From contig JAJUIB010000006.1 in assembly GCA_029265615.1 (NCBI GenBank), forward strand, positions 1 to 64,000: a stretch of 64,000 nucleotides of DNA, in the 5' to 3' direction. The DNA is from Spirochaetota bacterium (lineage in GTDB: Bacteria; Spirochaetota; Spirochaetia; Treponematales; Rectinemataceae). A program made the translations under genes and the position numbers. The notes below the pieces were generated by a model. It was not told where the DNA came from and searched no databases. It worked only from the letters and a program-made list of their open reading frames with translations. Shown in pieces: positions 1 through 64,000 of this stretch (position 1 is its first letter; each line of letters opens with the position of its first letter).

Positions 1-435
1 CAACCACTCTTACGCTTCCGCATAAGAATAGCCTTACCTCGCTCTATCCCCATCCCTAATGCACTGTGGAAGATCTCTTTCCATGCCCCCAGCAACTTCC
101 ATGCCAGAAGACATCGCTTTGTAGCACTTTCGTGCCCAGCGCATACCCGTCAAACCGACAACACAGCCGAGATCGCCGCCAGTCACTGCGACGAACATCG
201 CGCCGGGTGCATCACCTGTTTGATTAGTGTTTCGAGCGCTTTATTAGTCTAACACAAGACAACATGCGCTGTCAAGCACCTCTCGGTTATTCCCTCACTT
301 TTTTCATCGCTCTTAGTGCAATCACCACAAACGCCGCACATTCAGCGCAGTCGCAGCACAATCGCGACGACAGCGGCACTGTACCGAATTTCCACAAAAT
401 CTGTCAATGGAATTTGACATCATTCGCAACAAAAT
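1..435. other. Left-edge segment without a supported gene
   Basis: No convincing gene is seen here. Base composition is visibly less GC-rich than the rest of the window. A 66-codon plus-strand reading frame (264-464) has a hydrophobic start but no ribosome-binding site, and it runs into the end of the HAD gene. A 54-codon minus-strand frame also lies in the first 200 bases. Neither resembles a family I know. The segment may be intergenic or an eroded gene. Confidence 0.5.
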
Positions 436-1233
436 TCAGCACGATTCTAACAACTTCAGGATAATCGAACATCCTTCTGCAAAACCGTAACCGAATGGTC
501 TTTCGGTAACAAAAGACGGCAAATGATTCATAAACGCGCGATATCGCTGCACATTCGCCACACCGCAGGAAAGCGGAAAGCGGCCAAACATAGGCTCATC
601 ATTAGGAGAGTCGCCAAAATAAAACACCGCTTTCTCATAATCGGTCGGCGAGATCTCGAGCACTGTTGAGAGAAAAAACTCCGCCATAGAAAGCTTATCA
701 TAATCGCCAAACCATGCATTCACGTGGATTGAGCTCACCTTGGCCCGCGCACCCTGCGCCTCGCAAAACTCCTTGACGCGCCCTGCAAACTCAAGGCCAA
801 GATCGGGCGGCTCCTCGGCAAAATCCAAAGCCACGTCGAAAACCCGGAAAGGCTGATCCTTGGCAAGCCGCAACCCCGGGAAAGCGGCAAGGGCGGCCTG
901 CCCCAAGGCTGCAAGGCGGGCACGGGTCGTGCCGGGGTCAGGAGCCGCGGGATGATGGAGGGTCTTAAGGCGCCCCTCAACCAGATAGTACGCGAATGCG
1001 CCATTCTCGCCGACAACACCGGCGACCGGCCATTGCCGCGCTATGAGGTCGCACCAGCCCGCGGGCCGACCGGTCACCGGAATTGCCGTGATGCCAGCAC
1101 GTCTAAGCGCCCAGAGTGCGGCATAGGCCTCCTCAAGAAGAAGCCCGTCCTTGGTGATTGTATCGTCGATGTCAAAGAGGACAGCCTTAAGTCCACGCAG
1201 ACAATCAGGCGCAAGCGAACGAATCGGCAGCAT
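436..1233 (-). CDS. HAD-superfamily hydrolase (Cof/IIB-like phosphatase)
   Basis: Predicted Mg-dependent cytosolic phosphatase of 265 residues. Motif I is DIDDT at residues 21-25 (nucleophile D21, acid/base D23). Motif II is the VTGR threonine near 54. Motif IV is a GDSPNDEPMF-like acidic motif near the C-terminus. The long insert between motifs II and III fits a C2-type cap as in Cof/mannosyl-3-phosphoglycerate or sucrose phosphatase relatives. The ATG at 1233 is chosen because GGAGG lies five bases upstream; a longer frame reaches 1266 without one. It is divergent from two phosphatidyltransferases, so a lipid-headgroup or sugar phosphate substrate is possible. The substrate is unknown. Confidence 0.85.
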   Translation of the reverse strand: MLPIRSLAPDCLRGLKAVLFDIDDTITKDGLLLEEAYAALWALRRAGITAIPVTGRPAGWCDLIARQWPVAGVVGENGAFAYYLVEGRLKTLHHPAAPDPGTTRARLAALGQAALAAFPGLRLAKDQPFRVFDVALDFAEEPPDLGLEFAGRVKEFCEAQGARAKVSSIHVNAWFGDYDKLSMAEFFLSTVLEISPTDYEKAVFYFGDSPNDEPMFGRFPLSCGVANVQRYRAFMNHLPSFVTERPFGYGFAEGCSIILKLLESC

Positions 1234-1291
1234 GCGGCCTCCGGAATAAAGACGGACATGGGGCAAGCAGCCTTAGGCAATCGGCCCCGAA

Positions 1292-1320
1292 TTGACGAGC
1301 CACTCAGGCCGGACTATAGT
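1292..1320 (+). promoter_or_regulatory. Sigma-70 promoter of the phosphatidyltransferase pair
   Basis: TTGACG (1292-1297), a 17-base spacer and TATAGT (1315-1320). Only six bases separate the -10 box from the ATG at 1327, so the predicted start of transcription coincides with the start codon and no ribosome-binding site fits between. A leaderless mRNA is predicted. Confidence 0.7.
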
Positions 1321-1326
1321 CGCCAC

Positions 1327-1911
1327 ATGAATTTAGCGACCCTTGTCACGGCGCTCCGCATAGCGCTCGCGCCCGCCTTCTTTGTCCTGTATACCACGAT
1401 GCCCAAAGAAGGGCCAGCCTCTGCGACCACCATCGCCGCTCTGTGGGTTCTTTTCCTCGTCATTGAGTCTTCTGATTTCGTCGACGGCCAGGTGGCGCGG
1501 CGAACCGGTACGGTGTCGGACCTCGGCAAAATATTCGATCCTTTTGCCGACTCCTTCGCCCGTCTCACCTACTTTTATTCCTTCGTCGTGGCAGGCCGTA
1601 TGCCCGGCTGGATATTCCTCATCGTGCTCTACCGCGATCTTGGCGTCTCGTTTGTCCGCCTCCTTGCGATGAAAAAGGGTGTCGCCATGAGCGCCCAAGT
1701 CTCCGGCAAGGTCAAAGCCTTCGTCTATGCGTTTGCAGGCGGAGCGGGCCTTCTCGTAATCACCCTCGAGAGATTCACAGGCGGCGCTATCGCCGCGGTT
1801 TTCGGCGATATCACGACGGCATTGTTCTGGGCCTGCGGAGCCACCGCAGTCTGGACGATGATCGATTACGCCGCGGCCTATCGGCGCCTTGCGGCGGAGG
1901 GAACGCGGTGA
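1327..1911 (+). CDS. CDP-alcohol phosphatidyltransferase (first of a pair)
   Basis: Integral membrane enzyme of 194 residues that transfers a phosphatidyl group from CDP-diacylglycerol to an alcohol. The full family signature D-x2-DG-x2-AR-x8-G-x3-D-x3-D is present: D50, D53-G54, A57-R58, G67, D71, D75. Several hydrophobic helices flank it. Length is close to PgsA-type phosphatidylglycerophosphate synthases, but the alcohol acceptor cannot be read from the sequence. The reading frame is open far upstream; ATG 1327 is chosen because the promoter abuts it and homology-like sequence begins there. The next gene starts at GTG 1908, sharing GTGA with this stop, which implies translational coupling. 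Confidence 0.88.
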   Translation: MNLATLVTALRIALAPAFFVLYTTMPKEGPASATTIAALWVLFLVIESSDFVDGQVARRTGTVSDLGKIFDPFADSFARLTYFYSFVVAGRMPGWIFLIVLYRDLGVSFVRLLAMKKGVAMSAQVSGKVKAFVYAFAGGAGLLVITLERFTGGAIAAVFGDITTALFWACGATAVWTMIDYAAAYRRLAAEGTR

Positions 1912-2693
1912 GCACAGTAACGGGAGACCGCATGGATCGGAGCATCGCGCTCACGATAGCGTGTTCGTTTGCGGCGCAGTCGCTCGTATTCCTCGCGTTT
2001 TCCCTCGGTGGGGGCTTTTTCGCGCACTATGTGGTGCTTTTTCTGCCGCTCGTCCTCGGGTACCACATTTTCATCTTCATCCTCCTCCATGTCTTCAAAG
2101 CGGATTTCGTGATAGAGTCCACCGGCGTTCGGCTTGAGAAGATCAACCTTGCCAACCGCATTACGCTGTTCCGTCTCACCACCCTGCCGACCATACTCGT
2201 CCTCATTCTAGCCGCGCGGGACTATCCGATCCGCGTGCCGCTCCTCGTGCTCATCGTCCTCGTCTTCCTTTCCGACTTCGCCGACGGCTATGTGTCGCGG
2301 AAGGGGGGCGAGGTGACGCGTGTCGGACGGATGATGGATTCCACGAGCGACTACAGCCTTCTCATTGTCCTTACCATCGTTTTTTATTACTTTACGCTTA
2401 TTCCTTCGTGGTTCTTTTTCCTCGTCGTCGGGCGGCTTGCATTGCAGACGGTGCTCATGGCGATACTGGTGGCGGTGAAAAAGCGCATCGAACCGCGGAC
2501 CACCTTCCTCGGAAAGGCCGCGGTCGCATGCATCATGACGCTCTACGCCGCAGAGCTTCTGCGCATCGTCCTCGGTCGCGCGGGAAGTCCCGTCATAACA
2601 GCCCTCGAGTGGATCGTGGGGGCGGTCGTGGCAACCAGCATCGTCGACAAACTCGTGGCTTTTTTCCGCTCTCTCGGCGAGGCAAAGCAGTGA
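1908..2693 (+). CDS. CDP-alcohol phosphatidyltransferase (second of a pair)
   Basis: 261-residue membrane protein with a second copy of the signature: D123, D126-G127, S130-R131, G140, D144, D148. The usual AR is SR here. About 75 residues precede the catalytic module and contain two extra hydrophobic helices, unlike its neighbour. The GTG at 1908 overlaps the preceding stop by four bases; an in-frame ATG at 1932 is an alternative. The pair probably makes two different phospholipids or forms one complex. I cannot assign phosphatidylglycerol, inositol or choline-type products. Confidence 0.85.
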   Translation: MSTVTGDRMDRSIALTIACSFAAQSLVFLAFSLGGGFFAHYVVLFLPLVLGYHIFIFILLHVFKADFVIESTGVRLEKINLANRITLFRLTTLPTILVLILAARDYPIRVPLLVLIVLVFLSDFADGYVSRKGGEVTRVGRMMDSTSDYSLLIVLTIVFYYFTLIPSWFFFLVVGRLALQTVLMAILVAVKKRIEPRTTFLGKAAVACIMTLYAAELLRIVLGRAGSPVITALEWIVGAVVATSIVDKLVAFFRSLGEAKQ

Positions 2694-2754
2694 AGGTCCT
2701 TTCGTGCGCCAAGCGGCACAGAACGCACACCAAAGGTCCACAGGAGATGAAGAC

Positions 2755-3387
2755 ATGGCGATGATCAAAAGCGCGCTCGAGCTTGCCCTCGAGAAGACAA
2801 AGGATCTCAAGCTCGACCCCGAGGCACTCGAGGCGAGCGAGCTCAAGCAGGAGGGGAAGCGGACGGCGGGGCACTACCTCGAAAACCCCGAATCGGTGGA
2901 CCTCGCGAAACGGCTCGAAGCCTGCGCACGCGACAAGCGGGTCCACCTCAAAGAGGGCATGCACGAGGTGCTTTCCGCACAGCTACAACTTCCGACGGGA
3001 GAGCTCGGCGTGGAGAAGCTCGATGCAATCGCGCGCGCGTATGTCGCCCTCGCCTCGGGATCTGGGCTCCTGGGTGTCGGAGGCGCCATAGCGGAAAAAA
3101 AGATCCAGGCGATCTTCCAACAGCTCGGTGCGTTCTTTCGGCAATACCTCGACGATATGCGGAATGTCGAGCAGGTCATACGCAAGCAGTGGGCGCCAAA
3201 GCTCCGCGAAAAGGAGCGGCAGATGTCCGCCCGCATGGGCCAGGACGTGCGCATCGACCCGATGATGGACCCCGAATTCTCCGCGTTCTACAAGCAGAAT
3301 GTCAGCGCCCTGAGGCAACAATACCAGGACGCGCTCGACAAAGCGAAGGCCGACCTTGCCGCGATAGTCGGCATCGAACGCGAGTAG
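2755..3387 (+). CDS. Uncharacterised coiled-coil-rich cytosolic protein
   Basis: 210 residues, highly charged, mostly helical with heptad-like stretches, and a short glycine-rich hydrophobic patch in the middle (SGSGLLGVGG). No signal peptide or catalytic motif is seen. The frame opens at 2704, but ATG 2755 has GGAG eight bases upstream (2743-2746) and begins the helical region. It follows the two phosphatidyltransferase genes by 61 bases on the same strand and is probably co-transcribed. I do not recognise the family. Confidence 0.75.
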   Translation: MAMIKSALELALEKTKDLKLDPEALEASELKQEGKRTAGHYLENPESVDLAKRLEACARDKRVHLKEGMHEVLSAQLQLPTGELGVEKLDAIARAYVALASGSGLLGVGGAIAEKKIQAIFQQLGAFFRQYLDDMRNVEQVIRKQWAPKLREKERQMSARMGQDVRIDPMMDPEFSAFYKQNVSALRQQYQDALDKAKADLAAIVGIERE

Positions 3388-3403
3388 GTCGTCTAAGCGC
3401 GCC

Positions 3404-5272
3404 TTAGGCCTGCCGCGAGATGCGTAGCAGAGTCACCATGAGGAGCGCCGCGTCGGCCTTGCGGAGGCCGCTCACCCTCGAGGCCTGTCCGAGCGTAAGC
3501 GGCCTTACCGCGGAGAGCTTTTCCCGCCCCTCGGCGGAAAGGCCGGGGACTGAGCGGTAGTCAAAATCCTCGGGGATGCGAAGCCCTTCCGAGCGCTCGA
3601 AACGTCCTGCAAGGCGCTCCTCTTTTTCTTCGTAACCTGAGTAGCGCGCGTCGAGCCAGGCGGTCTCAAGGACATCACGCGAAAATCCTTGGGCTTCGCT
3701 ACCGACGAGGGCGGCAAAACCCTCCGCGCCCTCAAGTCCGGCGGCGACGCGGGGGTCGCGGAGCGCCGCGGCTAGGGGCTCGCCGACATGCGGCGCAAGA
3801 ACAGGATCGCGCAACGCGTCGGTGCGGCTCACCCTGCGCGCGCAAAGGAGAGCAGCGGCCTCCTCGATAGCAGCAGCCCGCGCGACAAACCTCGACCAGC
3901 GCGCGTCGTCGACAAGCCCGACGTCGCGGCCGATCGGCGTGAGTCGCCTGTCGGCGGTGTCGCAGCGGAGCGCGAGCCTGCGCTCCGCGCGGCTTGTGAA
4001 CATGCGGTAGGGCTCCTTTGTCCCCAGCGTCGTAAGGTCGTCGACAAGGACACCGATATACGAATCGGCGCGGGAAAGAAGGACGGGCGGTTCGTTCGCA
4101 AGAAAGCGGGCGGCGTTGATACCGGCGAGAATACCCTGCGCCGCGGCCTCCTCGTATCCCGAAGTGCCGTTTGTCTGCCCCGCGACAAAAAAACCCGCAA
4201 GGCGCTTCGACTCGAGCGAGGCCTTGAGCCCCTGCGGATCGAGGTAGTCGTACTCGACCGCATAGCCAGGGCGTATGAGTTCCGCCTCTTCAAGACCGCG
4301 CATCGTGTGGATAAACCGAGCCTGCACATCCTCGGGGAGCGAGGAGGAAAGTCCGTTGAGATAGAGCTCGTCGGTGTATTCGCCCTCAGGCTCGACGAAA
4401 ATCTGGTGCCGCTCGCGATCGGGAAAGCGCACAACCTTGTCTTCGATCGAGGGACAGTAGCGGGGGCCACGGCCCACAATGGCCCCCCCAAAGAGCGGTG
4501 AAGAACCCAGGTTCTCGCGGATGACGCGATGCGTCTCTGCGTTAGTATAGGTAACCCAGCAGGAAATCGAGGGACGGTCGACCAAAACGCCCGAGAATGA
4601 AAACGACTCAGGCGGTTCGCCGCGCTCCTCCTCCATCGCACTAAAGTCCACAGAACGCGCGGCGACACGCGCGGGCGTGCCGGTTTTGAGCCGCGCGACG
4701 GGGAATCCCCGCCGCGCAAGCGCCGTACCGAGCCCGACCGCCGCAGGCTCGCCGAGTCGGCCGCCCGAAGCGCTCCAGGAGCCGATGAACAGCCGCCCCT
4801 CCATGAACGTACCCGCCGCGAGGACGACAACCCGCGCGCCGATGCGCGCGCCGCGCGCTGTCACGACGCCCTCAACGCGCGCATCGCGCCCATCTGTAAT
4901 GAGGTCGACGACGGTGTCCATGCGAAGCGAAAGACCCGTCTGCGACTCGACAGCACGGCGCGCCAAATTCGCATACCGCGCCTTGTCGGCTTGTGCCCGG
5001 GGCGCCCGTACCGCAGGCCCCCGCGAGCGGTTGAGCACGCGGTACTGGATCATGGAGGCATCGATGAGGCGTCCCATCTCGCCTCCCAGGGCGTCGACCT
5101 CGCGGACGAGATTGCCCTTCGCAAGCCCACCGATCGCGGGGTTGCACGACATGCGGCCTATGGTCTCAGGATCCTGAGTGATGAGGAGCGTGCGTCGCCC
5201 GAGCCTTGCAAGGGCGAGCGCGGCCTCGATGCCCGCATGCCCGCCACCCACAACGATTGCCTCGTAGTCCAT
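3404..5272 (-). CDS. mnmG: tRNA uridine-5-carboxymethylaminomethyl modification enzyme MnmG (GidA)
   Basis: FAD-dependent subunit of the MnmE-MnmG complex that installs the cmnm5 group on U34 of certain tRNAs. The N-terminal Rossmann dinucleotide motif is GGGHAG at residues 9-14 of a 622-residue protein, close to the usual length of about 620-630. The MSCNPAIGG motif and family-typical helical C-terminus are present. The frame extends to 5296, but ATG 5272 gives the canonical N-terminus and leaves an eight-base gap after mnmE, so the two are one operon. The convergent upstream gene ends 16 bases away. Confidence 0.97.
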
Positions 5273-5280
5273 CAAAGTTC

Positions 5281-6693
5281 CTATTTGCCCACGCAAAAGC
5301 GGGAGAAGATTGCCTCAAGCACCTCGGGCGCGGATATCTCGCCCGATATTTCGCCGAGCGCGTCAGCGGCGTCACGGAGGTCCAGGGCGAGCGCATCGAG
5401 AGCGGCCCCTGCATCAAGATCGCACATCGCGTCATCGAGAGCGGCTACCGCCTGGTCAAGTAGCGCCTTTTGCCGCTCGCAGGCGACGCGAACCTCGTCT
5501 CTCTGCGCGCCGATGCCCTGACCGGCGGCATCGCCAGCGTTCCCACCGTCGAGTCCCGCAAGGCTTAGGAGCCTGGCCTCGAGCGCCGCGACGAGCTCAG
5601 ATAATCCCTCGCCCGTTGCGGCAGACACGGAGAGCCAGCCTTCGGGGGCGCTACGGCAGCTAGGCGAATCCACCTTGTTCCAGACGGGTAACGCATCGGG
5701 CCGCGAGGCGAGGAAGCCCATGTCTGTGGCGTCGGGCGACAAGGGGTCGCTCCCGTCGGCAAGATAGAGAACGAGGTCGGCCTCGGAGAGGAGTCTGAGA
5801 CTCCGTTCGATGCCGGCAGCCTCGACGGCGGAATCGGCCTCGCGCAGGCCCGCAGTGTCCACCAAGGACACCGGAAAGCCTCCAAGTTCGATGCCCGCTT
5901 CGACATAATCACGCGTCGTTCCCGCGTCGGGACTCACGATAGAACGTTCCTCGCGAAGGAGAAGGTTGAACAGGCTTGATTTGCCAGCGTTGGCGCGGCC
6001 GGCGAGCACAACACACAGTCCTTCGCGGTAGAGCCGCCCCGCCCGGTAAGTCGCACAGAGCGCCGCAAGCCGATTCCGCAGCCCTGCGATCGCTGCCTGA
6101 GCAGGCCCTTCGCCGGGAGCTCCATCCTCTTCGGCATAATCGAGCCTAAGTTCGGCCTCGGCAAGAAGCCCGAGAAGCTCGGCGCGCGCTGCCTCGATGC
6201 GCCGTGACAGTCCCCCCTCGAGCCGTTTGAGCGCGTCCTTGCGCGCGCCCTCGGTCCGCGCACGGACAAGCTCCATGATCGCCTCGGAGCGGACAAGGTC
6301 GATTTTTCCGTTCGCGAAGGCGCGGAAAGAAAATTCACCGGGGAGGGCGCGCGCGAATCCTGCCGCCTCAAGCGCCTCAAGCACGCGCCGGACGACCGCA
6401 GGCGAACCATGACACGATATCTCGACGGCGTCCTCGCCCGTGAAGCTCCGCGGGGCGCGAAATACGGAGACGAGCACCTCATCCACCTCCTCGCCGGTGC
6501 GGGGGTGGATGAAGCGTCCCCACAGAATGCTCCTACCAACAGCCGAGCGCAGTGCTGCGGGCCGCGAAAAGCACGTCGCGGCGCGCGCTATGGCGTCGGA
6601 TCCGGAGGCGCGAACGAGGGCAATGGCTGCTTCGCCCGGAGCCGTCGCAAGCGCGGCGATCGGCACGGGTGCGTCGAGGTAACTGCGTGGCAT
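5281..6693 (-). CDS. mnmE: tRNA modification GTPase MnmE (TrmE)
   Basis: GTPase partner of MnmG. The tetrahydrofolate-binding N-terminal domain ([14 protein letters not shown]) is followed by an inserted G domain: P-loop [15 protein letters not shown] switch, DTAGL, NKVD. The C-terminal CVGK at the extreme end carries the conserved Cys. The ATG at 6693 gives 470 residues; an in-frame ATG at 6708 is possible. A promoter-like TTGCGG-18-TACGAT places transcription within a few bases of 6693, so a nearly leaderless start is likely. It is divergent from the barrel protein gene at 6883. Confidence 0.97.
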
Positions 6694-6798
6694 GATCGGT
6701 GGCGCCATCGTAGCTTGCAGAGGGGTGACGCCGCAAGCGGGCGGCGCCCCTCCCCGGCAGCGGCGTCGATTCTGCGGCGCCGGGAAGCGCAGCTTCTA

Positions 6799-6827
6799 TT
6801 GACAGTCGTGGCGCACAGGCCGAAAAT
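6799..6827 (+). promoter_or_regulatory. Promoter for the envelope protein at 6883
   Basis: TTGACA (6799-6804), a 17-base spacer and GAAAAT (6822-6827). It leaves an untranslated leader of about 50 bases with AAGGAGGA four bases before the ATG at 6883. Confidence 0.55.
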
Positions 6828-6882
6828 GAAGCCCGGAGCACCCTCGCCCCCCGGCAGGGAGTGCACACAGCAAGGAGGATTC

Positions 6883-8202
6883 ATGAAACGAACGGCAGCC
6901 CTCGGCGCCCTCGTCCTCGCGCTCGCGCTTGCCACGGCGCCTGCCTTCGCGGCGCCAACCGTCAGCGAGAAGCAGGATGTCGCCATCTTTGCCCTTGGCT
7001 ATTACGGTTGGGCGATCCCCTACGAAACTCTTGGCAATATCGATCTCGAAATACAGAAAGTCTTTGTCGATCTTGGCCGCTTCAACATCATAGGCGTAAC
7101 CCAGCGTCTTTCCTCAGGCGGGCTTGAACAGTTTATCGCAACCCTGAGGAAGGCGAAGGAAGCGAACTTCGTCATGCCTGAAAAGTACCAGTTCGGCGAA
7201 GCGATTCTCACCGAAGCCGAATTCAACAAACTCGTCGGCGCCTTCATCGTCGCGGCGCCCGTCGTCACCAACTTCAACAGCTATTACGACCAGAAGCGCG
7301 TCGAATGGGTGACCGAGATCAAAACCAACGTCACCTTCATCGATGTCGCCGGCGGCGGCAAGGTGCTCGCGATCTCCGAGGTACAGACCTCGGGTTCGAA
7401 CAAGCAAAACCAGAACGCTTCGATCCAGAACGCGATCGACGCGATCCCCATGCAACTCCAGTACGAGATACGAAAGATCCCCGCCTTCCAAATCAACACC
7501 CGCGTACTTGCGGTCTCGGGCAACGAGATCAAAATGCAGCTCGGCCAGAACATGGGCATCAAAAAGGGCGATGAGTACTCGGTCATCGTCGGCGGCATAG
7601 TCGAAGGATTCAAGGATGAACGCGAGGCGGGCCTCGTCGTCATCAAGGATGTCGGCGCCGAGGTTTCCACCGCTGCTGTCGTTTACTCCTCCGCGAAGCT
7701 CACGAAGGACGTCCAGCTCCGCGAGATTCCGCGCATGGGCATCGACCTCGAACCCTACATTCACCTGGTCGGCGGCGAAGCGAAGGCCTTCTTGCCGGGC
7801 TTCCGCGCTGTCGTGTCGCGCGGCTTCTACGGATTTAGGCCCTATGTCGGACTCCAGGTGCCGCTCGGGCAGATGTGGTCGTTCTTCGGCCTTGCGACCT
7901 TCATCCCGGTGAGCGCGGTCTTCGGCGGCGAATACAACCTCTCGCTGGGCAGGCTCAGCCTTACCCCCTATGGTGGCGTCGGCGCAAGCTATGTCTACTA
8001 TATGGACGCCTCCGGCACGAGCACGGAAACCAACTACTTCCCCCACATCGGCGGCCAAGCCTACCTCCGCGCTTCCTACCTGCTCACGCGGGACATGAAG
8101 GTCTTCGCCGAGGTCGGCGCCGACTACTGGATCGCCATCTCGTCGTTCTTTGAAAACTACGGCGGCCTCGGCTTTGGCGCGGGCATCGCGTTCAAGCTGT
8201 AG
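6883..8202 (+). CDS. Exported protein with beta-barrel-like C-terminal half
   Basis: 439 residues. A clear signal peptide (KR, then an Ala/Leu-rich core, cleavage near APAFA-AP at about residue 24) directs export. Residues about 27-160 look like a mixed alpha/beta periplasmic domain (AIFALGYYGW start, paired with LGRFNIIG), reminiscent of CsgG/FlgT-type folds. From about residue 270 the sequence alternates hydrophobic and aromatic residues (YGGVGASYVYYM, FGAGIAFKL end), as in outer-membrane strands. The start is fixed by AAGGAGGA at 6872-6879. A strong terminator follows, so it is probably monocistronic. Family not recognised with certainty. Confidence 0.8.
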   Translation: MKRTAALGALVLALALATAPAFAAPTVSEKQDVAIFALGYYGWAIPYETLGNIDLEIQKVFVDLGRFNIIGVTQRLSSGGLEQFIATLRKAKEANFVMPEKYQFGEAILTEAEFNKLVGAFIVAAPVVTNFNSYYDQKRVEWVTEIKTNVTFIDVAGGGKVLAISEVQTSGSNKQNQNASIQNAIDAIPMQLQYEIRKIPAFQINTRVLAVSGNEIKMQLGQNMGIKKGDEYSVIVGGIVEGFKDEREAGLVVIKDVGAEVSTAAVVYSSAKLTKDVQLREIPRMGIDLEPYIHLVGGEAKAFLPGFRAVVSRGFYGFRPYVGLQVPLGQMWSFFGLATFIPVSAVFGGEYNLSLGRLSLTPYGGVGASYVYYMDASGTSTETNYFPHIGGQAYLRASYLLTRDMKVFAEVGADYWIAISSFFENYGGLGFGAGIAFKL

Positions 8203-8239
8203 ACGCGACATAAGGTCGGACGAGGGCAGTCGCCCCGAG

Positions 8240-8288
8240 GGGGACCCTGCGACATACCGCGAGGCGGCATACGCAGGGTCCCCTTTTT
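8240..8288 (+). terminator. Rho-independent terminator
   Basis: Perfect 12-bp stem (GGGGACCCTGCG at 8240-8251 with its complement at 8272-8283), an inner CCGC/GCGG branch, and five T residues immediately after. It sits 37 bases past the stop of the barrel protein. Confidence 0.93.
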
Positions 8289-8368
8289 CTACGGCGCGAA
8301 GTGCCGATGGCGCTGGCGCCGCTGGTGCGAAGCGCCGACAAGCGGCCGCCCCGCCCAAGGAGCAAACC

Positions 8369-8932
8369 ATGGACGACAAGGAATTCCTCGCCCTCGATCT
8401 TGAAGGAGCGAAGGAGTACATGCTCGCCTATGCGACGAGCATGAAGCGCTATGAACAAGACATTGCCGCCGCGCGGAAAGAAGCGGAGCTTTGGACTTCG
8501 CGTGTCGCACTCGCCGCGTCACGGGGCATGGCGGAACTCAAGGCAGGTGCCGCAGCGAAGGCTGAGGAACTCGCTGCGAAAATCGCCGCGCTTGAAAGCG
8601 AGCGCGCTGGCCTCGCCGCGGAACTTGCACGGCTTCGCGAACGCCTACCCTACATCAAGGCGCGCGAGCGAAGCGTCGATCCCGACCGCCTCCTTGCCGA
8701 ACTCAGGCTCATGACAGGGGAATTGCTTTCGGATACGGACGAAGCGCAAGGCGTGGAGACTGGCGGCGTCGGGCCCCAAGAACCCAAACGGCCCGCCGAC
8801 AGCCCCCAGATGACCCCCGCCCCGCCCCGATCAGAACCCGCGCTCGGCGGCGAATTTGCAAAGCTCGAAGGCGCCACCTCGGTCGATGCGGCGCTTGAGG
8901 AACTCAAACGCAAAATGCGGGGGGAAGCATGA
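8369..8932 (+). CDS. Uncharacterised coiled-coil protein
   Basis: 187 residues, cytosolic. Residues 20-95 are an Ala/Glu/Lys/Leu-rich coiled coil, followed by a proline-rich linker (about 125-150) and a short helical tail ending KRKMRGEA. The frame is open from 8150, but ATG 8369 has AAGGAG six bases upstream. The next gene starts at 8929, overlapping the stop (ATGA), so the two are coupled. No enzymatic motif is seen. Confidence 0.8.
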   Translation: MDDKEFLALDLEGAKEYMLAYATSMKRYEQDIAAARKEAELWTSRVALAASRGMAELKAGAAAKAEELAAKIAALESERAGLAAELARLRERLPYIKARERSVDPDRLLAELRLMTGELLSDTDEAQGVETGGVGPQEPKRPADSPQMTPAPPRSEPALGGEFAKLEGATSVDAALEELKRKMRGEA

Positions 8933-9744
8933 GGCCTCCCATCCTTCCCGGTGAAATGCGTCCCCTCGTCTTCGCCCACCGCGGCCTCTCGGCGCTTGCG
9001 CCGGAAAACACAATGGCCGCATTTCGGCTTGCGCGCGACATGGGCATGCCGGGCGTCGAACTCGATGTGCACCTCACGGCGGACGGCAAGCTTGCCGTCA
9101 TACACGACCACTTTACTGGTCGCACGGCGGGCGCAGGCGACCTTCCGCCCGGGCCAGCGGCGAAGGGCAGGGGGCTCGAGATCGAGCGCGCGAACTTCGC
9201 CGAGCTCACCAGTCTGGATGTCGGCGCATGGAAGGGGCCTAGATATGCAGGCGAGCGCATTATCCGCCTCGAAGAACTCTTTGAGGAACTCGGCGAAGAG
9301 CTCTATTTCGACGTCGAACTCAAGAGTCGCATAAAGGCCGATTACGGCCTCGAGGCCGCCGTCGCAAAGTGCATCCGTGAAGCCCGCGGCGGCCGCGGCA
9401 TCGCCGAGCGCTGCGTCGCGTGCTCCTTCAACCCCGTGTCGATCGCGCGGCTTAAATCCCTCATCCCGGAGGTTCCGACGGCGATACTCTGGTGCGGCGA
9501 ATCGGAGCTACCGCCCTACCTCCGCCATGGCGAGGGGCGCTGGATCGGTCGGGCCGATTTCCTCAAGCCTGCAAAAGAAAAGGTGAGGGCGAGTTCAAGC
9601 TTTCGCTGGCGGCGGCTCGAAGGCTACGAATTCCTTCCCTGGACCGTCGATGAGCGAGACGAGGCGGCGCGCCTCCTTGCGCTGGGCTCTGTCGGCGTCG
9701 TTTCGAATAGGCCTCACGAACTTGGACTTCCCCGACCGCAGTAA
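8929..9744 (+). CDS. Glycerophosphodiester phosphodiesterase
   Basis: Hydrolyses glycerophosphodiesters to glycerol-3-phosphate and an alcohol. 271 residues, UgpQ-like cytosolic form without a signal peptide. Catalytic and metal residues are visible: HRG followed by APENT near residues 16-30, E-x-D (ELDVHLTADG), and the second His in VIHDH. The C-terminal WTVDE motif is typical. ATG 8929 overlaps the previous stop; ATG 8956 (MRPLVFAHRG) is an alternative. Its 3-prime end overlaps the convergent lnt gene by 31 bases. Confidence 0.93.
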   Translation: MRPPILPGEMRPLVFAHRGLSALAPENTMAAFRLARDMGMPGVELDVHLTADGKLAVIHDHFTGRTAGAGDLPPGPAAKGRGLEIERANFAELTSLDVGAWKGPRYAGERIIRLEELFEELGEELYFDVELKSRIKADYGLEAAVAKCIREARGGRGIAERCVACSFNPVSIARLKSLIPEVPTAILWCGESELPPYLRHGEGRWIGRADFLKPAKEKVRASSSFRWRRLEGYEFLPWTVDERDEAARLLALGSVGVVSNRPHELGLPRPQ

Positions 9745-11372
9745 GGCTTTGGCCACTGAAGCGCCACAGCGCGCCGCAGCACCAGCTCGACCGCGGACAC
9801 GAGGATCGCGCCGAGCACAAGCCCGAGTGCGGCCTGCGCAAAGCCATCGCCCAAGACGCTGTACACCGTCGCTACGCCAGTAGTCGCTTCGACACGCGCG
9901 CGGAGAACGCCGCGCTGCCCGCGCGGCAGTTCCGCGCGTACATAGCCGCGGGCATCGACCACGGCACTGACACCCGTGTTGGTCGCACGCGCAAGCGGCT
10001 TCCCGGTCTCCACCGCGCGAAACACACTCGCAGCAAAGTGCTGACGCTCGGCGGCCTCGGACCTGGCCCAGGCATCGCTTACAAGCGGCATAATGAGTCC
10101 GACCGGGCCTCCGGCCATCGCACGGACGTAATCACCAAAACAATCTTCGTAACAGATGGGGGCTGCGATGTGCGTCCCGCACAGGGCGAGCGAGGCGGGC
10201 CCCGGACCGGGCTCCCAGAATCCCCCGGCCTTGGCGGCGAGCACCGCGGCGAAGCGGGGAAAGAGGCGCGCATAGGGGAACCACTCGCCGAAGGGCACCA
10301 GGCGGGTCTTACAGTAGAGTCCTGGCTCACCACCGCCGGACGGAAAGGCGAGCGCGGCGTTGTAGTCGCCGCCCCGTGCGCCGCCCGGCAGGGCTTCACT
10401 ATGGCTGTTGCCGATGAGAAAACTTGCGCCCGAGGCGGCGATAAAGTCATAGCACTCCCGCACGAGCTCAAAAATCTCGCGGTCAGGCCGGTGGCGAAGG
10501 TGGTAGAGGATCGACGGCACAAACGCGGTTTCAGGCCATACGACGAGCTCCGCCCCTGATCTGATCGCAGCGCGGGACTCCTCCTCAAGAGCGGCAAGCG
10601 CTGCTTTGTATCCCGTGAGCGTGGTCGAAGCCCCTTCCGTCCCTGGGGCAAAATTGGGCTGGACGAGCGCAAGCTCGATGCTCTGCCCCCGGCAGGAGGG
10701 CAACGCGAGGCGCACAAGCCCCACGCCATAGACCGCCGCACAAAGACCGAGCGCAATCGCGCCGCGGAGGCGATTGTGGCGCCATTCGGCAGAGTAGAAG
10801 AACGCAGCCTCCATTCCGCCCCGCCATGGGCGGACACAGGCGCCAGAGCCCTCTGTGGCGAATGTCGAGACAAGGACGCTCTGCGGCAGGAGCGCAAGCG
10901 CCGAAACACCATACACGCCCGTAACCGAGGCGACCTGAATGAGGGGGAGCTGTTCGTAGAGCGCATAGCCGACGATGCCATAGGGATAGCCCAGAAAACC
11001 CAGGGTCCGTAGGTATTCAAGACCAACCCATGCAAGGGGCTGAAGTAGCCACGCCGCTCGCGGCAGGCCCTCCTCGATGAGGGCAAGAACGGCGAACAAA
11101 AGCGCGTACTGGAGCGCAAGGAGGGGCAGAACCAAAAGCGGCGCGCGGGGATCGTAGGCACAAAGCCAGTGATTCATGAGGCCGAAGCCGAAAACAGCAA
11201 AAAGCGCGCCTTGCGCCGCAGCGCGCATGGCCCCTATGCCGCGCAAGCCTACAAGAGCAGGGATGAGGAAGAAAAAGGCAAGAGCGCCGAGGCCGCGCGG
11301 AAAGAACTCACTCGGCTGCGAAAAGGCGAAGAGGCATGCGGAAAGTATGGTCCCGAAAAAACGCTTCGGCAT
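9714..11372 (-). CDS. lnt: Apolipoprotein N-acyltransferase
   Basis: Adds the third acyl chain to the N-terminal cysteine of lipoproteins at the inner membrane. 552 residues: an N-terminal set of about six hydrophobic helices, a periplasmic nitrilase-like domain, then a final C-terminal helix. The triad is visible as the Glu of WPETAF, the Lys of CKTRLVPFGEW and the Cys of PICYEDCFG. ATG 11372 is chosen; a TTG at 11414 lies inside a hairpin. With lgt in the same window and about ten lipoprotein substrates, full triacylation is expected. Confidence 0.95.
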   Translation of the reverse strand: MPKRFFGTILSACLFAFSQPSEFFPRGLGALAFFFLIPALVGLRGIGAMRAAAQGALFAVFGFGLMNHWLCAYDPRAPLLVLPLLALQYALLFAVLALIEEGLPRAAWLLQPLAWVGLEYLRTLGFLGYPYGIVGYALYEQLPLIQVASVTGVYGVSALALLPQSVLVSTFATEGSGACVRPWRGGMEAAFFYSAEWRHNRLRGAIALGLCAAVYGVGLVRLALPSCRGQSIELALVQPNFAPGTEGASTTLTGYKAALAALEEESRAAIRSGAELVVWPETAFVPSILYHLRHRPDREIFELVRECYDFIAASGASFLIGNSHSEALPGGARGGDYNAALAFPSGGGEPGLYCKTRLVPFGEWFPYARLFPRFAAVLAAKAGGFWEPGPGPASLALCGTHIAAPICYEDCFGDYVRAMAGGPVGLIMPLVSDAWARSEAAERQHFAASVFRAVETGKPLARATNTGVSAVVDARGYVRAELPRGQRGVLRARVEATTGVATVYSVLGDGFAQAALGLVLGAILVSAVELVLRRAVALQWPKPYCGRGSPSS

Positions 11373-11401
11373 AAGCGTAAGGAGCCCCAGGTCCTCCCCA
11401 C

Positions 11402-11443
11402 GATAACGCCACAAGGGGCAGTGCCGTCCCTTATGGCGTTATC
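11402..11443. repeat. Long hairpin between lipoprotein gene and lnt
   Basis: Perfect 10-bp inverted repeat (GATAACGCCA at 11402-11411, complement at 11434-11443) extended inward by further pairs (AAGGG/CCCTT). It lies just after the lipoprotein stop and before lnt. It could be a terminator or a transcript-processing/attenuation element. No run of T follows on the minus strand. Confidence 0.7.
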
Positions 11444-11461
11444 ATGCGCAATAAGGCGGGC

Positions 11462-12940
11462 TCAGGGTAGACTCGCGAGGAGTTCCTTGCCCACTGCGTT
11501 GAGCCCGAGCTCGCGGTATGCCGCACGGCGGGCCGCAGCCTCGTCGGCGCCTAGACCGGTCGCCGTCTTTTCGAGGACAATGAGCACGAGCCCCGAAGCA
11601 AGCTCGACGACCTTCACCTCCGCTTTCGCGCTCGCAAGAACCATCGAACCATCTTTTCGCACCGACTCAAGGCGGGCAACGCCATAGACAAGACGCTCGG
11701 CCTTGCCCGCGAGCGCCGTTTTCGCCGTGGCAAGCAGGGCAGCATCGTCCATCGCGGCGATCAGCGCAGGCTCGAAATTCGCATTCCGCGCGATGAACTT
11801 CTCCTTGGTCAGGGCCTCGAGGAGCGCCGCCTGGGTCTGCGCCCCGGCGAGCACCTTACCCGCCTCGTCATAGTCGACAATTGCAAGCGCCGTTGGCACA
11901 TTTCGCGCATTCGACACGACCTCGTAGCCGATCTCCACATACTGCTGCTTGAACTCTTCGGCGAGCGCGGCACGGAGGGCATCATACTTAGTCGGCAAAC
12001 GGTCAAGAAGTTCAATGGAGGATTGAAAATCCACGCGGACAGTCAGCTTGGCCTTGCCGACAAAATCAGGCGGCGGCGGCGAAAACACAAGAAGCCCCGT
12101 GGGATCAGTGACCGCGCTCTCGGTCTTGGAAACGGTACGGCTTCCCTGCTTGCGCTGATAGCTCACAAGGAGCTTGGCTCCCGCGACACCAGGCGCGCCT
12201 GCCCCCTCTCCGGATACGAGACGGAGCTTAAAGGGCTCGGGGAAGGGCTGCCCAAGAAGCGCCCGCAGGCCCTCGCCGGGCTTTTCAAAGCGAATGCGCG
12301 ACAGTGCCGTCCGTGCATTGTTGATGTTGCGCTCGAGCTTTACGTCGGCGTTGTCGATGTCGGAGCCCGACGCGGCAACAGCGGCCTCAACGAACTTGCG
12401 GACAGCCTCGTAAGCCCGCCCCTCGGCGAGAAGGGCCCGCCCTTCCGCTTCCGGTTTCGCGACAGCGTCCTCTTTCTCTTTGAACAGCGCCGCGATGCGC
12501 GCCTTTTCCTTTTCAAGATCCGCGGTCGCATAGGCGGCGAGAACGTAGACGGTCACCTTGCCCGCTTTTTTGTCCTCGACAAAGACCTTCTCTTTGATCT
12601 GGAAGCCCGCAAGCCGATTGGTGGCCTGTGTCGTGACAGTTTGGCGAATATCCGCCTGGTAACTGTCGAGTGTCGCCCGGGCGGTAGCACTCGAATCGAC
12701 GGAAACCTTGACGCCGATGTACTGCATGATCGAGGCCACGAGGTTGGCCGCCGCATCGTCGGCAGCGCGGGCCTTGTCGGCGAGCGGGGCCTGCGCCTGC
12801 CCGACAAAGTACGTGTTCACCGCGTCGGGGCGCGGAGTATTGAGAACCCACTCAGGCACGCCTTTTTGCGCCACAGCTGTGGTGGCGCATCCAGAAAACA
12901 CGAACAGGGCGGCGAGCGCCGCGACAATATGCCTACGCAT
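11462..12940 (-). CDS. LPP20-family-like lipoprotein
   Basis: 492 residues with a type II signal peptide (RRHIVAALAALFVFSGC, lipobox FSGC). The mature part begins with a PEWVLNTPRP motif, YFVGQA and a helical region, as in LPP20/LpoB-type lipoproteins. A second region resembles a tandem FlgT/LPP20-like alpha/beta module with alternating charged helices. ATG 12940 has AAGGAG about ten bases upstream. It is third in a row of minus-strand lipoprotein genes. Likely periplasmic and membrane-anchored; role unknown. Confidence 0.8.
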   Translation of the reverse strand: MRRHIVAALAALFVFSGCATTAVAQKGVPEWVLNTPRPDAVNTYFVGQAQAPLADKARAADDAAANLVASIMQYIGVKVSVDSSATARATLDSYQADIRQTVTTQATNRLAGFQIKEKVFVEDKKAGKVTVYVLAAYATADLEKEKARIAALFKEKEDAVAKPEAEGRALLAEGRAYEAVRKFVEAAVAASGSDIDNADVKLERNINNARTALSRIRFEKPGEGLRALLGQPFPEPFKLRLVSGEGAGAPGVAGAKLLVSYQRKQGSRTVSKTESAVTDPTGLLVFSPPPPDFVGKAKLTVRVDFQSSIELLDRLPTKYDALRAALAEEFKQQYVEIGYEVVSNARNVPTALAIVDYDEAGKVLAGAQTQAALLEALTKEKFIARNANFEPALIAAMDDAALLATAKTALAGKAERLVYGVARLESVRKDGSMVLASAKAEVKVVELASGLVLIVLEKTATGLGADEAAARRAAYRELGLNAVGKELLASLP

Positions 12941-13064
12941 TGCGCATTGACTCCTTCGCTTCAAACAAACGCCCGCCCCGGCGCCCATGAGGGATGGCCA
13001 GAGGCGGGCGTCGCACGGAACGGCCTACCCCATTCGGGTTTGCGGCCGGCGCGGGCGCTCTTCC

Positions 13065-13736
13065 TTAGAAGCCCTCGTAGAAGCTCTGCTGAACCATGTC
13101 CATGGCGCGCTGCTTCTGCTCGGTTTTCGGCTCAGCGGCAGCCTCGCTCTTGAGGATGGCGTCGATCTGCTTCTTGAGAAGGTCTTTGTCGATACCCCAC
13201 ACCTGGATGACGCGATACACCTGCTTGTCGGGCTTGCCTTCGGGGGTAAAGGTCTGGAGCTTCGCCCACCACTCACCCTCCATAGCGAAGCCGGTGAAGC
13301 GCGCCTCGGAAGCGCTCTTCACGCAGCGCTCCATGTAGGTCTCGATCTTGTCCTTGTCGCCGACCTGGGCACCCGCAAAGGTGTCCTTGATGCGCGTGGA
13401 AATAAGCTGCGCGATCGTCGTCTGGGCATTGAGGCGGCTCGCCGCGAGCTGGACGCCGGTGAGATCCTGACCGTCCTCCTGGACAACGACGATGTACTTA
13501 TTGGCGAAGTCGGGAAGCTTTTCGACCGCTTTGGGCCCATCGAGGGCGGCGTCCATCCACTTGGGATAGTCGCGGCCAAAGGACGTGCCCTTGTGTTCCA
13601 GGATCTGGGGCGGGTAAGCCTTGACCGTCGCGGCAGGGGGCGTAACGCCACCGGTCGGCGTCGCCGGCTTGCTCGCGCATCCTACCGCGGCAAAGAGAAC
13701 GACAAGGGCGACAAGAATCGCTAATGCTTTCTTCAC
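13065..13736 (-). CDS. Lipoprotein of unknown function
   Basis: 223 residues. Lipobox AVGC after a KK-plus-hydrophobic signal. After a Thr/Pro linker the mature protein carries YPPQILEHKG, PKWMDAAL and a helical middle with GFAMEGEWWAKL, then a charged helical tail. The arrangement of helices and the P-x-W motif suggests a distant LPP20-like fold. The start is GTG 13736 with AGGAGG five bases upstream. Part of the run 14927-11462. Confidence 0.8.
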   Translation of the reverse strand: MKKALAILVALVVLFAAVGCASKPATPTGGVTPPAATVKAYPPQILEHKGTSFGRDYPKWMDAALDGPKAVEKLPDFANKYIVVVQEDGQDLTGVQLAASRLNAQTTIAQLISTRIKDTFAGAQVGDKDKIETYMERCVKSASEARFTGFAMEGEWWAKLQTFTPEGKPDKQVYRVIQVWGIDKDLLKKQIDAILKSEAAAEPKTEQKQRAMDMVQQSFYEGF

Positions 13737-13768
13737 GACAACCTCCTATGACTTCTTAAACAAGGTCC

Positions 13769-13792
13769 TTGAAGGCCCCTATGGGCCTTCAA
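13769..13792. terminator. Hairpin between two lipoprotein genes
   Basis: Perfect 10-bp stem (TTGAAGGCCC, loop CTAT, complement). No long T tract on the minus strand, so it could be a weak terminator or processing site. The 11-base word AGGCCCCTATG occurs twice here (hairpin and just downstream). Confidence 0.5.
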
Positions 13793-13859
13793 GAGGCCCC
13801 TATGCTCCCCGCAACCGCGGACGCGCAAGATCCGCCGTGCGCGCCGCAATCGCGATGAA

Positions 13860-14927
13860 TCACAACCCGGAATTGAAGGTAAAGGACTTACCCCGCATGT
13901 ACACGAGGTTGAGGTCGACAATGCCCGCGCTCGCTGCGGCATCGTAGACCGCATCCTCGATCTTGTCGCGCGGCAGGAAGCTGTAGAGGTAGAGCTTCGT
14001 CTCGTTCGGCGAATAGGACACCTGCTCGACCTCGCGCACCTTCCGCCCAAGGGCACGCCTCAACGCGCTCACCTGCTTGGAGTCCGGCGTCTTCATGATG
14101 ATCACCTCGTACCGAACCCCCCGCCCGAGCGAGTTCTTGATGAGCTCCTTCGACTGATTGGTCATCTTAGGCATCGCGGCCCAGACTGAGGCGGCTATCG
14201 CGTTTGTCACCGCGGCATCCATCGAGCTCGGGCTGAACGCGGGCGGACTCATGAACGCGACCGAACCAAGGAGCGCCGCGGTGGAGGTATCGAAGAGCTT
14301 CATCGAGCCCTGCGCGGAGGCGTAGTACTTGCCATCGCGGGTTTCGCTCGTCACGCCGAAATCGATCTCGACATACACATCCGCATTGAATTTCTGCGCA
14401 AGGTACTGGATGAGGTCGATCGAGCCGCCGGTTTCGGCCTGATAGGCGGTCTGCTGATCCTTTTTGTTTTTCTCGATTTGGTCGAAATCGATGACCGAAA
14501 GCCCGAGCTGCTCGATAAGATAACGGTTCGCCTGTGAAACGGCGACCTTGGCGAGCCGCGGCTCGATTTTAGCGCTCTCGTTGTAATAAACCATGTAGTT
14601 AAGGCGATTGAGATAGTTCTGGAGAAAGGCCTGCTCTTCGGGGGTGAGCGGCGCGCCGGGAGGAGGCGGCTGATCGGCGGAAGGTGCGGCCGCCACGGGG
14701 CCGGGTTGCACCCCAGGGCCAGGCTGTGGCGCGGGCGCGGGAATAGCGGCGCCGGCATCGTGGCCCCCCTGGACGAGAGCTTTCGCCCGATCTTTGGCAG
14801 AAGAATCGGGAGCGGGTGCAGCAGGTTGCGGCGCGGGCTCTGGCGCCTGCGTGGGAGCCGTCGCGCAGGACGCCGCGACGAGCACGACGGCAATAAGCGC
14901 AGCAATGAATCGCGTCGGTTTTCGCAT
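13860..14927 (-). CDS. Lipoprotein with Pro/Ala linker and conserved C-terminal domain
   Basis: 355 residues. Lipobox VAASC, then a long Pro/Ala/Gln-rich linker to about residue 95, then a folded alpha/beta domain (YLNRLNYMVYYNES, ANRYLIEQLGLSVIDFDQI, FNADVYVEIDF, two LYLYSFLPRD-like strands). The C-terminal domain resembles uncharacterised DUF6175-type proteins; this is a tentative impression. ATG 14927 has AAGGAG six bases upstream; the TTG just before it is less likely. First of the lipoprotein run. Confidence 0.8.
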   Translation of the reverse strand: MRKPTRFIAALIAVVLVAASCATAPTQAPEPAPQPAAPAPDSSAKDRAKALVQGGHDAGAAIPAPAPQPGPGVQPGPVAAAPSADQPPPPGAPLTPEEQAFLQNYLNRLNYMVYYNESAKIEPRLAKVAVSQANRYLIEQLGLSVIDFDQIEKNKKDQQTAYQAETGGSIDLIQYLAQKFNADVYVEIDFGVTSETRDGKYYASAQGSMKLFDTSTAALLGSVAFMSPPAFSPSSMDAAVTNAIAASVWAAMPKMTNQSKELIKNSLGRGVRYEVIIMKTPDSKQVSALRRALGRKVREVEQVSYSPNETKLYLYSFLPRDKIEDAVYDAAASAGIVDLNLVYMRGKSFTFNSGL

Positions 14928-15092
14928 CAATCGCTCCTTGGCTTACCGGCACATAAATCTAGCGCAACGGCGCGGCAAAAACAAAGCCATCCGTCGGCAA
15001 AATCGGTCGTCCGCCGGCGGTAAACAGTCTATAACCCGCACCGTTACCGCGCAAGAGACGCGACATCCGTTTTCGGCCGCATTCGCCGGGAC

Positions 15093-17114
15093 TTACGGGA
15101 AACGAGCAAGCGATGGTCGCGGAGTCGCCGTGACGAGCTCGGGCGCTCGACGGACAAGGAAACGCCGCAGTTCAAGCGAATCGTCTTCGGCAGGGCGGAT
15201 CGCAAGCCCGACCGCCATCACACGAGGCATAGGCAGGCTCGCGCCGGGAAGTCCCTGATGCGGCAGGATTTCGAGCGATGACTCGGCGAGGCGGAGCGAA
15301 AAAGCCAAAACTCCGCGTTCGGCTTTGAGAAAGCCAAGGCAGAGGCCATCCGCTGTGGCGATCTCGCCCGCCCCTCGGACCGTAGCGAGCCTGTCCCCCT
15401 CGGGCGTCGTAATCTCGACAAGCGGCGGAGAGCCCCCCTCCGCAAAGGCAAGTTCGACCGCCATGCCGCGCTCAAGCGAAACCGGGCTCGCAAGCGCAAG
15501 GCGCGCACCGGGGGCGAGCACGCAACGCCGTCCGCCATAACGCACCTCGCCCGTCGCCACAAGGCCGGTAGGCAGCGTGCGGGGCTCGAATCCCGAGGCG
15601 AACACGAGGTTCCGCCCCTCGGCGCGGGCACGGGCGGCCCGGTAGAGCGGCGGGGGACCTGAACGCGAATCGTCGCGGAGCGCAAACTCGTCGTAAATCG
15701 CCTCAAGAGATCCAGGCCCGCCTAACACGAGGCTGTGTACCCCACCAAGCGCCTTAAGCGGCAGCGCCTGCACCTCGTAAGCAACACCGTCGAGTGTCCA
15801 GGTGACGCGGGTTTTCTCGCCACTCGGTTCGAAGCCGAGCGCGAGGTCGAGCGCGATGTTCGTGCCGCCTCCTCCGACGCGGACAGGCGCAGAGCTTAGG
15901 ACTGCATCATCCCCCGAACCCCACACGAGGAAGGGCCGCCCATCATCAAGACCGACCCTGAACAGGCTCGTCCCCGTAGCATCGACGAAGCGCGCAAGAT
16001 CGCCCGACGCGGCGGAACGCAGATCACCGAGCCGCCAGAGGATGCTGAAGGGGCGCAAAGCTCCTCCGCTCGATAAGGGCGGAAGTGCCCCCGGTGCACG
16101 GAGCGTCGTGGCCGCGCCAAGGCGGTAGCCAAAACCCCGCCCGTACATATCGAGCACTGCCCTGCCCTCGAGCACTGGCTCCGTCTCGATGGCCCGGGTG
16201 CCCAGCTCCGCACAATCACCGTCGAAGGCGAAGTGCGATACAAATTCGCTCGCATCAGAAAACTCGTCGGCGGCGGCCTCGCCCGAAACGATGGCTTTAA
16301 GCTCCTGCCGCCACGGAGAGGGACCGGCATAGGCCGTGCCGAGCAATGCTGGGTCGCTAGGGAAAAGCTCAAGTCGAATCGTGTAGACGCCGACGGCGAG
16401 CGGAGCCCGCCAGACTGCTTTGTCAAACCCGCGCGAGCGGTAGCCCTCGGCTACCACGCGCCCCTCATAGCTCCAGCGAAGCCAGGGATCACCTGTGGGG
16501 CCGAGGGTCGCGGCCAGGAGAACGGCCTGCGCCGGTACGGGCTGGGGGGGATACAGCGACACCGATTCGATGGCCAGGCCGGGGCTGCCGACGAAAAACA
16601 CGAGCGTTCCGCGCTTAAGTTCTGCCCCCTCGCGTCCAAGCACGCGGTACGCAAGCGCATACATACCGGGTTCAAGATCCTCGGGCACGGCAAACGCCTC
16701 GAGCTGTCCTGCAAGTTTCGCGACACTGTATGAGCGCTGGAACTCCCGGAAAGACGTTTCAGCCTCTTCCGCGCTCGCAAGACCTGAGCGGGCGGGCAAG
16801 GCCTCGCGCGTCGCATACCGGGCGAGGGGCCGCTCAGCCCCACCTGCGTCCTTGATCGAAAGTTCAAGGGCGACGGCTTCGGCCGCCCCAGAAATGAACG
16901 AGAACTCGGGAACAAGGCGGAAGCCCGGCTCGAGCGCCGCACCTGGCGCAATGCGTGTCTCCGCGCTGTCATAGAGGCTGAGGCTGTAGATCGACCGGCG
17001 CTCGGCCTCGGAAAACAGCCCCGAGGACGCATCGCATCCGCCCAGTGTCGTGGCGGCAAGCGTAGCGACAACTATCCGCACGAGGCCGGGGGCGGACTTT
17101 GCGGTCTCCCTCAT
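15093..17114 (-). CDS. Large lipoprotein with concanavalin/LamG-like domain
   Basis: 673 residues. Lipobox TLGGC after a hydrophobic signal. The N-terminal half is built of beta-strand-rich segments with YALAYRVLG and YTIRLELFP, like bacterial Ig-type domains. The C-terminal half (about 270-480) has LRPFSILWRLGDL, FRVGLDDGRPFLVWG and VTWTLDGVAYEV, as in LamG/concanavalin folds. Probably surface or periplasmic and carbohydrate-binding; no catalytic residues are apparent. A good promoter lies at 17144-17172. Followed by a 153-base gap to the next gene at 14927. Confidence 0.78.
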   Translation of the reverse strand: MRETAKSAPGLVRIVVATLAATTLGGCDASSGLFSEAERRSIYSLSLYDSAETRIAPGAALEPGFRLVPEFSFISGAAEAVALELSIKDAGGAERPLARYATREALPARSGLASAEEAETSFREFQRSYSVAKLAGQLEAFAVPEDLEPGMYALAYRVLGREGAELKRGTLVFFVGSPGLAIESVSLYPPQPVPAQAVLLAATLGPTGDPWLRWSYEGRVVAEGYRSRGFDKAVWRAPLAVGVYTIRLELFPSDPALLGTAYAGPSPWRQELKAIVSGEAAADEFSDASEFVSHFAFDGDCAELGTRAIETEPVLEGRAVLDMYGRGFGYRLGAATTLRAPGALPPLSSGGALRPFSILWRLGDLRSAASGDLARFVDATGTSLFRVGLDDGRPFLVWGSGDDAVLSSAPVRVGGGGTNIALDLALGFEPSGEKTRVTWTLDGVAYEVQALPLKALGGVHSLVLGGPGSLEAIYDEFALRDDSRSGPPPLYRAARARAEGRNLVFASGFEPRTLPTGLVATGEVRYGGRRCVLAPGARLALASPVSLERGMAVELAFAEGGSPPLVEITTPEGDRLATVRGAGEIATADGLCLGFLKAERGVLAFSLRLAESSLEILPHQGLPGASLPMPRVMAVGLAIRPAEDDSLELRRFLVRRAPELVTATPRPSLARFP

Positions 17115-17143
17115 TGGGTGCGCCGATCCTTCATCGAAGGTAA

Positions 17144-17172
17144 AGTATACCCCTTGAGGAAGGGGCTTTCAA
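17144..17172 (-). promoter_or_regulatory. Sigma-70 promoter of the large lipoprotein
   Basis: On the minus strand: TTGAAA (17167-17172), a 17-base spacer and TATACT (17144-17149). The start codon at 17114 lies about 29 bases downstream. The -35 box overlaps the hairpin that follows the NAD synthetase gene. Confidence 0.7.
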
Positions 17173-17178
17173 AGCCCC
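17162..17178 (-). terminator. Hairpin after NAD synthetase gene
   Basis: GGGGCTTT-C-AAAGCCCC, a compact palindrome 12 bases downstream of the NAD synthetase stop. No strong T tract follows. It is embedded in the next gene's promoter, so it could serve termination, regulation or both. Confidence 0.5.
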
Positions 17179-17189
17179 AGGTCACGTCC

Positions 17190-18989
17190 TTAAGGAAGCG
17201 CCACCTCGTGGGCAGAGCGGGCGATCGGAATGCGCCGCCCCGTGCCGAAGGCGCGGGGCGAAACCTTGAGCACCGGCGCCCCTTGCCGGCGCTTGTACTC
17301 CGACCGCGCGACAAGGGAGAGCACGCGCGCCACAAGGGAAGGCGGATAGCCGCGCTCGACAATCTCGGCTGCGGAGAGGTTCCCGATAAGGTGGAGTTCG
17401 AGCACCGCATCAAGCTCTTCATAGGGCGGTAAAGAATCCTGATCCTTTTGATTCGGCCTGAGCTCGGCGCTCGGCGCCTTCTCGATAATCGCTCGGGGGA
17501 TGGGCGCGACCTGCCCTGAAGCCTCAGCACGCGCATTGATCGACCGGCAGAGCGCATAGATCTCGGTCTTGAGAAGGTCGCCGATCGGATTGAAGGCGCC
17601 GCACATGTCGCCATAGAGCGTGCAATACCCCGCGGCAAGCTCGCTCTTGTTGCCGGTCGTGAGAAGAAGCGAGCCGAATTTGTTCGACCAAGCCATGAGG
17701 ATGGCGCCGCGGATCCTCGCCTGAAGGTTCTCTTCGGTGAGGTCGAGAGGACGCCCTTCGAAGCGGGGCTCGAGGAGTTCGAGGTACGCGGTAAAGGGGC
17801 CCTCGATCGGCAGGGTTTCCATCCGCACCCCGAGGCGGCGGCAGAGTTCGGCTGAGTCCCCGATAGAACCCGGACTCGAAAAACGGCTTGGCATCGCAAG
17901 GCAGGTGAGATTTCCTGACCCCACGGCCTGCGAAGCGATATACGCCACGAGGGCGGAATCGATGCCGCCCGAGATACCAAGACAGGCGCTCGAAAAACCG
18001 CACTTTCTTAGGTAATCGCGGGTTCCGAGGACGAGCGCCGCCTCGACCTCCTCCCATGGATCCTGCGCGGCGGAGGGGGAGGAACCTTCGCGCTTTGCAA
18101 GTTCGGCGGCAAGCCGACCCGCCGCATCGCCCAAGCTGGCTGAATCCGCGAGGAGGAGCCCCTCCTCCCATCCCACAACCAGGGCGGGACGGCCCGCCGC
18201 GTCGAGCGCAAAGGAGCGGCCATCGAACACGAGCGAGTCGTTGCCCCCGAGCGCATTGCAGTAGAAAACAGGCACTCCCCCCTCGCGCGCGGCATCGCCC
18301 GCAAGCTTCTGCCGCACCGCGAGCTTCCCCTTGGTAAAGGGCGAGGCCGAGGGAACGATAAGGAGCTCGGCGCCCGCGTCAAAGAGCTCCTTGACGGGAT
18401 CGAGCGCATAGCGGAGACCAGGTACGGGAGGAGCCTCCCACCAGATGTCCTCGCAGATGGCGAAGCCTATCCGCACGCCGCCGAGTTCGAAAACACGGCG
18501 TTCGCGGGCAGGCTCGAAATAGCGGGCCTCGTCAAAGACATCGTAGGTCGGAAGAAGTGTCTTCGCCTGAGAAAACACCACCTCGCCATCCTTGATGACG
18601 GCGACCGCATTGAAGAGCGGTCGCCCGGAGCCCGTGCGATTGCGGTCCACATAGCCGACCGCAACGGCGATACCGGGCGGCAGCTCGCGTTGAAGACGCC
18701 TAAGCGAAGCGAGCGACGCCTCGACGAAGGATTCCTGATCGAGAAGGTCCATGGGCGGATAGCCGCAGAGTGCGAGCTCGGGAAAGACGAGGAGCTCGGG
18801 CGCATCGGTCTTCGCCGCCAGAGGGGACGCATCCTCCCTCTCAGCGGCGGACAGTTCTGCCGCAGCGACGAAGCGCGGTTCGGCACCGACGCCCAAGCGG
18901 ATCGCCGCCTGAGCGAACGCGAGGATGCGGGCGCGGTTTCCCTCGAAGTCGCCGATGACCGGGTTCATCTGCGCAAGCGCGATTCGCAT
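17190..18989 (-). CDS. nadE: Glutamine-dependent NAD+ synthetase
   Basis: Final step of NAD synthesis: amidates nicotinate adenine dinucleotide using glutamine-derived ammonia and ATP. 599 residues. The N-terminal nitrilase-type glutaminase has Glu in FPELALCGYPP, Lys in AKTLLPTY and Cys in FAICEDIWW. The C-terminal synthetase has the PP-loop SGGIDSALVAY, the LLTTGNKSE region and the closing KRRQGAPVLKVSPRAFG. The open frame extends to 19508, but ATG 18989 (RIALAQMNPVIGD) is the canonical start, with GGAGG nine bases upstream. Divergent from the SDR-like gene. Confidence 0.96.
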   Translation of the reverse strand: MRIALAQMNPVIGDFEGNRARILAFAQAAIRLGVGAEPRFVAAAELSAAEREDASPLAAKTDAPELLVFPELALCGYPPMDLLDQESFVEASLASLRRLQRELPPGIAVAVGYVDRNRTGSGRPLFNAVAVIKDGEVVFSQAKTLLPTYDVFDEARYFEPARERRVFELGGVRIGFAICEDIWWEAPPVPGLRYALDPVKELFDAGAELLIVPSASPFTKGKLAVRQKLAGDAAREGGVPVFYCNALGGNDSLVFDGRSFALDAAGRPALVVGWEEGLLLADSASLGDAAGRLAAELAKREGSSPSAAQDPWEEVEAALVLGTRDYLRKCGFSSACLGISGGIDSALVAYIASQAVGSGNLTCLAMPSRFSSPGSIGDSAELCRRLGVRMETLPIEGPFTAYLELLEPRFEGRPLDLTEENLQARIRGAILMAWSNKFGSLLLTTGNKSELAAGYCTLYGDMCGAFNPIGDLLKTEIYALCRSINARAEASGQVAPIPRAIIEKAPSAELRPNQKDQDSLPPYEELDAVLELHLIGNLSAAEIVERGYPPSLVARVLSLVARSEYKRRQGAPVLKVSPRAFGTGRRIPIARSAHEVALP

Positions 18990-19035
18990 GCGTTCAACCT
19001 CCCTTGAAGGCGGGTGCGCGGAACGGCAAGCGGCC

Positions 19036-19064
19036 TTGCGAACCCGCTTCCGCGATAGTACACT
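19036..19064 (+). promoter_or_regulatory. Promoter abutting the SDR-like gene
   Basis: TTGCGA (19036-19041), a 17-base spacer and TACACT (19059-19064). Seven bases separate it from GTG 19072, predicting a leaderless message for the SDR-like/phosphofructokinase operon. Confidence 0.5.
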
Positions 19065-19071
19065 CGGGCGC

Positions 19072-19761
19072 GTGAAGAAGACAATCCTGATCGCCCCCTT
19101 CGATGGCCCGATCGCCGCCGCGCTTGCCGCGGAAGCCCGCGCCTCGGGCTGGCGCGTCGTTCTCGCCCTCCGCCCCGAGGGAGGGGAAGGCCCCGTGCCC
19201 ACGCATGCGCCAGATGACACAAACGGCCCCTCCCTTGCGCCCGCCCTCGACAGCATCGTCCTTTCCTGGAACCCCGGCTCGTTCGTCTCCGCAAGTACGC
19301 TCCTCGTCGCCGCGCGCACCCAGGCGGGCGAGATCGACGCGGCGGCGATCGTCGCCGATCCCGCCGCCCTGCGCGTCGACCTCCTCGGTGGCCGCCCTGG
19401 CGAGGTCGAAGACGCAGTTCTACGGGCGACGCTCGGCCCCGCATTTCTCGCGCGCGAGCTTGCGCGGCGCTTTGGCGAACGGCAGGGTGGCGACATCCTC
19501 CTCTTCATGGGCGAACCGCCTGAGGATGCGCCATCAGCTCCCGCCGTCAGCCTCGCGGCAGGCGCCTTCCGCGGACTCGGCGAGGGGCTTTTCGCGGCAG
19601 CACGCGAGGCGCCCTACGCCGTTTACGGGGTGCTCGAAAAAAGTGGCGCTCCCGATCAGGCCGCACGCTTCGCGCTTCGCCTCTTAGACGAGCGGAAATC
19701 GGGCAAATCCGGCCGCTGGCTCCGCTTCGGAGGCAAGGCGGGCATCTTCGGCGTGTTTTAA
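19072..19761 (+). CDS. SDR-like Rossmann-fold protein lacking catalytic motifs
   Basis: 229 residues. Layout follows a short-chain dehydrogenase: N-terminal strand ILIAPFDGPIAAALAAEARASGWRVVLAL, a middle AAAIVADPAALRVDLLGG, and a late helix AAGAFRGLGEGLFAAAREAPYAVYGV that aligns with the usual YxxxK helix. The TGxxxGxG nucleotide loop and the catalytic Tyr/Lys are not there, so it is probably non-catalytic or binds something else. The GTG start is set by the promoter spacing. The phosphofructokinase gene follows after 11 bases, so the two are co-transcribed. Confidence 0.65.
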   Translation: MKKTILIAPFDGPIAAALAAEARASGWRVVLALRPEGGEGPVPTHAPDDTNGPSLAPALDSIVLSWNPGSFVSASTLLVAARTQAGEIDAAAIVADPAALRVDLLGGRPGEVEDAVLRATLGPAFLARELARRFGERQGGDILLFMGEPPEDAPSAPAVSLAAGAFRGLGEGLFAAAREAPYAVYGVLEKSGAPDQAARFALRLLDERKSGKSGRWLRFGGKAGIFGVF

Positions 19762-19772
19762 AGGAGGGGGAG

Positions 19773-20873
19773 GTGGAAAGCGGAACGCTCTCGATCGGCA
19801 TACTGACCAGCGGGGGCGACTGCCCCGGACTCAACGCCGCCATTCGCGGCGTCGCCAAAGCGGCGCTCGGGATGGGCAAGGCGCGCATCGTCGGCATCGA
19901 AAATGGCTACCGCGGCCTCATCGAAGGCCGGGCCCGCGTGCTTGGCTCCGCAGAGCTTTCGGGCATACTCACGCGGGGCGGAACCATCCTCGGCGCCTCG
20001 CGCGAAAAGCCCTTCGAAAGCCGCGACGGTGACACGTTGAGCGACGCCGCGTTCGGCCTCGACAAGGTGGGTCTCATCAAGGAGAACTACCGCAGGCTCG
20101 GACTCGACTGCCTCGTCGTCCTCGGCGGCAATGGCACCCAGACCACCGCTGCTCGTCTTGAGGAAGAGGGCCTCAGGATCGTGGGCCTTCCCAAGACCAT
20201 CGACAACGATATCTTCGGCACGGAATTGTCCTTCGGCTTCCATTCGGCGGTTGCCGTGGCGACCGAGGCGATCGACCGGCTCCATTCGACAGCGAGCTCG
20301 CACAACCGGGTCATGGTCATCGAGCTCATGGGACACAAAGCGGGATGGCTTTCGCTCTTCGCCGGGATTGCGGGAGGCGGCGACGTGATCCTCATCCCGG
20401 AGATACCCTACGAGCCTGCGGCGATCGCCGCACACATCCGGCGCCGCGCTGCCGAGGGCAAGTCATTTTCCATCGTCGTCGTCGCCGAGGGAGCGCTCTC
20501 CGCAGACGAGGCGCGGCTCGACAAAAAGGAACGGAAGCGCCTCCGCTCGGCAATGCCCTTCCCCTCGATCGGCTATCGCGTCGCGAGCGAGATCGAGGCA
20601 GCGACCGGCGCCGAGTCGCGCGTCACCGTGCTCGGCTACCTCCAGCGCGGCGGCGTGCCTTCGCCCTACGACCGCCTTCTTGCCACCCAGTTTGGCGCAG
20701 CTGCCGCCGACATGATCGCGCGCCGCGAATTCGGCAGAATGGTCGCCCTGCGCGGCGGCGCCATGAGCTCGGTCCCCCTTGCCGAGGTATCCGGTAAAAC
20801 GCGGCGCGTCCCCGAGGGCCACGAACTCTTACGGACCGCGCGCGCCGTGGGCACCTGCTTAGGCGACGCGTAA
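19773..20873 (+). CDS. 6-phosphofructokinase, atypical group
   Basis: Phosphorylates fructose-6-phosphate in glycolysis. 366 residues; LTSGGDCPGLNAAIR at the N-terminus, the PKTIDNDI catalytic loop at 140-147 (base D144), and the MGHKAGW and PEIPY motifs. The donor-specificity loop reads GGNGT (118-122): Gly at the position that favours ATP, but Asn where E. coli has Asp103, and Lys141 as in pyrophosphate-type enzymes. The donor (ATP, ADP or PPi) is therefore open. GTG start with AAGGAGG directly upstream. A terminator overlaps its stop. Confidence 0.93.
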   Translation: MESGTLSIGILTSGGDCPGLNAAIRGVAKAALGMGKARIVGIENGYRGLIEGRARVLGSAELSGILTRGGTILGASREKPFESRDGDTLSDAAFGLDKVGLIKENYRRLGLDCLVVLGGNGTQTTAARLEEEGLRIVGLPKTIDNDIFGTELSFGFHSAVAVATEAIDRLHSTASSHNRVMVIELMGHKAGWLSLFAGIAGGGDVILIPEIPYEPAAIAAHIRRRAAEGKSFSIVVVAEGALSADEARLDKKERKRLRSAMPFPSIGYRVASEIEAATGAESRVTVLGYLQRGGVPSPYDRLLATQFGAAAADMIARREFGRMVALRGGAMSSVPLAEVSGKTRRVPEGHELLRTARAVGTCLGDA

Positions 20874-20902
20874 GGCTTTGCGCGCAAAAACGCAAGCCTT
20901 AC
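20870..20902. terminator. Bidirectional terminator between convergent genes
   Basis: GTAAGGCTTTGCG (20870-20882), an A-rich loop, and CGCAAGCCTTAC (20891-20902), pairing with one bulged T. It overlaps the phosphofructokinase stop codon and faces the 3-prime end of the beta-helix lipoprotein. Confidence 0.7.
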
Positions 20903-20920
20903 GCACCTCGCCCTCGCCGC

Positions 20921-22042
20921 TTATGTCAGGGTGTTACTTGCATACGTGATATGCGGATCACTATCAGCCGGAAGGAAACTGTCCGCGTTGTCGTCATAGA
21001 TGCCAGCCCAATCGTTAGCCCCCGGCGAGCTCGCACCCCCATCGGCGTTGCTATCCCCGAGGAGGCTGTCATCCTTGTAGGAAGTGAAAAAGGCGCCTTG
21101 TGCGCTGAGAGTCGAGGAAGCTTCATCAATCCATATCCCGCCATCCGGGGCGTTGAATTTGACCACGACGCCCGAATCGACCGACAGACTGCCCGGCAGT
21201 GGAGAGCTACCAATCTGTAGCCGCCCCGTTTCAAAAACGCAGAGGGCGACATCCTTTTCCTTCCACGAGTACTGCCCGACAAGCGGACAACGCACATAGA
21301 CAAAGACACCCTGGTGGGTGTTTTTAAGAGAAGCTGTTGTCGCGTCATTATCATGATCGAATTCGAAGCTGTTGCTGTCGTCGAGAGTATAGTCGGCCGG
21401 CACCGCGAGGGGCCAGATATTATTGTAGAACAGGTTGTTGGTAATAGTGGTGGTGGGAAGCGTCGTCCGTGCGTCGAGGGCGGCGCCTTTTTCGCTACTC
21501 GGAAGAGCGCCCGCGTTGTCGTAAAAGCGGCAGTGATCCACCTGCGCGCTACCATCGAGTCTGAGCGCCGGCTCCTTTGCAATGCCCGCGTAGCAGAAAT
21601 CGCAATACGTAAATACGTTCCCTGTGGAACTCGTTTCGATCAGGATTGAGCGCCAATCGCCGCTTGCAGGAAGAACCGCCGCGTCGTTCAGAATGGAATC
21701 GCCACCCAGGCTGTCCCTGTAGGAAGTAAACACGATGCGCAATTGCGGCGTGCCGTTTGCGACAATCAAGCCTCCGTCGGCGATGAGCCGTCCCTCGGGG
21801 CCAAGTTTGACGACCGTCCCCGCTTGGATTGTCAGGGTGGCGCCGCTTTTTACCCGCAATTCGGCGCCTATGTAGTACACCTTGTCCGCGCGCCAGGTGG
21901 CGTTAGCGCTGACCTCACCCTCAAGGCTTACAACGTTTTTTGCAAAGACCGGCAGGTTCACAACGGAGGTCGGCCCCGTGCAGGAACAGACAAAGGCTAG
22001 GACGAGGGCGGCTACCGCGCCCCGACGAATGAGATGCTGCAT
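20921..22042 (-). CDS. Beta-helix-repeat surface lipoprotein
   Basis: 373 residues with lipobox VCSC. The mature protein reads like a right-handed parallel beta-helix: YYIGAELRVKSGATLTIQAGTVVKLGPEG, NVFTYCDFCYAG, QVDHCRFYDN, TITNNLFYNN. An Asp/Gly-rich repeat occurs twice (FTSYRDSLGGDS..DWRSI and FTSYKDDSLLGDS..DWAGI). Base composition is noticeably less GC-rich than its neighbours, hinting at recent acquisition. ATG 22042 has AAAGGAGAGAG upstream; the frame extends to 22072. Probably exported to the outer surface. Confidence 0.82.
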   Translation of the reverse strand: MQHLIRRGAVAALVLAFVCSCTGPTSVVNLPVFAKNVVSLEGEVSANATWRADKVYYIGAELRVKSGATLTIQAGTVVKLGPEGRLIADGGLIVANGTPQLRIVFTSYRDSLGGDSILNDAAVLPASGDWRSILIETSSTGNVFTYCDFCYAGIAKEPALRLDGSAQVDHCRFYDNAGALPSSEKGAALDARTTLPTTTITNNLFYNNIWPLAVPADYTLDDSNSFEFDHDNDATTASLKNTHQGVFVYVRCPLVGQYSWKEKDVALCVFETGRLQIGSSPLPGSLSVDSGVVVKFNAPDGGIWIDEASSTLSAQGAFFTSYKDDSLLGDSNADGGASSPGANDWAGIYDDNADSFLPADSDPHITYASNTLT

Positions 22043-22147
22043 GATCTCTCTCCTTTTGCACACGGAGTGCACGCTTTTAGGAAAAAGCTAGCACCGCTTC
22101 GGAGAACGATCCGTACAGGGAATTGTGATAACTGCCTTTATAAGGGT

Positions 22148-22696
22148 TTATTCGAGCTCAAGCCTCTCGGCACAGGGGACAAGCGCGCTCGTCCCGAGAA
22201 CGAGATAGATGCGATAAAGAGAAAGGCTACTTGCAAGCACAAAGCCGCGTTCTATGTTCCAGAGCGTATTCCGATGGAGCGTCGCCCTGGCCGCGACATC
22301 GTCCAGGCTCAATCCTAACGCGACCCGCCGCTTTCTGATCGCGGTGCCGATATAGCGGGCGACCACCGCATCGGGCAAGGCCCGAATCGACAGTATGCGC
22401 GCGTCGTCCGGGTTCGCGCACAGGACGGGCGCAAAGCCCTCCCGGGTTATGCACAGGCGCTCGCAGCCAAGCGCCAAAAGGATGCGCGTCTCACTGATGC
22501 TGCTTAAGTCGCGATCGCCTCGTTCGGCGATGCCGACGGTGTTGCAGTGCAGGCCTGCGCGCTCGGCGAGCGCCTCGCGCGACCAGCCCCGCGCAAGGCG
22601 GGCGCGCCGCATCGCATCTCCGCTGTTTGCAAGAAAGCGCCGCGCATCAAGGGGCGGAAGCGGCGCATCTTGATGAGGCTCTGCGGCCTTGCTCAC
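22148..22696 (-). CDS. XRE-type regulator with two helix-turn-helix domains
   Basis: 182 residues. Two Cro/CI-type HTH units: residues about 27-75 (ARLARGWSREALAERAGLHCNTVGIAERG) and about 115-165 (IRKRRVALGLSLDDVAARATLHRNTLWNIERG). The tandem layout could let a monomer bind a two-half-site operator. GTG 22696 has GGAGG about ten bases upstream. It lies 25 bases after lgt on the same strand and probably ends that operon. Target unknown. Confidence 0.82.
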   Translation of the reverse strand: MSKAAEPHQDAPLPPLDARRFLANSGDAMRRARLARGWSREALAERAGLHCNTVGIAERGDRDLSSISETRILLALGCERLCITREGFAPVLCANPDDARILSIRALPDAVVARYIGTAIRKRRVALGLSLDDVAARATLHRNTLWNIERGFVLASSLSLYRIYLVLGTSALVPCAERLELE

Positions 22697-22721
22697 GCAA
22701 AACGCTCCTCCGGCCGGCTCA

Positions 22722-23747
22722 TCACTTCCTCCGTTTTTTGAGCTTCTTCGCTTCGGCGCGCACGGCGCCCGCGGCCGCCGCGGATGCGGCCGCCTCCTCC
22801 TCGCGGCGGCGCGTAACGCGAGCCGCGATCACGAGGAAGAGCACACCGCCCAACACCATCGCCGCGCAGAGCAGCTGACCCATCGAAAAATTCCAGGGCG
22901 TGGTGAAGCGATAGATCGGCGCCGCTGGATCCCCCAGCGCGATCACATAGCCTATGCCTGCGTCGGGCTCGCGAAAATACTCGATCACAAAACGGATTGC
23001 CCCATAGCCGATGGCGTAGCAGCCCACCGCGAATCCGGGAAAGGCCTTGCGCTTACGGATGAATGTCCAGAGGATCGCCCACAGCACGAGCCCCTCGAAG
23101 AGCGCCTCGTAGAGCTGCGAGGGGTGCCGTGGTAGGTTTACAAGATCGTTCATCGAGGCGACGGGGACTCCCGTGCGTGCGGCGAATTCCTGCACCCAGG
23201 GCTCGCGTGCGGAAAATCGCTCGGCGGCGGGAAAAATCATGCCGATGGGCGAATCGGTCACCTTCCCCCACAATTCGCCGTTGATGAAATTGCCGAGCCG
23301 ACCCGCGGTGTAGCCAAGGGGGGCGGAAACGGCGATCACATCGGCCACCTCGAGCCAGGGCATGCGCGCCTTTCGTGCATAAATGAGCGTCGCGACGATG
23401 AGCCCGAGGAAGCCCCCGTGAAATGACATACCCTGGAAGCCGACAAACCGTCCCGCCTCGTCGAAGGGCCAGAAGACGAACCACGGCTTCCGCCAGTAAT
23501 AGCCCGTCGGATCGTAGAGAAAGGTGCCGAAAAGCCGAGCGCCGACAAGAAGGCCCACGATCGCCCAAAAGAAAAAACTCGCTGCCTGGTCCTCGTTCCA
23601 GGGAGCGGCGCGACGGCGCGACTCGTAGCGGAACAGGAGCCAACAGACCGCGAAGGCGACGACGTACATAAGGCCGTACCAGCGGAAGGGAAGGCCCGGG
23701 ATGATTTCGGGCTTGAGCCATGAGGGGAAGGTGACAGCGGCGAGCAT
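22722..23747 (-). CDS. lgt: Prolipoprotein diacylglyceryl transferase
   Basis: First enzyme of lipoprotein maturation: moves diacylglycerol from phosphatidylglycerol to the lipobox Cys. 341 residues with about seven membrane helices. Signature motifs are FHGG and GRLGNFINGELWG (essential Arg and Glu), plus HPSQLYEALFEG and RFVIEYFR. A 30-residue Ala/Arg/Lys-rich cytoplasmic tail extends beyond the usual end. ATG 23747 has AAGGAG five bases upstream. It lies 19 bases after fapA in the same operon. Confidence 0.97.
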   Translation of the reverse strand: MLAAVTFPSWLKPEIIPGLPFRWYGLMYVVAFAVCWLLFRYESRRRAAPWNEDQAASFFFWAIVGLLVGARLFGTFLYDPTGYYWRKPWFVFWPFDEAGRFVGFQGMSFHGGFLGLIVATLIYARKARMPWLEVADVIAVSAPLGYTAGRLGNFINGELWGKVTDSPIGMIFPAAERFSAREPWVQEFAARTGVPVASMNDLVNLPRHPSQLYEALFEGLVLWAILWTFIRKRKAFPGFAVGCYAIGYGAIRFVIEYFREPDAGIGYVIALGDPAAPIYRFTTPWNFSMGQLLCAAMVLGGVLFLVIAARVTRRREEEAAASAAAAGAVRAEAKKLKKRRK

Positions 23748-23766
23748 GAGGGCTCCTTGGTGCGTG

Positions 23767-26700
23767 CTAGAGCGGCCGCTCGACGATGCGGCCGGTTGAG
23801 GGGTCGAAGGAGAAGGCCACGCGGCTCTTGCGGCTCCGCACCTCGAGGAATCGATTATGGCTTTCGAGAATGACGCCCGGGTAGATCGTTCCGCGAACGC
23901 GCACCTCCGAAGGATGGTGCGCCTCGAATTTTTCGCGGAGGTCGAATAGCCTGATCGAGCGCTTCTCGATGAGCTTAATCAGTTTTACCTTGTCTTGGCG
24001 TACGCGGTCGAGCCCCGAGCCCCCGCCTGCCCGCTCGAGTCCGGCCATCGCGCGGTCCGCCTCGAGGACGAGCGTTTTGAGGCGTTCAATTTCGCGCGTC
24101 TCGGCGTCGATCATGTCCGCGATGAGGTAGTCCTGGCCGAAGGATATTTCGGTCTTGACGCCCTGTTCCGAACCGATTTGGGCCGCCTCGACGCCGCGCC
24201 GGGCGCGGACGATGCCGCCGACCAGGGCGCCCTTGTCGCCCGCGACAAGAAGCCTGCCATTGGTCTTCACATTGCACAGGACGCAGGAAGTCCGCACGCG
24301 GATGTCCTCGACGGCGAGGAGGAGGGCCTGCTCCGCGAAGGCCGCGTCGATGCTACGCCGGGCGCGAACGGTGCCGCGCTTCGCGCCTTTCACACCGCCG
24401 CCCAGGGCGACGAGGCCCTCGCTCGACACGAGCGCAGCTTCAACCGAGCCACCGATGGCGACATCGCCCCCCGCAAGAAGCCGCGCCCCCGCGAGTACCG
24501 AGCCCTGCACCTGCACCTGGCCGGGGAATTTTAGCTCACCCGATTCAGGCGAAAGGTCCCCCGGCAGGGAAAGCCGATCACGGACCGCAAGGCGCCCGCC
24601 CTCGAAAATAAGTTCCCCGGCGGTCGCCGCGACAAAGGTGGAAACGCCTCCCGGCGCTTCGGGGCTTGGGGGGCCCTCCTCGACGCGAATTGTGGCGTCA
24701 TGGAGCGGAGGCGCGGCACCTGCTGCCGCGGCGGCGGCCCGCCCCGCATCGGTCGCAGGATCGTCGTCGGCGGAAGGCGGCGCCATCACCGCCTGACCGA
24801 GAACGGTGCGCCCCTCCTCCCCCGCACCCCCCGCGCGCTCGACGCGGAGTAGCTCCTGCCCCGCGACAACACGGAAGCCGCGGGCAGGCGGTTGGCCGCC
24901 GGGGCCAAGGCGAAGAGCGAGCGGCGAACCGGCGGGTAGGGAGGAGGCTAAAAGCCAGACGAGGCGGATTCCACCCGCGGGCACGGGCGACTTCCCGAAC
25001 GCGACGGGGCGGCGCCTGACCTCCTCGCCCGCGCGAGCGGCGGCGACGGCGGCGACGACGGCGCGCGCATCGAGCCCCTGGACGACACCTTTGGCCTGGA
25101 GGGCGGCGAGCGCCAGCTCGACGGAAAGTGGCGCGCCGAGGCCTTCCTCGGGGCGGAGGCTCAAGAAAGCGCACATCCCATCGGGCGCGATCTCAACCTC
25201 GGCCGCGGCGTCCCGATAGGGGATAACGCGGAATCGGAGATGGCCATCCTTTTCCGCAAACGCAAGAAGACCGTCGCGGGTGGCGGACAGAACCCCGCGC
25301 GCAAACTCTACCGCATCGTAAACCTTGATGTCGGGATCGTTCCCGGGGATGCCTGGAATCTCCGTTCCGTAGATGTCGAGGCCTGGCTGCCCGGCCGACG
25401 CCGCGGAAAGTTCGCCGATGCGCTGGCCGGCCTTCACGAAGGCGAGCCGCACCGCCTCGTCAAGGGGGAATTCGTCGATTCGATCGAGTCCCGCGAGATC
25501 CGGGTGCTCGCAGAGGCGCGCGCGAAGCCGCTCCACCTCCTCGTCGGGTAAAAAAGCGGCGCTGAGCTTGACGACGCGATCCTTGCCTCGGAGCGGCGCC
25601 TTACCCTCGACAAGCACATAATCGAGAAGCACGTCGCGGTCGCTCTTGTAGAACTCGAGAATGTCGCGCTTGATCCGCTCAAGCTCAAGGCCGCGAAGCG
25701 GCGGTGCCGCTTCCGCGCATGCGGCGTTGGCACCCGGCTCGCACAGGAGCGGCGCCTTGAGCGCCGCGCTCACCGCGGCGAGCGAAAGGGGCGCACCACG
25801 CCCCCGACCCTTCCACACGGAGAGCGTCGCGCGGAGGCGGTCGGGAGAAACGCGCACCTCGGCATGTCCGTCGCGGTCGAGCGAGAGGGGAGCGCAAAGC
25901 GCCCGCCTTGCAGCCTGCGCCTCGGCAAGCATCGCCGCGAGTTCGGCCTCGGCGATAAGACTCCCCTCGGGCGCGCCGAGGCGCAGAGCCTCGGCGAGAA
26001 TGGCGGCGGGAGTCGGAGCGGGAAGCCGCGGGTCCCCGGGCTCGTAGCTGAGGGAATACGTCGCCCCGTCGGACGAGCGGTTCACCGAAAACACATGGGC
26101 GCCGAGTGGGATGAGCTCCGCCCACCGCGTACCCGCGCGGAGGACACCGTCATACTCGGCGTAAAGTTCGTTCTTCCGGCGATCGATGCCGCGCCCCGTA
26201 ATAAATGCGGGATCCTCGTCCCCGCCGCTAGGGGGCAGGGGTCGGCCGTAGATGTTCTTCCCAGGCTTCCCGGCCTGGGCCGGCGCGAGAATGGCGAGGC
26301 GCTCGCCCTTCCGCGCGTATCCCGTTTTCACGAGCGTTAAATCGGGGTAGGTACGTTCGCGGACCTCACGTTTTTCGCTCACCGCCACCTTTTCTTTTTT
26401 CGGCGGCAGAAAGGGTAGCGCCGCCCGCTTTGTGACGATCTTTTCGCTACGGATGGTTTCGACGCGTATGCGATAGAGCTCCGGCTCGGCGGCCTCGTGG
26501 AGGCTTGCGTCGACAAGCACGACGAGTTCGGGCGGAACGGCGAGCTGTGCCCACTCGGGCTCTTCAGGCCGGGCGGGCTCGGGGGCCTGCCCCTGCGCGA
26601 CAAGTTCCTTGACAGGCCCCTTGGCACGAGCGAATTTCGCAAGGATCTCCTCGGCCCGCTTTTGCGAAAAGCCGGAAAGCCGTGCGTCCATCGCAAGCCG

Positions 26701-26820
26701 CTGGAGCTTTTCCGCGCTCCACTCGGCGCCGTTGGGATCGGGTGTAAAAGAGAGGCTCGCCTCGAGCTCGAGCTCGTCGATCGTAAGGGCGACGACGCCC
26801 TTCACAACGGCCTGCGCCAT
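23767..26820 (-). CDS. fapA: FapA/DUF342-family protein with repeated modules
   Basis: 1017 residues, about double the usual size. FapA proteins act at the cell pole and flagellum in Vibrio and share a DUF342 beta-helix with polymer-forming proteins. Here the loop G-x-x-G-x-x-I-Y-G..P..GDDP occurs three times (about residues 183-204, 476-496 and a weaker one at 667-688), each tied to a GAPLS-x4-V/A-x2-AL segment. A C-terminal beta-helix (about 740-900, VQVQGSVLAGARLLAGGDVAIGGSV style) and a coiled coil (about 920-980) follow. ATG 26820 is preferred over GTG 26829. It starts 13 bases after the ParA-like gene. Confidence 0.88.
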   Translation of the reverse strand: MAQAVVKGVVALTIDELELEASLSFTPDPNGAEWSAEKLQRLAMDARLSGFSQKRAEEILAKFARAKGPVKELVAQGQAPEPARPEEPEWAQLAVPPELVVLVDASLHEAAEPELYRIRVETIRSEKIVTKRAALPFLPPKKEKVAVSEKREVRERTYPDLTLVKTGYARKGERLAILAPAQAGKPGKNIYGRPLPPSGGDEDPAFITGRGIDRRKNELYAEYDGVLRAGTRWAELIPLGAHVFSVNRSSDGATYSLSYEPGDPRLPAPTPAAILAEALRLGAPEGSLIAEAELAAMLAEAQAARRALCAPLSLDRDGHAEVRVSPDRLRATLSVWKGRGRGAPLSLAAVSAALKAPLLCEPGANAACAEAAPPLRGLELERIKRDILEFYKSDRDVLLDYVLVEGKAPLRGKDRVVKLSAAFLPDEEVERLRARLCEHPDLAGLDRIDEFPLDEAVRLAFVKAGQRIGELSAASAGQPGLDIYGTEIPGIPGNDPDIKVYDAVEFARGVLSATRDGLLAFAEKDGHLRFRVIPYRDAAAEVEIAPDGMCAFLSLRPEEGLGAPLSVELALAALQAKGVVQGLDARAVVAAVAAARAGEEVRRRPVAFGKSPVPAGGIRLVWLLASSLPAGSPLALRLGPGGQPPARGFRVVAGQELLRVERAGGAGEEGRTVLGQAVMAPPSADDDPATDAGRAAAAAAGAAPPLHDATIRVEEGPPSPEAPGGVSTFVAATAGELIFEGGRLAVRDRLSLPGDLSPESGELKFPGQVQVQGSVLAGARLLAGGDVAIGGSVEAALVSSEGLVALGGGVKGAKRGTVRARRSIDAAFAEQALLLAVEDIRVRTSCVLCNVKTNGRLLVAGDKGALVGGIVRARRGVEAAQIGSEQGVKTEISFGQDYLIADMIDAETREIERLKTLVLEADRAMAGLERAGGGSGLDRVRQDKVKLIKLIEKRSIRLFDLREKFEAHHPSEVRVRGTIYPGVILESHNRFLEVRSRKSRVAFSFDPSTGRIVERPL

Positions 26821-26833
26821 CCCCGCCACCGCC

Positions 26834-27976
26834 TTACGCCGAGAATCCCTGCCCGATGGCTCGCGCGAGCTTGTACTTGAGGAACTGATTTTCGCGCCTG
26901 AGCTTGTCTATTTCGAACTGCTGGCTCCGGACTGTCTCCACAAGGTCGCCCGTCGTGAGCGCGCCCGATGAGAGGAGTTCCTCGACATAGGCCATCTTGG
27001 CGCCAAAGTCGGACTCAGCCTCGAGCTCGGCGGTCTGAAAACTCCCCTCGAGCTCGGCGATGGAGAGAGGGGCGTCGAGCTCGGATTCGAAGGAGACGAG
27101 CTTGTCAGCCAGGCGGTAGATCGCCTGCGAGAGTACGGACTGGGGCTTGTAGCGGATGATGGGGCAACGGCTCCCGAGCGCGATGTCCTGGAGCTCGTCG
27201 CGGTAGAGCACGCCAAGATGCTCGATGTCGATATTGAGGTATTCCTTGCAGGAGCGGCGGATCTTGAGGGCCTTTTCCGCGTCCTTGGGGTCCTCGAGCA
27301 TGTTCATAACAAGCCGCGGTCTAAAGCGCGACATGCGCTCGACCGCGACAGCCCAGCGCTCGGGATCGACCTTGCGCGCTTCCTCGAGAATGGCCGGAAT
27401 GTACGCCTTCTGGAGCGAGGATCCATCCTTGCGTAGCGACTCGAGGTACTCGTAGCCCTTGGAACGCTGCGGAAAGGCGCCATAGAGGAGGCGGAACACC
27501 GCATTCTTGAGAAAGAGATAGGCATTCAGCGTCGCGGTGAGCGTCGGAGCAGTGACAACAAGGCCCTGAGAAGAAAGAAGGAAGAAATCGAGGATGTTTG
27601 AGCTCGTGCCCGCACCGAGGTCGAGGACGAGATAATCCGCATCGAGCGAAAGAAGGCGCTTTACAAGCTGGTTCTTCTGTGCCGCCTTGATGTTCGCAAG
27701 TCCGGGAATCTCCGCGTCGCCGGGGACGAAGCGGAGGTTTTCGTAGTCGGTGTCGAGGACGACATTCTCGAACTTGCCCGCAGAACCCGAAAGAAACGTG
27801 CCGATGCCCGCCTTGGGTGCCGGCACACCCAGGATAAGATGGAGGTTCGAGGCACCAAGATCGAGGTCTGCGAGCACGACTCTCCTCCCGGCCTGGCCGA
27901 GGGCGATCGAAAGATTGGCCGCAACGAGGGATTTGCCCACCCCGCCCTTGCCACTCGCGATGGGAACGATGCGCAC
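26834..27976 (-). CDS. MinD/ParA-family ATPase (FlhG-like)
   Basis: 380 residues. Deviant Walker A motif GKGGVGKS starts at about residue 9, with DLDLGASNLHLILG and VLDLGAG as switch regions. After the ATPase core a 100-residue C-terminal extension ends in a coiled coil (VRSQQFEIDKLRRENQFLKYKLARAIGQG), unlike plain FlhG. The GTG at 27976 is fixed by GGAGG six bases upstream and sits one base after the previous stop; the frame extends to 28093. Being next to fapA suggests a polar or flagellar placement role. Confidence 0.9.
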   Translation of the reverse strand: MRIVPIASGKGGVGKSLVAANLSIALGQAGRRVVLADLDLGASNLHLILGVPAPKAGIGTFLSGSAGKFENVVLDTDYENLRFVPGDAEIPGLANIKAAQKNQLVKRLLSLDADYLVLDLGAGTSSNILDFFLLSSQGLVVTAPTLTATLNAYLFLKNAVFRLLYGAFPQRSKGYEYLESLRKDGSSLQKAYIPAILEEARKVDPERWAVAVERMSRFRPRLVMNMLEDPKDAEKALKIRRSCKEYLNIDIEHLGVLYRDELQDIALGSRCPIIRYKPQSVLSQAIYRLADKLVSFESELDAPLSIAELEGSFQTAELEAESDFGAKMAYVEELLSSGALTTGDLVETVRSQQFEIDKLRRENQFLKYKLARAIGQGFSA

Positions 27977-27977
27977 C

Positions 27978-28481
27978 CTAGACCTCCACCCGCTCGATGT
28001 CTTCGGGGCCCCGCGGGACATTATCCCTGCTTCGCGCCGCATCGTCCATGTGGGGCGAGGAGGTGCCGGAAACCGCCGAATCGCCCTTGGCACCCCGGTG
28101 GGAGCGAGGTCGGCCCCGGGAAAGCGCCGCGAGACCTCCTAGATCCACGATAAAGATGAAGGCCGCAGGGAGTAAGGCGCTTCCCGGATCGGGGAGCACG
28201 AGGGGATCGGCGCGGCTGAGTGCGAGCACGAGGAGGGGGAAAGCGGCAAGTTCGAGCGCCTTGCCCACAAGGGCGAGGGGCCGATACGCCGCATAGCGGT
28301 CTTCATCGCGCCAGAGGAAAAAAAAGGCGGCGACAAACAAAAGCTGGGGAGCGGCAGCATAGCGGAACAAGGCGGCGCCCTCGTCCCGGAGGGCGCCGAG
28401 GCTCTCGGCGAGAGATGCAATGCCGAGAAAGCGGAACAGTTCCGCGACGGCGGCTACGAGGAAGCGGGGCGTGCGCTGCAT
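27978..28481 (-). CDS. Small membrane protein of unknown function
   Basis: 167 residues with about four hydrophobic helices (residues about 8-110) and a charged cytoplasmic tail. No family recognised. ATG 28481 lies ten bases after a good -10 box, so the message is nearly leaderless. It is first in the minus-strand operon with the ParA-like gene, fapA, lgt and the double-HTH gene. Confidence 0.75.
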   Translation of the reverse strand: MQRTPRFLVAAVAELFRFLGIASLAESLGALRDEGAALFRYAAAPQLLFVAAFFFLWRDEDRYAAYRPLALVGKALELAAFPLLVLALSRADPLVLPDPGSALLPAAFIFIVDLGGLAALSRGRPRSHRGAKGDSAVSGTSSPHMDDAARSRDNVPRGPEDIERVEV

Positions 28482-28491
28482 TACGCGGGAA

Positions 28492-28520
28492 AGTGTACTT
28501 TCGGCCCGAGGACGCGTCAA
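28492..28520 (-). promoter_or_regulatory. Promoter of the ParA-fapA-lgt operon
   Basis: Minus strand: TTGACG (28515-28520), a 17-base spacer and TACACT (28492-28497). The operon's first ATG (28481) follows after ten bases without a ribosome-binding site. Confidence 0.7.
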
Positions 28521-28540
28521 GGCCGCGCGTTCTTAAGGAG

Positions 28541-28570
28541 TTGACAGGAGCGCCCGCCCCGCCGGATAGT
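28541..28570 (+). promoter_or_regulatory. Promoter of the C-terminal processing protease
   Basis: TTGACA (28541-28546), an 18-base spacer and GATAGT (28565-28570). The predicted transcription start falls on ATG 28578. It is divergent from and back-to-back with the promoter at 28492-28520. Confidence 0.6.
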
Positions 28571-28577
28571 GAAGTCC

Positions 28578-30095
28578 ATGATGCACAAAGCGCTCGCAAA
28601 AGACGAGCCCGCCAAAGGCAAAGCCCGCGCGACCTGGGGCGCGGTTCTTGCCGGCCTTCTCGTCGTTTCCACGCTCGCCTTTTCCGTGCCCACGGCCTTC
28701 GCGGAGCCTCAGGATGCGAAATCCGCCGAGATGCTCCGCTACTTCCAGGAGTTCGAGAGCGTCTACCAGTTCATCCTCCAGAACTACGTCGACGAGGTCG
28801 AGCCAAAAAAGCTCTACGAGGGCGCGATGAAAGGCATGCTCGACTCCCTCGGCGATCCCTACTCGGTCTACCTCGACGAGGCGATGCTCTCCGACATGAC
28901 CGATACAACCGAGGGGGTCTTCGGCGGCATCGGCCTCTATATCGGCAAGCAGGCGCCGAACCCGCGGAGCCCTGATGCGCCGCGCTACATCGAAATCATT
29001 TCTCCCATCGAGGACACCCCTGGCTGGAGGGCGGGCTTCATGCCCGGCGACCTCATCGTCGCGATCAACGGAGAGGACAGCTCTCCCCTTATGACCGACG
29101 AGGCGCAGGCGCGGCTCCGTGGCACCCCGGGGACGGAGGTCAAGGTCCGGGTGCGGAGGGGAAGCGCCGAATTCGACATTACCGTCACGCGCGCCGTGAT
29201 CGAGGTGCCGACCTTGAAAAGCGCCCTCATACCCCACAAGGGCGGCAATGTGGCATACCTCCGCATCATCGAATTCACCCCGAAAACGCTTCCGCGCATC
29301 CAGGACGCCCTGCGCGGATTCGACAAGACAGGATATTCAAGCATGATCGTCGATGTCCGCTCGAACCCGGGCGGCCTCCTCGATTCGGTCGTGAAAATCG
29401 CTGACCTTTTCTTGAGTTCGGGCGTGATTGTTTCGACGAAGGGCCGCAACCCCTACGAAAACTCGGTGCGCAGCGCAAAGCCCGATCTTGCGGTGCCTGC
29501 GGACAAGCCGGTCATCGTCCTCATAAACCGCGGATCCGCCTCCGCCTCGGAAATTCTTGCGGGGGCGCTCAAGGACCGCAAGCGCGCGCTCATCGTCGGT
29601 GAGAACAGCTACGGCAAGGGCTCGGTCCAGCAGGTGTTCCCGCTCGGTAACCGCGGCATCAAGCTCACCATGGCCCGCTACTACGCTCCAAGCGACGAGA
29701 ACATCGACAAGACGGGCATCCCCCCCGACATTCCCGCCAAAGAGGCCGAACTCTCCGAAGCGGAATCCGCCGCCCTCGTCAAACTCCTCGAATCGGGGGC
29801 CATTGCCGACTTCGCCAAAGCAAAGCCCGACGCGACTAAGGCCGAACGTGATGATTTTGTTAGGCGACTCCGCGCGGAAGGATCAATACTCAGCGAGCGG
29901 CTCCTCGGACGGCTTCTCCGCGACGAGCTCCAGAGGACACGCGTCGCACCCGTCTACGATCTTGAGTACGACGCGGCACTCACCGCGGCACTCGAGGTGC
30001 TGACCGATGGGAGCTATTCGCGCCGCCTTGCCGAGGCACGCACGGTGAAAGAGCTCGTCGCGGAAAAAAAAGCGGCCGAAGCCGCGAAAAAGTAA
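28578..30095 (+). CDS. ctpA: S41-family C-terminal processing peptidase
   Basis: Periplasmic, membrane-anchored serine protease that trims or degrades envelope proteins. 505 residues: signal/anchor helix about 18-40, PDZ domain (GGIGLYIG, PGWRAGFMPGDLIVAINGE), then the protease core with Ser in NRGSASASEI and Lys in NSYGKGSVQ. Two adjacent ATGs (28578, 28581) and an upstream GTG (28569) are candidates; the promoter position favours an ATG. A charged C-terminal extension of about 100 residues follows the core. Confidence 0.94.
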   Translation: MMHKALAKDEPAKGKARATWGAVLAGLLVVSTLAFSVPTAFAEPQDAKSAEMLRYFQEFESVYQFILQNYVDEVEPKKLYEGAMKGMLDSLGDPYSVYLDEAMLSDMTDTTEGVFGGIGLYIGKQAPNPRSPDAPRYIEIISPIEDTPGWRAGFMPGDLIVAINGEDSSPLMTDEAQARLRGTPGTEVKVRVRRGSAEFDITVTRAVIEVPTLKSALIPHKGGNVAYLRIIEFTPKTLPRIQDALRGFDKTGYSSMIVDVRSNPGGLLDSVVKIADLFLSSGVIVSTKGRNPYENSVRSAKPDLAVPADKPVIVLINRGSASASEILAGALKDRKRALIVGENSYGKGSVQQVFPLGNRGIKLTMARYYAPSDENIDKTGIPPDIPAKEAELSEAESAALVKLLESGAIADFAKAKPDATKAERDDFVRRLRAEGSILSERLLGRLLRDELQRTRVAPVYDLEYDAALTAALEVLTDGSYSRRLAEARTVKELVAEKKAAEAAKK

Positions 30096-30118
30096 GTCCG
30101 CGCGACGAAAGGTCTTAA

Positions 30119-30134
30119 GGGCGTGTCCACGCCC
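30119..30134. terminator. Short hairpin after the protease gene
   Basis: GGGCGTG-TC-CACGCCC palindrome 23 bases past the stop, without a T tract. It may be a weak terminator or processing signal between the protease gene and rsmE. Confidence 0.45.
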
Positions 30135-30148
30135 ATCAAGAGCGGAGC

Positions 30149-31009
30149 ATGCGCCAATTCGTCTTGCCTGAGGCCTGGGATGGCGGCCCCCGCTGCACTA
30201 TCACAGGCGGCCGCGCACACTACCTCCTCCGCGTGCTCCGGCTTGCGCCGGGCGACCGCTTTGTCGGCCTCGCCGCCGACGGCAGCCGCCGTGCGCTCGA
30301 GGTGCTCGAAGCGGAGCCCGGCCGCCTTGTCCTTGCGGTCGCCGCGCACGAGGGCGCCGAAAGCGCCTTACCGCTTCCCGACACACGGGGCTCGCGGGGC
30401 GCGCGCCGTGCGGGGCGCCACCAGGAGCAGACGGCCGCAGCGCCCGCGGCCGCACCCGATGCGCCGCAGGAGAGCCTGCCCAGGATCGTCCTTGCCCAGG
30501 CGGTCGCAAAGGGTCCCGCGATGGATCTCGTCCTTCGTCAAGCCGCGGAAACAGGCGTCGCCCGGGTCATCCCCTTGCAAGCGCGAAGATCCGTCGCCCG
30601 CGCGGAAGAAGATCGAAAAGTCGCCCGCTGGGAACGCATTATCCGCGAGGGACTCCAGCAATCGGGATCGCCGGTGCCGACCACGGTCGAGGAGCCCTGC
30701 CTACCCGCCGAACTTCCCGCCCGCCTTGGACCGCCGCGCGGGCACCGACTCTGCTTCGTCCTCCACGAGACGCCCCTTGCGGAAGCGAACCTTCACGGGT
30801 ATCTTAGCGCATCGCCGGACGAGGTCGTCCTTGCCGTCGGCCCCGAAGGCGGCTTTTCGCCTGAGGAGCTTGCGGACTTTCTCGCGGCCGGATTCCGGCC
30901 GATCAGGCTCCCCGGCGCCGTCCTCAGGACGGAGACGGCCGCACTCTTCGCGGTCGCCGCGATAGAGACCATCCTCACGGAGCGCTCCGCATGGATTCCC
31001 CCTCGATAA
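30149..31009 (+). CDS. rsmE: 16S rRNA (uridine1498-N3)-methyltransferase RsmE
   Basis: SPOUT-class methylase acting on 16S rRNA U1498. 286 residues: an N-terminal PUA-like domain, then the knot with LAQAVAKG, VGPEGGFSPEEL and LPGAVLRTETA. A 30-residue low-complexity insert rich in Ala and Arg (about residues 75-110) separates the two domains and is longer than usual. Its end overlaps the glycosyltransferase start by 19 bases. Confidence 0.95.
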   Translation: MRQFVLPEAWDGGPRCTITGGRAHYLLRVLRLAPGDRFVGLAADGSRRALEVLEAEPGRLVLAVAAHEGAESALPLPDTRGSRGARRAGRHQEQTAAAPAAAPDAPQESLPRIVLAQAVAKGPAMDLVLRQAAETGVARVIPLQARRSVARAEEDRKVARWERIIREGLQQSGSPVPTTVEEPCLPAELPARLGPPRGHRLCFVLHETPLAEANLHGYLSASPDEVVLAVGPEGGFSPEELADFLAAGFRPIRLPGAVLRTETAALFAVAAIETILTERSAWIPPR

Positions 31010-31734
31010 GCCGCATCACGGTCCTCGGCGTGCCCGTGGACATCCTTCCTGAAGACCGCATCGACGACCTCGTCTCCACGCTCGGCGACGGACGCAACCA
31101 CCAGATCGTCCTCCTTTCCCTCTGGGACCTTATGCGCGCGCGAAGGAGCGGCGATTACCGTAGCATGGTCGCCGGGGCATCCCTTGTCATCCCCATCTCC
31201 CTTTCGATTGTCAAAGGCGCCCGGTTCCTCAAAAAGCCCGAACCCGTACGCTACATGCCCTTTGAGTTCGTCGTCAAACTCCTTAGCGCCCTCGAGCGCA
31301 AGAACAAATCGGTCTACCTTCTCGGCGCCTCGCGCGCAACGCTCCAAAAAGCCGAGGCGAACATCAAGTCAACTTTTCCTGGCCTCCGCGTTGTTGGCCG
31401 CTATGCCGGGCATTACCCCAAACAGATCGAAGCCTCCATCGTCGAAGCGGTGCGCAAGGCGACACCCACCCTCCTCCTTGTCGGCGCGGGCGTTCCCGGC
31501 CGCGAACGCTGGATACCGCGCAATCTGCCGCGCTTTAATGCAGGGCTCTACCTGTGGTGCTCCGATCTTTTCGAGGTCTTCGCCGAACGCCGGGGGAAGC
31601 CGTCCCGGGAACTCTTCCGCCGCGGACTCGAGTGGATCCCCTACACCGCGCAGCGGCCCTGGCGCGTGTACCGGGCATGCATCTATTTGTGGTACAAGGT
31701 GCTCCTCCTTGTCGCGCGGCTTCGCGGGGAATAA
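30991..31734 (+). CDS. WecG/TagA/CpsF-family glycosyltransferase (GT26)
   Basis: Transfers a sugar, typically N-acetylmannosamine or its uronic acid, to a lipid-linked acceptor on the cytoplasmic face. 247 residues with the family pattern: ILLLS-like NHQIVLLSLWDL, YLLGASRATLQKAEANIKSTFPGLRVVGRYAGHY, LLLVGAGVPGRERW and a C-terminal amphipathic, hydrophobic tail. Surface glycan or glycolipid role inferred. Translationally coupled to rsmE by a 19-base overlap. Confidence 0.93.
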   Translation: MDSPSISRITVLGVPVDILPEDRIDDLVSTLGDGRNHQIVLLSLWDLMRARRSGDYRSMVAGASLVIPISLSIVKGARFLKKPEPVRYMPFEFVVKLLSALERKNKSVYLLGASRATLQKAEANIKSTFPGLRVVGRYAGHYPKQIEASIVEAVRKATPTLLLVGAGVPGRERWIPRNLPRFNAGLYLWCSDLFEVFAERRGKPSRELFRRGLEWIPYTAQRPWRVYRACIYLWYKVLLLVARLRGE

Positions 31735-31750
31735 TCCCAACAAAGCCTAA

Positions 31751-31854
31751 AGCGGTCACCGCTCGCTCTAAGCGAGCACAGACACAAAGCGCCTCACTCT
31801 CGTTAAGCGCTTTGCGCGCTTGTCTACACGCTGCTAGACCGTGGAGACAAGCGC
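31751..31854. repeat. Array of four inverted repeats
   Basis: Within about 100 bases: AGCGGT-C-ACCGCT (31751-31763), GCTCGCT-CTA-AGCGAGC (31761-31777), AAAGCGC with its complement (31786-31792 / 31807-31813) and GCGCTTGTCT with AGACAAGCGC (31816-31825 / 31845-31854). All are perfect. They lie between the glycosyltransferase stop and the sigma-54 activator promoter. Some may terminate transcription; the density suggests a folded RNA or an operator cluster. Confidence 0.7.
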
Positions 31855-31858
31855 CTGG

Positions 31859-31887
31859 TTGAGCACACAGCGGCAGCGCATGAGAAT
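31859..31887 (+). promoter_or_regulatory. Promoter of the sigma-54 activator
   Basis: TTGAGC (31859-31864), a 17-base spacer and GAGAAT (31882-31887). The ATG follows after eight bases with no ribosome-binding site, so a leaderless start is likely. Confidence 0.5.
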
Positions 31888-31895
31888 TTTTCGGT

Positions 31896-32975
31896 ATGCG
31901 GATACTGTACGTGGGCCCCGACTCCCGCGAAGCAGCGGCCCTCGCTGCCATGTTCGCCGCAGATTGCCGCATCGACTACTGCGCCGCGGCGGGACAGCTT
32001 CCCGCGGCGAAAGCCACCGAACGTCCCGATGTCGTACTCTATGCGGATCGATTCGAAGCCCTCGATCTTCGTCCCTTCGCCCAGGCCCTCGGCTGGCCGC
32101 CCATTCTCGCCATTGCGGATGAACGCGATGCGCTTCCCTTTGGCCCTCCCTGCACGGGCGTAACCGCCTATATCGAACGCCCTTTGAGCGCCGCCCGAAT
32201 CGAAGCGGCGCTCACCGTGCTCAGCGGAGGGCCCCTGCATGAAGAATGCCCTGTCGGATATCGCAGCCCTGCGGCGCGGCGCATTCTCACGCTTATTGAA
32301 CGCTATGCGGCCTATGAATTCCCCGTCCTCATCCTCGGCGAAAGCGGCACCGGCAAAGAACTTGCGGCGCGGCGCATCCATGCGCGTTCCGCCCGGCACC
32401 GGGGTCCCTTTGTCGCGCTCAACTGCGCGGCAATCCCCGAAGAGCTTGCGGAGAGCGAACTGTTCGGCTCGGAGCGAGGAGCCTTCACAGGGGCAGTGCA
32501 GCGGCCGGGCGCCTTCGAGCTCGCAGAGGGCGGCACCCTCTTCCTCGACGAAATAGGCGAAACAGGCGCCTCGGCTCAGGCGAAGCTACTTCGCGCGCTT
32601 GAGTCGGGCGAATTTCGCAGACTCGGCGGAAGCGCGCTCCGCAAAGCGAACGTCCGCCTCGTGGCAGCGACCTCGCGCGACATACGCTCCCCCGGGAACG
32701 CGTCGCACTTCCGCCCCGACCTCCTCTACCGCATCGAAACGCTCGTACTCGAACTACCGCCTCTCCGCGAGCGCCGCGAAGACATCGCGGACTTAGCAGA
32801 GACTTTCGCCCGCGAAGCGAGCCACGGCTGGAAGGGCTTTTCCGGCGCGGCCCTCGAACTGCTCGCCGCGCAGCCCTGGCCGGGGAATGTCCGGCAGCTT
32901 AAAAACGTGGTGCTCCGCGCCATCGTGCTCTCGGATGGCTGTCCGGAGATCGGTCCTGAGCATATCTTTCTGTAA
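31896..32975 (+). CDS. Sigma-54 activator AAA+ protein with degenerate receiver and no DNA-binding domain
   Basis: 359 residues. Residues 1-110 fold like a response-regulator receiver (ILYVGPDS, PDVVLYADRF, GVTAYIERPLS), but the acidic pocket is reduced to single acids. The AAA+ domain has Walker A GESGTGKE (148-155), the GAFTGA sigma-54 contact loop (195-200) and Walker B GGTLFLDEIG (212-221). The protein stops right after WPGNVRQLKN and about 25 residues; the usual Fis-type HTH is absent. It could act from solution, or with a partner that supplies DNA binding. Confidence 0.9.
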   Translation: MRILYVGPDSREAAALAAMFAADCRIDYCAAAGQLPAAKATERPDVVLYADRFEALDLRPFAQALGWPPILAIADERDALPFGPPCTGVTAYIERPLSAARIEAALTVLSGGPLHEECPVGYRSPAARRILTLIERYAAYEFPVLILGESGTGKELAARRIHARSARHRGPFVALNCAAIPEELAESELFGSERGAFTGAVQRPGAFELAEGGTLFLDEIGETGASAQAKLLRALESGEFRRLGGSALRKANVRLVAATSRDIRSPGNASHFRPDLLYRIETLVLELPPLRERREDIADLAETFAREASHGWKGFSGAALELLAAQPWPGNVRQLKNVVLRAIVLSDGCPEIGPEHIFL

Positions 32976-33058
32976 ACATCATGGGGCATCTTGCGCGCAG
33001 GTCAGCGCCTTTGAGTCCGCGGCGCAGCCTCCTCCTTGCGCCACGGGCATCAGAGCAT

Positions 33059-33784
33059 CTACGGCCGCTTTCCCGCGAGCCCCGCCATTTTTTGGACAAA
33101 GGCCTCAAAGTAGCGAAGCTCCGCCGGGCTGTATGCAGCCCGCTCCGCCGTATCCCGAAGAAAGGCCTTAAGCAGGTCTCCCTGATTCAACTTGAAAAAC
33201 CCGAGCGCTTCGAGCCTCTGCGCCATGCGTCCGACGGCGCTCTCGATGTCAGCCCGCGTCGCAGGCTCGTAAGAGCCTGTCCGCCCCGCGAGCGCCGAAC
33301 GCCTGAGCTCGTATGCTGCTATCTGCACCGCCTGGGCAAGGTTGAGCGAAGGGAAGAGCTCCGAGCTCGGGATGTGCACGGCGAGCGAGCAAAGCGAAAG
33401 CTCCTCCTCGGAAAGTCCGCTCCGCTCGTTGCCGAAAACGAGGGCGACATCCCCGCCCGGGCGCTGTACGGCGCGGCGCGCGAAGGTCTCGGCGTCCAGA
33501 GAAAAGTTCTTGCGCCGCTCGCCGCGGCGTCGCGTAAATCCCGCCGAAAACGCGCTGTCCGCAAGGGCATCGGCAAGACAGGCGTAGCGCACCGCTCCCT
33601 CGTACAGATCGGCGGCGTGGACGGCCATGGTCCGCACACGCTCCTCGTCATAGGGCGGGCAGGCTGCCAGTACGAGCCGGGACAGTCCCATGGTTTTCAT
33701 GGCGCGGCAGACGGAGCCGACGTTGCCCGGCTCTTCGGCACGACAGAGGACGACAACGTAGCGGGAAAGATCGGGCTCGGGCAC
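33059..33784 (-). CDS. TrmJ-like tRNA 2-prime-O-ribose methyltransferase
   Basis: SpoU/TrmH-class methylase of 241 residues. Motifs: EEPGNVGSVCRAMKTMG, LVFGNERSGLSEEEL and LNLAQAVQIAAYELR. A 70-residue helical tail resembles the TrmJ C-terminal region; TrmJ methylates position 32 of tRNAs. The GTG at 33784 has AAGGAGG five bases upstream; the open frame runs to 33982 but would overlap the divergent SDR gene. Exact target position is inferred. Confidence 0.9.
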   Translation of the reverse strand: MPEPDLSRYVVVLCRAEEPGNVGSVCRAMKTMGLSRLVLAACPPYDEERVRTMAVHAADLYEGAVRYACLADALADSAFSAGFTRRRGERRKNFSLDAETFARRAVQRPGGDVALVFGNERSGLSEEELSLCSLAVHIPSSELFPSLNLAQAVQIAAYELRRSALAGRTGSYEPATRADIESAVGRMAQRLEALGFFKLNQGDLLKAFLRDTAERAAYSPAELRYFEAFVQKMAGLAGKRP

Positions 33785-33794
33785 GGCATCCTCC

Positions 33795-33823
33795 TTGCGG
33801 GCGGCAATGCGCGGCGCTATAGT
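33795..33823 (+). promoter_or_regulatory. Promoter of the SDR gene
   Basis: TTGCGG (33795-33800), a 17-base spacer and TATAGT (33818-33823), with nine bases to ATG 33833. The -35 box lies over the ribosome-binding site of the divergent methylase gene. Confidence 0.65.
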
Positions 33824-33832
33824 AGCCAGCGT

Positions 33833-34660
33833 ATGTCGATGCCGCAAGACCGCGCCCCGCCTCGAGCAGACGAACGACTCCCCCTCCTTGGGCGCCGCGC
33901 CCTTGTTGTCGGCGGCTCGGGCGGCATCGGCGCGGCCCTCGCCGCGGCGCTCGCCGCGCGGGGCGCCGACCTCGTGATCCACGGCGGGAGTTCAGCACAG
34001 CGCCTTGCGCGCGCCCTCGAAAGCGCACGCGGCGCGGCGGCCCGCGCGCGGGCTGTGGCGGCTCAAGTATCCGCCATGGATAGCCCGGCGCCTGCATCCA
34101 TTGAGGGCTTTCTTCTCCCCCTGGAACGCCCTGCGGAATTCCTTGGGCGCCTTCCCGAGCTCGGCCCCATCGACCTCCTCGCCGTCGCCTTCGGCCCCTT
34201 TGTCCAAAAGCCGCTTGCGGCAACGACGCTCGCCGACTGGGAACGGCTTGCACTCCTCGACCTCGCGCTACCCGGCGCGCTCGCCTCGGCGCTGCTACCC
34301 AGCATGTGCGAACGCGGCTATGGCCGGGTGATCCTCTTCGGCGGAACGCGCACCGATGCGATCCGCGCCTACGCGACCAATGCGGCCTACGCCGCCGCAA
34401 AGACGGGGCTTGCCGTACTCGCGAAGTCTCTTGCCGCCGAGGGCGCTGAACGGAATGTCGCGGCCTTTCTCCTCTGTCCGGGCTTTGTCGACACCGAGTA
34501 CCTCTCGGAAGGGCTCCGCGCGGAGCTCCGCGGCAAGGCGCCACGGGGCCGCCTCGTAAGGCCTGAAGAGATCGGATCCTTCGCCGCGGATCTCGCCGCG
34601 GCCGATCCCTGTGTTGCCTCGGGAGCACTCATCACGCTCGACGGCGGACTCAGACTATAA
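33833..34660 (+). CDS. Short-chain dehydrogenase/reductase
   Basis: 275 residues, cytosolic NAD(P)H-dependent oxidoreductase. Nucleotide loop GGSGGIG (about 27-33), the LAVAFGPF strand, catalytic YAAAK in NAAYAAAKTGL, then CPGFVDTEYL and a C-terminal LITLDGGLRL typical of FabG-like enzymes. Substrate unknown. The frame is open from 32981, but the promoter and the start of homology-like sequence fix ATG 33833. Confidence 0.9.
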   Translation: MSMPQDRAPPRADERLPLLGRRALVVGGSGGIGAALAAALAARGADLVIHGGSSAQRLARALESARGAAARARAVAAQVSAMDSPAPASIEGFLLPLERPAEFLGRLPELGPIDLLAVAFGPFVQKPLAATTLADWERLALLDLALPGALASALLPSMCERGYGRVILFGGTRTDAIRAYATNAAYAAAKTGLAVLAKSLAAEGAERNVAAFLLCPGFVDTEYLSEGLRAELRGKAPRGRLVRPEEIGSFAADLAAADPCVASGALITLDGGLRL

Positions 34661-34664
34661 TTGC

Positions 34665-34688
34665 GCACGGAATCCCTTGATTCCGTGC
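34665..34688. terminator. Hairpin after the SDR gene
   Basis: Perfect 10-bp stem (GCACGGAATC, loop CCTT, complement) five bases after the stop. The flank is not T-rich, so it is probably a weak or Rho-assisted terminator. Confidence 0.65.
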
Positions 34689-34744
34689 CTCGAAACGCCG
34701 ATAGCTTGAGAGTAGCGCCCTTATTGAGCGCGATTTGACAATGA

Positions 34745-34758
34745 ATTGACTTGTCAAT
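34745..34758. promoter_or_regulatory. Palindromic operator in the STAS-PspA promoter
   Basis: Perfect palindrome ATTGAC-TT-GTCAAT overlapping the -35 box. A second TTGAC copy lies at 34735-34740, eleven bases (one helical turn) upstream. The layout suits a repressor or activator dimer. Confidence 0.6.
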
Positions 34759-34774
34759 ATTATGCTTCTACAAT
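34746..34774 (+). promoter_or_regulatory. Sigma-70 promoter of the STAS-YbjN-PspA operon
   Basis: TTGACT (34746-34751), a 17-base spacer and TACAAT (34769-34774). Unlike many promoters here, it leaves a leader of about 34 bases with AGAGGAG before ATG 34815. Confidence 0.8.
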
Positions 34775-34814
34775 AGAGTGCGGCGACCTTGACGAGAGGC
34801 TATAGAGGAGTACC

Positions 34815-35366
34815 ATGAGCAATAATGATATCGGTCCCGGCTTCGACGACGAAAAGGATGACAGCCTCAAGATCCGTCTCCAGAAAGTCGACGCCGTGGA
34901 CAACTGCCTCACGCTCTTTCTAACCGGCTATATCGACACTTACAACTCGAATTTCTTCCAGAAGCGTATCGGCAAGGCGATCGAATCAGGCTATATCCGA
35001 CTCATTTTCAACTGCGGTGGACTCAACTATGTCTCCTCGACCGGCATCGGCTCGTTCACCGCGTTTCTCAAATCCGTCAAACCACGCGGCGGCGACATCG
35101 TCCTCCTTGAGATACAGCCCAAGGTGTACGAGGTCTTTCAGCTCCTCGGCTTTTCGCAGTTTTTCAACATCAAAGACAACCTTGACGAGGCCATGAGCTT
35201 CTTCAAACAGGGGGATCAGGGCGCCGCAGCCTCGGTTTTCCCGAAGATATTCTCCTGCCCGATCTGCAACAAAAAACTCAAAGCGGCCAAACCCGGCCGT
35301 TTCCGCTGCTCCGAGTGCAAGACGATCCTCGCCATCGACAACGCGGGGCAGGTCTTCCTCGGCTGA
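34815..35366 (+). CDS. STAS-domain anti-sigma-factor antagonist with C-terminal zinc ribbon
   Basis: 183 residues. The STAS fold covers about 18-130 (TLFLTGYIDTYN, LIFNCGGLNYVSSTGIGS). S75 sits where SpoIIAA-type proteins are phosphorylated, preceded by Ser rather than the usual Asp. Residues about 148-175 form a four-cysteine zinc ribbon (CPIC..CSEC), an unusual fusion. Partner switching with an anti-sigma kinase is the family role; the receiver/PP2C protein at 42655 could be its phosphatase. First gene of the operon. Confidence 0.88.
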   Translation: MSNNDIGPGFDDEKDDSLKIRLQKVDAVDNCLTLFLTGYIDTYNSNFFQKRIGKAIESGYIRLIFNCGGLNYVSSTGIGSFTAFLKSVKPRGGDIVLLEIQPKVYEVFQLLGFSQFFNIKDNLDEAMSFFKQGDQGAAASVFPKIFSCPICNKKLKAAKPGRFRCSECKTILAIDNAGQVFLG

Positions 35367-35394
35367 CCGCCACGTTCACGCTAGGAGGCTTGCG

Positions 35395-35778
35395 ATGGCC
35401 GGACTCACCAAAATCGAGGAATACCTCATCGACCTCGGCATCTCCTACGAGGAGATCGGAGCCTCCACCTGGCTTGTCGAGGATGCCGCACGGGGCCTGC
35501 CGCGCATCGTTATCTCGTACGCCGACCCCGTTGTGGTGATCCGCGCGAACCTCATGACCGCCCCGGCCACGGGCCGTGAGGAGTTCTTCGCCGAACTCCT
35601 CACGTTGAATGGCGAGGACCTCCTCCACGGCGCCTACGCGCTCGACGGAGACGAGGTCGTCATCGTCGACACCCTCGAGTATGCCGACATGGACAAGTCC
35701 GAGTTCGAGGCATCCCTCGACGCCATCGGATTCGCCCTCGCCGAGCATTACCCCCTGCTCTCCCGCTACAAGAACTGA
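35395..35778 (+). CDS. YbjN-like / secretion-chaperone-fold protein
   Basis: 127 residues, acidic, cytosolic. Fold pattern of YbjN or class-I type III chaperones: N-terminal helix KIEEYLIDLG, strands TWLVED, RIVISYADPVVVIRANL, a helix EEFFAELLTLN, and LLHGAYALDGDEVVIVDTLEY. Such proteins act as scaffolds or chaperones. It sits 28 bases after the STAS gene and 13 before pspA, so a role in the same stress response is likely. Confidence 0.8.
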   Translation: MAGLTKIEEYLIDLGISYEEIGASTWLVEDAARGLPRIVISYADPVVVIRANLMTAPATGREEFFAELLTLNGEDLLHGAYALDGDEVVIVDTLEYADMDKSEFEASLDAIGFALAEHYPLLSRYKN

Positions 35779-35791
35779 GGAGGATTTTTCC

Positions 35792-36508
35792 ATGGGCATT
35801 TTCGAGCGCTTGAAAACGGTCATCTCGTCGAACATAAACGACCTCATCAGCAAGGCCGAGAACCCCGAAAAGATGCTCAACCAGCTCGTCATCGACATGA
35901 ACGAGCAGATGATCGAATCCAAAAAGGCCGTCGCGATGGCCATTGCGGATGAGAAAAAGCTCGAGCGAGAGACGCTCGAAAACAAACGCCAGGCCGAAGA
36001 GTGGGAGAAAAAGGCAATGCTCGCCGTGCGGGCCGGCCGTGACGACCTTGCAAAAGAGGCGCTCCTCCGCAAACAGGAATACGAACGATACGCCACCCAG
36101 CTCCATACACAGTGGCAGGCGCAAAAGGAGTCCGTCGAAAAGCTCAAAGAGAGCCTCCGTCAGCTCCAGAACAAGATCGACGAGGCCTCGCGCAAAAAGA
36201 ACATCCTCATAGCGCGCGCCAAGCGCGCCGAGGCCCAGGACAAGATCAACAAGACCATGTCGAGCCTTTCCGGCAACAAAAGCGCCTTCGACACCTTCGA
36301 GCGCATGGCGAAAAAGGTGGACGAGATCGAAGCGCGGGCCGAGGCGCACAAGGAGCTTGAGGATCTCTCCTCAGGTGCGAGCCTCGAAAAACAGTTCGCG
36401 CAGCTCGAATCCTCGGGTGCGGGCGCGGATCTCCTCCTTGCCGAGCTCAAGGCAAAAATGCTCACCGACAACGCCGGACAAGGCGGCTCCGGCCAATCCA
36501 CGCCCTGA
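35792..36508 (+). CDS. pspA: PspA/IM30-family membrane-stress protein
   Basis: 238 residues, almost wholly helical coiled coil. Canonical N-terminus GIFERLKTVISSNINDLISKAENPEKMLNQ, an amphipathic membrane-binding helix plus hairpin. ESCRT-III-like protein that coats and protects the inner membrane under stress. ATG 35792 has AGGAGG about nine bases upstream. The usual partners pspB, pspC and pspF are not adjacent; instead it is flanked by YbjN-like and winged-helix proteins. Confidence 0.95.
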   Translation: MGIFERLKTVISSNINDLISKAENPEKMLNQLVIDMNEQMIESKKAVAMAIADEKKLERETLENKRQAEEWEKKAMLAVRAGRDDLAKEALLRKQEYERYATQLHTQWQAQKESVEKLKESLRQLQNKIDEASRKKNILIARAKRAEAQDKINKTMSSLSGNKSAFDTFERMAKKVDEIEARAEAHKELEDLSSGASLEKQFAQLESSGAGADLLLAELKAKMLTDNAGQGGSGQSTP

Positions 36509-36536
36509 CCCCTGGCGGGCAGCATCCGGGCGGCCG

Positions 36537-37211
36537 ATGCTCGTCGCCTGCCTCGTAACCGAGGCTTCGCCCTATCGCTTGCTCGAAAGCGAGAGAGATC
36601 CTTCTGGATTTCTCTCGTTTTTATTTATCCTGCTTCCCGCCGCCGCGCCAGCGCGCTTTCCCCGGCATGTACGCGAGCTCGGGATGCCGCCCGACGCCGC
36701 GCTCTTCGTGCTCCCCGCAAGCCTCTACCTTGTCCTCGAAGAAAGGCCCGCACCCGCCTTCGTTTATGGCAATGATGCGCTTATCACCGCCGCATTCCGC
36801 TCAGGCTGCGCCGACTACCTCCGTGAACCATGGGGGCTCGTCGAAGTGTACGCGCGCGCCATCCGCCTCTTTGCGCCACGCTTCAGCCTCTGCGGCGCCG
36901 AGATCACGATGCAGGGCCGCGAGCTTGCCACCCGGCAAACCAGCGTCCGCCTCACCGAGGCCGAGATACGCATTCTCCGCACTCTCCTTGCCCATCGGGG
37001 GCGCTCTGTGAGCGCCGCCGCCCTCAATACCGCAGCCGGCGCCACAGCCAATCGGAGGCGGAGGCTCGGAAGCGGAGCGAATTCGCGTGTCTGTGCCGTG
37101 CATATTGCCAACCTCCGAAAGAAGCTTGAAAGCCTTGTACCCGGAGCTGGGGCCGCTCTTCTCTCTGCGCGCGGAGAAGGGTATCGCTTTGATGTTCAAA
37201 CCTGTGGATAA
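36537..37211 (+). CDS. OmpR-type winged-helix regulator with pseudo-receiver
   Basis: 224 residues. The C-terminal half (about 125-220) is a clear OmpR/PhoB winged helix: VRLTEAEIRILRTLLAHRGRSVS, VCAVHIANLRKKLE, LLSARGEGYRFD. The N-terminal half has receiver-like endings (FRSGCADYLREPWGLVEVYARAIRLF) but lacks the paired acids and the phospho-accepting Asp, so phosphorylation by a kinase is unlikely. 28 bases after pspA, hence a candidate regulator of this operon. The stop codon forms part of a DnaA-box match. Confidence 0.85.
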   Translation: MLVACLVTEASPYRLLESERDPSGFLSFLFILLPAAAPARFPRHVRELGMPPDAALFVLPASLYLVLEERPAPAFVYGNDALITAAFRSGCADYLREPWGLVEVYARAIRLFAPRFSLCGAEITMQGRELATRQTSVRLTEAEIRILRTLLAHRGRSVSAAALNTAAGATANRRRRLGSGANSRVCAVHIANLRKKLESLVPGAGAALLSARGEGYRFDVQTCG

Positions 37212-37477
37212 GTGGTGCATACCTGCGTGAAAAATCCACCGCGTCAAGCCCCTGAGCGGGGATTCACTGGACGACGGCGGGCTATGGCTGGGGATTAGGT
37301 GCGCATGAACCGGTGGGTAATTATCATAAATACATATAATAAAATAAATTATAATCGTCGTTAGAGGTCTTTGATATTTCAACCCTATTTACTCAGGCGG
37401 GACAAGTCCCTATGAAATTTGCCTTTTCCCCAAACAGCGCGCCTCGTGACTGTGGATAACTTGTGTAATTTTCCACA
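37203..37477. other. Origin-like AT-rich region with DnaA boxes
   Basis: The gap 37212-37561 holds no gene. It contains perfect TTATCCACA matches (as TGTGGATAA) at 37203-37211 and 37451-37459 and a TTTTCCACA match at 37469-37477. Between them is a 38-base tract of nearly pure A/T (about 37318-37355), exceptional in this GC-rich window, which could act as an unwinding element. A CCCC/GGGG hairpin lies near 37250. It may be oriC, a DnaA-titration/regulation site or a regulatory region; dnaA and dnaN are not adjacent. Confidence 0.5.
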
Positions 37478-37525
37478 ATTTCCTATGGTAGCAACGCATG
37501 TCACACTCGCGCTCCCTGCAAATCC

Positions 37526-37554
37526 TTGCGCCCCTCACGCGGAAGTGCTAGGAT
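37526..37554 (+). promoter_or_regulatory. Promoter of the six-helix membrane-protein operon
   Basis: TTGCGC (37526-37531), a 17-base spacer and TAGGAT (37549-37554). Seven bases separate it from ATG 37562; leaderless start predicted. Confidence 0.55.
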
Positions 37555-37561
37555 TTGCCCG

Positions 37562-38476
37562 ATGAAAGCCTGGCTCGGCGCGGCGGGTCGCCTCCTCTTT
37601 GACTATGCCCTGCTTTTGGCGCTTGCCGTGGCGCTCGAAGTAGGTGCCTCCGGTCTAAGCGGCCTGTTTGGCGCCCTCACCGCGGCCTTGCGGCTCTTCC
37701 CGCTTGCCATTGCGGCCGCGCTCATGCTCGGCGTCTTCTCATTCGAACGTCGGCTGAGGAGCAGAGTTCTCGGTTTTCTCAGCCTCGTCCTTCTCGGAAC
37801 CGGACTCTTCACCGGGGGGCTTGCGCTCAGGCGCGCGCTCGCCCCCCCGGAAGCGGCCGCCGAGCGCCCCCTCCCCACAGGCCTCGCCGTGGAATCAGGC
37901 GGTCTCATCTACTATGCCCGTTCTTATGAGCAAGTGGCCCAGGGGCGCGTCGCACGCGAGGCGATCGCCTACGATGCGCACGCCGCCTTTCCGCGCCTCG
38001 TCTATGCACACGAGGCGTCTCTTGTCGACGGCGGCGGGCTCGCCGTGGTGGAAGGCCGTCGCTATCCTGTCCGCGCACGCGCGGACACGGCGAGCCCGCT
38101 CATCCCTGCGCTCCCCGAGTTTTCCGTACACAGCCTTGCACAACGACTGGCCGCACTCGATGCGCTTCCTCTGTCCCTTGCCGCGGCGGGCGCCGCATGC
38201 TTTGCTCTCCTCGTCGTTGGCTTTTGCTCATTCGCGCGTTTTCCAGCTTGGCCCCTCTTCGGTCTTTTTGTCGGCGTGGCAGGCCTTGCCTGCGCTCTCA
38301 TCCTCGACGCCGCCCTCGCAGGTCCCGCGGTGGCGGCAGTGGGCGATTTCGCGTTACGCCGCCTTGGTCTGGGAGAACTTCCAGCCCCCCTCATCGCCGC
38401 CCTCTGTGAGGGCGCACTCGGCTTTCTCGTCGGCTTTGCAGGCCTCTTCGCACCGCGCAGGGGGAAGATCGCATGA
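37562..38476 (+). CDS. Membrane protein, 3+3 helices around a beta-rich domain
   Basis: 304 residues. Three hydrophobic helices (about 5-100), a soluble region (about 105-195) with strands GGLIYYARSY, AIAYDAHAAFPRLVYAHEASLVDGG, LAVVEGRRYPVRAR, then three more helices. This layout recalls LptF/LptG (YjgP/YjgQ), whose middle is a periplasmic jellyroll, but sequence similarity is only suggestive. No other family recognised. The next gene overlaps by four bases (ATGA). Confidence 0.75.
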   Translation: MKAWLGAAGRLLFDYALLLALAVALEVGASGLSGLFGALTAALRLFPLAIAAALMLGVFSFERRLRSRVLGFLSLVLLGTGLFTGGLALRRALAPPEAAAERPLPTGLAVESGGLIYYARSYEQVAQGRVAREAIAYDAHAAFPRLVYAHEASLVDGGGLAVVEGRRYPVRARADTASPLIPALPEFSVHSLAQRLAALDALPLSLAAAGAACFALLVVGFCSFARFPAWPLFGLFVGVAGLACALILDAALAGPAVAAVGDFALRRLGLGELPAPLIAALCEGALGFLVGFAGLFAPRRGKIA

Positions 38477-40233
38477 AAGCCGGCACACGTATCGTCGCCA
38501 CCCTCGTTGCAGTAAACAGTGTCGTCTTCGCGCTCCTCTTCGCCCTTGCGCTTGCGGGCTTCGCACCCGACCGCGTGATTCCGCGCTTTGCGCTCCGCTG
38601 GGAGCTCACCGAAGCACTCCTCGGCCTTGCCCGCTGGCTCCCGGCGACTCAGTTTTTCGCCATCGCGCTCGCGCTTGGCACCGCATCGGGCGATGGCGAC
38701 ACGCTGTTCCGCGCCGCGATGCCGCACGCGGCGATAAGCGCCATTTTTTTGTCTTCGATCGTACTCATCGCCGCGCCTGGCCTTGAAGCGACACGCTCGC
38801 GCGCGCTCGGCTTAAGCGAACGCTTCAATCGGAGCCTCGGCCTCGCACGCACAGCGCTTGAGCGGGGCGACCTGCAGACCGCACGCGCACTTGTCGACAC
38901 ACTCGAAGCGATCGACCGCAGAGATGAGCGCGTGGCCCGGCTCGACGAAAACCTCCGCGGCGCCGAGATCAAGACACATCGCAACGCCTCGTCGTCGTCC
39001 GCCATCTCCGCGACGCGCGCCGTTTCGGCGCAAGCAGCCGAGACGGTGCCGGACAAGGCCGCGGCGCGCCAGTACTACCTCAAGGCCCTCGACTTTTTCG
39101 CAAAGGGGGATTTTTTCAGCGCGCACTGGTACGCGTCGCGTGCGGCGCTCGTCGACACCTCAATCCCCGAGGCGAAACGCCTTGCCGCCAGGTCCTGGGA
39201 GGCCCTCACAGCGCGGGGGGGAGAGGTCGCGGATCCCGCGGCCGCACGGCTACAGCGCCGCAAACTTGAGGCCTACGGCCTCCTCCGCTCGGGCGACGCG
39301 ATTAGCGCCTTCCGCGAGTTTTCCGCCCTCGCGCGCGAGGCACCTGGCGACCTCGACGTGAAGCGCTACCTCGCCGAAAGCGAGCGTGACCTTGCGCAGG
39401 CGGCCTTTTTCAAGGACGAATCTGATAGGGCTGCGGCCGTAAGCCTGCCGCGATTCTTCGCCATCCTGCCCTCGGAGGACGGAGTCCTCCGCGCACTCGC
39501 GGCGGCTTCCGCGTCCTTCACCAGCGAGGCCGTCTACTTCACCGACTTCGAGTATCTTGAGGCAACGCCCCTTGCCTCGGGAGAAGGCCGCACGCGCAAG
39601 ATCGCCGCACCCTACGCCAAACTCATCGAAAGGCGCGCGCTCCTCGTCGCCGTCGAGCGCGCACGGCCTGAGACCGTTTATCGCGCGCTAGACTCCACAA
39701 CGCAGGACGGCCATGCGCCGACATGGGTAGAACTCCCCCTCGACCCGGAGACCGCCTATCGCGTTGCCGCCGCCCACCGCGCCCCCGCGGCGCTCGGTGT
39801 CCTCGACGCCTATGCTGCCGCCGCTGAAGCGCCTCGCTACGGACTCGACCCAGGGCCGATCCAACGAGACCTCCTTGCGCGTCTCGGCCTCCCCTTCGCA
39901 CTTCTCTCCGCCTCGGCGATTGGTATACTGCTCGGGATACGCTTCCGCGCCCCCGGCGCCGGGGCACGCCATTCATGGATCAGCCTGCCCTTCATGGCCG
40001 CGACAACCGCGGCCGTCTTCGCCGGGCTCGCGCAGGCCGATGACGCAGTTTCCGCCCTCGCGCTCCGCCTTGCACCCTGGCCAGCCGCACTCGGTGCCGC
40101 CGCGGGGATCAAAGCAGCGACACTCCTTGCCGCCGTGCTGATCGCCACTGGTTTCCGCGAAGAGCGTGCTGGATTTGTGCCGCAGCACCAGGGTGCGGGA
40201 TCGAGCACACAGGACGATGCATACGAGGACTAG
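38473..40233 (+). CDS. Membrane protein, 3+3 helices with helical-repeat insert
   Basis: 586 residues. Three N-terminal helices (about 5-110), a long soluble region with TPR-like helical pairs (about 115-320; ALERGDLQTARALVDTLEAIDRRD, LKALDFFAKGDFFSAHWYASRAALVD), a beta-like segment (VYFTDFEYLEAT) and three C-terminal helices (about 470-570). Same 3+3 plan as its partner, enlarged by the repeats. Function unknown; they look like two subunits of one membrane complex. Overlaps the J-domain gene by 17 bases. Confidence 0.78.
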   Translation: MKAGTRIVATLVAVNSVVFALLFALALAGFAPDRVIPRFALRWELTEALLGLARWLPATQFFAIALALGTASGDGDTLFRAAMPHAAISAIFLSSIVLIAAPGLEATRSRALGLSERFNRSLGLARTALERGDLQTARALVDTLEAIDRRDERVARLDENLRGAEIKTHRNASSSSAISATRAVSAQAAETVPDKAAARQYYLKALDFFAKGDFFSAHWYASRAALVDTSIPEAKRLAARSWEALTARGGEVADPAAARLQRRKLEAYGLLRSGDAISAFREFSALAREAPGDLDVKRYLAESERDLAQAAFFKDESDRAAAVSLPRFFAILPSEDGVLRALAAASASFTSEAVYFTDFEYLEATPLASGEGRTRKIAAPYAKLIERRALLVAVERARPETVYRALDSTTQDGHAPTWVELPLDPETAYRVAAAHRAPAALGVLDAYAAAAEAPRYGLDPGPIQRDLLARLGLPFALLSASAIGILLGIRFRAPGAGARHSWISLPFMAATTAAVFAGLAQADDAVSALALRLAPWPAALGAAAGIKAATLLAAVLIATGFREERAGFVPQHQGAGSSTQDDAYED

Positions 40234-41053
40234 GACTCTGCACGGCCGTGTGCATGGCTACAGCCCGGCACGGGCCTACGCGGGGCGGATCGTCGGGTTC
40301 GCTCTCGGACTTCTCGGCGGCTGGTACGGCATCGCGGCGGGACTTCTCATCGGTAGCATGGTCGACGTGGCGCGCGCAAATCGCGCCCTGAGTAATTTCC
40401 TCCGTAGCCCCGCGTCGGCCGTACCCTGCGAGCCGCTGCCGGGCTTGATCGCGGCGGCAGCGCTTGCGCTTTACGGCGAATGGGACGGCCTTGGAACGGA
40501 ATCGGAGCGGCGCTCACTCTTCCTCGAGGCCGTCCGGGCGCAGATCGAGAATCTGCGGGGCGAGGAGCGGGCAATCGTCCGCCTCGTCGACGCCATACGC
40601 GAAGAGTCCCGGCCCGACCTCGCCACGCTGGCACGGGTGCTGGCGCTCTCCGCCGATGAGCGCGCAGGGAGCATTCTTGCCGACTTCGCCTACGCGCTGG
40701 CCCGTAAGGCGGCCGCGCGGCTCTCCCATGAACGCGACGAGGCGCTCCGGCGCGAACTCGCCGACACGGGCATCGCGGTTACAACACTCCGGGCGGCGCG
40801 CCAGCGCGCCTTCCCCTCCTACCGCGAACCCTGGGAGCTCCTCGAGCTAGCGCCGGGCGCATCGGTCGAGGAGGCCAAGCGCGCCTGGAGGCGGCTCTGC
40901 CGCCGCCTCCACCCGGATGCCCTGCGGCACGCCGCTGTGTGCGCGCAAGCTCAGGCGGAGACTGAAGCGGCGCAGTCCTCCGCCTTTGCCGAGCTCAAAG
41001 AAGCCTACGAGTACCTACGACGGCGCAGCGCAAGCGCCACACCCCATCCCTGA
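40217..41053 (+). CDS. Membrane-anchored J-domain protein (DjlA-like)
   Basis: 278 residues. A hydrophobic glycine-rich helix near the N-terminus (GFALGLLGGWYGIAAGLLIGS), a helical middle of TerB-like character, and a C-terminal J domain with the HPD motif (PWELLELAPGASVEEAKRAWRRLCRRLHPD) that stimulates a DnaK-type Hsp70. Third gene of the operon with the two six-helix proteins, suggesting it recruits Hsp70 to them. ATG 40217 or GTG 40250 may start it. Confidence 0.87.
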   Translation: MHTRTRTLHGRVHGYSPARAYAGRIVGFALGLLGGWYGIAAGLLIGSMVDVARANRALSNFLRSPASAVPCEPLPGLIAAAALALYGEWDGLGTESERRSLFLEAVRAQIENLRGEERAIVRLVDAIREESRPDLATLARVLALSADERAGSILADFAYALARKAAARLSHERDEALRRELADTGIAVTTLRAARQRAFPSYREPWELLELAPGASVEEAKRAWRRLCRRLHPDALRHAAVCAQAQAETEAAQSSAFAELKEAYEYLRRRSASATPHP

Positions 41054-41080
41054 GGACGGGATACGCTCACCCCAAACCGA

Positions 41081-42364
41081 TCAGCAATCCTCAAGCCGTT
41101 CGATGTGCGCTCCAAGCATGCGGAGGCGTTCGGAGATGTTTTCGTAGCCACGCTCGATCTGATAGACGTTGTGAATCGTGCTTCGGCCCTCCGCACAGAG
41201 CGCAGCGATCACCATCGCCATGCCGGCCCGGACATCGGGACTAGTGAGCGAATCGGCCCTAAGCCGCGCAGGCCCGGAGACAACGGCGCGGTGCGGATCG
41301 CAGAGCACGATGCGTGCGCCCATGCCGATGAGTTTATCCACCCAGAACATCCGCGACTCGAACATCTTTTCGTGAATGAGGACCTCGCCTTCGGTCTGAG
41401 TGGCGACGACCGTCATGATTGACGTAAGGTCGGGGGGGAATCCGGGCCAAGGCGCGTCATCGATCTTGGGCACCTGGCCGCCCAAATCCTCTTGGACCTT
41501 CATCGACTGTCCCGAGGGGACGAGGAGATCGGAGCCCTCGAACGACCACTTGATGCCAAGGCGGCCGAAGGCGAGCTTGATGGGTCGAAGCTCGTCGGGC
41601 CGGACACCTTCGATCACGAGCTCGCCTCGGGTCACCGCGGTGAGCCCAATAAGCGAACCTATCTCCATGAAGTCGGGACCGATCGCAAAATCGGCGCCGT
41701 GGAGCGCCTTCACCCCCTCGATTCTGAGGAGGTTCGAACCCAGCCCCTCGATCCGCGCCCCCATGGCCCGAAGCAACTCGCAGAGGTCCTGGACGTGCGG
41801 CTCGCTTGCCGCATTTCTGATGGTCGTCACACCTTCGGCGAGGACGGCCGCCATGATCGCGTTTTCGGTGCCGGTAACCGAGGCCTCATCGAGAAATATA
41901 TCCGCCCCGACAAGTTTGTTGGCACTGAACTTGAGCGCCCCGTCGATATCAAAACGCGCGCCAAGCTCCTCGAGGGCGAGGACGTGGGTGTCGATGCGCC
42001 TGCGGCCAATGGTGTCTCCACCCGGAGGGGGAAGAATCACCTTCCCGAAACGCGCAAGAAGCGGGCCGGCAAACAAAATTGAGGCGCGAATTTTCTTCGC
42101 AAGAGACGCCGGAACCTCAAAGCTCTGCACGGCGCTGCAATCGACGCGCCAGGCGTTCGGACCGAGTCGCTCAACGCTCGCGCCGAGGCTCCGGAGCACC
42201 TCGAACATTACCTGAACATCCTCGATCTCGGGTATATTGCGGAGCGTGACGGGTGTAGCGGCAAGGAGCGTGGCCGCGATACAGGGGAGCGCGGCGTTTT
42301 TGTTACCGCTTGCCCTGATTCGCCCTTTGACCGGGAACCCGCCTTCAATGATGTACTTGTACAT
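41081..42364 (-). CDS. murA: UDP-N-acetylglucosamine 1-carboxyvinyltransferase (MurA)
   Basis: First committed step of peptidoglycan synthesis: transfers enolpyruvate from PEP to UDP-GlcNAc. 427 residues with N-terminal SGNKNAALP. The active-site loop reads GGDTIGRRRIDTH: D117 replaces the Cys of E. coli C115. This substitution is known to give fosfomycin-resistant, active enzymes in Chlamydia, Mycobacterium and Borrelia. The frame continues to 42718, but ATG 42364 begins the canonical protein, and a promoter ends seven bases upstream. Confidence 0.97.
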   Translation of the reverse strand: MYKYIIEGGFPVKGRIRASGNKNAALPCIAATLLAATPVTLRNIPEIEDVQVMFEVLRSLGASVERLGPNAWRVDCSAVQSFEVPASLAKKIRASILFAGPLLARFGKVILPPPGGDTIGRRRIDTHVLALEELGARFDIDGALKFSANKLVGADIFLDEASVTGTENAIMAAVLAEGVTTIRNAASEPHVQDLCELLRAMGARIEGLGSNLLRIEGVKALHGADFAIGPDFMEIGSLIGLTAVTRGELVIEGVRPDELRPIKLAFGRLGIKWSFEGSDLLVPSGQSMKVQEDLGGQVPKIDDAPWPGFPPDLTSIMTVVATQTEGEVLIHEKMFESRMFWVDKLIGMGARIVLCDPHRAVVSGPARLRADSLTSPDVRAGMAMVIAALCAEGRSTIHNVYQIERGYENISERLRMLGAHIERLEDC

Positions 42365-42371
42365 GACCGCT

Positions 42372-42400
42372 ACTCTACGAAAGAAGGACGCGGGGGTCAA
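42372..42400 (-). promoter_or_regulatory. Promoter of murA
   Basis: Minus strand: TTGACC (42395-42400), a 17-base spacer and TAGAGT (42372-42377), then seven bases to ATG 42364. No ribosome-binding site lies between; leaderless start predicted. Confidence 0.65.
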
Positions 42401-42436
42401 CGTGCCATCCTGACGCTCCCAGGCCTTAGTCTTTTC

Positions 42437-42466
42437 TTGCGCTAGGCGCGTTTTCCATACTATGAT
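42437..42466 (+). promoter_or_regulatory. Promoter of the small ORF-phosphatase-pyrC operon
   Basis: TTGCGC (42437-42442), an 18-base spacer and TATGAT (42461-42466), with a leader of about 48 bases before ATG 42521. Confidence 0.5.
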
Positions 42467-42520
42467 GAGCGCGAAAGCCGTCCGCGAAAGGCGCAAAGGC
42501 GGCACAAGGTGAGGTTTTCG

Positions 42521-42655
42521 ATGTCCTACAAGCTCGATGGCGCCAAATTTCCCACCCTCGAAGAGCTTATCGAGGCGCTCTATCCGCTCTACGCGGATCA
42601 GATGAGCGAGGAAGAATTTCGTAAATACGCGGAAGAAAAGGCGGAAAAAAGCTGA
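42521..42655 (+). CDS. 44-residue acidic protein coupled to a phosphatase gene
   Basis: Small ORF reading SYKLDGAKFPTLEELIEALY near its start and ending AEEKAEKS; net acidic with two amphipathic helices. AAGGTGAGG lies nine or so bases before the ATG. Its TGA shares bases with the ATG of the next gene (TGATG), a classic coupling arrangement, which supports real translation. Possibly a regulator or adaptor of the receiver/PP2C protein. No family recognised. Confidence 0.65.
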   Translation: MSYKLDGAKFPTLEELIEALYPLYADQMSEEEFRKYAEEKAEKS

Positions 42656-44298
42656 TGTCCGAAGAGGATGTCTTTCGCGCGGAGGAGCGGAAGGCCGTCC
42701 GGCATTCTCTGAGGACATTCCTCAATCATGTGGCCGGCTACAGCGACATCCTTAAACAGGAAGCTGCGGACGAGGGGCAGGCGGAACTTTGTGCGCTCTA
42801 CGAAGAAATAAGCGCCGCGGCGCTGAAGCTCCGCGAACGTGCCCTCCCCTTTTTTCTCGACGAAACCGGTAACACCGGCCCGTCCCCACGTGGAGAAGCG
42901 GAGGGTCGGGAGGTTTACGGCATTCTCTACGACATCATCGCACATGTGCAGTCCGCAAAACGTGTCGCACAGAATAAGGGTGCCAGCCGCTATCTCCCCG
43001 ATACCGAGAAAATTCTCGAGGCGGCGAACGGCATCGTCGACCTCTTCGAAGAGAGGCTTTCAAACGGAACTGCGTTTGTCGAGCCGGAGCCAGCCGGGAT
43101 TGCCGAACCACGGCTTCTCGCCGAGGAAGCGACTGAGGCACGGCGCTCGGGACGCATCCTTGTCGTCGACGACGACGCATTCAACCGCGAGCTCCTTGCA
43201 CGCCATCTCGAACGTCAGGGACACATCGTCTGCCAGGCGCAAGGCGGCGAAGAAGCTCTCGAGGTGCTCAGCCGCGCCCCCTTCGACCTCCTCATCATCG
43301 ACCTCATGATGCCGGGCATGAACGGCTATCAGCTTCTTGAGCGAGTAAAAGGCGATGCGCTGCTCAAGGACCTCTACGTCATCGTGATTTCCGCACTTGA
43401 AGACACCCGGAGCGTTGCCCGATGCATTCAGCTCGGCGCCGAGGATTACCTGCCGCGCGAGTTCGAGCCGGTGGTCCTTAAAGCGCGGATCGAGTCCTGT
43501 CTCGAGAAAAAACTCCTCAAGGACAAGGAAGAGCTCTATGTGGCTGCCGTCCTTGAAACAGAGCGTCGTCTGCGCGCCGAACTCAAAGAGGGCGCCGCCT
43601 ATGTGCGGGGCCTCCTCCCGCCGAAACTTGACGGTCCGGCACTTCACACCGACTGGGTTTACATCCCTTCGCTTTCGCTCGGCGGCGATGTCTTTGGCTA
43701 CCACGACATCGAAGACGGGCGCCTTGCGCTGTACCTCATCGACGTCTCCGGTCACGGCATCGAAGCGGCGCTCTTTTCAGTCACCCTCATGAATCTTCTA
43801 AAAACCCAGGCACTCCCTGGGGCCGATTTTGGCGATCCCGCCTCGGTGCTCGCGCGACTCAACGAGTCGTTCAGGATGGAAGAGCAAAACAACCTCTATT
43901 TCACCGCCTGGTACGGCGTCTACGACCCAGTGACACGCCGCTTGTCCTATGCCTCGGCTGGAAGCCCTCCCGCCGTGCTTGTACTTCCCGGCGGCGGGGT
44001 GGAACAGCTTGCAACGGGCGGCACGATCGTCGGCGCCGAAGAATTCGCCGTCTATTGCACGCGCGCCGCCGAGTTACCCCAAGGCGCGCGGCTCTACCTC
44101 TTCAGCGACGGCGTTTTCGAAGTACGGAACAGCGAAGGGGGCATGTTCGGCATTGAAGCCTTTATCGGCCTTCTTGCCGGCTTGGCGGCCCGCGAACGGG
44201 GCCCCCTCCTTGGCCCCCTCATTAAAGCGATGCGCACCATCGCAAAAGGCCGCCGCTTCGACGATGATGTTTCTATGGTGGAGTTTCGCTTTGACTGA
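42655..44298 (+). CDS. Response regulator fused to PP2C (SpoIIE/RsbU) phosphatase
   Basis: 547 residues. An N-terminal helical region (about 1-135) resembles a kinase dimerisation domain, with a His in RKAVRHSLRTFLNHV but no ATPase domain. The receiver covers about 166-285: acids 172-174, phospho-site D216 in LLIIDLMMPGMNGY, S246; the usual Lys-Pro is Arg-Glu (DYLPREF). A linker coiled coil precedes the PP2C domain (about 325-547) with GGDVFGY, DVSGHG and a final DDDVSMVEF. Such proteins dephosphorylate STAS antagonists; the STAS protein at 34815 is a candidate. Confidence 0.93.
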   Translation: MSEEDVFRAEERKAVRHSLRTFLNHVAGYSDILKQEAADEGQAELCALYEEISAAALKLRERALPFFLDETGNTGPSPRGEAEGREVYGILYDIIAHVQSAKRVAQNKGASRYLPDTEKILEAANGIVDLFEERLSNGTAFVEPEPAGIAEPRLLAEEATEARRSGRILVVDDDAFNRELLARHLERQGHIVCQAQGGEEALEVLSRAPFDLLIIDLMMPGMNGYQLLERVKGDALLKDLYVIVISALEDTRSVARCIQLGAEDYLPREFEPVVLKARIESCLEKKLLKDKEELYVAAVLETERRLRAELKEGAAYVRGLLPPKLDGPALHTDWVYIPSLSLGGDVFGYHDIEDGRLALYLIDVSGHGIEAALFSVTLMNLLKTQALPGADFGDPASVLARLNESFRMEEQNNLYFTAWYGVYDPVTRRLSYASAGSPPAVLVLPGGGVEQLATGGTIVGAEEFAVYCTRAAELPQGARLYLFSDGVFEVRNSEGGMFGIEAFIGLLAGLAARERGPLLGPLIKAMRTIAKGRRFDDDVSMVEFRFD

Positions 44299-45304
44299 CC
44301 GACTCGAACTTCCAGCGCCTGACGACTTTCATGTGCACCTTCGAAGCGGCGCGGCCATGACCGGCTACGCCCGCCGCGAAGCGGCATCCTTCGGCCGCGC
44401 TCTTCTCATGCCCAACACACTGCCACCCATCGCGAACCCCGCCGCACTCGAAGCCTACCGCGCCGCGGTTATAAGCGCCGCGCCCTCGCTCGAGCCGCTC
44501 ATGAGCTTCAAACTCCTTCCCGGCATGACGGCAAAGGAGGTTGAGGCGCTCGCGGCGGCGGGAGCCGTCGCGGGGAAATACTACCCCATAGGCGCGACAA
44601 CCAATTCAGCGGATGGGATCCATGCGCCGGAAGAAGTGGCAGACGCCCTCGCCGCGATGGAAAAGATAGGTCTCATTCTCTCGATCCATGGCGAAGATCC
44701 CTCCGCGCCCGTTCTGGATCGCGAAGTCGCCTTCCTCCCCGCCCTCGACCGGATACTTGCGACACATCCCCGCCTCCGCGTCAGCCTCGAGCACATTTCG
44801 ACGCGCGAGGCCCTTGCCTATGTCCTTTCAGGCCCCGCGCGGCTTGCGGCGACCGTCACGGCGCACCACCTCCTCCTTTCCCTCGATGAGCTCCTTGGCG
44901 AGGGGCTCAACCCCCACCTTTACTGTAAACCCCTCCTCCGTCCGGCAAAAGACCGCGATGCGCTCCGCGAAGCGGTCTTCCGCGGCGAGCGAAAACTGTT
45001 TTTCGGCTCCGATTCAGCGCCGCACCCGCGCGCAGCCAAGGAATCGGGCCGCGCGAGCGCAGGCATCTATGCGGCGCCCACAGCCATCCCCGCACTCGCC
45101 GGACTTTTTGAGGCCGAGGGTGCGCTTACATCCTTCACAAGCTTCGTAACACGCAACGGAGCCGCCTTTTACGGGCTTCCGCCTCCCCGCGGCATGCTCG
45201 AGCTCCTCTGCGAGCCCTGGGAAGTGCCCCCCGAAACCGATGGGGCGGTGCCGATGCTCGCGGGGCGCAGCCTCCGGTGGCGCCTCGGCCGCATTCGCCT
45301 CTAG
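44291..45304 (+). CDS. pyrC: Dihydroorotase (PyrC type)
   Basis: Pyrimidine synthesis: cyclises carbamoyl-aspartate to dihydroorotate. 337 residues. Metal-binding DDFHVHLRSG at the N-terminus, MPNT, KYYPIGATTNS (carboxylated Lys), SIHGE, LEHIST, and FFGSDSAPH. A TTG start at 44291 with GGTGGAG seven bases upstream overlaps the previous stop; ATG starts further in would remove the HVH metal ligands. A strong terminator follows. Co-transcribed with a signalling phosphatase, an unusual pairing. Confidence 0.94.
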   Translation: MTDRLELPAPDDFHVHLRSGAAMTGYARREAASFGRALLMPNTLPPIANPAALEAYRAAVISAAPSLEPLMSFKLLPGMTAKEVEALAAAGAVAGKYYPIGATTNSADGIHAPEEVADALAAMEKIGLILSIHGEDPSAPVLDREVAFLPALDRILATHPRLRVSLEHISTREALAYVLSGPARLAATVTAHHLLLSLDELLGEGLNPHLYCKPLLRPAKDRDALREAVFRGERKLFFGSDSAPHPRAAKESGRASAGIYAAPTAIPALAGLFEAEGALTSFTSFVTRNGAAFYGLPPPRGMLELLCEPWEVPPETDGAVPMLAGRSLRWRLGRIRL

Positions 45305-45351
45305 AGCGCAGATTTGTCACGGATTCATCGCAGGAGGGAATAGAGTGCCCC

Positions 45352-45386
45352 AAAGGAGGGGGCGCTCTGACCGCGCCCCCTCCTTT
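45352..45386. terminator. Bidirectional terminator, perfect 14-bp stem
   Basis: AAAGGAGGGGGCGC (45352-45365), 7-base loop, exact complement (45373-45386) ending CCTTT. It separates convergent pyrC and the peptidase gene. Confidence 0.9.
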
Positions 45387-45390
45387 ATGG

Positions 45391-46545
45391 CTAGAGGCGC
45401 ACGATGCGCGAGTGCGTCAAAAACTCGCGCCCTTCGGGGGTGATGAGCACATCGTTCTCAAGGCGCACGCCGCCGAGCTCGGGGTCGTAGAGCCCCGGCT
45501 CGATGGTGATGATGTGGCCCGGAGCGAGAACGTCCTTGTTGTCCTCGCGGTTCCGCACCGCAGGCGCCTCGTGTGCCTCAAGGCCGACGCCGTGGCCGAG
45601 GCCGTGCGGCATCGCAAAGCCTTCGCGGGAAAAGACCTCGTCCGCGGCCCGGGCGACGGCAATCGTCGGCGTGCCAGGAGCGCAGAGTGACACCGAGGCG
45701 GCGTAGGCGGTCTCGACGAGCTCGACCATACGCTCGGCGCGCGCGGAAAGCCGGCCCCGGAGAAAGGTCATCGTCACATCGGTGGTATAGCCCGCGAGCT
45801 TGAGTCCGAAGTCGAGGATCGACATCCCCTCCGTGCCGAAGGAACCGGCGCCGAAAGCGGGAAAGGCGTGTATACCGAAACTCCGCGACGGTCCTGCGGC
45901 GATGGTCTCGAAGCCCGTTCCCTCGCAGCCCCGCGCGCGGGCCTCGCGCTCGATAAGAAGCGCAATGTCGAGCTCGCTCGCAACGCGGCCGGAACGAACC
46001 GCCGCCTCGATCTCGTCCATAAGCCCGTCGGTGAGTGCGGCCGCGCGGCGGTAGAGCGAGAGCTCCGCGCCATCCTTTACGGCGCGGAGCCCAAGGACAA
46101 AGGCGCCCACACCATCATCACGGCAGACAAGGTCGTAATCGGGAAGCGCCTCGACAAAACTCACATACCGCGGATAGGACGTCGTGGCGGGAAGTTCAAT
46201 CCGCGCCCCCTTGGGAATACCCATGCGCTCAAGACAAGCTGCGAGGGCCGCCTGCGGCAGACGCTGAAAATCGGTAAGCGCGAGGATCTCGTCGACGCGA
46301 CCATAGAGCCGCGCCATATTCACATCCCAGGCGACAAGGATGGAGCGGCCCTCGGCGGATAGGACGAGAAGGGCGTCGCTCGGCTGGCCCGAGAGGTAGC
46401 GGAGCGAGGGATCGCGCCGGCCTTCGGCATCCTCGATGAGACAGGCGGCGATTCCCTCCTCTTTGAGGTGACTAGCGACGGCAGCGCGACGACCTTCGTA
46501 AACGGAAGGGGCGAAAAGGCCTTGCGGCTCAGTGGTCTGGCTCAC
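45391..46545 (-). CDS. M24-family Xaa-Pro aminopeptidase
   Basis: Cytosolic dinuclear-metal peptidase of 384 residues removing N-terminal residues next to proline. A creatinase-like N-domain precedes the pita-bread domain with metal ligands visible: Asp in SILDFG, Asp in TTDVTMTF, His in HGLGHGVGLEAHE, Glu in TIEPG, Glu in RLENDV. The GTG at 46545 has AAGGAG five bases upstream and overlaps the previous stop by four bases. Last gene of a three-gene operon. Confidence 0.94.
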   Translation of the reverse strand: MSQTTEPQGLFAPSVYEGRRAAVASHLKEEGIAACLIEDAEGRRDPSLRYLSGQPSDALLVLSAEGRSILVAWDVNMARLYGRVDEILALTDFQRLPQAALAACLERMGIPKGARIELPATTSYPRYVSFVEALPDYDLVCRDDGVGAFVLGLRAVKDGAELSLYRRAAALTDGLMDEIEAAVRSGRVASELDIALLIEREARARGCEGTGFETIAAGPSRSFGIHAFPAFGAGSFGTEGMSILDFGLKLAGYTTDVTMTFLRGRLSARAERMVELVETAYAASVSLCAPGTPTIAVARAADEVFSREGFAMPHGLGHGVGLEAHEAPAVRNREDNKDVLAPGHIITIEPGLYDPELGGVRLENDVLITPEGREFLTHSRIVRL

Positions 46546-47714
46546 GGTATCTCCTTGATCGCATTTTGCGCCGCAAGAATTATGCCGCCCGACCACTTAT
46601 CATTCGATGCAACCGAAATGAGGGCGGGCCTGAGCGCGCGGTTTTTGGCGATGGCGGCATTTTCGATCGCCGCCTTGGCAAGGCGGTTGCGCGTCTCGTC
46701 GGTGACGCCCGCCTTTTGCTCGCGGTCGAGCGTGAGAATAATGTCGCGCAAGACAAAGGCGGCCTCGTCCCCGCCGTTCACGCCCAGTGCCGCGAGGGCG
46801 AGCAGGCGCTCCTCGAGATCAAAGCCGTTGTCATACGAGGCACGCGCCGCCGGCACCGTATCGGGGCCTTTTGCCTTCCACGCCACGAGAGAGCGGAGGG
46901 CGAGCTTTCTGAGCTCGGAGAAAACCTTTGCCTCCGCCTTGTCCTTGGGCGCTTTTTCATGCCCGAGGTCAAGCGCGTAGGATGCAGCCGCGACCTTGCG
47001 CTCAAGTGGCGCCTTCGAATCGGCATTGAGCCTGAGGGCGAGCAGTTTGCGCTCGGGGCTCTCGAGGCGGATAAGCTCGATAATGGCGTCCGTCGGATCG
47101 GTGACGATGTTCGGCAAAGCGCGCGCGGCCTGCTGGCGCACGCGGAGCGAATACCAGCCATCCGAGGCGTAGAAAACGGGCGAGAATCCGCGCGGATCTT
47201 TCAGTTTTTCGAGGGCGATGACCGCCCCGAACGCGACTTTTTCGCCGGCATCGCGGTCGGCGATAGGCCCCATGTTGAGATCGCGGAGGAGAAGCGAAAT
47301 GCGCTCCGCGTAGGCAAGGGCGCGCATCTTGCCGAGTGCCATGAGCGCCTCGGCGCGGGCGAGGGGCTCTGGCACCTGCTGCACCACATCCCAGAGAAAG
47401 GGAGCCGCTTCATCGTGTTTGTAATCGCCGAGCGCCGCAGCAAGCTCGCGCACGGCGCGGGAATACAGCTCCTGCTCCGAAGCGGAGCGGTAATTGTTCT
47501 GCGTGCGGAGGAGCTCTTCGAGCGCCTCGGTAAGGACGGGCGCGGTGCTCCGATCTTGCAGGCGGATAAGATTCTGCGCCGCTACGTATTTCTGAGAAAG
47601 CCCCTCAGCTTCGAGGTAGATGCGGCGGTAGACCTCGGCCTCCTCGCCCGCAAAAACAGACAAAGCTGGTATAAGACTCAACACGAGGGCGGCGGTCGCG
47701 ATACTGCGCTTCAT
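46542..47714 (-). CDS. Exported HEAT-repeat-like protein
   Basis: 390 residues. A cleavable signal peptide (SIATAALVLSLIPALSVFAG) precedes an all-helical solenoid with repeating pairs (LARAEALMALGKMRALAYAERISLLLRDL, RVRQQAARALPNIVTDPTDAIIELIRL). Likely a periplasmic protein-interaction scaffold. Lies 12 bases after the lipoprotein gene and overlaps the peptidase start. Confidence 0.8.
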   Translation of the reverse strand: MKRSIATAALVLSLIPALSVFAGEEAEVYRRIYLEAEGLSQKYVAAQNLIRLQDRSTAPVLTEALEELLRTQNNYRSASEQELYSRAVRELAAALGDYKHDEAAPFLWDVVQQVPEPLARAEALMALGKMRALAYAERISLLLRDLNMGPIADRDAGEKVAFGAVIALEKLKDPRGFSPVFYASDGWYSLRVRQQAARALPNIVTDPTDAIIELIRLESPERKLLALRLNADSKAPLERKVAAASYALDLGHEKAPKDKAEAKVFSELRKLALRSLVAWKAKGPDTVPAARASYDNGFDLEERLLALAALGVNGGDEAAFVLRDIILTLDREQKAGVTDETRNRLAKAAIENAAIAKNRALRPALISVASNDKWSGGIILAAQNAIKEIP

Positions 47715-47726
47715 GGGCCTTGCTCC

Positions 47727-48638
47727 CTATTCGTAGTAGACTTCGGTCTTCTGGTCTTCGCGGACGAGGTATTCGTAGCTCTTCCGCCCTTTGAGCGCAC
47801 CCGAGGCGTCATAGTCGACCGTGGCGATGAGCTCGCCGAGCGGCCCCGTCTCGTAGGCGACCTTCGAGGCGAGCGACCCGTCGGCACGCCGCAGCTCAAG
47901 CGCGGTAAGCCGTCCAGCCGCATAAACATAAACTTCGTACTTTTGGAGCGCTCCATCGGCGGCGAGATAGGATTTCCGCGTCACAAGACCGGCGGCGTCG
48001 TATTCCACCTTGATCGAACCCGTCCGTTTACCGGCGGCATCCTTCATATCGATCAGGACAAGACGGCCACCCTCGTACACATAGGTGGTCAGCGCCTTGA
48101 CAAGCCCCCTCCCATCGAGCGCCCGCCACTCAAGACGGCGGCCCTCGGCATCATAGACATAGGTGGATGAAGACTGTGGCTGTCCCTTAGCGTCGAGAAT
48201 ATGCTCGGTAAGGACACGGCCCAGAGCATCGAGACTGTACTCGCGGCGTTGCTTGACCTTCCCCTCGGCGTCATAGACCGTTTCCGCCTGGAGTCGCCCC
48301 TCGAGATACTCGGCGACGACGCGTTCGATGGGTTCAGGACGGGCAGCATCATACACCGCGCGCTCGAGGAGGAGGCGGTTCGCGGCATCATATTTGTAAA
48401 CGACGTATTCGTCGAGAAGACCGTCCGCATAGAACGAGCTTTCCTTCACAAGGACGGGCACCTTTATGGGAACAAGGCGCTCCTTGCGCTGCGGCACAGG
48501 TTTCTGTTCAGATTGTGGCGCAGACTGTGGTGACACTTGCACCTGCGGAGCGGGCGAGCCGGCACAGGCGACAATCAGGGAAAGAGCGGCTAAAGGGACG
48601 CACAGGGCGCCCACGCGCCGAATAGCGGTTCTCTGCAT
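47727..48638 (-). CDS. Lipoprotein with YD-like repeats
   Basis: 303 residues. Lipobox IVAC, a Pro/Gln/Ser linker, then about nine repeats of a beta-hairpin unit of the form Y-D/E-x-x-G/N-R-L-x-x-x (YKYDAANRLL, YSLDALGRVLTE, YVYDAEGRRLEW, YVYEGGRLVLID, VEYDAAGLVTRK). These resemble Rhs/YD or MORN-type repeats. ATG 48638 has GGAGG five bases upstream; the frame is open to 49160. First gene of the operon with the HEAT-like and peptidase genes. Confidence 0.82.
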   Translation of the reverse strand: MQRTAIRRVGALCVPLAALSLIVACAGSPAPQVQVSPQSAPQSEQKPVPQRKERLVPIKVPVLVKESSFYADGLLDEYVVYKYDAANRLLLERAVYDAARPEPIERVVAEYLEGRLQAETVYDAEGKVKQRREYSLDALGRVLTEHILDAKGQPQSSSTYVYDAEGRRLEWRALDGRGLVKALTTYVYEGGRLVLIDMKDAAGKRTGSIKVEYDAAGLVTRKSYLAADGALQKYEVYVYAAGRLTALELRRADGSLASKVAYETGPLGELIATVDYDASGALKGRKSYEYLVREDQKTEVYYE

Positions 48639-48696
48639 GACGACCTCCGGAGGGGGCATAGAGGAGTAGCGAAAGATAAATATACCGAAAAAGGCT

Positions 48697-48725
48697 TTGA
48701 AGAAAAATCCCCCGCTCGATAGAAT
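48697..48725 (+). promoter_or_regulatory. Promoter of the mini-lipoprotein gene
   Basis: TTGAAG (48697-48702), a 17-base spacer and TAGAAT (48720-48725). The leader of about 60 bases contains a CTCGG/CCGAG stem before ATG 48793. Confidence 0.55.
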
Positions 48726-48792
48726 GATACCCCGTAGAGTGTCTCGGCCAAGATCCGAGATGCAATCCTGCAAGCATATGGGAGCATCGTCC

Positions 48793-48930
48793 ATGAAGCG
48801 CATGAGAATCGAGGTCCTTCTTCTCGCCTGTGCGGTGTGCCTCCTTGCATCCTGCAAGACAGCCCCCAAAGCCGACGCCCCCCAGACTGCACCGGAGGCG
48901 GTGAGCGCAGCGACGAGCGAGGGCTGGTAA
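48793..48930 (+). CDS. 45-residue mini-lipoprotein
   Basis: Short ORF with a complete type II signal peptide (KRMRIEVLLLACAVCLLASC, Cys at residue 20) and only about 25 mature residues (KTAPKADAPQTAPEAV, ending SEGW). Such entericidin-like small lipoproteins exist, but no homology is claimed. A promoter lies upstream; the ribosome-binding site is weak. Probably co-transcribed with the FecR-domain lipoprotein 63 bases downstream. Confidence 0.65.
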   Translation: MKRMRIEVLLLACAVCLLASCKTAPKADAPQTAPEAVSAATSEGW

Positions 48931-48993
48931 GGCCACCCCCTCACCCGATACCCAAAACTGCTGCAAGCATTGCCGTTACGGAGAACAGAAATC

Positions 48994-50535
48994 ATGCCGC
49001 GCCGACACCTAACGATTTTCGCGTGCCTCCTTGCCCTTCTTTTTGCGCTGTCCTGTGCAGGCGGCCCCGCGCCCCAGTCTGCCCACATAGCCCAAGCCGC
49101 GACAGAACAGCAGCCTAAAGCGGCCCCGGCAGAAGCCCCAGAGCCTGCACAGGCGACCACGCGGGGACCTGAGGCTCAGAGTGCGCCACCCTCCCCGCCC
49201 TCCGCGGATCTCCTGGCGTCTAAGCCGACAGAACCCGCCCCTGACGCCGCCCCCGCCACAAAGCCCTCCGCTCTGGCGGCCTCAAGTAGCGGCGCGGCAA
49301 CGTCCGCCCCGCAGACAGGCGCGGCGGCGCAGGCCGGGGCCACAAGCAAATCCGCGCCGCCGCCTGCCCAGACAGCCAAACCCGCCGCAGCTCCGTCCTC
49401 CGCACCGCAACCGGCAGTGGCGAAACAGCCCGGCCGCGCACTTGGAGAGATCGTCTACACCGAAGGAAGCGTCGAGCTCCGCCGCGGCGAACGAGTACTC
49501 CGCGGCCCCGATGCCGATATCGGCGCACGCGTCCTTGCCTATGACCTCCTTATCACCGGTCCCCGGAGCCGCGCGGAGATCGATCTTGGCGCCGCAGGAG
49601 CGGGCGGGGCGCTCATCAAGGTGAGCGAACGAAGCGCGTTTTATTTCGACAGCGCTGAGCTCGACGATGGCGCACGGAAAAGCCTCATCCGCCTCCTAGC
49701 TGGCTCCATGGCGCTCAAGGTGGAAAAACTCGGCTCGGGCGAGCTCACGATCATGACTGGAAACGCCACGCTCGGTGTTCGTGGCACCACCTTCTCGGTG
49801 GATGCTGCCCCGGACGGCTCGCTCCTCGTCTCCTGTGCCGAAGGTCGCGTCGCCTGCCGCAGCCCTGACGGCCGCGAACTCATCGCGCGGCCCGGAACCG
49901 CCGTCGAAGCGCTTCCCGCCGCGCCTGGCGAAATAGCCAGCCTTGCGCCCAAGCCGCTACCTTCGGACAAGCTCGGTAGCTATCGGGCCGCCTGGCTTCT
50001 CGACCGCGAAGCCGCGATCGCGGCTTCGGGGGCTCCCCTTGCGGCCGCGCTCGATGCGGAGCTTGCCCGCGCCCGCCCCGCCCTTGACGCAGCCTACTCC
50101 CGGCTGGAGGCGCAAAGCGCCGTGCTTGAAGCCTGGGAACGGCTCTATGCCCAAGGCCGGACCATCAGACTCACCGAGCACATCGAGGAGCGAAAAGCCC
50201 TTGCAGCCGCCCTCTTCGACTGCCTCAAAGCGCTCCCCGGTTACGAGCGCCCCTTCTACAGGCTCCGCGATCTTGCGGAACGGCGCGCCGCGCTCCTTGC
50301 AGAACTGCCGCCGCGCGAGCTGGGCGGCAAGCTGCCGCAAGGAGCCCCCTCGCTTACTGCGCTCTTCGAGCGCTTCGCCGTCGAACGCGAGGCGGTCGAA
50401 GCGCGCCTCGGACGCATGCGCCGTGCGCTCTTTGTGTTTTCGCGCCTTGCGGCGGACAGCCCCGTGGGCGAGTTTTTCGGCGAAAAGGCGTCGAACCTGG
50501 GAAGCGGGACGAGCCTCCTCGAACTTGCGCCCTAA
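48994..50535 (+). CDS. FecR-domain lipoprotein
   Basis: 513 residues. Lipobox ALSC, then a long Ala/Pro/Gln/Thr linker (about 25-150). The FecR domain follows (GEIVYTEGSVELRRGER, ADIGARVLAYDLLITGPRSRAEI, LLAGSMALKV, TGNATLGVRGTTFSV, VSCAEGRVAC). The C-terminal 200 residues are helical and charged. FecR domains sense signals or bind cell-wall or surface ligands in the periplasm. No cognate sigma factor is adjacent. Confidence 0.87.
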   Translation: MPRRHLTIFACLLALLFALSCAGGPAPQSAHIAQAATEQQPKAAPAEAPEPAQATTRGPEAQSAPPSPPSADLLASKPTEPAPDAAPATKPSALAASSSGAATSAPQTGAAAQAGATSKSAPPPAQTAKPAAAPSSAPQPAVAKQPGRALGEIVYTEGSVELRRGERVLRGPDADIGARVLAYDLLITGPRSRAEIDLGAAGAGGALIKVSERSAFYFDSAELDDGARKSLIRLLAGSMALKVEKLGSGELTIMTGNATLGVRGTTFSVDAAPDGSLLVSCAEGRVACRSPDGRELIARPGTAVEALPAAPGEIASLAPKPLPSDKLGSYRAAWLLDREAAIAASGAPLAAALDAELARARPALDAAYSRLEAQSAVLEAWERLYAQGRTIRLTEHIEERKALAAALFDCLKALPGYERPFYRLRDLAERRAALLAELPPRELGGKLPQGAPSLTALFERFAVEREAVEARLGRMRRALFVFSRLAADSPVGEFFGEKASNLGSGTSLLELAP

Positions 50536-50547
50536 GCGGATCGAACG

Positions 50548-50578
50548 GCGAGGCGCGGTATATTGCCCCGCGCCTCGC
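50548..50578. terminator. Hairpin terminator after FecR-domain gene
   Basis: Perfect 11-bp GC-rich stem (GCGAGGCGCGG, 9-base loop, complement) starting 13 bases past the stop; no T tract. Confidence 0.65.
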
Positions 50579-50589
50579 TCCACACCCGC

Positions 50590-50626
50590 TTGACCCGCGT
50601 CGCCATGCAATTCGATACTGTTCGAA
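50590..50626 (+). promoter_or_regulatory. sdpR-sdpI promoter with embedded operator palindrome
   Basis: TTGACC (50590-50595), an 18-base spacer and GATACT (50614-50619). The -10 box lies inside the palindrome TTCGA-TACTGT-TCGAA (50611-50626), placed where an ArsR-type autorepressor would block transcription. Confidence 0.55.
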
Positions 50627-50650
50627 ACCTCGAAGCGGCACAGACTCTGC

Positions 50651-50923
50651 ATGAACGAACTGTTTAAGGCCCTCGCCGACCCGACTCGTCGCCAGATACT
50701 CGAGCTCCTTAAGGCGGGGAACTTGAGCGCCGGTGAAATCGCCGAACGCTTCGCCATAGGAAAGCCAGCGATCAGCCACCACCTCGCCATTCTCAAGGCG
50801 GCTGAACTGGTCGAGGCGCGCAGGTCCGGCCAGAATATCATCTACTCGCTCAATACGACGGTCTTCCAAGACCTTGTCGCCTGGGTATACTCGCTCAAAA
50901 CCGTCGAGGAGGACGGCACATGA
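50651..50923 (+). CDS. sdpR: ArsR-family autorepressor, SdpR-like
   Basis: 90-residue winged-helix repressor: LFKALADPTRRQILELLK, LSAGEIAERFAIGKPAISHHLAILKAAELV and a beta-wing RRSGQNIIYSLN. No cysteine metal site is present, in line with SdpR rather than metal-sensing ArsR. Overlaps the sdpI-like gene by four bases. In Bacillus subtilis SdpR/SdpI form a signal-transducing immunity pair against the SdpC toxin; no toxin gene is seen here. Confidence 0.9.
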   Translation: MNELFKALADPTRRQILELLKAGNLSAGEIAERFAIGKPAISHHLAILKAAELVEARRSGQNIIYSLNTTVFQDLVAWVYSLKTVEEDGT

Positions 50924-51567
50924 AGGCCGACAGAATCCTCATCCCCTTTGCGGCGCTTTCCTTCGCAGGGACCTGCGTTGCATTTTTCTTTCTGCCAGCG
51001 ACCATCCCCATCCACTGGGATGCGGCGGGACGGATCGACGGCTGGGGCGATCGGGCAAACATCCTCTGGATGGGTGCCGCCCCGCTTGCGCTGGCCATTC
51101 TCCTCCGCTACCTGCCGCGCATCGATCCTTGCCGTGAAAGCTACGCCCGCCACGAAAAAACCTACGAAGCGCTCAAGTTCTTCCTCATTCCGGCATTCGC
51201 CGCCCTCGGCTGGATCACCATCGCCGCCGCACTCGGCTCGCCGCTCGACACAGGCATACTCATCCGAGCCGTGATGGGCATCCTCTTCGTCGGCACCGGC
51301 AACTACATGGGGAGGCTCAAGCGCAACTACTTTGTCGGGATTAAAACGCCCTGGGCGCTCGCCGACGACGAGGTGTGGCGGCTCACCCAGCGGCGTGGCG
51401 GCCTTGTCTTCGTCATCCTCGGCCTTGTCTTCATCCTCTCCCTTGCCCTCCCCTGGGGAGCCTTTGCCGAAAACCTCGTGCTTGTCGCGACCTTCGGCGG
51501 TGCAGGCTATGTCGTGCTCTACTCCTACCTCGTCTGGAAAAGGCAGAGACGGAACGCGGAGCACTGA
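50920..51567 (+). CDS. sdpI: SdpI/YhfL-family membrane protein (DUF1648)
   Basis: 215 residues with about six membrane helices. Signature features: TIPIHWDAAGRIDGWGDR after the first helix (DUF1648), and RNYFVGIKTPWALADDEVWRLTQRRGG, the SdpI motif. Family members sequester the autorepressor or give immunity to a membrane-active peptide. Coupled to sdpR. Intergenic sequence after it carries a kinase remnant. Confidence 0.9.
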   Translation: MKADRILIPFAALSFAGTCVAFFFLPATIPIHWDAAGRIDGWGDRANILWMGAAPLALAILLRYLPRIDPCRESYARHEKTYEALKFFLIPAFAALGWITIAAALGSPLDTGILIRAVMGILFVGTGNYMGRLKRNYFVGIKTPWALADDEVWRLTQRRGGLVFVILGLVFILSLALPWGAFAENLVLVATFGGAGYVVLYSYLVWKRQRRNAEH

Positions 51568-51600
51568 AGGCGCGCAGGATGTCCAGAAGACGCGGGCACC

Positions 51601-51783
51601 GAGCGGGAAGGAAAAGACAAATTCCGTTCCCGGCGCCGAAGACCAGGCAAGGCCCCCGCCAAGCTCTTTGGCGAGCTCCACGCAGAGCCTGAGTCCGAAG
51701 CCCCCCGCTTGAGGCAGGGCGCGCCCTTCCACTACTATGGAGTTATCGTGACCGCATGCTCCTCCCTTGCCACCGCCGCGCGT
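51601..51783 (-). pseudogene. Remnant of a histidine-kinase ATPase domain
   Basis: On the minus strand, in the 460-base gap between sdpI and trpS, one frame reads HDNSIVVEGRALPQAGGFGLRLCVELAKELGGGLAWSSA without interruption as G-x-G-L plus the closing strands (TEFVFSFPL). It resembles the G2 box and end of a kinase HATPase domain (HWE/HisKA_2 style). No N-box, H-box or stop at the expected end exists, and flanking sequence is not kinase-like, so this looks like an eroded fragment. The rest of the gap shows nothing else. Confidence 0.55.
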
Positions 51784-52027
51784 GACCGCCCTGGCCACGC
51801 GCATATCGAGGGCCATGGCATGCGCGGCGGCCCACGCGGCCGACGCTGGTCCTGGCTTAGTGCCGTTCCGCCCGCGCCAGAAGCCTTTCCGCAAGGGCAG
51901 GCCAATGACGCGCCCGGGGAGCGCGGAGCCTCGGAGAGGCGGAAACCGGCAAACGCCAGCACGACGGGCCCCGTCGCGGGCTGTCGTGCGGCCCCCCTCC
52001 CGTGAACCTCCTAAAAAGGAGCGCAGC

Positions 52028-53071
52028 ATGGAAAAGAAACGCATCCTCACGGGCGACCGCCCCACCGGCAAACTTCACCTCGGCCACTACGTTGGTAGTC
52101 TCAAGAACCGCGTCCGCCTCCAGGACGAATACGAGTGCTTCTTCATCATCGCCGACCTCCACACTCTCACGACGAAACCCGAAAAAGAACACATCGAGGC
52201 CCTCGCCGACAACGTCCGCTCGGCTGCCCTCGACTACCTTGCCTGCGGCATCGATCCCCAAAAAAGTGTCATCTACCTGCAGAGCGCCGTGCCCGAGGTC
52301 ATCGAGCTCTCCCTCTACTTCCAGAACCTCATCACCGTCCCCCGACTTTCACGCGTCCCAAGCCTGAAGGAAATGGCCCAGGGCGCCGGCATCGAAGAAA
52401 TGCCCTTCGGCCTCCTCGGCTACCCCGTCCTTCAGGCGGCGGATATCCTCCTCCCCCGCGCCCACCTTGTGCCGGTCGGCAAGGACAACGTCGCCCACGT
52501 CGAGGTAACGCGCGAAATCGCGCGCCGCTTCAACTACCTGTACGGAGAGACCTTCCCCGTACCCGACGTCCTCGTCTCCGAGTACGGTTCCCTCGTCGGC
52601 ACCGACGGAAACGCAAAAATGTCCAAGTCTCTCAACAACGCGATCTTCCTCTCTGACGACGAAAAAACGGTGACAAAGCGTGTCATGTCGATGTATACCG
52701 ATCCGAAGCGGGTATCGGCCGACATACCCGGTACCGTCGAGGGCAACCCCGTCTTCCAGTACCACGATGCGTTCAACCCCGATAAAGCCGAAGTCGAGGA
52801 CCTCAAAGCCCGCTACCGCGCGGGCAAGGTCGGTGATGTCGAAGTCAAGGAAAAGCTCGCACGGGCGCTCAACGCCTTTCTCGATCCCATACGCGAACGC
52901 CGCGCCCACTACGAGGCGCAGACCGGCCTTGTCGACGAGATCATCTATGATGGTACGATGCGCATGCGCGAAGAGGCCCGCACGACCCTCTCGCTCGCTA
53001 AAAAAGCCATGGGCATGAGCGCCGTCTGGAACCGCATCTCCCGCAAGGCGCAGGAAATGAAAAAGAAGTGA
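52028..53071 (+). CDS. trpS: Tryptophanyl-tRNA synthetase
   Basis: Class I aminoacyl-tRNA synthetase, 347 residues. HIGH-type motif in GKLHLGHYVGS and KMSKS in NAKMSKSLNN; AGIEEMPFGLLGYPVLQAADILL is characteristic of TrpRS. ATG 52028 has AAAAGGAG nearby; the open frame extends back to 51767 without support. Ends against the convergent FKBP gene with a shared hairpin. Confidence 0.97.
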   Translation: MEKKRILTGDRPTGKLHLGHYVGSLKNRVRLQDEYECFFIIADLHTLTTKPEKEHIEALADNVRSAALDYLACGIDPQKSVIYLQSAVPEVIELSLYFQNLITVPRLSRVPSLKEMAQGAGIEEMPFGLLGYPVLQAADILLPRAHLVPVGKDNVAHVEVTREIARRFNYLYGETFPVPDVLVSEYGSLVGTDGNAKMSKSLNNAIFLSDDEKTVTKRVMSMYTDPKRVSADIPGTVEGNPVFQYHDAFNPDKAEVEDLKARYRAGKVGDVEVKEKLARALNAFLDPIRERRAHYEAQTGLVDEIIYDGTMRMREEARTTLSLAKKAMGMSAVWNRISRKAQEMKKK

Positions 53072-53113
53072 GTTCGGCGCTCGCCATTATGGGGATGCGT
53101 TCGGCCACAAGCC

Positions 53114-53146
53114 GCTCGGGCACCGGCACGCAGTCCGGGCCCGAGC
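53114..53146. terminator. Bidirectional hairpin between trpS and the FKBP gene
   Basis: Perfect 8-bp stem (GCTCGGGC, complement GCCCGAGC at 53139-53146) followed by CTTT. Confidence 0.6.
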
Positions 53147-53156
53147 CTTTCGGCCG

Positions 53157-53819
53157 CTACTTGCCGATGGAGACGAGCTCGACCTCGAAAATGAGCGCCG
53201 AATTGGGCGCGATGACCTCGCCCGCGCCTTCGGCGCCATAGGCGAGTTCGGCGGGTATCCACAAACGGTACTTCGAGCCCACGCTCATGAGCTGCACACC
53301 CTCCGACCAGCCGGGGATAACCTCGTCGAGACCGAAGGTGACGGGGTCGCCGTTTTCATAGGAGCTGTCGAATACGGTTCCATCGATAAGTCGCCCCTCG
53401 TAGTTCACGGTGACGACATCGCCCGCCTTGGGCTTCGCACCCTTGCCTTCGACGAGCACCTGATACTGAAGCCCGGAGGCCGTGGTTTTCACGCCGGGCT
53501 TTGCCTTGTTCGCGGCGAGGAATTCCCGCCCCGCGGCAAGGTTGGCGGCCGCGCGTTTCTCCTCGGCGGCAGCGAAGGCCGCCCGAATAGCAGTAGCGGC
53601 GGCCTCTTCGGTAAGCCGCGTCGGCTTGCCCGTAAAGTAGTCCTTGAAGCCCGCGACAAAGGCGTCAAGGTCGAGCTCGAGCCCTGAAGATTTCACATTC
53701 GAGGCGAAGTACATCCCGATGCCGTAACTCGCGTCGAGAACAGCGGATGGCGCGCCCTGGGCAGCGAGCGGCAGGGCGGCAAGGAGGAGAATGATGCTCA
53801 AGGCAGGAAGGCGTCTCAT
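53157..53819 (-). CDS. FKBP-type peptidyl-prolyl isomerase, exported
   Basis: 220 residues, Mip/FkpA-like: signal peptide (LPALSIILLLAALPLAAQG), an N-terminal helical dimerisation region (about 25-105) and an FKBP domain with VTVNYEGRLIDGTVFDSSYENG, VIPGWSEGVQLMSVGSKYRLWIP and YG. Catalyses proline isomerisation and chaperones envelope proteins. ATG 53819 has AAAGGA upstream. Confidence 0.95.
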   Translation of the reverse strand: MRRLPALSIILLLAALPLAAQGAPSAVLDASYGIGMYFASNVKSSGLELDLDAFVAGFKDYFTGKPTRLTEEAAATAIRAAFAAAEEKRAAANLAAGREFLAANKAKPGVKTTASGLQYQVLVEGKGAKPKAGDVVTVNYEGRLIDGTVFDSSYENGDPVTFGLDEVIPGWSEGVQLMSVGSKYRLWIPAELAYGAEGAGEVIAPNSALIFEVELVSIGK

Positions 53820-54013
53820 GGTGTATCCTTTCGTGCGTAAGGTTGCAGGCAAGTATAGCGCGCAGGGGAAGGGAGGGACAGCCACCCCTTAAAGGCGCCT
53901 TGGTCTTGCAGCCCAAACAGGCTCCGCTATAGTTGAAGAGCGGTTCCAGGCACGAGGACTCTGCGCCGATTGCCTCCGGGGAATGCCCAGGCACCACACA
54001 CGAGGAGGATGCC

Positions 54014-54529
54014 ATGCTCGATAGTGCGCTACTTGCCGCCATAAAGGCGGGAATGAAAGGGGAACTCGATTCGGTGACCGTCTACGAGGATGCCGCCGCG
54101 GCCGCCGAAGGCGAGGTACGAGAATTCTTCCAAGAACGGGCGGAGGAGGAAAAGCGGCATTTCAATTACCTCCTCGGCTATTACAAAAAGGCGACGATCA
54201 ATCTGACGCCCGAGCGCAATGCCGAAGCAGAACTCGGGACCAACGCGAAGTCAGGCGGCACATGGCGCTCGGCGATCGTGGGGGAATACTTTCTCAAACA
54301 GATCGCGACGACGAAACGGCTCTCCGCAGCGGTCGCCGCGGCAATCCATCTCGAGGCCGATTCGATCCGCCTCTACCGCGACTGGGCGGCCCGCGCCGAA
54401 GGAGGGGCGCTCAAAGAACTTCTTACAACCCTCGTCGAATGGGAAGAGCGGCACTACGCCGATCTCCTCCGTATCCAAGAGGAATCTGAGCGCTATTATT
54501 TCGATCTAAACCGTTTCGAACCCTTCTAG
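54014..54529 (+). CDS. Ferritin-like (rubrerythrin-type) diiron protein
   Basis: 171 residues forming a four-helix bundle. Two half-sites are visible: E17 with E46-x-x-H49 (EEEKRH), and the later pair ending EWEERH. No rubredoxin iron-sulfur tail is present, so it is erythrin-like rather than complete rubrerythrin. Likely peroxide detoxification or iron handling under low oxygen. ATG 54014 has GAGGAGG upstream. Confidence 0.9.
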   Translation: MLDSALLAAIKAGMKGELDSVTVYEDAAAAAEGEVREFFQERAEEEKRHFNYLLGYYKKATINLTPERNAEAELGTNAKSGGTWRSAIVGEYFLKQIATTKRLSAAVAAAIHLEADSIRLYRDWAARAEGGALKELLTTLVEWEERHYADLLRIQEESERYYFDLNRFEPF

Positions 54530-54561
54530 CCGCGTAGGGGGGCCTTGGGTACAATCGCACC

Positions 54562-55326
54562 ATGAATCAGGTCCCAAGCCCCCTCGCCTTTGCGCTTCTC
54601 GTGCTTGCCGCCGCGGTAGCCGGCTTTGTCGATAGCATCGCAGGCGGCGGTGGCATTATCACCCTACCCGCCCTCCTCGCGGCAGGGCTTCCGCCCCATC
54701 TTGCGCTGGGGACAAACAAGCTCCAATCGAGCTTCGGAAGCCTTGCGGCAACCCTCCGCTACCGCGCAGGCGGCGCGCTTAAGCTTGGCGCCATACTTCC
54801 CGGCCTCGCAGCGACGGCGCTCGGCGCGGCACTCGGCGCGGTTGCGGTCGGCGCCATCAATCCCGCATTCCTCCGCGTGCTCATCCCGATCCTCCTTGCC
54901 TGCATTCTCGTTTTCTTGCTCATAAAGCCGCGCTTCGGGGTTTCCGCAGGCAGGCGGAGAATTCCGCACCTTCCCTTCTGGATCGGGGCGGGGCTCGTTC
55001 TCGGATTCTACGACGGCTTCTTCGGCCCGGGAACGGGTACCTTTTGGGCAATTGCCCTCGTCGCGCTCGCAGGTCTCGATCTCGGAGCGGCGACCGCAAA
55101 CACCAAGGCAGCGAACTTCGCGAGCAACATCGTCTCACTCGGCGTTTTTCTGTCCGCTGGCACGGTGATCGCTCCCGTCGGGCTCGCAATGGGCCTTGCG
55201 CAGGCGCTCGGGGCCCTCCTAGGAAGCCGCATGGTGCTCAAAAACGGTGCGCCCTTCGTGCGCATCGTTCTCCTCGTGATGACCGCGGGGATGATCGTTT
55301 ACCTCGTCGTCCGCTACTGGCTCTAA
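54562..55326 (+). CDS. TSUP-family (TauE/SafE, DUF81) membrane transporter
   Basis: 254 residues, about eight membrane helices. Family motifs: GFVDSIAGGGGIITLPALLAAGLPPHLALGTNK and the second-half repeat GFYDGFFGPGTGTFWAIALVALAGLDLGAATANTKAANFASN. Exports or imports sulfonates, sulfite or similar anions; substrate unknown. TACAAT ends six bases before its ATG, another leaderless candidate. The stop overlaps that of the convergent gene. Confidence 0.92.
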   Translation: MNQVPSPLAFALLVLAAAVAGFVDSIAGGGGIITLPALLAAGLPPHLALGTNKLQSSFGSLAATLRYRAGGALKLGAILPGLAATALGAALGAVAVGAINPAFLRVLIPILLACILVFLLIKPRFGVSAGRRRIPHLPFWIGAGLVLGFYDGFFGPGTGTFWAIALVALAGLDLGAATANTKAANFASNIVSLGVFLSAGTVIAPVGLAMGLAQALGALLGSRMVLKNGAPFVRIVLLVMTAGMIVYLVVRYWL

Positions 55327-55949
55327 AGCGGGCGCCGTGCGCGCCCCTCGCCGAGGAGGCGAGGAACGATGGCGCCCGAGGAAAGCTCCGCGAGAAGGGC
55401 GGAAAAACGCGTTAGACGATCCTTGGGAAGTTCCACGACGAGCCGTACCGCCTCGGCAAAGTCCTCCTCAAGGACGACACCCAATTCGGCTATGGCGAGC
55501 GCGCGGACCCGCTCGTAGAGACCGTAGGGGAGCTCGAACTCGGCGCGCGCGACCTCGACGAGGGCCGCGCGCCGCGCACGACCCAGAGCGGCCTTTCCCG
55601 CCTCGGCGTATGCGCGGACAAGGCCCCCCGTGCCGAGGAGTGTTCCGCCGAACCAGCGCGTCACCACGACCGCGACGTTCCCAAAACCCGAGCCCTTGAG
55701 CGTCGCGAGGAGGGGGCGCCCCGCCGTGCCGGAGGGCTCTCCGTCATCCGAGCAGAACTCCAGACTCGAACCTCCGCCGCCCACGATGAAGGCGGGCACA
55801 TGGTGCGTCGCATCGGGAAATTCCGCGCGGATCCGTGCCACGAAGGCCCGAGCCTCCTCGACCGAGTCGACGGGAGAAAGACTTGCGAGGAAGCGCGAAT
55901 TGAGGACCACGGTTTCCGTCCTCACCGCTTCAAGAGGGACGACGAGCAT
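55323..55949 (-). CDS. YigZ/IMPACT-family protein (UPF0029)
   Basis: 208 residues. Family core: FLASLSPVDSVEEARAFVARIRAEFPDATHHVPAF, DDGEPSGTAGRPLL and VTRWFGGTLLGTGGLVRAYAEA, followed by a C-terminal DUF1949-like domain. Homologues bind nucleic acids or influence translation regulation. Its TAG and the facing TAA overlap in the tetranucleotide CTAA. A -10-like TATACC ends seven bases before the ATG. Confidence 0.92.
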   Translation of the reverse strand: MLVVPLEAVRTETVVLNSRFLASLSPVDSVEEARAFVARIRAEFPDATHHVPAFIVGGGGSSLEFCSDDGEPSGTAGRPLLATLKGSGFGNVAVVVTRWFGGTLLGTGGLVRAYAEAGKAALGRARRAALVEVARAEFELPYGLYERVRALAIAELGVVLEEDFAEAVRLVVELPKDRLTRFSALLAELSSGAIVPRLLGEGRARRPL

Positions 55950-56092
55950 GCACGATGGTATAGCATGACGCGATCATCCATGTCGCGCCTGCCTCTGGCA
56001 TTGTGCCTCTTGCGCTTCTGCGCTAGCTTTGAGGAAAGCCGCAGAGCGGGTGCCGCGCGAACGCCTCAGCAGTAAGGAAAGCACAGGACGCC

Positions 56093-57049
56093 ATGGAACA
56101 CCTGATTTTCGCGATCTACATTCTCCTCTTCGCCACGGGCTTTATGGGCATCGCCGCCCTCGCCTTTTTGCGGATCCGTTCAGGCTGGCGGCGGCTCGAT
56201 GTCTTTCTCCTTGTTCAAGCTCTGTATGTGACGGGGCTCATGCTGGTTGGCGTCTATTTTTATCTTAACAACATTACAGAGGCAGGAAGGGATACCGCCG
56301 ACGGCCTTGCGCCCTCCCTCACCCTCGGCTTCGGCATTGCATCAACACTTGTCAACGGTAGCATCTACCTCGCCGCCGCGCTTGCCATCGGTAAATTCGA
56401 CTGCGGCGCTCGAAAGGGCATCGTGCCGACGGTACGCGCACTCGCCCTCCTCGTCGTCGTGCAGACGCTTACAGAGCTCGGACTCGCGGTCGCAGGCGCG
56501 CGCGGCGCATCCGTCGCGGACACGCTCATCCGGAGCGACGAATGGCAATTTGGCGGCTACGTTCTTACGGGACTCACGATCGGCGCATTCGGCTTTGCGC
56601 TCCTCGTCGCGGCACGAACTGAGGAGCGTCCATCGATGCGCCTCCTCCTCCGCGGCTACGGCCTCTCGGCGCTCGGCTTCGCGCCGTTCGGCTTTGTCGA
56701 GTGGGCGCTCAACCGTTCAAGCGGCGTTCCTTGGCGTCCCCTCTCCCTCGACTACCTGTTCTACCTCGCATGGAACCTTGTCGCTATTGCGGCATTCGCA
56801 CGCTCGCTCGTCCGCGGCGAAGCCGCCGGCCCCGTACTGAGCGCCGTGCCCGAGGAAACGGCGGACGCGCTCGGCCTTACGGCGCGCGAACGCGACATGG
56901 CGCTCATGATTGCGCGCGGACTTGCAAACAAGGAAATTGCCGCTGAGCTCGGCATATCCCCCGCGACCGTCCGCACCCACATCTACAATCTCTACCGCAA
57001 GGTGGGAGCCCGGAGCCGTGTCGAGCTCATCAACAAACTCAGGACATGA
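56093..57049 (+). CDS. Membrane-bound LuxR-type regulator
   Basis: 318 residues. Seven hydrophobic helices (about 1-245) and a C-terminal LuxR HTH (about 255-318: LTARERDMALMIARGLANKEIAAELGISPATVRTHIYNLYRKVGARSR). The sensor is in the membrane, with the DNA-binding domain cytoplasmic. Homologous architecture is seen in other one-component membrane regulators; no ligand is known. It may control the outer-membrane protein gene that follows convergently. Confidence 0.88.
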   Translation: MEHLIFAIYILLFATGFMGIAALAFLRIRSGWRRLDVFLLVQALYVTGLMLVGVYFYLNNITEAGRDTADGLAPSLTLGFGIASTLVNGSIYLAAALAIGKFDCGARKGIVPTVRALALLVVVQTLTELGLAVAGARGASVADTLIRSDEWQFGGYVLTGLTIGAFGFALLVAARTEERPSMRLLLRGYGLSALGFAPFGFVEWALNRSSGVPWRPLSLDYLFYLAWNLVAIAAFARSLVRGEAAGPVLSAVPEETADALGLTARERDMALMIARGLANKEIAAELGISPATVRTHIYNLYRKVGARSRVELINKLRT

Positions 57050-57109
57050 ACAAGGCCGGCCACGCCGAAACAGCGCAGCCAACCACAACACGGCGGAGCG
57101 GCCGCCTTT

Positions 57110-57688
57110 CTACTGCAGGGTCGTCTGCCAGGTCGCCCTGACGGCGAGCCCCGCTTCGGGACCCGAGAGGCTACGCCCTTCGTAGTCTGAGGCCTCGGGC
57201 GCAAGGCGCCACGCCGCCCAAGGCCTGAGCGACCAGCGGACACCCAAGGGGACTTCGACGCCGACGATGAATGACAGCGAGAAGAACTTCTCCGCGTCAT
57301 CGCCGGTGTAGGCGCCGCGCTCGTCGGCGCGTTCGCGGACGACGCCGCCGAGCGCAAGCCGCCCATAGGGACGCACCGCGCCATATTGCCCGAATGCGAC
57401 GCCGAGGGTGCCACCATAATGAACGGCCCCCGCCTTGAGGAGGTCAGGGCTCCCAAACTCAAGCGGCAGGATTGCGAGATATGTGCCAAGTTCCACGGGC
57501 CCCAGGAATATCCCCGCATCGAATGCGCCAAGGGGACGGGGAACGCCGCCAGCCATCGAAAGGCCGAGCCCCGCCTCTGCGTACGAATTCCAGGTTAAGC
57601 CCTCGGCACCCACGCCGAAGCTTGCCGCGAGCGCAAGTGCGAGCACCGTGACCCATCGCGGTGCGGGACGACCTCGTGTTCGATCCAT
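57110..57688 (-). CDS. Small outer-membrane beta-barrel-like protein
   Basis: 192 residues with a signal peptide (VTVLALALAASFGVGAEG). The mature chain shows alternating strands with aromatic girdles (WNSYAEAGLGLSMAGG, VHYGGTLGVAFGQYG, VRPYGRLALGGVV, FSLSFIVGVEVPLG, WSLRPWAAWRLAP). An eight-strand barrel is plausible. ATG 57688 has AGGAGA seven bases upstream; ATG 57694 is too close to it. Confidence 0.78.
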   Translation of the reverse strand: MDRTRGRPAPRWVTVLALALAASFGVGAEGLTWNSYAEAGLGLSMAGGVPRPLGAFDAGIFLGPVELGTYLAILPLEFGSPDLLKAGAVHYGGTLGVAFGQYGAVRPYGRLALGGVVRERADERGAYTGDDAEKFFSLSFIVGVEVPLGVRWSLRPWAAWRLAPEASDYEGRSLSGPEAGLAVRATWQTTLQ

Positions 57689-57751
57689 GTCCATTCTCCT
57701 GTCATAGAGAAATCACTATCCGGGCGCGCAACGCGGCCCGTGTGTTTTTAT

Positions 57752-58396
57752 TTACGGTCGATGCCCGGGCCCGCGGGCACGATGCCCCAGACACGGCAAA
57801 AACATGCCGGTACGCGCCACGTACGCATCCCAGTCGGAGCCGAAACGACGCGCAAGCTCAGCCTCCTCGCGGCGGGCAAGAGAAACATAGAGCCCCACGA
57901 GAATCGGATAGAGACAAAGGAGGGGGATGGTCGCCCACTCGGCGAGGATGCCTCCCGCGATAAGGAGGAAGCCCGTATACTGCGGATGGCGGATGTACGC
58001 GTAGAGCCCCTCCCTGACAAGACGCCCCTGGCCATCCTCCTTGCTCCAGTAGTCGCGATGGATGCGCGACCAGCCTGCGACGATGAGCGCCCCACCTATA
58101 AGCGTCGCCGCGACCGCCACATACACCCCCGCATCACCCACCAATCCGGATAATGTGTGCCCCCAAAGGATTCCTTCGGGAAGACTGCGACCAAAAGCCC
58201 ACATCACAAAGTAGAGTGAGAGCGGGACACCGAACATCTCGAATGCGAACGCGACAATGAAGGCAAAAAACACGCCCGCAGGTTTGCGGTCGGCTTTTTT
58301 GTAAAACGGCACAAATGCGAGAAATGCGGCATACATGAGTATCCAGAGCACGACCGCCCACCACATGCCATAGTGGCTCCACACGCTCTCGTTCAT
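57752..58396 (-). CDS. Isoprenylcysteine methyltransferase-like membrane protein (ICMT/PEMT family)
   Basis: 214 residues, about five hydrophobic helices. The C-terminal signature LVREGLYAYIRHPQYTGFLLIAGG and a closing EEAELARRFGSDWDAYVARTGMFLP match the ICMT/PEMT family, SAM-dependent methylases of lipids or thiols. ATG 58396 has AGGAAG five bases upstream; the open frame continues to 58771. Confidence 0.85.
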   Translation of the reverse strand: MNESVWSHYGMWWAVVLWILMYAAFLAFVPFYKKADRKPAGVFFAFIVAFAFEMFGVPLSLYFVMWAFGRSLPEGILWGHTLSGLVGDAGVYVAVAATLIGGALIVAGWSRIHRDYWSKEDGQGRLVREGLYAYIRHPQYTGFLLIAGGILAEWATIPLLCLYPILVGLYVSLARREEAELARRFGSDWDAYVARTGMFLPCLGHRARGPGHRP

Positions 58397-58661
58397 GACG
58401 GCTTCCTGCCTCCCCAGGCCCACCCAAGGACCTGTCAATGAAGTACGAGCGCAACGATATCCTTCGCTGCACATGCGTCCTATCGACAAGAGCTCGTAGA
58501 TCGCACCTTTGGCGACTACAAACAATGTCGTAGACGGTGGCGCGGTCCGCATCGGACGAGCTTCGTAGAACGCGGGGCGGCATTCCCCGTGCTTTTTCGT
58601 ATGGTCTGCGAAGGCCGGCAAGCTCGATAGTGCTCGCATCACCCAGCGAAAGGAGCACAGC

Positions 58662-59735
58662 ATGGGTAAATCGAAGATTTTCGGCGGCATGCTTGCCGCA
58701 GGGATCTCAGTTTCGCTCGTCGCCTGCGCAGGAAGCGCGAGCATCAGGGGAGAAAGTGGCGCAGACCTCACGCTCGAGGTCGATTTTGCCGAAGCGGTTG
58801 AAATCGGCGGAGTTCGCCAGTGGATTTACGCGGCAGGGAGCTCGCGGGAGGCACCAGTCCTCCTTTGGCTCGACGGCGGACCGGGCGGCTCGGAGCTTGG
58901 GACTGTGCGGCGCTACCTCGGCCCCCTCCATGAGCACTTTATCGTCGTCTGCTGGGATCAACGCGGTACGGGCAAAACGCGCCGCACATCGAAAAGTTTG
59001 AAGGGCGTCACAGTGGAACGCTATGTCGAGGACGTGCTCGAACTCTCGCGCCATCTTGCCGCGCGCTTTGGCCGCGAGAAAATCTATCTCGTCGGACACT
59101 CGTGGGGTTCGATTATCGGCGTCATGGCGGCCGCACGGGCGCCTGAGCTCTTCGCGGCATACGTCGGCGTTGGCCAGCAGGTCAATTCGGTCGAAAACGA
59201 TCGGATCGGCTGGCGCATGGTCCGTGACGGCGCTCGGGCCGCAGGAGAGGAAAAAGTCGCACGAACCCTCGAGGCCTACGGTGAGCCCCCATATACGGAC
59301 GGCGCACAGTATTTCTACCTTTTCCGTCGCCTCTACGAATACAGCCCACACCCACCCAGGCCCTCCGGCTTCGATTCCACCTGGTACTTTCGCGCACGGG
59401 AACACGCGCTCCGTGATCGGATCGCCGTCTACCGCGGTCTCGTCGAGGGCGTGAGCGAGGTGTATCCCCAGCTCGCCGATCTCGACTTCGAACGAGACGT
59501 GCCTCGCCTCGACTGTCCGCTCTTCATCGTCAACGGGCGATACGATCTCACCTGCGTTGCGACGATCGCCGCGCGCTGGTTCGCCAAGGTTGAAGCGCCG
59601 CACAAGGAGCTCGTGTGGTTTGAAAACTCGGGGCACAACCCCTGCTACCAGGAACCCGAGGCATTCATCGAGTTCCTGGCAAACAGGGTGCTTGGTTCCA
59701 CGGCAACTGCAGGCGCCGAGAGAGCAGCCCAGTAA
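58662..59735 (+). CDS. Lipoprotein alpha/beta hydrolase, proline-iminopeptidase-like
   Basis: 357 residues. Lipobox LVAC after GMLAAGISVS. The hydrolase core has the oxyanion LDGGPGGSE, CWDQRGTGKT, nucleophile elbow GHSWGS, a lid region, NGRYDLT acid and ENSGHNP histidine. The GGPGG plus DQRG pattern is typical of prolyl iminopeptidases and related amidases. Anchored to the envelope. ATG 58662 has AAAGGAGC upstream. Confidence 0.9.
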   Translation: MGKSKIFGGMLAAGISVSLVACAGSASIRGESGADLTLEVDFAEAVEIGGVRQWIYAAGSSREAPVLLWLDGGPGGSELGTVRRYLGPLHEHFIVVCWDQRGTGKTRRTSKSLKGVTVERYVEDVLELSRHLAARFGREKIYLVGHSWGSIIGVMAAARAPELFAAYVGVGQQVNSVENDRIGWRMVRDGARAAGEEKVARTLEAYGEPPYTDGAQYFYLFRRLYEYSPHPPRPSGFDSTWYFRAREHALRDRIAVYRGLVEGVSEVYPQLADLDFERDVPRLDCPLFIVNGRYDLTCVATIAARWFAKVEAPHKELVWFENSGHNPCYQEPEAFIEFLANRVLGSTATAGAERAAQ

Positions 59736-59745
59736 GAGGTAAGCG

Positions 59746-59841
59746 GACCGCACAGGGCCGTGCGTGCTTAGCCGCGCCGCGATCTTCGCGCACGGTCGAT
59801 CGCGCACGGCCTTACATAGGCCGTGCGCCCTGTATGCGGTC
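59746..59841. repeat. Nested inverted repeats between convergent genes
   Basis: Outer arms GACCGCACAGGGC (59746-59758) and GCCCTGTATGCGGTC (59827-59841) pair with a two-base bulge. Inside, GCGCACGGCC-TTACATA-GGCCGTGCGC (59802-59828) forms a perfect 10-bp hairpin. Probably a bidirectional terminator, though alternative foldings exist. Confidence 0.7.
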
Positions 59842-59843
59842 GT

Positions 59844-61613
59844 TTAGATCACGTTGCAGCGCCTTAGGACATCCTCCACGACAGTCCCTTTCACCTTCTT
59901 GAGCGCAAGCTTCTTGGCAAGCCCCGCGGGGAAGGGGAGCTTCATGTCGATGGGCTTTTTGCCATCCATGAGCTTCGATGCGGAACCAAGAAGCTCGCGG
60001 ATGTCATACACGGAGCCCCAAACCTCGGGAACGCCGCGGTCAACATTAAGCAGTGTGTATACCGCCTCCATTGCGGTACGGACGGAATATTCCGTCGTGA
60101 AGATGGTGTCGCGCGGGGTCTCCGCAAACTGACCGATGAACGCGAAGTTGACGGCCCCCTGCGGCACGACGTCGGGTCGATCCCCCTTGCGGCGCGGCAT
60201 AAAAAAGGCGGTGATATAGGGCATCATACAGGGAACCGTGTGCGCCCCGTCGCGGGCGAGCTCGGGTATATCCTTTTCAGGCACGCCCAGATGGTAGAGC
60301 CACTCCATGCAGATTTCCCGGCCAGTGCAGTCCTTCATCGGCTTTTTGACGTAGTCGCCGGGAACGTCCGAGAAAAGCGCGTAGACCCAGACACAGAGCT
60401 GTCCCTTAGGCTGCTCGCGGAACTGTGGCTGGCGATTCACGGTCCAGGAAAGGAGCCAGGACGAATCCTTGGCGGTGACAATGCCGCCGGTGGTCACCTT
60501 GCCCGAGAAGGGGTCGCGCTTGCAGATCCTCTCGATATACGACGGAATGCGCGCATCGAGCGTCGTGACCGTCGCCGACTCCCAGTTGGTCGCCTGTATA
60601 TCAGAGCAGAATTTTTCAGGGCGACCGAAGGAGGGATCCTGACGCGCGATGTTCTTCCAGAGCTCCCAGCACGCCCCCGGCTTTGTGTTGAGTACGGCAG
60701 GGTGCGTGTCATCGCCGAGTGACGAGTTCTCGGTGCAGGATCCGTTGGTTATAAAGACGAGGTCGTCCTCGAGGAGCTCGATCGCCTGAGGTGCACCCGA
60801 ATGCTTGCAGAGTATGCGTTTTGCGACTTTCCGCCCGTCCTTTATCGAGAACTCCACATTGATGACCACCGTGTCGTACTGGAAGTGCACGTTGTGCGCT
60901 TCAAGATACCTGACCATGGGCAGAATAAGCGATTCGTATTGGTTGTATTTCGTAAATTTGAGCGCAGAAAAGTCGGGGAGCCCCCCGATGTGATGGATGA
61001 AGCGCTGGAGGTAGAGTTTCATCTCAAGCGCCGAATGCCAATTCTCAAAGGCAAACATCGTCCGCCAATAAAGCCAGAAATTCGAATCGAGCACCTCGGC
61101 GGAGAATACGTCCGTGATTTTCCTGTCGTAAAGGTCCTCGTCGCGGGTCATAAAGAGCTTCATAATCTCCATGGCCCCTTTATCCGAAAGGCCAAACGTC
61201 CCTCCGAGTCCCGCATCCTGTCCCCGATTCGCCGTGGCTCGCATCAGCGAGTAGTTTGGATCTTTCTTGTTAAGCCAGTAGTACTCGTCGAGCACTGAGG
61301 CGCCCTCGGTCTCGAGCGAAGGAATCGAACGAAAAAGGTCCCACAGACATTCGAAATGGTTCTCCATCTCGCGGCCGCCGCGCATCACAAACCCGCGATC
61401 GGGGTAATTCCAGCCGTCGCATGCGCCGCCGGGGAGCTTGAGTTCCTCGAGGATGTGTATCCGCTCCCCGCGCATATAGCCGTCGCGGACAAGGAAACAC
61501 GCGGCGGCGAGCGAAGCAAGCCCCGAGCCAACAAGATAGGCAGACTTCCGTTCGACACCCTCCGGCTTGCGCGGTCGCGCAAACGCCTCATAGTTGCCAC
61601 TACTGTAGTACAT
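59844..61613 (-). CDS. ohyA: Oleate hydratase (MCRA family)
   Basis: FAD-binding enzyme that hydrates cis-9 double bonds of oleate and related fatty acids to hydroxy-acids. 589 residues. N-terminal dinucleotide motif [17 protein letters not shown]; then [34 protein letters not shown] and [28 protein letters not shown] 61613 has AAGGAG six bases upstream. A TetR gene lies just upstream on the same strand. Protects against toxic host or environmental fatty acids in known bacteria. Confidence 0.96.
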
Positions 61614-61790
61614 GACACGCTCCTTACGACGCGCTTACGTCGTCGTTCGGGGAGAAGGGTATGAAGCAGAATGACTCAGGACAATAGACAGTTTGAGGGA
61701 GTTGGCAGATCTTTTTTCGGCACGGAACATCTGCCGAAATTCCGAACGCGGAAGCATCCTTGTCGATTTTTTGGACAGGATACCGCTTTG

Positions 61791-62378
61791 TCAAAAGTTC
61801 ACAGGCGCCTTAATACCGCGATTTTTCTCGGCAAATCGCTCGAGCGCGGTCGTAATGTCTCCCTGGATGAGCGTCGACAGGCGGTCCACGATGAGCCGCG
61901 GCTGTTCCATCATTCCGGACTCGATCCAGTCGAGCACAAGTCCGACGAAGGCGTGTTTGTAAAAGTCGGCAATAAACGCCTTGTCCTCGTCGCGCACGCG
62001 GATTTCCTGAGATTTCTCCTCGACGACACCGATGAGGAGCCCATACGTCACCTCGTGGAGATAGCGGATAAGGTGCTCCCTGCTCCGCGAATGATAGGTT
62101 TTAAGAACAAAGACCCTATTCTCGAGCGCGTATTCGAATATGTGCGTGAACCCCTCCTGCCAGGAGTCATAGGTTTTTTTGCCGGCGAGCGCCTTCGTTG
62201 CTTCGGTAGTATAAATCCAATTAATAAGATCATATATATCTCTGAAATGGTAGTAGAACGTCTGGCGGTTGACTTCGCAGTCCTCGGCAATCTCGACAAC
62301 GGTGATGGCGTCGAGCGGCCGCTCGGAAAGGAGCTTTTTAAACGATGCGGCGAGCGCCTTTTTCGTTATCTGGGACAT
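61791..62378 (-). CDS. TetR-family regulator (DhaS-like C-terminus)
   Basis: 195 residues. N-terminal HTH: LAASFKKLLSERPLDAITVVEIAEDCEVNRQTFYYHFRDIYDLINWIY. The C-terminal domain resembles the dihydroxyacetone-kinase regulator type. ATG 62378 has GGAGGG seven bases upstream; the frame is open to 62639. 177 bases upstream of oleate hydratase on the same strand, so it is a likely regulator of it. A TTGACA lies at the end of this gene facing ohyA. Confidence 0.88.
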   Translation of the reverse strand: MSQITKKALAASFKKLLSERPLDAITVVEIAEDCEVNRQTFYYHFRDIYDLINWIYTTEATKALAGKKTYDSWQEGFTHIFEYALENRVFVLKTYHSRSREHLIRYLHEVTYGLLIGVVEEKSQEIRVRDEDKAFIADFYKHAFVGLVLDWIESGMMEQPRLIVDRLSTLIQGDITTALERFAEKNRGIKAPVNF

Positions 62379-62607
62379 GGACGGGCCCTCCATACGATAC
62401 GCGTAGCGTGGAAAAGCTAACGCTTTTATGACGCTTTGAAAACTCCTAAAGAAAACATGCCCCGCCCTGCACCCTGGGGCCGCTCCAGAGAAGGCCGCGC
62501 CCTTGCACGAGGCACTCAGGAAGGCATATGCTCTCAAAAGAAAAATCCGCAATGCGCGGGGCGAGACGAGAATCCCGCCACGCGGGAAAGCGTAGTCACT
62601 CAGGCCC

Positions 62608-63282
62608 ATGAAAAAGTATCTTGTGCTTGCCGGTAACATCGGCGCCGGAAAGTCAACGCTTGTAGGCCTCCTCGCCGAGCGTCTTGGCTTCAGGCCGTAC
62701 TACGAACCTGTTGCCGAGAATCCCTATCTTGAGGATTTCTACGCGGATATGGCGCGCTGGGCCTTTCATTCGCAGCTCTTCTTTCTCACCCACCGAATCA
62801 AGAGCCACCGTGCGCTCATGAACGACCCCGCCTCCGTCGTCCAGGACCGCTCGGTGTACGAGGACGCCGAAGTGTTCGCGCGCAACCTCTATGGACAGGG
62901 TATCATGAGCGCACGCGACTGGGAAACCTACCGCTCGCTCTATCGCACGCTGACCGACCTCCTTCCTCCACCCGACCTTGTCGTCTATATCCGCGCCTCG
63001 GTACCCACGCTCAAACGCCGCATTGCAAAGCGCGGCCGTGCATTCGAAGCCGCCATTTCCGACGACTACCTTGCAGGACTCAACCAGCTCTATGAAGAGT
63101 GGCTCGAAGGCTTTGACCTTGCACCCGTGCTTGTGGTGCCGGGCGACCGCCTCAATTTCGTCGAGGAGCCGCGAGACCTTGACGCCATCGTGTGGGGCGT
63201 TGAGGAACGGCTCTGCGACAAACAGCGGAGCCTCTTCCCGATCAGCGTGACCCACCCACCGCAGCGCGGCATTCGCTCTTGA
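62608..63282 (+). CDS. Deoxynucleoside kinase
   Basis: 224 residues. P-loop AGNIGAGKST, EPVAENPYLEDFYADM, the DRS motif in QDRSVYEDAEVFA, and the LID arginines RRIAKRGRAFEAAI. Phosphorylates deoxynucleosides (dAdo/dGuo/dCyd type) in the salvage pathway. No ribosome-binding site is evident. Divergent from the TetR gene. Confidence 0.93.
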   Translation: MKKYLVLAGNIGAGKSTLVGLLAERLGFRPYYEPVAENPYLEDFYADMARWAFHSQLFFLTHRIKSHRALMNDPASVVQDRSVYEDAEVFARNLYGQGIMSARDWETYRSLYRTLTDLLPPPDLVVYIRASVPTLKRRIAKRGRAFEAAISDDYLAGLNQLYEEWLEGFDLAPVLVVPGDRLNFVEEPRDLDAIVWGVEERLCDKQRSLFPISVTHPPQRGIRS

Positions 63283-63399
63283 TTCCGCGCAGGCCGGGAA
63301 GTAGCTTTTAGTCCGCGGCACGACCGGCGCGGCATGGAGGAGTTAAGCTGCCCTTCGGCGATCCCCTTGGTGCGCCCGTCGGCGCCGCAAGGAGGACGC

Positions 63400-63927
63400 A
63401 TGGCGACGATCACGCTCAAAGGCAATCCGGTCCATACCACGGGTGAGCTTCCCGCGAAAGGCACAAAGGCGCCGAATTTCCGCCTCGTCAGAGGCGATCT
63501 TGGCGACGCCACGCTTTTAGATTTCGCGGGCAAGGTGAAGATCCTCAATATCACACCGAGCCTCGACACCTCGGTCTGTGCACTTTCTGCGAAGCGCTTT
63601 GACGCCGAAGCGGGAAGACTCGCGGGGCTTGTCGTGCTCAACGTGAGCCGCGACCTGCCCTTCGCCGCAAGCCGCTTCTGCAAGACGGAGGGGCTTGCGA
63701 ATATTGTCACCCTTTCTGACATGCGGGACCGCGCCTTCGGCCGAGACTACGGCGTGGAAATGATCGACGGCCCCCTCGCAGGACTCCTGTCGCGCGCGGT
63801 GGTGGTCATCGATGGAGCAGACAAAGTCGTATACACCGAGCAAGTGCCCGAAATCGGGAAAGAGCCCAATTACGAGGCTGCGCTCGCAGCCGCGCACACA
63901 GCGCTCGCGGCGCAGGCCGGATACTAG
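63400..63927 (+). CDS. tpx: Thiol peroxidase (Tpx), 2-Cys peroxiredoxin
   Basis: 175 residues. Peroxidatic Cys60 in PSLDTSVCALSAKRF and resolving Cys94 in SRFCKTEGL, at the spacing of E. coli Tpx (61 and 95). Reduces organic hydroperoxides with thioredoxin. ATG 63400 has AAGGAGG five bases upstream. A strong hairpin follows. Confidence 0.97.
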   Translation: MATITLKGNPVHTTGELPAKGTKAPNFRLVRGDLGDATLLDFAGKVKILNITPSLDTSVCALSAKRFDAEAGRLAGLVVLNVSRDLPFAASRFCKTEGLANIVTLSDMRDRAFGRDYGVEMIDGPLAGLLSRAVVVIDGADKVVYTEQVPEIGKEPNYEAALAAAHTALAAQAGY

Positions 63928-63957
63928 GAAGATCCGGATACGCCGTAGCAAAACAAG

Positions 63958-63993
63958 GGGGGGCAGGCCATCCGCGCGGACGGCCTGCCCCCC
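63958..63993. terminator. Terminator after tpx
   Basis: Perfect 12-bp stem GGGGGGCAGGCC (63958-63969) with its complement (63982-63993), an inner palindrome TCCGCGCGGA, followed by a short TT tail. An A-rich stretch upstream would give a U tract for reverse transcripts. Confidence 0.8.
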
Positions 63994-64000
63994 TTATGAT

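Follow-up and report, generated by a model that had tools for sequence, protein, structure and literature searches.

A putative DnaA control site outside the replication origin, with helically phased box spacing, in Spirochaetales

The locus and its neighbouring genes

The window, i.e., the whole stretch of 64,000 nucleotides that was analyzed, contains a three-part module in which two arrays of DnaA boxes enclose a central AT-rich dyad. The module and the genes around it are listed in Table 1, where X and Y denote the two genes that follow it.

Table 1. Features of the module and its gene neighbourhood (window positions).
Feature	Position	Strand	Remarks
STAS-domain protein	34815..35366	+	synteny anchor; STAS E 9.9e-22
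PspA/IM30 protein	35795..36508	+	in conserved neighbourhood; E 3.2e-56
Upstream ORF, OmpR/PhoB-type winged-helix (Trans_reg_C)	36357..37211	+	Pfam E 7.6e-10; start uncertain (~36.5 kb)
Entire module (DnaA arrays A and B with the AT dyad between them)	37203..37465		248 bp between box starts
DnaA box A, perfect TTATCCACA	37203..37211	-	overlaps stop codon of upstream ORF
Central AT-rich motif M, consensus TTATAATTCCTTATAATATAAAGAATTA, here TCATAAATACATATAATAAAATAAATTA	37324..37351	+	121 bp to box A, 127 bp to box B
DnaA box B with extension, reads TGTGGATAACTTGTG on + strand	37451..37465	-	strong box and start of weak box 11 bp on
TTTTCCACA near-box	37469..37477	+	present here, absent from relatives
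Gene X, conserved membrane-type protein downstream of module	37562..38476	+	orthologues in 11/39 genomes searched, own included
Gene Y, second conserved protein, after X	38473..40233	+	conserved, family-less

A preliminary description of this DNA had listed two perfect boxes (at 37203 and 37451), a TTTTCCACA match at 37469 and an AT-rich tract, and all of these are present. Box B itself is a perfect TTATCCACA (37451-37459, minus strand), and the arrays are 11-bp tandems, in which each strong box is accompanied by a weaker partner 11 bp further on. The 15-mer TGTGGATAACTTGTG occurs exactly three times in the 2.7-Mb genome: one copy is at this locus, and the other two lie upstream of dnaA. The reversed control gave 0 matches. 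The looser pattern TTWTNCACA was found six times in the window versus 0.66 expected from shuffled sequences, and none of 100 shuffles reached six. The tract between 37318 and 37355 contains 36 A+T in 38 positions, and no other 38-mer of the window is as AT-rich (the runner-up has 31 of 38); AT excess is highest in the middle of the module. The region had also been described as gene-free. This holds in part, but the box at 37203-37211 forms the final codons, TGT-GGA-TAA (Cys-Gly-stop), of the open reading frame with the Trans_reg_C domain that ends at 37211. Since the TTTTCCACA sequence at 37469 was found in no relative that was aligned, it is probably incidental. An Rfam scan of the window returned no RNA matches. 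A third perfect TTATCCACA box, also reported before, lies inside mnmG (4306-4314, minus strand), where it stands singly, without a nearby partner box.

The usual order of the slot, STAS-CesT-PspA-(regulator)-module-X-Y, is syntenic across Spirochaetales. Genes X and Y (37562-40233), for which no Pfam or NCBIfam match was obtained, are conserved across the order beside the PspA and STAS genes. The composition of both flanks varies. At loci L050, L051, L068 and L131 the regulator gene is absent and the module is kept; in genome G056 another gene (PfkB-like by eye) takes the place of the regulator, and the module is again kept. Downstream of the module, X and Y are replaced by convergent genes at loci L016 and L075 (HAD and prs-like genes) and at loci L112, L117 and L080 (a small conserved gene followed by a sigma-factor-like gene), all of which retain the module. 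At locus L069 an ABC gene lies further off and the pair of boxes is kept.

Conservation and geometry of the module

We compared the regions upstream of gene X orthologues in 10 genomes, the own one included, from nine genera of the first set of relatives. A pair of boxes in the same orientation was present in all of them, with the boxes 245-248 bp apart in every case except one (233 bp). Box A could be aligned in 10 of the 10 orthologous loci and is perfect in eight, with TGTGCATAA in the remaining two. The sequence between the paired boxes is barely alignable at these 10 loci.

When loci of Spirochaetales were collected in named genomes with the STAS gene as anchor, the pair was detected in 46 of the 72 anchored loci with enough sequence; shuffles gave an expectation of 0.0, and of the 55 control stretches taken upstream of the anchor, 0 had a pair. 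A scan that ignored gene context was run on 294 genomes of the order (most of the genomes compared in this work being MAGs). Pairs with a spacing of 195-225 bp turned up in 87 genomes and those with a spacing of 226-256 bp in 38, with one match of the control in each range (a reversed control in the former); these counts mix the site described here and the dnaA region. In the own genome, the only two TGTGGATAA pairs of such spacing are located upstream of dnaA (223 bp) and at the locus under study (248 bp). A chance origin of the boxes is ruled out by this conservation together with the controls (shuffles, reversed patterns and control stretches).

The pair is missing from the slot in part of the order. 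No pair was found at this slot in G026, G029 and G034, which by inference belong to Treponema sensu stricto, nor at the anchored slot in many termite-gut MAGs, so the module is predicted to be dispensable or diverged in these groups. At locus L103 the pair in the same slot is oriented the other way round, with boxes approximately 1171 and 1384 bases downstream of the STAS gene (213 bp apart), and this pair looks like an inverted module. In the closed genomes G026 and G029 a pair 205 bp apart is found between the MGMT and dciA genes (L160, 3977-4190, and L161, 3804-4017, respectively), and a perfect parS lies between its boxes. The GC skew of G026 flips near 2.49 Mb, which is close to the MGMT-dciA pair, with dnaA about 275 kb away; the origin of this genome thus seems to have become separated from dnaA. 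The MGMT-dciA pair was considered as a relocated module and the idea was dropped because the parS and the nearby skew minimum make it more likely that this pair marks the origin of these two genomes.

A 28-bp motif, M, was found between the boxes de novo by EM, with a log-likelihood of 318 versus approximately 91 for shuffled sequences. The motif is a dyad with half-sites TAATTC and GAATTA, and its copy at 37324-37351 has the top score in the whole window on both strands. As can be seen from the distances between boxes at gene X loci, the spacings are not spread evenly and cluster at 199-203, 210-216, 221-224, 232-234 and 245-248 bp. Order-wide spacings show similar peaks, near 200, 213, 222, 233 and 246 bp, separated by troughs at 217-220, 230-232 and 240-243 bp. 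On a tree of STAS and PspA proteins, the spacing classes changed at least 13 times, and it follows that the steps in spacing recur independently.

The same stepping is seen on each side of the central motif. Distances from box A to M fall into the classes 85-86, 95-98, 106-108 and 117-121 bp, with one outlier, and those from M to box B into the classes 104-107, 114-118 and 125-128 bp, again with one outlier. Thus, both arms change between lineages by steps of about 11 bp, i.e., about one helical turn. The Rayleigh R was 0.78 for the A-M arm and 0.83 for the M-B arm versus approximately 0.32 expected for an even spread. Since related rows make the all-row p-values too small, we rely on the more cautious test with unique distance values only, which gives p values of about 0.02 for both arms.

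About half of the X loci (e.g., L047, L131, L069 and L066) have an additional dyad, TGTATA-N6-TGTATACA, located 39-51 bp beyond box A, which is perhaps the site of a partner protein. This dyad was rejected as a universal part of the module, the own copy being without it.

The origin region and the likeness to the dnaA-upstream module

The preliminary description had offered two readings of the locus, oriC or a DnaA-dependent control site, and had remarked that dnaA, dnaN and gyrB are not adjacent. These genes are indeed absent beside the locus; they are, however, adjacent to one another elsewhere. The draft genome (2.70 Mb, 47 contigs) contains a single dnaA, which is located on contig C37, preceded by a gyrB-like gene and followed by dnaN; these two neighbours were named by reading of the sequence. 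Two perfect boxes 223 bp apart are located upstream of this dnaA, and the dnaA-dnaN gap holds three boxes or near-boxes and an AT-rich stretch. The origin region of the genome is also marked by two parS-like sites (G000:C37:27048-27259), at a distance of 5 kb from dnaA.

GC skew agrees with this placement. On C37 it is between -0.06 and -0.12 to the left of 28 kb and between +0.03 and +0.06 from there across dnaA. On C32, no flip was seen at 37.2 kb, the skew being negative on either side of the locus. In the closed relative G033 (3,239,340 bp), which was sampled in 20-kb stretches, skew values were positive between dnaA and 1.6 Mb, and from 1.75 Mb onwards, up to the return to dnaA, they were negative. 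The orthologous pair of G033 lies at 260 kb, that is, 260 kb from dnaA, and no skew switch was observed there, the arm between 0 and 260 kb being normal. The locus does combine DnaA boxes with an adjoining AT-rich segment of the kind that unwinds at origins, which is the evidence in favour of oriC. Against it, the skew minimum is at the site neither on the own contigs nor in G033, and dnaA, gyrB, dnaN, parS and the skew flip are all found on C37, with the closed relative in agreement. We therefore reject oriC at 37203-37561 and regard this reading, which the skew check suggested in the preliminary description has now contradicted, as extremely improbable.

The slot occupies a similar position relative to the origin in different genomes. 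In the closed genomes where it could be located, it is separated from dnaA by 5.2% (G036), 8.0% (G033), 8.7% (G240) and 9.0% (G056) of the chromosome; the module was seen in three of these four, and the distance to the origin is conserved as far as four genomes only can tell. At the G240 slot a single perfect box was found, 1.3 kb after the STAS gene and near the end of the stretch examined.

The region upstream of dnaA (gyrB-dnaA intergenic region) in the same order resembles the locus in being a three-part module on a lattice of approximately 11 bp. Many of the pairs upstream of dnaA have motif M on this lattice, for instance with arm lengths of 97+116 bp in G036, 97+126 bp in G035 and 99+127 bp in G028. 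Three loci that were left out when motif M was built also fit, with scores of 16.8-17.9: the X locus of G056 (96+115), the dnaA region of G056 (85+115) and the dnaA region of G240 (98+116). Since the motif recurs on the same lattice at dnaA and the held-out loci fit it, the locus is, by its sequence organization, another copy of the module in the dnaA region. In the dnaA region of the own genome motif M is weak (score 2.1, under the shuffled 95% level), and for the majority of genomes in the family of the window, M scores higher at the locus than at dnaA, the motif model having been built from this site. The two copies differ in context: upstream of dnaA, box B is within the likely dnaA promoter, whereas here it is at an unrelated locus. 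In another spirochaete, Borrelia burgdorferi, DnaA binds the gyrB-dnaA region (PMC9879097).

Proposed role and comparison with known DnaA control sites

One can imagine that the module is a DnaA-controlled promoter of an X-Y-DnaJ operon, a switch copied from the dnaA promoter that would tie an envelope/stress operon to the level of DnaA. Array B lies approximately 110 bp before the start of gene X, a block CTTGCrg...TGCTA ahead of the gene X ATG is conserved, X and Y follow the module in most genomes, and at dnaA, array B falls between the TTGATA and TATATA elements of the likely dnaA promoter. The target gene downstream is not fixed, however: X and Y are replaced in several lineages, and the pair is kept between convergent genes without X at the L016/L075, L112/L117/L080 and L069 loci. 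Retention of the module where X-Y or the regulator is missing speaks against a simple promoter role, and we have demoted this reading to an unlikely one.

The presence of the same module in the dnaA region, the peak of AT excess at its middle and the 36/38 A+T tract are what one would expect of a second, conditional origin, an unwinding platform that is usually silent and is used when the main origin is blocked. Neither the own genome nor closed G033 shows a change of skew at the locus, though, and the dnaA-dnaN gap has three boxes and an AT tract of its own; such a role appears improbable. A site that organizes or segregates the chromosome, anchored by DnaA or a partner, seems slightly less probable still. 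Its origin-proximal position in four closed genomes and the TGTATA-N6-TGTATACA dyad of about half of the loci, to which another protein may bind, would suit this function, but parS is at the dnaA region with none here, and the own copy is without the TGTATAC dyad.

The other half of the preliminary description, a DnaA-dependent control site, appears strongly supported by the conserved boxes, their spacing and the AT motif. We propose, with a probability of about 0.6, that the locus is a conserved non-coding DnaA control site, a second copy of the dnaA-upstream module and not a replication origin. Under this proposal, DnaA would fill each of the arrays, and a bending protein, or an intrinsic bend, at the central dyad would fold the DNA. 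The two arrays would then meet on the same helical face, giving a compact DnaA complex that may hold, inactivate or recycle DnaA close to the origin, yet apart from it, in the manner of datA, DARS and DnaA-box clusters (DBCs). More tentatively, Spirochaetales may possess their own class of DnaA control element, in which a second dnaA-region module, kept in a fixed origin-near neighbourhood, forms a helix-locked three-point complex of two arrays and a bend; we consider this possible, at somewhat below even odds.

To our knowledge, DnaA control outside the origin is known in detail for few bacteria only (datA and DARS of E. coli, the clusters of B. subtilis). A DnaA control site deeply conserved in another phylum, its geometry readable from sequence alone, would mean that sites of this kind have arisen, or have persisted, far more widely. 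Looped DnaA complexes could be tested by comparing half-turn with full-turn insertions. With the module as a sequence signature, it may also become possible to locate the origin region together with its companion site in spirochaete genomes that are unassembled.

A search of the literature outside subscription papers returned no datA-like sites of spirochaetes. A conserved, non-coding cluster of DnaA boxes outside oriC, the hallmark of datA/DARS/DBC-type sites, is what was found here (46/72 loci versus 0/55 controls). There is a close likeness to E. coli datA, which is likewise non-coding and near oriC, has high-affinity boxes flanking a bend site, and depends for its function on DnaA boxes 2 and 3, on the intervening IHF site and on the spacing on either side (PMC4585315). 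The module here has the same succession of boxes, central motif and boxes, with both spacings constrained. The two differ in that datA contains five boxes and an IHF site, whereas the module consists of two direct-orientation arrays and an AT dyad without an obvious IHF consensus. E. coli DARS1 and DARS2 are non-coding as well and carry DnaA boxes at a distance from oriC, and DARS2 also has sites for IHF and Fis (PMC4585315), but their cores are made of three DnaA boxes, as opposed to two arrays some 200-250 bp apart; they are also far from oriC, at 17.5 and 64 min (PMC5295017), whereas the slot described here lies 5-9% of the chromosome from dnaA. By its layout the site is thus datA-like, and we file it neither as datA nor as DARS. 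The DBCs of Bacillus subtilis are DnaA-box sites outside the origin, and deletion of all six leads to early initiation (PMC5295017). In place of six clusters, the spirochaete genomes have, apart from the dnaA region, one module each, whose geometry is fixed and whose central motif is shared.
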